From the IMG/VR virus record IMGVR_UViG_3300037071_000378, positions 1 through 21,434 of that record: a stretch of DNA of 21,434 bases; one strand, given 5' to 3'. Source of the DNA: a virus. Below the pieces are notes generated by a model. The model saw only the letters and a list, made by a program, of their open reading frames with translations. It had not been told where the DNA came from and searched no databases. Below, one piece after another: positions 1 to 21,434 of the stretch; positions within the stretch are counted from its first letter, which is position 1; each line of letters opens with the position of its first letter. Position numbers and translations under genes: made by a program.

Positions 1-396
1 AGAATATCGCGGCTGGAATTGCAGTTCTGACCGGTTGGCGTCTTCATTATTCCACCGATCGCCGGATCGCGTTTCAAAGTCGAGTGTGTAATCATCAACC
101 TTGACGCAACTCCACGACTTGTTGCTGTTCTCGCATTGAACATCAATGCCATCGATTTTGAACATCGCCGCATGAGCGCCATTGGTAAACCCGGTGATCA
201 GACCATACTGCTCCTCCGCTGGTTCTGGCGGCGTCACGTTGCTGCCGCCGGCCTCCAGCGCGGTGATCCGCGCATCTTGCGCCGCGAAGGCATTGGCGAT
301 CTCGGCGCCGAGCGTCTTGGCGGCGCTGCCGCCTTTGGTTAATCCGCTCGACAGTTCATCGGCGGCGCCAGTAATCTTGCTGGTGTCTGTTGTCAT
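1..396 (-). CDS. Probable polysaccharide lyase-type protein, 3' end cut by window edge
   Basis: The frame starts at ATG 396 with AAGGGAG about 9 bases upstream, and runs open through all 132 codons to position 1. Residues 1-50 are helical (SGLTKGGSAAKTLGAEIANA, then QDARITALEAGG), and a Pro/Glu-rich linker follows at 55-63. From residue 64 a beta domain begins: YGLITGFTNG, then FKIDGIDVQC, then DFETRSGDRWNNEDANRSEL at about 106-125. That last part resembles the heparin-lyase/polysaccharide lyase (PF14099) motif in which an F-E-x-R-x-G-D is followed by x-R-x-E-L. There is no signal peptide, consistent with a virion depolymerase or lysis-time enzyme. Glucanase-like (concanavalin-fold) relatives are possible. 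Confidence 0.72.
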   Translation of the reverse strand, partial: MTTDTSKITGAADELSSGLTKGGSAAKTLGAEIANAFAAQDARITALEAGGSNVTPPEPAEEQYGLITGFTNGAHAAMFKIDGIDVQCENSNKSWSCVKVDDYTLDFETRSGDRWNNEDANRSELQFQPRYS

Positions 397-474
397 GTTG
401 TTACTCCCTTGAGCTAACAGCCGCGGCAGATCGATGGCGGCGGCGGTGGCGGAGGCGGCGCCACTTCTAAACGT

Positions 475-708
475 TCATCGGTAGACCCAAAAGTGAGGCA
501 AGCCCGGACCCCCGCCGAGCACGCCACTAAGCCAAATCACCACGGCAATTAGGCATATCAACGCCACGATGATTTGGCCAAATTTCAGTACGTTGCCGTC
601 GATCGTCACCTGAAACCAATCACGCACGATCCACAAAATCACGTAGGCGGCAAAAAGAATGATCGCGATGTACAGTAGCAGGTTGAGAAATGAGAGAAGA
701 ATGTTCAT
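475..708 (-). CDS. Two-TM membrane protein, holin candidate
   Basis: The start is ATG 708, with TGGAGG six bases upstream, one of the best ribosome binding sites here. Of 77 residues, about 5-30 (LLSFLNLLLYIAIILFAAYV) and about 44-66 (QIIVALICLIAVVIWLSG) are two membrane segments separated by a short charged loop (RDWFQVTIDGNV). It starts 34 bases after the amidase stop. Size, topology and position suit a class II-type holin, but such short proteins share few motifs. The TM plus coiled-coil protein at 1908-2180 is the other candidate. Confidence 0.72.
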   Translation of the reverse strand: MNILLSFLNLLLYIAIILFAAYVILWIVRDWFQVTIDGNVLKFGQIIVALICLIAVVIWLSGVLGGGPGLPHFWVYR

Positions 709-742
709 GACACGCCTCCATCTCTGGCGATGTAACGTTCGG

Positions 743-1708
743 TCATGCCCGGTGCGTGCACGGGAATGTGACGATCACCTCGTCGTCGGTTTCGATGCCG
801 AGATATTCCAGCGCGCTCGGACTAAGATCGGCCGCGCGTCCGGTCTTTTCTTCGTGTGGTCCCCAATCAGCCGGGTAACATTTGATCTTCTTGCCAGTTC
901 GGGGCGCCTCGACCAGCGCCATTTCGGTCAGCAGCATTTCGCGCCATTGCGGTTTGGTCTCGGCATCGTAGGGCCATCTGCACGCCACGTAGGGCTGCTC
1001 GGGATTGAGCCGTCGCGCTAGTCCGGTGGTGCCTTCCGGCTGGTACGACAGAAATAAAACTGGTTTGTCCGCGGTGGTGTAAATAAAGGCGAGCCCTTCT
1101 GAGGAACCAACGCCGGTTGTGTCGTCGGGTCCGCCGAACCATGACGCCGTGCCCTCGACATAAAACTGTTTCGCGACTTCCTTGGCCTCATCGCCGACCA
1201 GCTCGCCAGCGAGTGCTTCGATCAGCGCCTCGAAATTGTTCTGATAGATATCGCAGTCGGCGGTTGAGTCAACGAAACACACCTCAAGCAATACGCTCGG
1301 CATCGTGGTCTGATTTAAGAAATGAAGCCCGTCGGTATATTTGGCACCGCGATCGATAAAGCCCACCGTCGCCATCGCCGCCGAGAGTTTCTTGGCCAGC
1401 TCTTGCTGGGTGACGTACCAAACTTCGGTGCCGACCGGCTGGGACCGCTGCTCGAACGCGTTGAAGTGAACCGAAATATCGAGGTCGCGATCCTGCTTGT
1501 TGTGAAAATCCGTGATGGTCCACAAGTTCTCGCTCTGGGTTTTGCTTTTGTCATCGTGGAACGTGATCACCTCGACGCCGTAGTCGGTCAGCACCGCGGC
1601 GAGCGCCTCGACCACCAGCCGCGCCTCGTCGACTTCATCGATAATTCCGGCGGCGCCGCGCACATACAGGCCATGTCCGGACGATACAACTATACGTTGA
1701 TAGCTCAT
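743..1708 (-). CDS. Endolysin: N-acetylmuramoyl-L-alanine amidase with RlpA-like C-terminal domain
   Basis: ATG 1708 (MSYQRIVVSSGHGLYVRG) makes an ATGA overlap with the gene before it; the frame extends upstream but that part looks Arg-rich and random. Of 321 residues, 1 to about 172 are an Amidase_3-type domain: H12 in SSGHG, an acidic ligand at E25 or E28, H81 in SVHFNA, and E142 in VLLEVCFVD, matching the family's zinc ligands and catalytic Glu. Residues about 183-317 resemble the RlpA double-psi beta-barrel: GTASWFGG at 186-193, D281-WGP, TGR-AADLS (289-296) and LGI. The Asp matching an RlpA catalytic residue is kept, but a matching His is not obvious. There is no signal peptide, so release by a holin is likely. 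Confidence 0.87.
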   Translation of the reverse strand: MSYQRIVVSSGHGLYVRGAAGIIDEVDEARLVVEALAAVLTDYGVEVITFHDDKSKTQSENLWTITDFHNKQDRDLDISVHFNAFEQRSQPVGTEVWYVTQQELAKKLSAAMATVGFIDRGAKYTDGLHFLNQTTMPSVLLEVCFVDSTADCDIYQNNFEALIEALAGELVGDEAKEVAKQFYVEGTASWFGGPDDTTGVGSSEGLAFIYTTADKPVLFLSYQPEGTTGLARRLNPEQPYVACRWPYDAETKPQWREMLLTEMALVEAPRTGKKIKCYPADWGPHEEKTGRAADLSPSALEYLGIETDDEVIVTFPCTHRA

Positions 1709-1911
1709 GGCTGTGTATCCTTTGGTTTCAGCCGGCGTAGCTCGTCGCAGCTTTCCACCACGGTGACGAACTTGCCGTTCACGAGGCTGACAACGCAATG
1801 CACCTTGTCGGTCACCAGCCGCCCGCGCGCCTCATGGATCGAGACGATTGCCGCCGGGTTGATATGGACATGCCGGCCATCGAGCGTTTGCAGCACGATG
1901 AATTCGATCAT
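1705..1911 (-). CDS. FlbD-like small protein, 68 aa
   Basis: The start is ATG 1911 (ATGA overlap). Its sequence follows the short FlbD family layout: an opening strand, LDGRHVHINPAAIVSIHE (compare the family's L-N-G-x-x-x-x-L/I-N), then a hydrophobic strand, then VSLVNGKFVTVVESCDEL (compare the family's NGx-x-x-V-x-E-S-x-D-E). FlbD proteins are small and linked to flagellar gene clusters; I have no information on a phage function. It lies between the holin-like candidate and the amidase with coupled starts. The assignment comes from pattern recognition and needs a profile search. Confidence 0.62.
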   Translation of the reverse strand: MIEFIVLQTLDGRHVHINPAAIVSIHEARGRLVTDKVHCVVSLVNGKFVTVVESCDELRRLKPKDTQP

Positions 1912-2180
1912 TTTTGCTTGTTCAACTCGCGGGTCATAATTTCGACGACGCGCTCAAGCCGTTCCTTGTTTTCTTTTGTCTGACTTTCCAGCACGGTAAG
2001 CCGGTTGTCGATCGTTGAGAGATGTGGCGAGCCCCTAGTCTCAAGCGTGCTCACACGTTCCTCCAACCGAACCATGTAGCCGTAGCCACTAAACGCCAGT
2101 CCTCCGACAAATACGAACTGAGCGATAAGGAAATAAACTAGCGTGCTATTGGTTTGTAGCCAGGTCTTGAGTTCCGTCAC
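1908..2180 (-). CDS. TM plus coiled-coil protein (XhlA- or i-spanin-like candidate)
   Basis: The start is GTG 2180, in a GTGA overlap with the spike stop; no ATG exists at that point, so a GTG start is required. Of 90 residues, about 13-36 (LVYFLIAQFVFVGGLAFSGYGYM) form one membrane segment, and about 38-90 form a charged coiled coil (VRLEERVSTLETRG, then RLTVLESQTKENKERLERVVEIMTREL). This layout fits XhlA/haemolysin-like accessory proteins, some holins, or an inner-membrane spanin if the C-terminus faces the periplasm. The position, just before the endolysin block, fits all three. It overlaps the next gene by ATGA. Confidence 0.75.
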   Translation of the reverse strand: MTELKTWLQTNSTLVYFLIAQFVFVGGLAFSGYGYMVRLEERVSTLETRGSPHLSTIDNRLTVLESQTKENKERLERVVEIMTRELNKQK

Positions 2181-3973
2181 GCCAATGCCGTCGAGGTCTT
2201 GACGTTGATCGCCGAGCCTCCGCCGGTATTGCCCGACGTCGACTTGTGGCCGCCCGACGGCGTGGCGCCGAGCGTTCGCACGTCATAGGCGTTGATGGTG
2301 GCAGGGCGGTTACCGGTCAGGATCAGCGAATTGGTCACGTTGGCGTCAAGGATGGTACCGTAGGCGTCGAGCTGCGCGGTCTCGGTCGAGCCGTTGGCGT
2401 TGCACTGGATGCCGTAAGTATTGCTGGAGAGCCGGCCGCCGAACACCTCGGCCTTGGTCGCCTTGGCGTTCTGGGAGGCAAAGGTAATGCCACTGGTTGC
2501 GCAATCCTCGGCGATGAAATTGCTCAACAGGCAACTATCGGTCATCGAGCCGCCATCCTTCATGGCGCTGCCGGCATAGCAATTGATCAGGTGCCAGGTC
2601 TGCGAATTGTGGTTGGAAAAGCCATCGCCGACCACCGCCGAACCGGTCGGCGGCGCCGGGAATTGCACATTGCCATTGGAGCGGCAATCGATCAGCCGCA
2701 AGCGCACGTTGCGATCGAGCGTTGAACTATCGGCAAACGAGGCGCTGCCATTGTAGCCATCGGCGCCGTTGCCGGCGGCAACGCAGCTTGCCACCTCGCC
2801 CCAGCATTGATTGAGCTGGAAGCCATAGCCATGGCAATTATTGGCCTCGCAGTTTTCCAGATGCAATTCGGCACGATCGGCCCAGATGCCGGCGCCAGCG
2901 GCGTATTGCGCCCTTACCCCGACCACGTTGACCCGACAGGCATGGGTATTGGTGCCGACCAGGCCATAGAACAACAGGCAGTAATCATACATCACCTGTT
3001 CGAAATTGATGCTGTTCGGGTTGAGCGAGGCCCGCGCGTGGACATAGAGCTTGCCGGTATTCGTCCCGGTGGTCTGCATCGAGACGCCGCCGCGATAGGC
3101 GGTCGCGTTCATGGTTGAGGCCGCGACATTGTTGCCGAGGTTGCCGTATAGCGTGGTGGGGCTGCGGATCAGCCCGGTACGGCCACAGGCTTGGGTGGCG
3201 TCGATATCGATCAGGTAGGCAATGCCGGCGGTATTGCCGGCCACGTTGCCATAGTGGTTATCCACCATCCAGACATTCGGGGCGCCTGCGGCATCCGGTT
3301 GCGTGAACGAAGAACCGCCGGCCGCCAGAAACCGCGTTGCCATCCAGTCGAAATTCCTGCCGGTCGAGGTCCGCACCGTGATCTCGCGCCAGCGCGACAT
3401 GTCGAAATTCATCGCCGGCCCGCGGTAACGGTTGGCGCCGGCCACGTCTTTCAGGATGATCTCGATCGAGCGCCGCGAGCTATCAATGGTGAGCGACGAA
3501 ATCGCGTCGGCGAACGAATACGGATTGCTCGGCGAGCCGTTGCCGGCGCCGGTCGAGGCGGTTGGCGACACCGTGACCTGTTTCTGGATGTCCGGCCCCA
3601 GCACGTCGACCACGGTCGGGAACGATACCCATGAGCCGGCGCCGCTGGCACCGGATTTGCGATAGGTGCCGGCGTTGGCCGGATCGGTGGCGTAGGAAAC
3701 TTGCGCCAGGGTGCCGTCGGTATGCGCGAGGTCGGCATCCATCGCCGACTTGGTGGTGTAGCCGATCATGCCGCCGGCGCCGATCTGGGTCAGCGAGGCA
3801 ATCAATGCGTTGGTGGCGGCAATCGCGGTTTGCAGCAATGCCACCTCGGCGTCGACTTCATCGACAAAATCGATGATTTCCGCCTTGTCGGGCTGGTTCG
3901 CGCCGGATGCCGGCACGCCGTCGGTATCGTATCGCCGCCAGGCAGTATGACCCTTGATCGTAATCTGTCCCAT
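2177..3973 (-). CDS. Tail spike with right-handed beta-helix fold
   Basis: The 598-residue product has an N-terminal attachment region of about 130 residues (DKAEIIDFVDEVDAEVALLQ coiled stretch, then GTYRKSGASGAGSWV, a motif recurrent in Rhizobiales phage spikes) and a core of repeated short strands with N, G, S and C at turns (for example ELHLENCEANNCHGYGF and RLRLIDCRSNGN), the classic right-handed parallel beta-helix pattern. The C-terminal 60 residues are Gly/Ser-rich. Such spikes usually bind or cut surface polysaccharide. I cannot identify catalytic acids by eye. The ribosome binding site is weak (AAAGGG), so expression may depend on coupling. It ends in a GTGA overlap with the next gene. 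Confidence 0.85.
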   Translation of the reverse strand: MGQITIKGHTAWRRYDTDGVPASGANQPDKAEIIDFVDEVDAEVALLQTAIAATNALIASLTQIGAGGMIGYTTKSAMDADLAHTDGTLAQVSYATDPANAGTYRKSGASGAGSWVSFPTVVDVLGPDIQKQVTVSPTASTGAGNGSPSNPYSFADAISSLTIDSSRRSIEIILKDVAGANRYRGPAMNFDMSRWREITVRTSTGRNFDWMATRFLAAGGSSFTQPDAAGAPNVWMVDNHYGNVAGNTAGIAYLIDIDATQACGRTGLIRSPTTLYGNLGNNVAASTMNATAYRGGVSMQTTGTNTGKLYVHARASLNPNSINFEQVMYDYCLLFYGLVGTNTHACRVNVVGVRAQYAAGAGIWADRAELHLENCEANNCHGYGFQLNQCWGEVASCVAAGNGADGYNGSASFADSSTLDRNVRLRLIDCRSNGNVQFPAPPTGSAVVGDGFSNHNSQTWHLINCYAGSAMKDGGSMTDSCLLSNFIAEDCATSGITFASQNAKATKAEVFGGRLSSNTYGIQCNANGSTETAQLDAYGTILDANVTNSLILTGNRPATINAYDVRTLGATPSGGHKSTSGNTGGGSAINVKTSTALA

Positions 3974-3988
3974 TGCTTTAAGGCCCTT

Positions 3989-4903
3989 TCAGCCGTTGAC
4001 GGTGATCAACAGCGAAGTCCGGTTATCCCAGGTCGCGGTAAAACCGCCGCTAGCGGCGCGGCCGAGCACGGTGGCGAAGTGCAGTGCGTTCTCGGTTACC
4101 CCGGTGACCAGAAACCGCGAGCCGCCGACCAGGTAGAAACTGGCGGCCGGCACATAGGAGATTGCATCGGCTGACGCCGTACTGGTCGAGTCGATGCCGA
4201 TGCCGGAAACGATCTGATTGGGCGTTGCCGAGCCGCGCGGCGCCGCCTGCAGGGAGGCGTCAACCATCTCGTCGGCCCAACTGATGAAATTGCCGCGGAT
4301 TTCGCTATTGAGTTCGGCCACGGTGTCCGAGGTCGTGGTGCGATCGGTGGTGAACGCGGTGCGCGATTTCTTGCGGCGCCGGTTGAACCACGACAGCACC
4401 AGCAGATTACCGTCGGTGTCGGCGAATGCCGGCCCGGCGATCACATAGGCGGCGCCGACCAGACTGCGGGTGGCGTCGCCGCTCTTGATCCGGTTACCGG
4501 TGCCGACCTCGGTAGCCGGCACGGTGGCCGAGGCTTCCAGCGCGTTGACGGCGCCGGCCGTGGCTGTTGCGTAGATGTAATAGAACGTCGACGGCGTTAG
4601 CCCGGTGGGCGCCAGCGTGAGCCCGGCATCGGGGATCGAGCACGCCTTGTTGTTGACGGTCAGCAAATTGCCGCGTAGCGGCGTCAGCACCAGATTAGCG
4701 CCGGATTTCGCCAGCACGCATTGCCCGAACGGCAGCCCGCCCGGATTGTTGATGGTCTTGTTGGTCAAGGTCTGGGTCAGCGTCGCCAGCCAGGTTGCAA
4801 TCGAGGTGGCCAGCGGCCCGTAATTGGTGCCGCCGCGCGTGGCCGCAAATTTCTCGGTGCCGTTCAAAACGAGGTCGGCGTCTTCACTGATCTTGCCGGT
4901 CAT
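3989..4903 (-). CDS. Tail fibre-like protein, 304 aa
   Basis: The start is ATG 4903, with an ATGA overlap. The N-terminus has the tail-fibre marker TLTNKTINNP at about 44-55, preceded by a variable, polar region. The middle and C-terminal parts are Thr/Ala/Gly-rich with short strands, and the end (RGNFISWADEMVDASLQ, then YLVGGSRFLVTGVTEN, and a final NRTSLLITVNG) resembles the closing domain of small phage fibres. It likely forms a trimer at the tail tip. It lies 15 bases before the tail spike gene, and the two probably act together in host recognition. Confidence 0.75.
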   Translation of the reverse strand: MTGKISEDADLVLNGTEKFAATRGGTNYGPLATSIATWLATLTQTLTNKTINNPGGLPFGQCVLAKSGANLVLTPLRGNLLTVNNKACSIPDAGLTLAPTGLTPSTFYYIYATATAGAVNALEASATVPATEVGTGNRIKSGDATRSLVGAAYVIAGPAFADTDGNLLVLSWFNRRRKKSRTAFTTDRTTTSDTVAELNSEIRGNFISWADEMVDASLQAAPRGSATPNQIVSGIGIDSTSTASADAISYVPAASFYLVGGSRFLVTGVTENALHFATVLGRAASGGFTATWDNRTSLLITVNG

Positions 4904-6498
4904 GTGTTCTCACGGTTGAGATTGCTGGCGTTCTCGCGCGCCAGCACCGTGCTGTCCTCGCGCAGATAGCTCCGCGTCAGGGCCAGCGGCGGGATCGGTG
5001 GCGCGGTGCCCTGGTCGGCGTCGGGGTCATAGGCTTCGATGGCGCCGGGAGAAACCCGGACAAAGGTCCAAACGATGCGACCGCGGCCGAGGTCGATCTG
5101 TGCATCCTGAATTTCGACCACGCAATCCTGCAAGCCCGACACAAACGGGTATTGTAGCGGCACCCAGCGTTTGCCGAGATAGCGCAACCCGTACAGCGAG
5201 GTGGTGAAGGTACCGGACATTAACGGATTGAGCCGCTGCATGGCGCGATCGGCCAGCCGCCGCGCCTGGCCGTGTGACTGGCACCATTTCAGATCGAGCG
5301 ACTTGACCCGCACCTCGCCGGTATCCGATATCGAGGCCTCGTCGCGCCACGGTTCGGCCTGCACCGACACATAGAGCTGCGCCGGGTCGGTATAGGAGAT
5401 ATCTAGCTGGTTGATCAGTTGCTCGTCGGCGGTGCCGTAATTCAGCGAGAACCCGAACACATGTTGTTCGGTCAGCGGCGGGTCGGTCGGCGGCACATAC
5501 AGTCCGACCGTGATGGTAAAGGCGCCGTCGCCGGTTTCGGCCAGCCAGCCGTCGCAGGTTGCCAGGATATTGTTAACGACGTTTTCCGGCGCATTGTCGA
5601 ACGCAAAAAAGCCGCCGCACTGGTAGCGCGGTTCGGTGCCGCCGCCGGCAATATCTACCAGCTCATCGCAGATATTGGCGGCGTTGATCCAATCGCTAAG
5701 GTTCGGCGCGATCGCGCTGGCATAGTCGAACCCCATGCCGCCGTCGACCGTGGTCAGATAGTGGATCAGATGCAGTACCGGGTTGCGCGTGAAGGCGGTT
5801 GTGCCGGTGCGCGGATCAAGGCATTGCGTGGCGCGCACGCCGAACGATGGCTCCGGTCGGCCGCGCGGAAACAGCCGGGAATAGACGCTAGGGTCACTCA
5901 GCCCGGCGCATTTCATGCCGCAATAGGCGATACCGTTGCCGACATGGTCCGCGGTCCAGATGCCTGATATCAGGGGATCGCCGATAAAGCTACTTAATGC
6001 GAAGTCGCCGGGCAGACCAAGCCGCGCTTCCAATAGCACCGCGCCATTGTAACGGCCATCGCCATAGGCCAGCACACTCACCTGCACCTCGCCGTTGATA
6101 TCGCCGCTCATGGCGACATTGTCGTCGCTTAAAAATACCTGTTCGATCCGGTCAATCCGCCCGGAATGAAACGCCACCACGTCGTAGGACGTTGCCGGCG
6201 GCGAGCCGGCGGCTTCAAAGCACATGTAGTAGCCGGCGAGCCGACACTTGCCATAGCCACGGATGCGCGGCGGGATCGCCTGCCGCAACGCCTGCGAACC
6301 GTTTTCCGGTTTCGGCGGGTCGGGATTGTTGAGCGCGAATTGCAGCCCGATCGAGACGCCGATAATCGCCACGGTGCCGACCACGGTGGCCAGGCTTATG
6401 CCGGTGGCGCCGAAGGTAAACCCGGCCGCCGCGGCGCCAATCGGGGCGCCGAGTTCACCGGCGCCGACCAGGATCAGAAGGCCAACGGTTTCAGCCAT
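4900..6498 (-). CDS. Tail tip / host-specificity protein (J-like)
   Basis: I place the start at ATG 6498 (MAETVGLLILVG), which overlaps the previous gene by 8 bases; the frame continues upstream 12 codons with Arg-rich residues. Residues 3-56 form two hydrophobic segments, an arrangement like the tail-tip I/J region of lambda-type phages. The 532-residue product also contains NPVLHLIHYLTT at 239-250, typical of the tip J-type domain, then FAFDNAPENVVNNILATCDGWL and EPRYQCGGFF, and a C-terminal beta region. It is shorter than lambda J, so receptor-binding functions may be carried by the fibre and spike encoded next. The stop overlaps the next gene (ATGA). Confidence 0.85.
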   Translation of the reverse strand: MAETVGLLILVGAGELGAPIGAAAAGFTFGATGISLATVVGTVAIIGVSIGLQFALNNPDPPKPENGSQALRQAIPPRIRGYGKCRLAGYYMCFEAAGSPPATSYDVVAFHSGRIDRIEQVFLSDDNVAMSGDINGEVQVSVLAYGDGRYNGAVLLEARLGLPGDFALSSFIGDPLISGIWTADHVGNGIAYCGMKCAGLSDPSVYSRLFPRGRPEPSFGVRATQCLDPRTGTTAFTRNPVLHLIHYLTTVDGGMGFDYASAIAPNLSDWINAANICDELVDIAGGGTEPRYQCGGFFAFDNAPENVVNNILATCDGWLAETGDGAFTITVGLYVPPTDPPLTEQHVFGFSLNYGTADEQLINQLDISYTDPAQLYVSVQAEPWRDEASISDTGEVRVKSLDLKWCQSHGQARRLADRAMQRLNPLMSGTFTTSLYGLRYLGKRWVPLQYPFVSGLQDCVVEIQDAQIDLGRGRIVWTFVRVSPGAIEAYDPDADQGTAPPIPPLALTRSYLREDSTVLARENASNLNRENT

Positions 6499-6925
6499 GG
6501 TGGCGATAAGCCATAATCTGCGGCAGTGGCGCAATCACGAGGCCGAGGTCGCTCGTCACCACCGCGCGCTGTGTCGCATCTACCGCGATCGCGCCGGTCG
6601 GCCGGTGCTGTATCTTGCCGCGCCTGATCGCATAGGGCGCCAGTACCACCGCGATATCGCCGGCCGTGGCAACCGCGGTTGCATGAAAGCCGACCGCCGC
6701 CAGCCGCCGCGCCACCGCGGCCTCGAAACCGCCCTCACGCCGAACGATCCTCATGAATTGTTTCTCGGTTGAATAGCTGCCGCGGACGTCGGCGATCGGG
6801 TCGAGGCCGGTGATCGCGCGGACCCAATCGGCCATGAACACGCCGCAGTCGAGTACGCCCGGTTGCCAGCGGCGGCGGCCGATCGCGGCGAGATAATCGC
6901 TCAAGGATCGGGAAACGTCGGCCAT
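6491..6925 (-). CDS. DUF6950-like / NlpC-P60-like tail protein
   Basis: The start is ATG 6925 (MADVSRSLSDYLAAIG), overlapping the previous gene by 25 bases; longer options are Arg-rich shadow. Of 144 residues, W20-QPGVLDC27-GVFMADW is the key signal: an aromatic-x-DC-x-x-F/W pattern that places Cys27 at the position of the catalytic Cys in NlpC/P60-type enzymes. GDIAV at 89-93 is the usual second motif. A clear catalytic His is not obvious (H107 is the only good candidate), so enzyme activity is not certain. In gene transfer agents and lambda, a P60-type tip protein sits in the same slot and clips peptidoglycan during ejection. Confidence 0.78.
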   Translation of the reverse strand: MADVSRSLSDYLAAIGRRRWQPGVLDCGVFMADWVRAITGLDPIADVRGSYSTEKQFMRIVRREGGFEAAVARRLAAVGFHATAVATAGDIAVVLAPYAIRRGKIQHRPTGAIAVDATQRAVVTSDLGLVIAPLPQIMAYRHHG

Positions 6926-7518
6926 GCCTTGTTGAACCCCGTGGCATAGAGCGGCGTGCGCTCGCAAAACCGGTCGCCAGGAAACCGCGCGCGCTGGTCC
7001 TGGTCGGTGAACCATGACAACCCCGGCCGGCGCCGGCCGGTCATCAGCGAGCCACACGAAAGCCGGATTGTGCGCGTGATCGGAATGTCCGGGCCATCCG
7101 GAACGCCCTGCTCGAGCGCCAGATAGTCCGCGACATAGTTGGCACACCATTTGATCGGCCCGAGCAGGTTGAGCCAGTCCGGTGCGAACATCGCAAAGCC
7201 GGTCACGACCGCCTTGCCCTTGACCTGTTCGGCGTCGCCGCCGGAGGCAATCTGCAACAGCCGGCCCGAAACCCCGCTCAAGATAAAATCCACCCGCGCG
7301 GCGCGGCCGTTGATCATCTGGTTAAACGCCGGTACCTCGGCCAGTTCGCCAAACCCGTAATAGGTGGCGCCGTCATCGTCGTAGGCGTTGACGCCCGGCT
7401 CGATCGCACCAACGCCGAGCCACAGCCGCACCGGCGGGGTCACGTCGAGCCGAAAGAAAATCCCAATGCGATACATGCCGCTTTCCAGCGCGGCGAGTTC
7501 GTCGGCGTTTAGGTTCAT
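6901..7518 (-). CDS. Tail tip-associated protein, 205 aa (gp13-slot)
   Basis: ATG 7518 (MNLNADELAALESGMY) gives an ATGA overlap with the gene before it; the longer frame starting at 7563 adds 15 unlikely residues. The N-terminal half has strand-rich segments ending in RVDFILSGVSGRLLQ, which resembles the DUF2163/hub-like opening. The C-terminal part has a short, distinctive motif, SWFTDQDQRARFPGDRFCERTPL, then KAWPTFP. It sits where gene transfer agents encode gp13. I infer a tail-tip hub role but cannot confirm a domain. Confidence 0.65.
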   Translation of the reverse strand: MNLNADELAALESGMYRIGIFFRLDVTPPVRLWLGVGAIEPGVNAYDDDGATYYGFGELAEVPAFNQMINGRAARVDFILSGVSGRLLQIASGGDAEQVKGKAVVTGFAMFAPDWLNLLGPIKWCANYVADYLALEQGVPDGPDIPITRTIRLSCGSLMTGRRRPGLSWFTDQDQRARFPGDRFCERTPLYATGFNKAWPTFPDP

Positions 7519-8261
7519 ACGAACGCCTCGATAAAGTCGACGCTGGCCTGGTTGAAGGTCCAAGGTGCCACCGCCAGGTCCATCGAGGATGGTTTGCCGA
7601 GCCGCATCACGCAGCGCGGCCGGTCGAATTCCAGCGGCGTTGCCGGTGCCACCGCCTCGCGCAACGGCGGCATGAAGGTAATCTCGGCCAGCGTATCTTC
7701 GAGGTAATCCACCGTGGCGATTTCATAGAGCCGCCAGCCGACAATCGGATGCAGGATCGAAAAGCTTTCACCGCCGACCAGCGCGGCGGCAACGCTTATG
7801 TCGACGCGCAGCGTGGTCGAGCGTCGCGGATACACAAAGCCGTCGACATCGGCCGCCGCGATATCGATCCCCGACGTATAGTAGCCGGTGTCATCACTGT
7901 GCAGGGTACCGTCGCTGTGCGGCACGCCCGGCGCAAGCCCTTGCGGCACGCCCGCCGGCCACGGCCGGAACAGCGCGTCATTGCGCGGCACCACGAGCGG
8001 CACCACGCCGCCGTCGGCCACCTGGCGCACCGCCCGCCACAGCAAGGTCGCCGCGCGCTGCCGCTTGCGATCGGGCAACGTCGTGCCCTTGATGCCGGAT
8101 AGCTGGACGTCGGCCATGCTACAAATCCAGAACCCGCCGCCGTCACTGCGCGCCACCGAGGCCACCGACAGCGCGTTCTGCCCCGGCATGAACGCCACGC
8201 CGGCCAGGTTCCAAGAATGGCTGCGCTCGCGCAACAGCGCCCGCGGGAAGGCGATTGTCAT
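7515..8261 (-). CDS. Distal tail-like protein, 248 aa
   Basis: It starts at ATG 8261 (ATGA overlap with the tape measure). N-terminal residues place short strands around FPRALLRERSHSWNLAG. The middle has an acidic, Asp/Gly/Thr-rich loop region (SDGTLHSDDTGYYTSGIDIA), and the C-terminal part has ITFMPPLREAV followed by LEFDRPRCVMRL. Similar C-terminal patterns occur in hypothetical distal tail proteins of Rhizobiales phages. Its place straight after the tape measure matches the Dit / gp12 slot. This assignment depends mainly on position. Confidence 0.72.
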   Translation of the reverse strand: MTIAFPRALLRERSHSWNLAGVAFMPGQNALSVASVARSDGGGFWICSMADVQLSGIKGTTLPDRKRQRAATLLWRAVRQVADGGVVPLVVPRNDALFRPWPAGVPQGLAPGVPHSDGTLHSDDTGYYTSGIDIAAADVDGFVYPRRSTTLRVDISVAAALVGGESFSILHPIVGWRLYEIATVDYLEDTLAEITFMPPLREAVAPATPLEFDRPRCVMRLGKPSSMDLAVAPWTFNQASVDFIEAFV

Positions 8262-10237
8262 CGCATCACCCCGGTCGCCTGCAAGCTTTGCGCTGACGCA
8301 AACGCCCGCGCCTGGTTCTCGATCGAACGCGCATGCGTCGCCAGCACCGCCTGAATGCGAACCACGGTGCCGCTATCGGCGCCGGTGGCGTTGATGGCAT
8401 AATTGATATTCGTGACACCGCCGCCCGCACCTCGCCCCAATGCGCTGTTCGGTACCACCATGCCGGAGGCGCCCGGCACCATCAGTTCCGGCCCGGCCTC
8501 GCCGACCATATAGGGTTGCCCGGCATTGACCGGCCCGCCGGCCATCTTGCCTTGCAGCCCGAGGAACGACAGGAATGGATTGATGCCGCTCGCGCCCGGC
8601 GTGAACAATTGCATGATCGATGCATTGATCGCGGCTTTCGCCAGCGTCTTCAGCAGGCTTTGCAATACCTCATCGAGTTTCTTGCCCTCGATCACCGCAT
8701 CGGTGAACGCGGTCGAGATGGCCGAGCCTAGCACCTGGCTAGCTTGGTTCAGCCGGTTGATTTTGTCCTGTGCCTCGGCCTGGCGTCGCGCCGCTTCTCC
8801 GGATCGTTCCGCTAGCCGCTTCAACGACTCGGCATATTCACCGGTAGCGGTTTCGCCATCGCGCTCGGCTGCAGCGAGCAGCAACGCTTCGCTCCTCAGT
8901 CGTTCCTGCTCATATACTCCCTTGCCGGCCGCATCGGCGGCGGCTTCCTGCACCTTGATATGTTTTTCGAGCTGGTCGGTCTGCTTTTCCAGCGCGGTTG
9001 TCGCCTCCTCGGTTTCCTTGGGACCGCCGGTCGGCTTCGACTTATCGCCGCGCAGCAGGTTTTGGATTTCGGTGGCATGGCGTTGCGCCGCCGCAATCAT
9101 CGCCGGATTTTTCAGGCCCGAGGCCAATGCGGCTTGCGCCGGTCCTCCTACCGTGCCCGGCGTCAACTGCATTTCCGGCGGCAGTTGGGTATTGAGCCCG
9201 AGCTTGCCGGTCGCCTCGGTTAGCCTGGTCCAGAATGACGCCTTGCCCAGCTCCTCGATCTTGCCGCCCAGCTTCTCAAAGATGCCGAGCAGTTGCGTTG
9301 CCGCCGAAACGGTGGCGGCAACGTTCTGGTAAAAATTGACCCAGCTTTCATTATAGTCGAGGCCGAGTTTCAACAGTTCCCTTTGCAGCGGCACCCATCT
9401 ATCGGCGAGCAGTTTTTGCGCGGCATCGAGCCGGTTGGTGAGATCAACGGCGCGGTTGATATCGTCCTGGCTGACCAACTTGACCGCCTCGACGGCCTTG
9501 GCGCTTTCTAGCAGCCGGTCGAGATAGCCGGCATCGGCGCGCAGATTGTCGGCGACCTTTGAGCCGAATGCCTTTTCGGCAATGTCGAGCGCGGCCAGCC
9601 GCTCGCCCTTGTCGAGCATTTCGCGAATGATCTTGGCCGTCGCTTCCAGCTTGTCGGTATTGCCGATCGCGCCTTCGAACCCCTTGGTCGAAACGCCTTG
9701 TAGGTTGCCTGCTTCCTGCAATTCGACAATGCGCTTTTGCAAGTCGCTGCCGCCGAGCTTGCTTTTTGCCGCCTCGGCGAACCGGTTCAATGCCGCGGTG
9801 GCGTCATCGATCGACAGCTTGATCGCCTCGCCGCCCTTGACCCAGCGCTGAAAGAACTCGGCCGAGACGCCGGCAGCAGCAGCCTTCTCCTGCGTCTTGA
9901 CAAATTCCTCGATCTTCGCCCTCGCAAACTCGGTGATGGCGCCGATCGCTTCGAAGGTACCGACCACCGCCGCGATCGGCAATGCTACCCTGGTAAACCC
10001 CAGCATTGCCTTGCCGAGTAGACCGGATTGATAGGCCGCCTTGGCTAACTCCTTAGAGAACAGGCCGAGTAACGGAAGGCCGGTTTGCAATCCCTTCAGC
10101 GTCAGTTCGGCATTTAGCTTGATCAGCTCCTTTGTTGCCTGCTTGACGGCCATCTGGGTGATGCGACCCAGCTCGCCCATCTGCTGCTCGAACTGTTGCG
10201 TATTGACCGAGATCGGAATACGCAGTGACGGCGCCAT
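8258..10237 (-). CDS. Tape measure protein
   Basis: At 659 residues this is the second-longest gene here and sits directly after the chaperone block. It is mainly helical with coiled-coil stretches throughout. It has an N-terminal segment of alternating hydrophobic residues and a membrane-like segment near residues 78-100 (LGFTRVALPIAAVVGTFEAIG), as expected of a protein that enters the host membrane during ejection. The C-terminal GGPVNAGQPYMVGEAGPELM motif (about 568-587), followed by VPGASGMVVPN, is characteristic of lambda-H-type tape measures. If the common rule of about 0.15 nm per residue holds, the tail would be about 100 nm. The stop overlaps the next gene (ATGA). Confidence 0.9.
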   Translation of the reverse strand: MAPSLRIPISVNTQQFEQQMGELGRITQMAVKQATKELIKLNAELTLKGLQTGLPLLGLFSKELAKAAYQSGLLGKAMLGFTRVALPIAAVVGTFEAIGAITEFARAKIEEFVKTQEKAAAAGVSAEFFQRWVKGGEAIKLSIDDATAALNRFAEAAKSKLGGSDLQKRIVELQEAGNLQGVSTKGFEGAIGNTDKLEATAKIIREMLDKGERLAALDIAEKAFGSKVADNLRADAGYLDRLLESAKAVEAVKLVSQDDINRAVDLTNRLDAAQKLLADRWVPLQRELLKLGLDYNESWVNFYQNVAATVSAATQLLGIFEKLGGKIEELGKASFWTRLTEATGKLGLNTQLPPEMQLTPGTVGGPAQAALASGLKNPAMIAAAQRHATEIQNLLRGDKSKPTGGPKETEEATTALEKQTDQLEKHIKVQEAAADAAGKGVYEQERLRSEALLLAAAERDGETATGEYAESLKRLAERSGEAARRQAEAQDKINRLNQASQVLGSAISTAFTDAVIEGKKLDEVLQSLLKTLAKAAINASIMQLFTPGASGINPFLSFLGLQGKMAGGPVNAGQPYMVGEAGPELMVPGASGMVVPNSALGRGAGGGVTNINYAINATGADSGTVVRIQAVLATHARSIENQARAFASAQSLQATGVMR

Positions 10238-10240
10238 ACG

Positions 10241-10630
10241 CTAGCCTTTCAAAACTTGTTCGACGGCATCATTGATGGCGCGCGCGATCTCGTCGCGGTG
10301 CGCGCGATAGGTGGTCCAGAAAAACGGTTGTGCGGATAGCTTGCTGGTGCCGAACTCGACGGCCAGGGAATAGTCGTATTGGCCACCCGCGCCGCGCTCG
10401 CTCGTGGTGGTCGTCTCGCCGCCGGCCGTAACGATCAGCTCCAACGTGTTGCGGCCACGCCGTACCTTGACGCTGTCGCGCAAGCGTCCGGTCTTGACCG
10501 GCGCCGCCGCCTTGATCGCCTCGGCCAGCCCGTCGGCCTGCTCCTTGATCACCGTCACCAGCTCGCGTTTCAGCTTGAACGAAAGGTTCTTGAAGTAGCT
10601 CTGTAGTTCCTCGTCACCCTGCTCGGCCAT
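10241..10630 (-). CDS. HK97 gp10-like protein (neck/tail component)
   Basis: The 129-residue product is a clear HK97-gp10 family member: a helical N-terminus (YFKNLSFKLKRELVTVIKEQADGLAEAIKAAAP), the hallmark APVKTGRLRDSVKVRRG, then YSLAVEFGTSKLSAQPFFWTTYRAHR and a C-terminal helix. In this family the protein joins tail and head or acts at the head-proximal end of the tail. The usual place is between adaptor and DUF3168 genes; here it lies between the chaperone and the tape measure. The start is ATG 10630, 17 bases upstream of the frameshifted chaperone's stop, and it ends 3 bases before the tape measure start. Confidence 0.87.
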   Translation of the reverse strand: MAEQGDEELQSYFKNLSFKLKRELVTVIKEQADGLAEAIKAAAPVKTGRLRDSVKVRRGRNTLELIVTAGGETTTTSERGAGGQYDYSLAVEFGTSKLSAQPFFWTTYRAHRDEIARAINDAVEQVLKG

Positions 10631-11233
10631 TCATCTGCCGCGCTTCGAGTTCGGCGCTGGCCTCGACCATGCGTTCGAATTCGATATCGTCCGGCGCCTC
10701 CGGTTTCGGCGCGGAACCATGCACCCGGTTCCAGCCGTCGACCATCGCAGCGAACTGCCAGAGTGAACAGCGGTCGACGTCATGCGGGGCAAAGCCTATT
10801 GCAGCCCCGGTGCCGTAGATCGCGGCGAAACTGATCCGGTCGGCGTCGCCATCTCGTCGGCCGGACCATTTTTTCCCACCGGTTCCTCGGTCTCGGCTGG
10901 CGTCAATGCCGACAGCAATACCCGGTAGGCGATCACCTCGGCCGATAACAGCATGCCGGGCGGCTCGACAAACCGCTTGATCAAGACAAGTGCGCGATCG
11001 CCTTTCATGCCACCGCCGATCAGGCCGAGCCGGATGATTTCGCGCACCGTATCCGGCCAGCCATTGCCGCCTTGTAGGGTATTGAGCAGATCGACCGGCC
11101 CGATGATCGGCGCCCCGATCGAAAGCCGTGGCCGATTGACCGCCTCATACAGTTCGCGCATTTCGCCGATCGCGAGCCGGAATTTATATTCCTCGCCGCC
11201 CCATTCGATCATGACCGAACCGTCAACGCTCAT
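10614..11233 (-). CDS. Tail assembly chaperone, -1 frameshifted form (gpGT analogue)
   Basis: After slipping at 10877-10868 the ribosome enters a frame open for 85 codons, to TGA at 10614-10616, giving a 206-residue fusion. The extension begins KWSGRRDGDADRISFAAIYG and contains DVDRCSLWQFAAMVDGWNRV, a core typical of the second tail chaperone in related phages, which recognises a helical D-x-x-x-x-(S/T)-x-x-x-(F/L) pattern. Between the slip site and codon 43 of this frame there is no ATG, GTG, TTG or CTG, so a separate start cannot make the full domain. This favours programmed frameshifting over a separate gene. Its end overlaps the next gene by 17 bases. Confidence 0.82.
10796..11233 (-). 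CDS. Tail assembly chaperone, unshifted form (GTA gp10-like, gpG analogue)
   Basis: The 145-residue zero-frame product starts at ATG 11233. It has the sequence signature of the chaperone family found in gene transfer agents and related phages (Phage_TAC_11): YKFRLAIGEMREL near the N-terminus, and IRLGLIGGG with a following Ala/Leu-rich helix in the middle. The last 24 residues after the frameshift site (beyond G120-K121) are low-complexity Pro/Ser/Thr, as expected of a zero-frame tail beyond a slip site. In lambda the G protein coats the tape measure with GT. Confidence 0.88.
   Translation of the reverse strand: MSVDGSVMIEWGGEEYKFRLAIGEMRELYEAVNRPRLSIGAPIIGPVDLLNTLQGGNGWPDTVREIIRLGLIGGGMKGDRALVLIKRFVEPPGMLLSAEVIAYRVLLSALTPAETEEPVGKNGPADEMATPTGSVSPRSTAPGLQ
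10838..10867 (-). other. Possible stimulatory hairpin after the frameshift site
   Basis: GGTC(C)GGC and GCCGACC form a seven-pair stem with one bulged C and a 15-base loop. It lies directly downstream of the slippery sequence. The spacer (0-3 bases) is shorter than the 5-9 usual in stimulatory elements, so it may be incidental in such GC-rich DNA. Confidence 0.3.
10868..10877 (-). other. -1 programmed ribosomal frameshift site
   Basis: In the zero frame the minus strand reads GTG GGA AAA AAT. This holds two overlapping slippery heptamers of the X XXY YYZ form, G GGA AAA (10877-10871) and A AAA AAT (10874-10868). Lambda uses the closely similar G GGA AAG in its G-GT genes. A hairpin, GGTC(C)GGC with GCCGACC, spans 10867-10838 with a 15-base loop and begins 3 bases after the first heptamer and 0 after the second; this spacing is shorter than usual, so a stimulatory role is uncertain. 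Confidence 0.82.
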
Positions 11234-11667
11234 GGGATCACCACCGGCACTACCGCGCCATCGCTGACGATATTAACCGCCATCTGGACCTTGTTGCCGC
11301 GCTCGGCGGTGATCGCGAGTTCCTGCAATTTCGCCGGCATGGTCCAGGCAAATTCCGCCGGCGTGCCGAGTTCAATTTTGATGTTCCTGGTTTCGCCCGC
11401 GTTCCACCAGTCCTCCCAGGTCGCATAGCTTTCCTGCGCCACCACACCGGCGCCGGCAATCGCGCCCTGGTAGGAGACGACGTCGCGGCCGAGCCACGAC
11501 GGCGCGTCGGGGTCATCGCAATCCGGAATGTTGGTGTCGTTAAGGTTGGCTGTTCGCGTCAGTCCTTTTGACGTGAGGCCACAAGGATCGGTGAATACTT
11601 CTGGCGACGCGCCGTCGCCGATTTTCACCAGGAATTTCGAGAACGGATAGGTGGTGGCTTGGGTCAT
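11230..11667 (-). CDS. Major tail tube protein
   Basis: The start is ATG 11667 (MTQATTYPFSKFLVKIGDG) with TTGGAG upstream; the frame is open farther but crosses the terminator hairpin. The 145-residue product has the tail tube arrangement: an opening strand FLVKIGDGASPEVFTDPCGLTSKGL, a NLNDTNIPDCDDPD loop of the type that in gene-transfer-agent and related tail tubes follows a conserved D-x-x-D, a W-containing middle (ATWEDWWNAGE) and a C-terminal Val-rich strand pair. It should polymerise in many copies to form the tail tube. It overlaps the chaperone gene by ATGA. Confidence 0.87.
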   Translation of the reverse strand: MTQATTYPFSKFLVKIGDGASPEVFTDPCGLTSKGLTRTANLNDTNIPDCDDPDAPSWLGRDVVSYQGAIAGAGVVAQESYATWEDWWNAGETRNIKIELGTPAEFAWTMPAKLQELAITAERGNKVQMAVNIVSDGAVVPVVIP

Positions 11668-11680
11668 TGTCGTTTGCTCC

Positions 11681-11710
11681 AATAAAAAACCCGCCGGGTT
11701 AAGGGCGGGT
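11681..11710 (-). terminator. Rho-independent terminator-like hairpin between tail terminator and tail tube genes
   Basis: On the minus strand, ACCCGCC (11710-11704) pairs perfectly with GGCGGGT (11695-11689) across an 8-base loop CTTAACCC, and TTTTTTATT follows. It lies in the 68-base gap between two coding regions, and the ribosome binding site (GGAG) of the tail tube gene begins only a few bases after the T-run. It either reduces read-through from head to tail genes or protects the 5' end of a processed tail message. I see no convincing promoter between it and the tail tube start. Confidence 0.72.
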
Positions 11711-11735
11711 CGGTTGCTGGTAATGGTGACGGCGC

Positions 11736-12143
11736 TTAGGTCGGCTCGGTCCAGGCGTGAACGGTGACAACGGCATGCGCGGTGATGCCGTCGGGGTCTC
11801 GCAAGTATTGGGTTTGCTCGATCGACAATTCTATCAGTCGCTGGCCATCTAGCGCGATCTCGATCCGGTCGAGGTCGGCGGCAATCGCGGTCCCGAGCTG
11901 CTTTACAGCTACGGTGTCCGGCCCGGCGGCCCAGCCGTCGAGCGTCACGAACGCCTCGCCGCCGTCGAGACAATCGCCATGTTCCGGCAGCATTTGGAAC
12001 GGCCCGAAACTCACGTACGGTTTAGCCGCGCCGCCCGGCACCGCGTCATAGATGCGCCCCGATACCAGCGTGCCGGTCTCGCCGGCCTTCAGCGTCGAGA
12101 CAATGGCTTTCTGCAATTGCAACGAGGGATCGGAATAACTCAT
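11736..12143 (-). CDS. Tail terminator / tail completion protein (DUF3168 family)
   Basis: This 135-residue product matches the DUF3168 (gp17/gpU-like) layout: an N-terminal helix (PSLQLQKAIVSTLKA), then GRIYDAVPGGAAKPYVSFGPFQ, then DGGEAFVTLDGWA, and a final strand with ITAHAVVTVHAW. Members cap the tail tube where it meets the head and set tail length during assembly. Start ATG 12143 overlaps the adaptor stop (ATGA). It is the last gene before the hairpin at 11681-11710, so it ends the head-neck segment. Confidence 0.88.
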   Translation of the reverse strand: MSYSDPSLQLQKAIVSTLKAGETGTLVSGRIYDAVPGGAAKPYVSFGPFQMLPEHGDCLDGGEAFVTLDGWAAGPDTVAVKQLGTAIAADLDRIEIALDGQRLIELSIEQTQYLRDPDGITAHAVVTVHAWTEPT

Positions 12144-12514
12144 ACCGCCACCCCGGTTTCGGCCAGCATGTCGATATAGAACCCGTGCGCGCCATCGCCG
12201 AGCAGCGGGTCAATCGCGGTGCGGATATTGTATTCCTTGCCGGCCTGGTCGGTGGCTTTCCAGTCAGTGGTAATACGTTTGGTGTCCGGCGACTTCCTTA
12301 CCCGGATCACCACCGGTTGCCGGCCGGCCAATCGCGCGGCGTCAACCGCCTCGCCGCCGAGCCGTGGAAAGATGCCGGCGAACACCGTGCAGCGATCAAC
12401 CCACCCGGTTGACGGGTTGCCATATTCGTCCTGCGTCGTATTACGCTCGGCGAACGTCACGCGATGGCGCAACGTGCCGGCGCCGTCGTTAACGGCAGCA
12501 AGACCGGAAGGCAT
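12140..12514 (-). CDS. Head-tail adaptor (SPP1 gp16 / phage head-tail joining family)
   Basis: The 124-residue product has the family hallmark near the N-terminus, LRHRVTFAERNTTQDEYGNPSTGW, where an R-V-T/I strand is followed by a D-x-x-G-x-x-x-x-G-W turn. The middle carries the usual Arg-rich loop (AARLAGRQPVVIRVRKSPD) and the domain ends with a beta region. These proteins form the stopper or adaptor ring between connector and tail. The start ATG 12514 is 4 bases after the TAA of the previous gene, and the gene ends in an ATGA overlap with the tail terminator gene. Confidence 0.88.
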   Translation of the reverse strand: MPSGLAAVNDGAGTLRHRVTFAERNTTQDEYGNPSTGWVDRCTVFAGIFPRLGGEAVDAARLAGRQPVVIRVRKSPDTKRITTDWKATDQAGKEYNIRTAIDPLLGDGAHGFYIDMLAETGVAV

Positions 12515-12517
12515 TTT

Positions 12518-12931
12518 TTACAGCGTGACGCCAGGCGCCTGGATATCCACCGCAAGCACGGTGGTCGATTTTGCCAGCCCGATCAGGCAGACATTCATCC
12601 CGGAAACCACGTCGGCCCGCGGACAGATGGTGCCGGTCGCCGCCGTCGACAGAAAGTAATCGGTACCGGCGACCACGGTGGCGCCGATCGTGATATCTCC
12701 CGAGGTTAACAGATTGATCGGCTGGTTCAACGCCGCATTGTTCAGCGCAATGCCAGCCGGCCGCCGCGCGTTGACGTCGGTGGCGTTGTTATCGCACAAC
12801 AGATATTTGCCGGTCACGCTATCCTTGTAAATCAACTGCCCGGCGGTGATGGCAACGCCGGCGGTGCCGGATGCGCGTTGGGCATTGGCGCCAGCGATGA
12901 CGTTGGCCGGAACGATGGTTAGATCAACCAT
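12518..12931 (-). CDS. Probable capsid decoration/stabilisation protein, 137 aa
   Basis: The start is ATG 12931, with AGGAG nine bases upstream, one of the clearest ribosome binding sites in the window; the longer frame to 13009 is not supported by its composition. The product is a small, Ala/Gly/Thr/Val-rich, beta-barrel-like protein with a repeated pattern of strand, ITAGQLIY, PAGIALNNA, SGDITIGATVVAGTDYF and a final LIGLAKST strand. This resembles DUF2190-type or head-decoration proteins that bind capsid trimers. The assignment rests on pattern and position, so it is moderate. A strong ribosome binding site fits a protein needed in many copies. Confidence 0.7.
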   Translation of the reverse strand: MVDLTIVPANVIAGANAQRASGTAGVAITAGQLIYKDSVTGKYLLCDNNATDVNARRPAGIALNNAALNQPINLLTSGDITIGATVVAGTDYFLSTAATGTICPRADVVSGMNVCLIGLAKSTTVLAVDIQAPGVTL

Positions 12932-13158
12932 GGCTTGTTTCTCCTGTTGCGTAGCGGGTCGGGAAAGGCGTGGCGTGCATCCCTCGTCAAATAGCTGCCG
13001 GCCGCACAAGGGGCAATGATGCGGCCGGCGCCCGCGCGCTCGATCTCGATCGCAGCGAGTTCAAGCACGCGGGCATAGGTAATGCCGGCATGAAACCGCA
13101 CCGTCCGGCGCGGGTGCGGGTGATAGTCGAAGTCACGAAACAGATAGACGGTTTTCAC
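12919..13158 (-). CDS. Small head-module protein, 79 aa
   Basis: I chose the GTG start at 13158, giving a GTGA overlap with the connector stop and a good GGAAG ribosome binding site eight bases upstream. The in-frame ATG at 13200 would overlap the connector by 46 bases and adds residues that look like shadow. The product begins MKTVYLFRDFDYHPHPRRTV, with a compact beta start and then a helix (ARVLELAAIEIERAGAG). Small proteins with this layout often sit between connector and adaptor in related phages. The function is unknown; a minor head or neck role is inferred. Its last 13 bases overlap the next gene. Confidence 0.72.
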   Translation of the reverse strand: MKTVYLFRDFDYHPHPRRTVRFHAGITYARVLELAAIEIERAGAGRIIAPCAAGSYLTRDARHAFPDPLRNRRNKPWLI

Positions 13159-13703
13159 AAACGTGGCTTCCAATATTGCGAAACCACGTCGAGCATCCAT
13201 CCCGGCGTCTGTGCCTCGCTGCCGGCTACCAGTATTTCGCGATGTTCATACAGATGCGCGGTATAGCGCAGCACGATGTCTGATATCCCCGGATCGAGCG
13301 CGGCGGCAGAAGCGGTGCCGCTTGGGATCGTGATCGTCAGCCCAGCTGCATAGGAACCCACCAGCGTATTGATCTCGACACCGTGTACGGTCTCGGTCCC
13401 GATTTCATAGGCGCTGGTAACATCGTCGCCCTCGATCGCGGCGGTCCAGCTATTGACCGGCGACACCGGCACCGGCGCGCAGCCATAGTACGGCGAGAAT
13501 TCTTTTTGTGCCGGCTTCCACAGATAGGTGACCGGATTAACCGACACGCCGGTGACGCGCTCAAACCACGCAATCGCCCGCGCGATCGTGGTAGATATGG
13601 CGTGATCGTCCCAGGTGCCATCTACCCGCAGATGTGACTTGGCGGCCGATAACAGCCCGGCCGGCAACACCACCAGATCGAGCCCGGTCTTTCGGATGGT
13701 CAC
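13155..13703 (-). CDS. Head-tail connector protein (HK97 gp6-like)
   Basis: The 182-residue product starts at ATG 13703 with an ATGA overlap with the gene before it. The helical N-terminal half (AKSHLRVDGTWDDHAISTTIARAIAWFERVTG) is characteristic of the phage gp6-like connector family, where residues such as HLR and DD recur. After a beta-rich middle, the C-terminus returns to helix with AHLYEHRE, the usual family ending, followed by an aromatic tail (VVSQYWKPRL). Such proteins form a ring below the portal that joins head and tail. It ends in a GTGA overlap with the next gene. Confidence 0.88.
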   Translation of the reverse strand: MTIRKTGLDLVVLPAGLLSAAKSHLRVDGTWDDHAISTTIARAIAWFERVTGVSVNPVTYLWKPAQKEFSPYYGCAPVPVSPVNSWTAAIEGDDVTSAYEIGTETVHGVEINTLVGSYAAGLTITIPSGTASAAALDPGISDIVLRYTAHLYEHREILVAGSEAQTPGWMLDVVSQYWKPRL

Positions 13704-14386
13704 GCCGCCGCCTCCAACATGAATTCTTTACGCACGCCATCGGTCAGCACGAATACCAAGACGCCGTTGTCGATCAGGATATCGGCGATGCCACGGCCGG
13801 CCGGCCCAGCCACGCCTGGCAATCCCCGCTCGCCGCGGTCGCCCTTGATGCTCTCGCCCGGTATGCCTTTGTCGCCCTTGACGCCCTTCGCGCTCAACAT
13901 CCAGCCGTCACCCGGCAACGGGCCCGGATCATCCACGATCGCGCGCCATTCCGAACCGTTGTGCGCCACCACATCCATCGCGCGGTATTGCATCTCGGCA
14001 TTCCAGCGCCCGAGCGCGCGGCCGGTATAGGCGGCCTCGCCGCGTTCTCCGCGATCCCCAGGCGGTCCGGCGGGTCCGGCTTCCCCTGGTAGCCCTGGCG
14101 GCCCCGGCTCGCCCTGCGGCCCCGGCTGGCCGCCCTGGCCGGGCTCTCCGGATAGCCCTGGCGCGCCGTCCTTGCCGTCGATGCCGTCGCGGCCCGCTGC
14201 GCCGTCTAATCCGCGCTCGCCGGCCGGTCCCGGCTGCCGGATGACATTGCCATATTCATCAATCAATTCCTTGAGCCGCACCAGTTCGGCGGTCACCTCG
14301 CCCAGCGCCGCCGCGCGGTTCTTTTCTTCGCCAACGATGATTTCCGCGACAGCGCGCAGCAAAGCGCGATCAGGCAGCACGGACAT
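13700..14386 (-). CDS. Collagen-like phage protein with carbohydrate-binding-like insert
   Basis: I place the start at ATG 14386 (MSVLPDRALLRAV), 17 bases inside the end of the portal gene; the upstream extension is Arg-rich shadow. Of 228 residues, 1-50 form a charged helix that may trimerise. Gly occurs at every third residue from 53 to 116 (22 Gly-X-Y triplets). Residues about 120-165 look like a CBM5/12 (chitin-binding type 3) module: W128, Y134, D138-VV, G144-S-E-W147 and PGDGW at 158-162. A second, interrupted collagen run spans 168-199 and a short beta domain ends the protein. Collagen-like proteins are common in phage fibres, but this one is encoded between portal and connector, so a head or neck fibre binding host glycans is one possibility. 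Confidence 0.85.
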   Translation of the reverse strand: MSVLPDRALLRAVAEIIVGEEKNRAAALGEVTAELVRLKELIDEYGNVIRQPGPAGERGLDGAAGRDGIDGKDGAPGLSGEPGQGGQPGPQGEPGPPGLPGEAGPAGPPGDRGERGEAAYTGRALGRWNAEMQYRAMDVVAHNGSEWRAIVDDPGPLPGDGWMLSAKGVKGDKGIPGESIKGDRGERGLPGVAGPAGRGIADILIDNGVLVFVLTDGVRKEFMLEAAA

Positions 14387-15806
14387 GATCGATCTCGCTC
14401 TTGAGGTGATATAGCGCCAGCGCGGTCTGCTCGCCGTCGGTGAGGCCCGGATCATCCGGCTGGGTCTGGTCGGCCGCCGGTGCCGCTGGCGCTGATGGTG
14501 CCGACGGGGCGACCGGCTGCTTATCCCAGGCCGACAGCGGCACGACTTGCGCCTGCAAGCGCGGCTCATCGCCCTCGGTCGCCTTGGCGTAGCCTTCGAG
14601 CGCCCGCGCCTCGTTCGGCGAATAGATGCCGCCAAGCACGCCTTTGGCGAGGCCATCAATCCGGTCCTTGAACGCACTACGCAACAATGCCCGCGTATCG
14701 TATTCGGTGTATTCCCGGCCGCGTCCGATCGAGTTGGCGTTAAGCCCGACGAAGGCGTCCAACGCCGTCTCAATGTGATTGATCAGCCAGCCCAACCCGG
14801 CCGCCAGCCATTCCGCCATCACCGCCTCGGCCGATTTCTGCGTCCCGGTATCGGATACCCCGAGCAGGATCGCCGGCACCCCGAACACCGCCGCGACCAT
14901 CTTGTCGTTCATCTTGCGCTGTTCGATTACCTGTTGATCTTCCGCGCTCATGGTCAATGGCTGGAACTTGAGGCCATGGGTCAAAATCGGCACGCCGCCA
15001 CCCGCCAGGTTTTGCGACGTTCTTTCCCAGCGCGCCTTGAGGTCGTTGACCGCCGCCTCGGTCATGTTCATGTCGGTGTAGATCAATCCCGCCGGCCGCA
15101 TGTTAGAGGCCGACTGCGTGAGAGAGGCATTGATCGCGGCGTTCTGGCCCTGCTCGACCGCCAGCGCTTGCAGCCAGGTCTCACCGATTAACGGATGCCT
15201 GGGGCAAGCCAATTTCACGTGAAACACATCTCTGGCCGGGATCACCAGCCGGCTTTGGCCCAGCAGCGAGTTGAATTCCAGCAACGGGTTTTGCCCGATC
15301 GAGTAGAAGATTTCAGAGAATGCCTGGCCCTGCACCCGGTACTCTTCGACCCGGCAGGCGCGCGGGTCGGTCCAATGCAGCGCCGTCACCTCGGCGCGAT
15401 CGTTGCGCTGTGCAATCCAATAGGAATTTCCGGTCAGCAATAGTGACCGGATCAGATGCACCAGAAAGTCTGATGGCGTCTGGTATGGGTTGGGCGCCCG
15501 TAGCAACCGCGCCAGTGCCGACGTTGTAATGTTCTCGGTGCCGCCGGTATCCAACTCTAACCGATGATAGCCCGGCAATTGCGCAATCGCGCGGATATAG
15601 GCCCAGACGCATGCCTCGACGATCGAGCTCGAGGGATAGCCGCACGGATCAATATCGCACTGCCAGAAATTCCACGGTGAACCGGCCGGGATCATGCCAC
15701 CGGCCACGGTATACGGCCCGGCGTGCCAATTGCCCTCGCCGGCCGGGTTGGCCTTCTGGCGCGGCGTGATCAGCCGCGCCAGCGATTGCATCAGGGCGTT
15801 GGCCAT
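14370..15806 (-). CDS. Portal protein, HK97 family
   Basis: This encodes the dodecameric portal at the capsid vertex through which DNA is packaged and ejected. The frame is open for 60 codons farther upstream, but those residues look like out-of-frame coding. ATG 15806 (MANALMQSLARL) overlaps the preceding stop by one base and gives 478 residues, a normal size for this family. Family signals are a conserved early segment (VWAYIRAIAQLPGY), the LLLTGNSYW motif, ARDVFHVK, the central KFQPLTMSAEDQQVIEQR region, FGVPAILLGV, and the closing NEARALEGYAKATEGDEP. The C-terminus carries an Ala/Pro/Ser-rich linker and a final helix. It lies downstream of the capsid gene, which is not the usual order. 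Confidence 0.93.
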   Translation of the reverse strand: MANALMQSLARLITPRQKANPAGEGNWHAGPYTVAGGMIPAGSPWNFWQCDIDPCGYPSSSIVEACVWAYIRAIAQLPGYHRLELDTGGTENITTSALARLLRAPNPYQTPSDFLVHLIRSLLLTGNSYWIAQRNDRAEVTALHWTDPRACRVEEYRVQGQAFSEIFYSIGQNPLLEFNSLLGQSRLVIPARDVFHVKLACPRHPLIGETWLQALAVEQGQNAAINASLTQSASNMRPAGLIYTDMNMTEAAVNDLKARWERTSQNLAGGGVPILTHGLKFQPLTMSAEDQQVIEQRKMNDKMVAAVFGVPAILLGVSDTGTQKSAEAVMAEWLAAGLGWLINHIETALDAFVGLNANSIGRGREYTEYDTRALLRSAFKDRIDGLAKGVLGGIYSPNEARALEGYAKATEGDEPRLQAQVVPLSAWDKQPVAPSAPSAPAAPAADQTQPDDPGLTDGEQTALALYHLKSEIDHVRAA

Positions 15807-16309
15807 TAACGCTTGCCGGCCGGTGCCGGCTTGTGCGGCTCGGCCGCCCGCGTCGCATAGCCACCTTGTTCCGATTGCGGCGTCATCGCGCGCCGTACCG
15901 GTGTGCCTTCCGGTGGCGGGGTTTCGTCCGGCTCTTTCTGCGCTTCCTCCCAGATACGATTGGCCCAGGCATGCGAGGCATCCCATGCCGCGGTGCGTTC
16001 CTCGCCGCTCAGTTCATCGTGCTGGTATTCCGCCTCGACCGGGTTGCGCGCCCAATGCTCATTGATCGCAGCCTGACCGTCGGCCGCCGTCACCGTCAGG
16101 TTCTGGCCGCGGTACGGTCCCATGATGCATTCAATCATCACGTTGCCTTCCGCGTTCGGCACCAGCGGCGCGTCGCGGGCGGCCTTCTTGCGATCGGCCT
16201 CGGCCTTTTCTTTTTGCTTGCGATCCTCTTCGGCTTGTTGGACCCGTTTTTGCTCGGCGTCGGCCGCCTGCCGGTTGCGTTCTTCGGCGGTTCGGTTGTC
16301 GTCTGCCAT
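15806..16309 (-). CDS. Hypothetical head-module protein with charged coiled-coil N-terminus, 167 aa
   Basis: The start is ATG 16309 with AAGGGA upstream. Residues 1-45 are almost all Ala, Glu, Lys, Arg and Gln and should form a long amphipathic helix or coiled coil. Residues from about 50 to 105 form a small domain around MIECIMGPYRGQNLTV. The rest is polar and Pro-rich (EPDETPPPEGTPVRR) and probably disordered. The stop shares one base with the portal start (TAATG). I do not recognise a family. The composition resembles phage scaffold-like or accessory head proteins, but the capsid already carries its own delta domain. Role unknown. Confidence 0.75.
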   Translation of the reverse strand: MADDNRTAEERNRQAADAEQKRVQQAEEDRKQKEKAEADRKKAARDAPLVPNAEGNVMIECIMGPYRGQNLTVTAADGQAAINEHWARNPVEAEYQHDELSGEERTAAWDASHAWANRIWEEAQKEPDETPPPEGTPVRRAMTPQSEQGGYATRAAEPHKPAPAGKR

Positions 16310-16323
16310 TGGATTTCCCTTTC

Positions 16324-16357
16324 AAAAAGGCTGCCCCCAGATAAACGATCCGAGGGC
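16324..16357 (-). terminator. Rho-independent terminator-like hairpin just after the capsid gene
   Basis: Read on the minus strand, GCCCTCGGAT pairs with ATCTGGGGGC (10 pairs, two of them G-U) across a five-base loop CGTTT, and AGCC then TTTTT follows. It begins 8 bases after the capsid stop codon and ends 15 bases before the next start, whose own ribosome binding site (AAGGGA) lies just beyond the T-run. It should lower transcription of the portal and later genes relative to the capsid, or act as a 3' mRNA stabiliser. Confidence 0.7.
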
Positions 16358-16364
16358 TTTGGTT

Positions 16365-18368
16365 TCACCAGGAGACGCTCGCAATCGTCTGCACCATACC
16401 AGTACGGCGCATCACCCACGCGAGGTAGAGCGACATGCGGATGGCTACCGCGTCGGTCTGGAACAGCGAGCGCATCGGCGCCGCTACCACGTTCGGCGAA
16501 CCGGTAGTGCCCAATGCCAGCGGCGTCGTATCTTCCTCATGCAGCGTCGCATCGGTCGATACCGCAAACCGCGGCGCGTCGCCTTGGGCGGTAGCAAAAT
16601 CCGCCGCGTCGACCGCGATCACCCTCCCCGCCGGACAAGTCGCCGAGACGATCACCCGGCTGTTGAACTTTGCCGCCGCCGCCTGCGCGCTATCAAACAG
16701 GAAATCGCCGGTTGTGGTCTGCACCACGCCCATGGAAATCGCCTGCGCCGGGTTGACGATCAGCACGATATTACGACCGCCACCGGCGGCAATGATCGCC
16801 GCCACCAGCGCCTTGAGGTCGGCCACCATCGCAGCACTTGCCGGCGTCAGCACCGAGGCCGTAATCGGCGTCACACCATTCAGCAACCCGGCCGGACGGA
16901 CGCCGGCCGAGGCCGCCACCGCGTCGATCAGGTAGGTATCGAGCGCAATCGAGGTGTCGTCGCTCATCGCCTGGCGAATGATCTGCTCAATCGATTGGGC
17001 GCTATAGGTGGCCATTTCTTCCGTAAATGTCGAGATGACCGAAAGCTTGGTTGGCGAGAGACTTACCGTGGTGAAGCTGGCCCTGCGAACCGGCTTGGGC
17101 GCCCCTTCCGCAACCCAGTTGCCGGCCAGCGTCGGGGTTGCCGCGCGCACCGGGATTTTCAACACACCCGCATTGCCGAATGTGTACTTCACGCCGGCGG
17201 CTGCCAGCGGCAGATAGATGCTGTCGGGGATCAGCCGATCGAGGAACGGCTGAGTATCGGTCTGGATTAATTCCGCGGCCCAGGTCGCCACCGTGGTATT
17301 CGCGGGATTGACCGCGGCGCGTAGCACCTGCTGGGTAAGTTCGCTGTGAGTGCCGCCGGTGTACATACCGCGCAGCGTCTGGCCGAGGTCTTGATCGTGC
17401 GACGCCTGCGCTTTGGCCCAGGCCGCGATGGCCCGGAATTGGTGATCCGAATAGGTCAGATGCTTGCGCGGCGCGGCCGGCAGCGTCACCCGTTCCGGCA
17501 TCGGCTCGGTTCTGGCCGGCTGCGGCGCCAAAATCTGGCCATCGAGGGCCGGCGCCGGCTTGGTCGCGACCGTGCGGGTTTCGCTACTGCCAATCAAGTC
17601 GCGCTCGGCCTGCTGCTCGCTTTCGAGCACGATCCGCGCGGCCTTGAGTTGCACCGGCAGTTCGTCGCGGTAGCGTTTGGTTTCTTCCTCGGTGAGGTCG
17701 AGCTTGCCGGCGAGTTCCTCGTAGGAAGCCCGGATAGCGTTGACGTTCTGTTGTGCGTTCTGGATTTTCGTGGCGATGGTTTCTGCGATGGACATGGTCG
17801 AACCCCTTGAGGGATCGAGAGCGGGAGCGGCAGGCTTGCCATGAAACGCACGGTCGATTGCGGGCTGTTCGGTTGCAGGCTTGCGGAACACCTCGGCAAT
17901 CACTTCGCGCGGATAGTCCTTGGCGATTGCCAAGGCATTCGGGTTTGCCGGCACACTGACCAGCGAACATTCCAACAGGTCACTTTTCTTGAAGCGGAAC
18001 GGCCCGAAATTCTTATCGGCGTCCTTGGTCAGCGGCTCGGTTTCCAGCGGCCGGAAACCAACCGACACCGCGCGCAATATCTTTTGCGCGTGCAACGCGC
18101 GGATGTAATCGACAAAGGGTGACGTTCCCGCCTCGGCTAGTTCCAGGTCGCCGAGCAGTTGATCGCCCTTGATCTGGACGTTCGCCCATTTGCCGATCAC
18201 CTGATCCTTGTCATGGTTGAACAGCGCGATCGGATGGTTCTTGAAATGGGCGAGCTGCCAGCCCTTGGCATCGACCACGTCGCCCATCCGGTCAATCGAG
18301 TTATCGGACATGACAAAGCGGTTCGGCTCACCGCCGGGCGGCGGTGCCGATTTGACGGCATAACGCAT
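16365..18368 (-). CDS. HK97-family prohead protease fused to major capsid protein
   Basis: This single 667-residue frame carries two head functions. Residues 1 to about 165 are an HK97-type prohead serine protease: the probable catalytic His is H45 in FKNHPIALFNHD, the probable catalytic Ser is S102 in LRAVSVGF, and a LECSLVSVPANPNA motif follows at about 131-145. Residues 192 to about 265 are a charged coiled coil like the delta (scaffold) domain of HK97-fold capsids. Residues from about 300 to 667 are the capsid itself, with the N-arm region near 370-430 and typical A-domain segments (ALDTYLIDAVAASAGVRPAGLLNG at about 475-498, and LIVNPAQA). The start ATG 18368 is preceded by AAGGAA. An internal ATG at 17795 has a good ribosome binding site (separate entry), so a free capsid form is likely too. 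The protease would cleave the delta domain during maturation. Confidence 0.92.
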   Translation of the reverse strand: MRYAVKSAPPPGGEPNRFVMSDNSIDRMGDVVDAKGWQLAHFKNHPIALFNHDKDQVIGKWANVQIKGDQLLGDLELAEAGTSPFVDYIRALHAQKILRAVSVGFRPLETEPLTKDADKNFGPFRFKKSDLLECSLVSVPANPNALAIAKDYPREVIAEVFRKPATEQPAIDRAFHGKPAAPALDPSRGSTMSIAETIATKIQNAQQNVNAIRASYEELAGKLDLTEEETKRYRDELPVQLKAARIVLESEQQAERDLIGSSETRTVATKPAPALDGQILAPQPARTEPMPERVTLPAAPRKHLTYSDHQFRAIAAWAKAQASHDQDLGQTLRGMYTGGTHSELTQQVLRAAVNPANTTVATWAAELIQTDTQPFLDRLIPDSIYLPLAAAGVKYTFGNAGVLKIPVRAATPTLAGNWVAEGAPKPVRRASFTTVSLSPTKLSVISTFTEEMATYSAQSIEQIIRQAMSDDTSIALDTYLIDAVAASAGVRPAGLLNGVTPITASVLTPASAAMVADLKALVAAIIAAGGGRNIVLIVNPAQAISMGVVQTTTGDFLFDSAQAAAAKFNSRVIVSATCPAGRVIAVDAADFATAQGDAPRFAVSTDATLHEEDTTPLALGTTGSPNVVAAPMRSLFQTDAVAIRMSLYLAWVMRRTGMVQTIASVSW
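17793..17808 (-). promoter_or_regulatory. Internal ribosome binding site and start for a separate capsid product
   Basis: On the minus strand AAGGGG (17808-17803) is followed by seven bases and ATG (17795-17793), in frame at residue 192 of the fusion. This spacing is close to ideal. Initiation here would yield a 476-residue protein beginning MSIAETIATK, exactly where the delta-domain coiled coil starts, so the capsid could be made in excess over the full-length protease-capsid polyprotein. This parallels nested head genes such as lambda C/Nu3. The site is seen in the sequence; its use is inferred. Confidence 0.55.
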
Positions 18369-18384
18369 AATGATTTTCCTTCGA

Positions 18385-18726
18385 CTATGCCGCCCACGGG
18401 TCGGCGCTAATCCAGTTCAAGCCATGCGACAGCGTCGAGGTGACGCCGCCGGATACAATGCGGATCATGTCGGTATAGCGGCCCTCGGCGAGGTCGGTAG
18501 TCTTGACCGCCGGCACTTGGATCGCGCAGCGTCCGGCCGGGCCATCGATCACCACGATCGCGATATCAGCTTCGGTCAGCACGGTTTCGCCTAGCTCCGT
18601 CACCAGTGACCAGCGTACATCTGGCGTCCCTGACAGATTGAACGGGGCGCCGGCATAGTCGAGCAGGGTGGCGTTGATCTGCCAATCGTCGCCGGCAGTC
18701 CAATAATAATCCTCATGCGTCGACAT
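18385..18726 (-). CDS. Small BppU/Ig-like phage protein, 113 aa
   Basis: The start is ATG 18726 with GAGGGAA a few bases upstream. The 113 residues contain alternating strands typical of an Ig-like or BppU N-terminal-like fold: a W-rich opening (YYWTAGDDW), a polar strand with NLSGTPDVRWSLV, an acidic central loop, and a final T-x-x-L-x-x-G-R-Y motif followed by a strand. In the BppU family this fold is found in baseplate or fibre-attachment proteins. Its stop lies 16 bases before the protease-capsid start. The fold call comes from pattern recognition only and should be treated as moderate; attachment of the repeat protein encoded just upstream is a reasonable guess. Confidence 0.7.
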   Translation of the reverse strand: MSTHEDYYWTAGDDWQINATLLDYAGAPFNLSGTPDVRWSLVTELGETVLTEADIAIVVIDGPAGRCAIQVPAVKTTDLAEGRYTDMIRIVSGGVTSTLSHGLNWISADPWAA

Positions 18727-18735
18727 CGCGTTCCC

Positions 18736-20151
18736 TCACGGTCGATATTGCGCAATGAACCCCGGCGCCTTGCCGTCATCGCTTTGCTGCGCGACCAGGC
18801 CCGGCACCGGCGATTGCTGCGCCACCAGGCCCTTGATCTGGTTGACCTTGGCGCTTGAAAAGTGCGCGGTGTCGGCGGTTTCCGTTGCCGCCAGAATGCC
18901 GATCACGGCGCCAACGCCGGCGAACGCTGCGGTATCCTTGGCCTCGGTCGCGGCTAAGGTGCCGGTGATGACGTCAAAGATCGCGCCGGTAAAGACGGCG
19001 GTGTCCTTGGCTTCCGTTGCGGCCAGCGTTCCGGCCACGCCGGTGACCGCGCCGGCAAAGGCCGCGTTGTCCGCGGTCTCAACCGCCGCCAGATTGGCGT
19101 TGATGCCGGCGCCGATGATGCCGCCAACAAACGCCGCAGTGTCGGCGGTCTCGCTTGCCGCTAAGGTGCCGGTCGCAATAATCGCCGCGTTGAAGGCGGC
19201 GGTGTCTTTGGCTTCCGTTGCGGCTAAGGTACCGGTTGCAACGATCGCCGCATTGAAGGCCGCCGCATCAGCGGTTTCCGTTGCCGCCAGCGTGCCGACC
19301 AGACCAGCGTCGCCAACGAATGCCGCGCCGTCAGCGGTTTCAACAGCGGCAAAAGTGCCGGTGACATCGGCCGGCGCACCCGACGAAACCAGATAGACGC
19401 GCTTGCTAGTCGGATACCAGAACGACCACGGGTCCTCGGCCCAGCGCAGCAGTTGTTGCCGCGTCAGGAATGACGGTGCGAACATTGCGGCGGCTATGTA
19501 TCCGTGGAGGCTCTGAAAACCTGACGGCGTATTGCCGACCATATAAGTGCCGTCAGATGCAGCGGCCGGTCCGGTCGATACCTGTGTGGTGGCTGTTGTG
19601 GTGATAGCGCCGGTCAGTAAATTCTTGATCGCCGAATGAAAGATGTAATTTGCGCCGCTCTGGATCGCGCTAGCGGCGATGAAATACGGCGTGTTGGCCG
19701 CATAAGCGAGGCCCGGCGTACCCAAGGTACTGCCGCCGCCGTTGAAAGTAAAACTGATTTGGCTGCTGCTGCTATGTCCGAAATAGAACCCCTTTCCCGT
19801 TGTCCCGGTATTGCTTAATAGATAAAAATTACCGCCTATCGAGGTATGCTGAACAATCCCGGCAACCGTGAACGCCGTATCGTTCGCGGCAAGATTTCCG
19901 GCAAACGTCGCCGACTTATTGCCACTGTCACATAGCAGCCCCGGCCCGATAGCTCCAATGATGCCGGATGTTGGCGAGGTATTGAGCGTGCCCCGCGCGC
20001 CGTTAACGAGGTTAGCAAATCCGTTATTGGACGCGACACCGGCAAACCCGTGACCGGATACGATGCCCTGCGCCGCCGGATGTGTCGGGTCAAACCCCGG
20101 CGTCGCACCCGCTGGATAGATGAGCTTGTTGCGAACCGGGATCAGGGGCAT
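18736..20151 (-). CDS. Probable virion surface protein: beta-sandwich-like N-domain plus Ala-rich tandem repeats
   Basis: This is a 471-residue protein starting at ATG 20151. Residues 1 to about 255 look like a concanavalin/LamG-type beta domain, with many short Gly/Ser/Thr strands. The boundary segment around residues 235-255 (LLRWAEDPWSFWYPTSKRVY) resembles one seen at the end of such domains in phage proteins. Residues 264-435 hold about eight imperfect repeats of 20-24 residues, each carrying E-T/A-x-D-x-A-x-F after a GTLAA-like lead. The C-terminus has two GLVAQQS units and a related GFIAQYR. The N-terminal half may bind a glycan while the repeats form a stalk; that is inference. It sits two genes upstream of the protease-capsid gene, so a head-fibre role is as possible as a tail-fibre role. 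Confidence 0.75.
   Translation of the reverse strand: MPLIPVRNKLIYPAGATPGFDPTHPAAQGIVSGHGFAGVASNNGFANLVNGARGTLNTSPTSGIIGAIGPGLLCDSGNKSATFAGNLAANDTAFTVAGIVQHTSIGGNFYLLSNTGTTGKGFYFGHSSSSQISFTFNGGGSTLGTPGLAYAANTPYFIAASAIQSGANYIFHSAIKNLLTGAITTTATTQVSTGPAAASDGTYMVGNTPSGFQSLHGYIAAAMFAPSFLTRQQLLRWAEDPWSFWYPTSKRVYLVSSGAPADVTGTFAAVETADGAAFVGDAGLVGTLAATETADAAAFNAAIVATGTLAATEAKDTAAFNAAIIATGTLAASETADTAAFVGGIIGAGINANLAAVETADNAAFAGAVTGVAGTLAATEAKDTAVFTGAIFDVITGTLAATEAKDTAAFAGVGAVIGILAATETADTAHFSSAKVNQIKGLVAQQSPVPGLVAQQSDDGKAPGFIAQYRP
18847..19362 (-). repeat. Imperfect tandem repeat, about eight units of 60-72 bp inside the 471-aa protein gene
   Basis: The repeats encode residues 264-435. Each unit has the form (G)TLAATE-x-x-D-x-A-x-F followed by a variable linker of 6-12 residues. 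GAAACGGAAGCC-like and GTGTCC/GGTATC-like segments recur at the DNA level, but synonymous differences are frequent, so units have diverged at the third codon position. The opposite strand also stays open across much of the array because of the Ala-rich coding; I treat that frame as a shadow. Confidence 0.75.
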
Positions 20152-20162
20152 TCACTGCCCGA

Positions 20163-20630
20163 TCAAGCGTAAGTATCTGCTACGGGGAGCACGCTGATGA
20201 TGTGGCTGTTGGCGGAAGTGGTCGCACCGGTATTGTTCTGTAGATAGAATTTATGCGTCAGATACGGCAGCGGCACCAGCGGCGAATAGTAACGCCCGGC
20301 CGCAATGGTCGCGGTCGGCAGCGCAATGATGAAATCCGGCGCGCGGCCCAGCGCCGCCGAGTTGGTGGCTTCGTAGGTGGTGCCACCATCCCGGCTCAAC
20401 AGATACCAGCCCGAGATGCAGCCGCCGGCCGAGACCGCCCAACCCGTTGACACCACATTCAATTCAATGAAGCCCTGCGCCGCGTTGTTGTAACTCGACT
20501 GACTGAGCACCGTGGCCGAGGTGGCGAGCCCGGCGTTAGCCAAGCCAGACAGTTCGGTCGAGGCATTGGCAGCGACCGGCGCCGAGGTGAGTAGGCCGGA
20601 GGTGCCGGCGGTGTGAATGAAGTTTGCCAT
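20163..20630 (-). CDS. Hypothetical phage structural-type protein, 155 aa
   Basis: The start is ATG 20630, coupled by TAATG to the gene before it. The product is rich in Ala, Thr, Ser and Gly with few charged residues, as expected for a beta-sandwich virion protein. Its C-terminal part has alternating hydrophobic and polar residues around LPTATIAAGRYYSPLVPLP and YLQNNTGATTSA, a pattern I associate with small beta-structured proteins of alphaproteobacterial phages. No catalytic motif is visible. The next gene begins 11 bases after its stop. A virion surface or decoration role is plausible but inferred from composition and position only. Confidence 0.65.
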   Translation of the reverse strand: MANFIHTAGTSGLLTSAPVAANASTELSGLANAGLATSATVLSQSSYNNAAQGFIELNVVSTGWAVSAGGCISGWYLLSRDGGTTYEATNSAALGRAPDFIIALPTATIAAGRYYSPLVPLPYLTHKFYLQNNTGATTSANSHIISVLPVADTYA

Positions 20631-21064
20631 TATGTCAGCCCCGCCATTTGGAGGTCATCGTGTGACACCGGCGACGATAGCCCGCCGCCACCATTGGCGA
20701 CCGGCGCCTGCCACCACGGCATGACGACCGCCTTGGCCAGTGCGGTCAGCGCGGTGATGGTCTTTCCGGTGGTGCCGAAATAATCAACGATCATGCCGGC
20801 GACCATGTGTGAGACTTGCGCGCTGCCGCCGAGCAATGGGCCAACCACCGCGCACAGCCGCAGCACGTTGGCTTGCTTCTCGACCGGGGTCAGCGCCTTG
20901 AACTCGGCATAATCGATGCAGTTCAACAGCGCGTCGCCGGTAGTATAGAACGAGGTCGGGATTTGCCCGGTCACCACCTCGGCATTGATCCACGTCAGTT
21001 TCGCATCGGTGGTGCCGGCCGGCGCGGTCGCCCATTTGGCGATCAAGGCGTCATAATAGGCCAT
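20630..21064 (-). CDS. Hypothetical phage protein, 144 aa
   Basis: This is an uninterrupted 144-residue frame starting at ATG 21064, preceded by AAGG about 8 bases upstream. Its stop TAA shares one base with the next start (TAATG), which suggests coupled translation. The N-terminal half is helical and soluble-looking. A Gly-rich segment (NGGGGLSSPVSHDD) precedes the C-terminus. There is no signal peptide or clear membrane segment, although residues 85-125 are Ala/Val/Leu-rich. I do not recognise a domain. Its place among virion-type genes ahead of the capsid gene suggests a structural or assembly accessory, with no direct evidence. Confidence 0.7.
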   Translation of the reverse strand: MAYYDALIAKWATAPAGTTDAKLTWINAEVVTGQIPTSFYTTGDALLNCIDYAEFKALTPVEKQANVLRLCAVVGPLLGGSAQVSHMVAGMIVDYFGTTGKTITALTALAKAVVMPWWQAPVANGGGGLSSPVSHDDLQMAGLT

Positions 21065-21074
21065 CGAATTTACC

Positions 21075-21434
21075 TTATGCGGCGTGGGTGATCGTTCCGC
21101 TACTGATCGTGACGGTCTGCCCGTTGGTGATCGAGAGGGAATTCAGCACCACGTCGGAGGCCGAGGTGCCTACGGTCAGATTGTTGACGATCACAACGCC
21201 GCCGCCGTCCTTGATCCGCGCGACCGCCGCAGTCTGGGTGCCGGCGCCCGAGGCGGTGCCGGATTTCGGAACGCCGAGCAGGGTCAGTGCGGTCGACGGG
21301 CTGGTGCCGCCGCGAGAAAATGACGGTTTGGAAAGCGTGATGATCACCAGCACCGCCGCATAGGCCGCGGTGCAAATCTCCATCGTGGCCGGCGAGGCGT
21401 TGTTGTCGATCCGCGCTAACGTCGCATCGAGCCG
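21075..21434 (-). CDS. Phage protein, 5' end cut by window edge
   Basis: The reading frame is open to the window edge, with 17 sense codons before the first ATG (21383), and stops with TAA at 21075. The upstream residues (RLDATLARIDNNASPAT) run smoothly into the ATG-initiated part, so I read this as the C-terminal part of a longer protein rather than a gene starting at 21383. The visible 119 residues have a short hydrophobic stretch (AAVLVIITL) and then a Gly/Ser/Thr-rich, beta-prone tail. I cannot assign a family. It leads a tight row of minus-strand genes and the next one starts 10 bases after its stop. Context suggests a structural or accessory role; that is inference. A start at 21383, giving 102 residues, is not excluded. 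Confidence 0.6.
   Translation of the reverse strand, partial: RLDATLARIDNNASPATMEICTAAYAAVLVIITLSKPSFSRGGTSPSTALTLLGVPKSGTASGAGTQTAAVARIKDGGGVVIVNNLTVGTSASDVVLNSLSITNGQTVTISSGTITHAA

Follow-up and report, generated by a model that had tools for sequence, protein, structure and literature searches.

Predicted nested capsid start in a prohead protease–major capsid protein fusion, with an RNA hairpin at this site in one clade

In phage lambda the scaffold gene Nu3 is nested inside the protease–scaffold gene C and is read from an in-frame internal start, C being an S49-type protease and Nu3 the scaffold. The capsid gene of Gifsy-2, reportedly described by Effantin in 2010 as tripartite, also joins a protease to a capsid protein. 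Fused protease–capsid genes are already known from the annotation of ORF003 of Pseudomonas phage PAJU2 and its relatives as 'prohead protease fused capsid protein', and from Arthrobacter cluster AN and other actinophages (PMC5513430). In the literature searched, which covered few subscription papers, no report was found that fusions of an S78 protease with a capsid protein contain a conserved nested start for the capsid, or that a hairpin occurs at such a site.

The window analysed here, a stretch of 21,434 nucleotides from the IMG/VR virus record IMGVR_UViG_3300037071_000378, carries such a fusion. As in C/Nu3, the gene of a head protease contains a second start in the same frame, and the long predicted product would contain the protease while the short one would be its assembly partner. 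The initial annotation, which had called the arrangement lambda C/Nu3-like, was right about the logic, since comparison of homologues points to a conserved internal start with a ribosome-binding site, as in a nested gene of that kind. Unlike in lambda, the partner is an HK97-type capsid protein with its own delta domain and the protease belongs to Peptidase_S78; with an S78 protease and a capsid protein as the short product, homology by descent to C/Nu3 is not indicated. The protease of Gifsy-2, N-terminal and Clp-type by annotation compared with S78 here, rules out both a direct relationship and a gene of the tripartite type, and no start matching the internal Met was seen at the junction of the Gifsy-2 gene. 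PAJU2 ORF003 and its relatives share the domain order, the internal ATG and its Shine–Dalgarno (SD) sequence; they differ in being 24–33% identical and in an annotation that makes no mention of an internal start. The actinophage genes share the fusion, whereas their capsid part is unrelated or very distant and the position of the site varies.

The fused gene occupies positions 18368 to 16365 on the minus strand as a single frame of 667 residues, in which, as initially annotated, an HK97-type protease is joined to the capsid protein. The Peptidase_S78 profile (PF04586) matched residues 22–147 (17928–18305; E 1.8e-9, 38.4 bits against a cut-off of 21), and the Phage_capsid profile (PF05065) matched residues 398–599 (16572–17177; E 1.3e-13, 51.4 bits against 24.2), while a match to PHROG 617 spanned residues 18–667. 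His52, Ser102 and Glu133, which we take to be catalytic from HK97 gp4, were invariant in 55 homologue rows, and together with the profile match they identify the first part, at the level of sequence, as a prohead protease. In the AlphaFold2 model (mean pLDDT 73) the protease was ordered, residues 140–195 were disordered, and the first helices of a predicted HK97-type delta domain covered residues 198–220 and 227–260 (198–260 at 17589–17777). The variable and disordered linker comprised residues 148–191 (17796–17927). The capsid part of the model gave Foldseek matches to the HK97, D3 and Bxb1 capsids, so that profile and fold agree on an HK97-fold major capsid protein. All full-length relatives fetched were fused in the same layout. 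A 167-aa ORF and then the portal gene (15986–14370) lie downstream.

The main start, ATG 18368, is preceded at 8 nt by AAGGA (18377–18381). A second in-frame ATG at 17795 (17793–17795, Met192; tcAAGGGGttcgaccATG) is preceded at exactly 7 nt by AAGGGG (17803–17808) and is the predicted start of a capsid-only product of 476 aa. The DNA and the model agree with its earlier placement at the start of the delta domain, since Met192 lies at the end of the disordered stretch, just before the helices that begin at residue 198. Relatives were gathered as 22 viral contigs, and then as 80 viral and 12 host-genome loci; a search of genome contigs with a single protein as the query gave no match, and the 12 loci, mainly from Ensifer, Bradyrhizobium and Sphingomonas, were obtained with an alignment as the query. 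Removal of duplicates left 95 genes covering the junction. Met192 was not listed as invariant in the MAFFT alignment A2, in which the gappy linker was misaligned, and a local-pair alignment was used instead. A Met was then found at the internal-start position in 93 of the 95 genes, in the same alignment column in 86 and within two residues of it in seven, which sustains the earlier expectation of two nested products as a prediction from sequence. One exception (L104) has GTG preceded by GAAAGG at this position, and the other (L109) has lost the capsid part. The Met is kept down to about 38% identity, although the linker around it varies and its immediate neighbours do so strongly. In one relative (L099:2-4483) an upstream region of a different kind, the protease and the capsid all lie in one stop-free open frame of 1494 codons, the true start of which is probably internal. 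In three others (L094:912-2036, L105:1093-2229 and L106:1062-2210) the fused gene is immediately preceded by a capsid-like frame of about 380 codons that lacks a protease and may be a minor capsid paralogue.

Lack of conservation among relatives, which the initial annotation had named as grounds for refutation, was not observed: the Met is kept, and so is a run of purines resembling an SD, with a purine peak at about -13 to -9 before the internal start, while AAGGGG-N7 as a literal string is not. The median SD energy at the internal start was -4.5 kcal/mol, compared with -1.8 at 1364 other in-frame Met codons. The mean, -4.44, was also below that of synonymous shuffles (-3.35 +/- 0.19, lowest shuffle -3.74). 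As the genes are related, the p of 3e-16 from the SD test overstates their independence, and the effect size and the shuffles weigh more. The SD match begins in all three codon phases (44/27/21), hence it does not reflect one protein motif. Retention of the Met despite a variable linker, together with an SD signal beyond that of other Met codons and of synonymous shuffles, argues that the site is not due to chance, and a nested capsid start in the fused gene is very likely on these comparisons.

Four distant annotated fusions (24–33% identity) have a matching internal ATG with AAGGA or AGGAGG, namely FSL SP-016 (Met190), RHph_X2_26 (Met200), PAJU2 (Met197) and JLK-2012 (Met193). The Moraxella phages Mcat1 and Mcat7 have a protease and a capsid protein homologous to those of the fusion, and their capsid ATG aligns with the internal Met found in the fusions. 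They differ in that the S78 protease and the capsid protein are separate genes divided by a stop codon, the protease stop and the capsid ATG overlapping as ATGA. By this alignment, one and the same site is internal in the fusions and opens the capsid gene where the two genes are separate. The genes are separate in Stenotrophomonas phage SOVA965 too, where the capsid start corresponds to Met197 of PAJU2; its capsid gene (L117:2467-3872) is annotated as two overlapping frames, by a frameshift or a sequence error, and because of the possible error the separate-gene argument rests on the Moraxella phages. In the very distant actinophage set, comprising only 11 genes that were inspected by eye with the help of an energy table, ten have an ATG or GTG accompanied by an SD-like sequence in the linker, at differing positions; the linker of the fusion in Gordonia phage Emperor has no internal SD–ATG.

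In the window, the four G residues of the internal SD are paired inside a predicted RNA hairpin (17798–17818, minus strand; UCGAUCCCUCAAGGGGUUCGA; UCGA-U-CCCU, loop CAA, GGGG-U-UCGA; -9.4 kcal/mol), which by itself is unremarkable against shuffles (z -1.9). Neither the hairpin nor the separate-gene relatives with the same capsid start figured in the initial annotation. The gene belongs to a clade of 59 genes (SH-aLRT support 99). Defining the hairpin by an SD core in the stem split this clade artificially, with 18 changes on the tree, and any stable hairpin with an MFE of -5 or lower was then counted. By this measure a hairpin is present within the 27 bases preceding the ATG in 47 of the 59 genes, compared with 4 of 39 outside the clade, and 27 different stems occur, the SD core lying in the stem in 38 of the 47 hairpins and in the loop in eight. 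Relative to synonymous shuffles, structure in the clade is strongest over codons -8 to -1, with a mean of -6.8 compared with -4.5 in the shuffles. When the hairpin arms were re-dealt among 39 non-redundant sequences, the real pairs gave -6.47 and the re-dealt ones -3.92 +/- 0.30 (0 of 5000), and a second run with 40 sequences gave 0 of 20,000. The arms thus co-vary strongly in the clade. The same arm-swap test was negative for the main start (p 0.63), and eleven further sites along the gene gave no signal as strong, their smallest p values, 0.01 and 0.02, coming with small effects. The start itself does not need the hairpin, since genes outside the clade and 12 of the 59 within it have no clear one. 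Outside the clade the region before the internal start is instead depleted of structure (mean -2.0 against -3.6 in synonymous shuffles; 34 cases, none significant), which is what one would expect where translation begins. Also outside the clade, PAJU2 has a small hairpin (L114:2398-2424, -7.9 kcal/mol) over its internal AGGAGG.

From these data we consider it probable that one gene yields two nested, co-assembling products and that, in the clade of the window, a hairpin couples the capsid start to translation of the protease. Ribosomes starting at 18368 would make the protease–capsid fusion, and those starting at ATG 17795 the 476-aa capsid protein alone, two nested products being what a fusion with a conserved internal start leads one to expect. 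Both proteins would co-assemble through the capsid domain, so that only some subunits of each prohead would carry a protease, on the inside; the protease would then cut the delta region and the linker and free itself. The internal start is the site at which the capsid gene begins in related phages with separate genes, and it is kept where the protease and capsid genes are fused. In the clade, ribosomes traversing the protease part would open the capsid start held in the hairpin, which would tie the capsid-only output to translation of the protease. Such translational coupling, as in the ATGA overlap of the Moraxella phages, appears the simplest and most likely reading.

The two start sites bear on the balance of the products. 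The capsid-only product had been expected to dominate; in 54 clade genes, however, the SD at the main start is equal or better (median -5.1 against -4.5 kcal/mol at the internal start) and has little structure around it (mean MFE -3.5 against -7.1), so that the internal start in the clade looks gated, not simply strong. In the window alone, SD pairing is better at the internal start (-7.6) than at the main one (-5.7). Little polyprotein and much free capsid may still be true, the ratio itself not being readable from sequence, and the covalent protease may plausibly be incorporated at a fixed ratio, as had been suggested. Gating by the hairpin would have to accommodate the eight hairpins with the SD core in the loop and the unremarkable hairpin of the window taken alone, which count against it; outside the clade, where the region is open, the internal start may fire freely.

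The hairpin could also act on a working internal start with no coupling, lowering capsid-only synthesis by a fixed amount or slowing ribosomes while the protease folds. Its strength and the location of the SD vary among relatives, and other members have no hairpin, which suits such a role; in the separate-gene relatives, on the other hand, the genes are joined through an ATGA overlap, an arrangement typical of coupling, and we regard an uncoupled hairpin as rather unlikely.

It is improbable that the fusion is the only product, with free capsid arising when the protease cuts the linker and the delta domain, and with Met192 and its purines reflecting some property of the protein, for example a site of cleavage. 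In HK97-type heads the protease does remove the N-terminus of the capsid protein, and the invariant triad and the disordered linker would suit cleavage here; residues 1–164 are removed from the capsid protein of phage 7-7-1 (PMC12796354). A cleavage site, however, would not predict an SD sequence, depleted structure or the GTG exception. Residues near the Met vary, yet the Met itself, or a GTG start in its place, persists; the SD is retained although its codon phase differs, and the Moraxella capsid genes begin exactly at the aligned site. Cleavage after assembly can occur as well as nested initiation. That the internal start is a disused fossil of a former capsid gene start agrees with its match to the start of the separate gene, but hardly seems credible when decay would be expected among homologues at 40% identity and the Met and SD are intact and the hairpin arms co-vary.

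A nested start bears on how the head acquires its protease. Some protease has to enter each prohead, though probably not a copy for every shell subunit, and a fusion gene seems to force a 1:1 ratio of protease to capsid; a conserved nested start would resolve this and predicts mixed proheads. Many genes annotated as a single 'capsid-protease fusion' product probably make two proteins. It is tempting to speculate that nesting is the rule among the protease–capsid fusion genes of tailed phages, which would keep the capsid start and have arisen repeatedly, and that the hairpin of one clade gates the capsid start through protease translation and so sets, at the level of RNA, how much protease each head receives; we give this wider proposal an even chance.

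Two other genes of the window may be mentioned. Between the portal and the head–tail connector lies a gene (13700–14773, minus strand) with collagen-like Gly-X-Y repeats (Pfam Collagen). The other, at 18736–20151 (minus strand) just upstream of the head genes, encodes a 471-aa protein of no known family, which contains 21-residue tandem repeats, e.g. GTLAATEAKDTAAFNAA, with a period of 63 bases.
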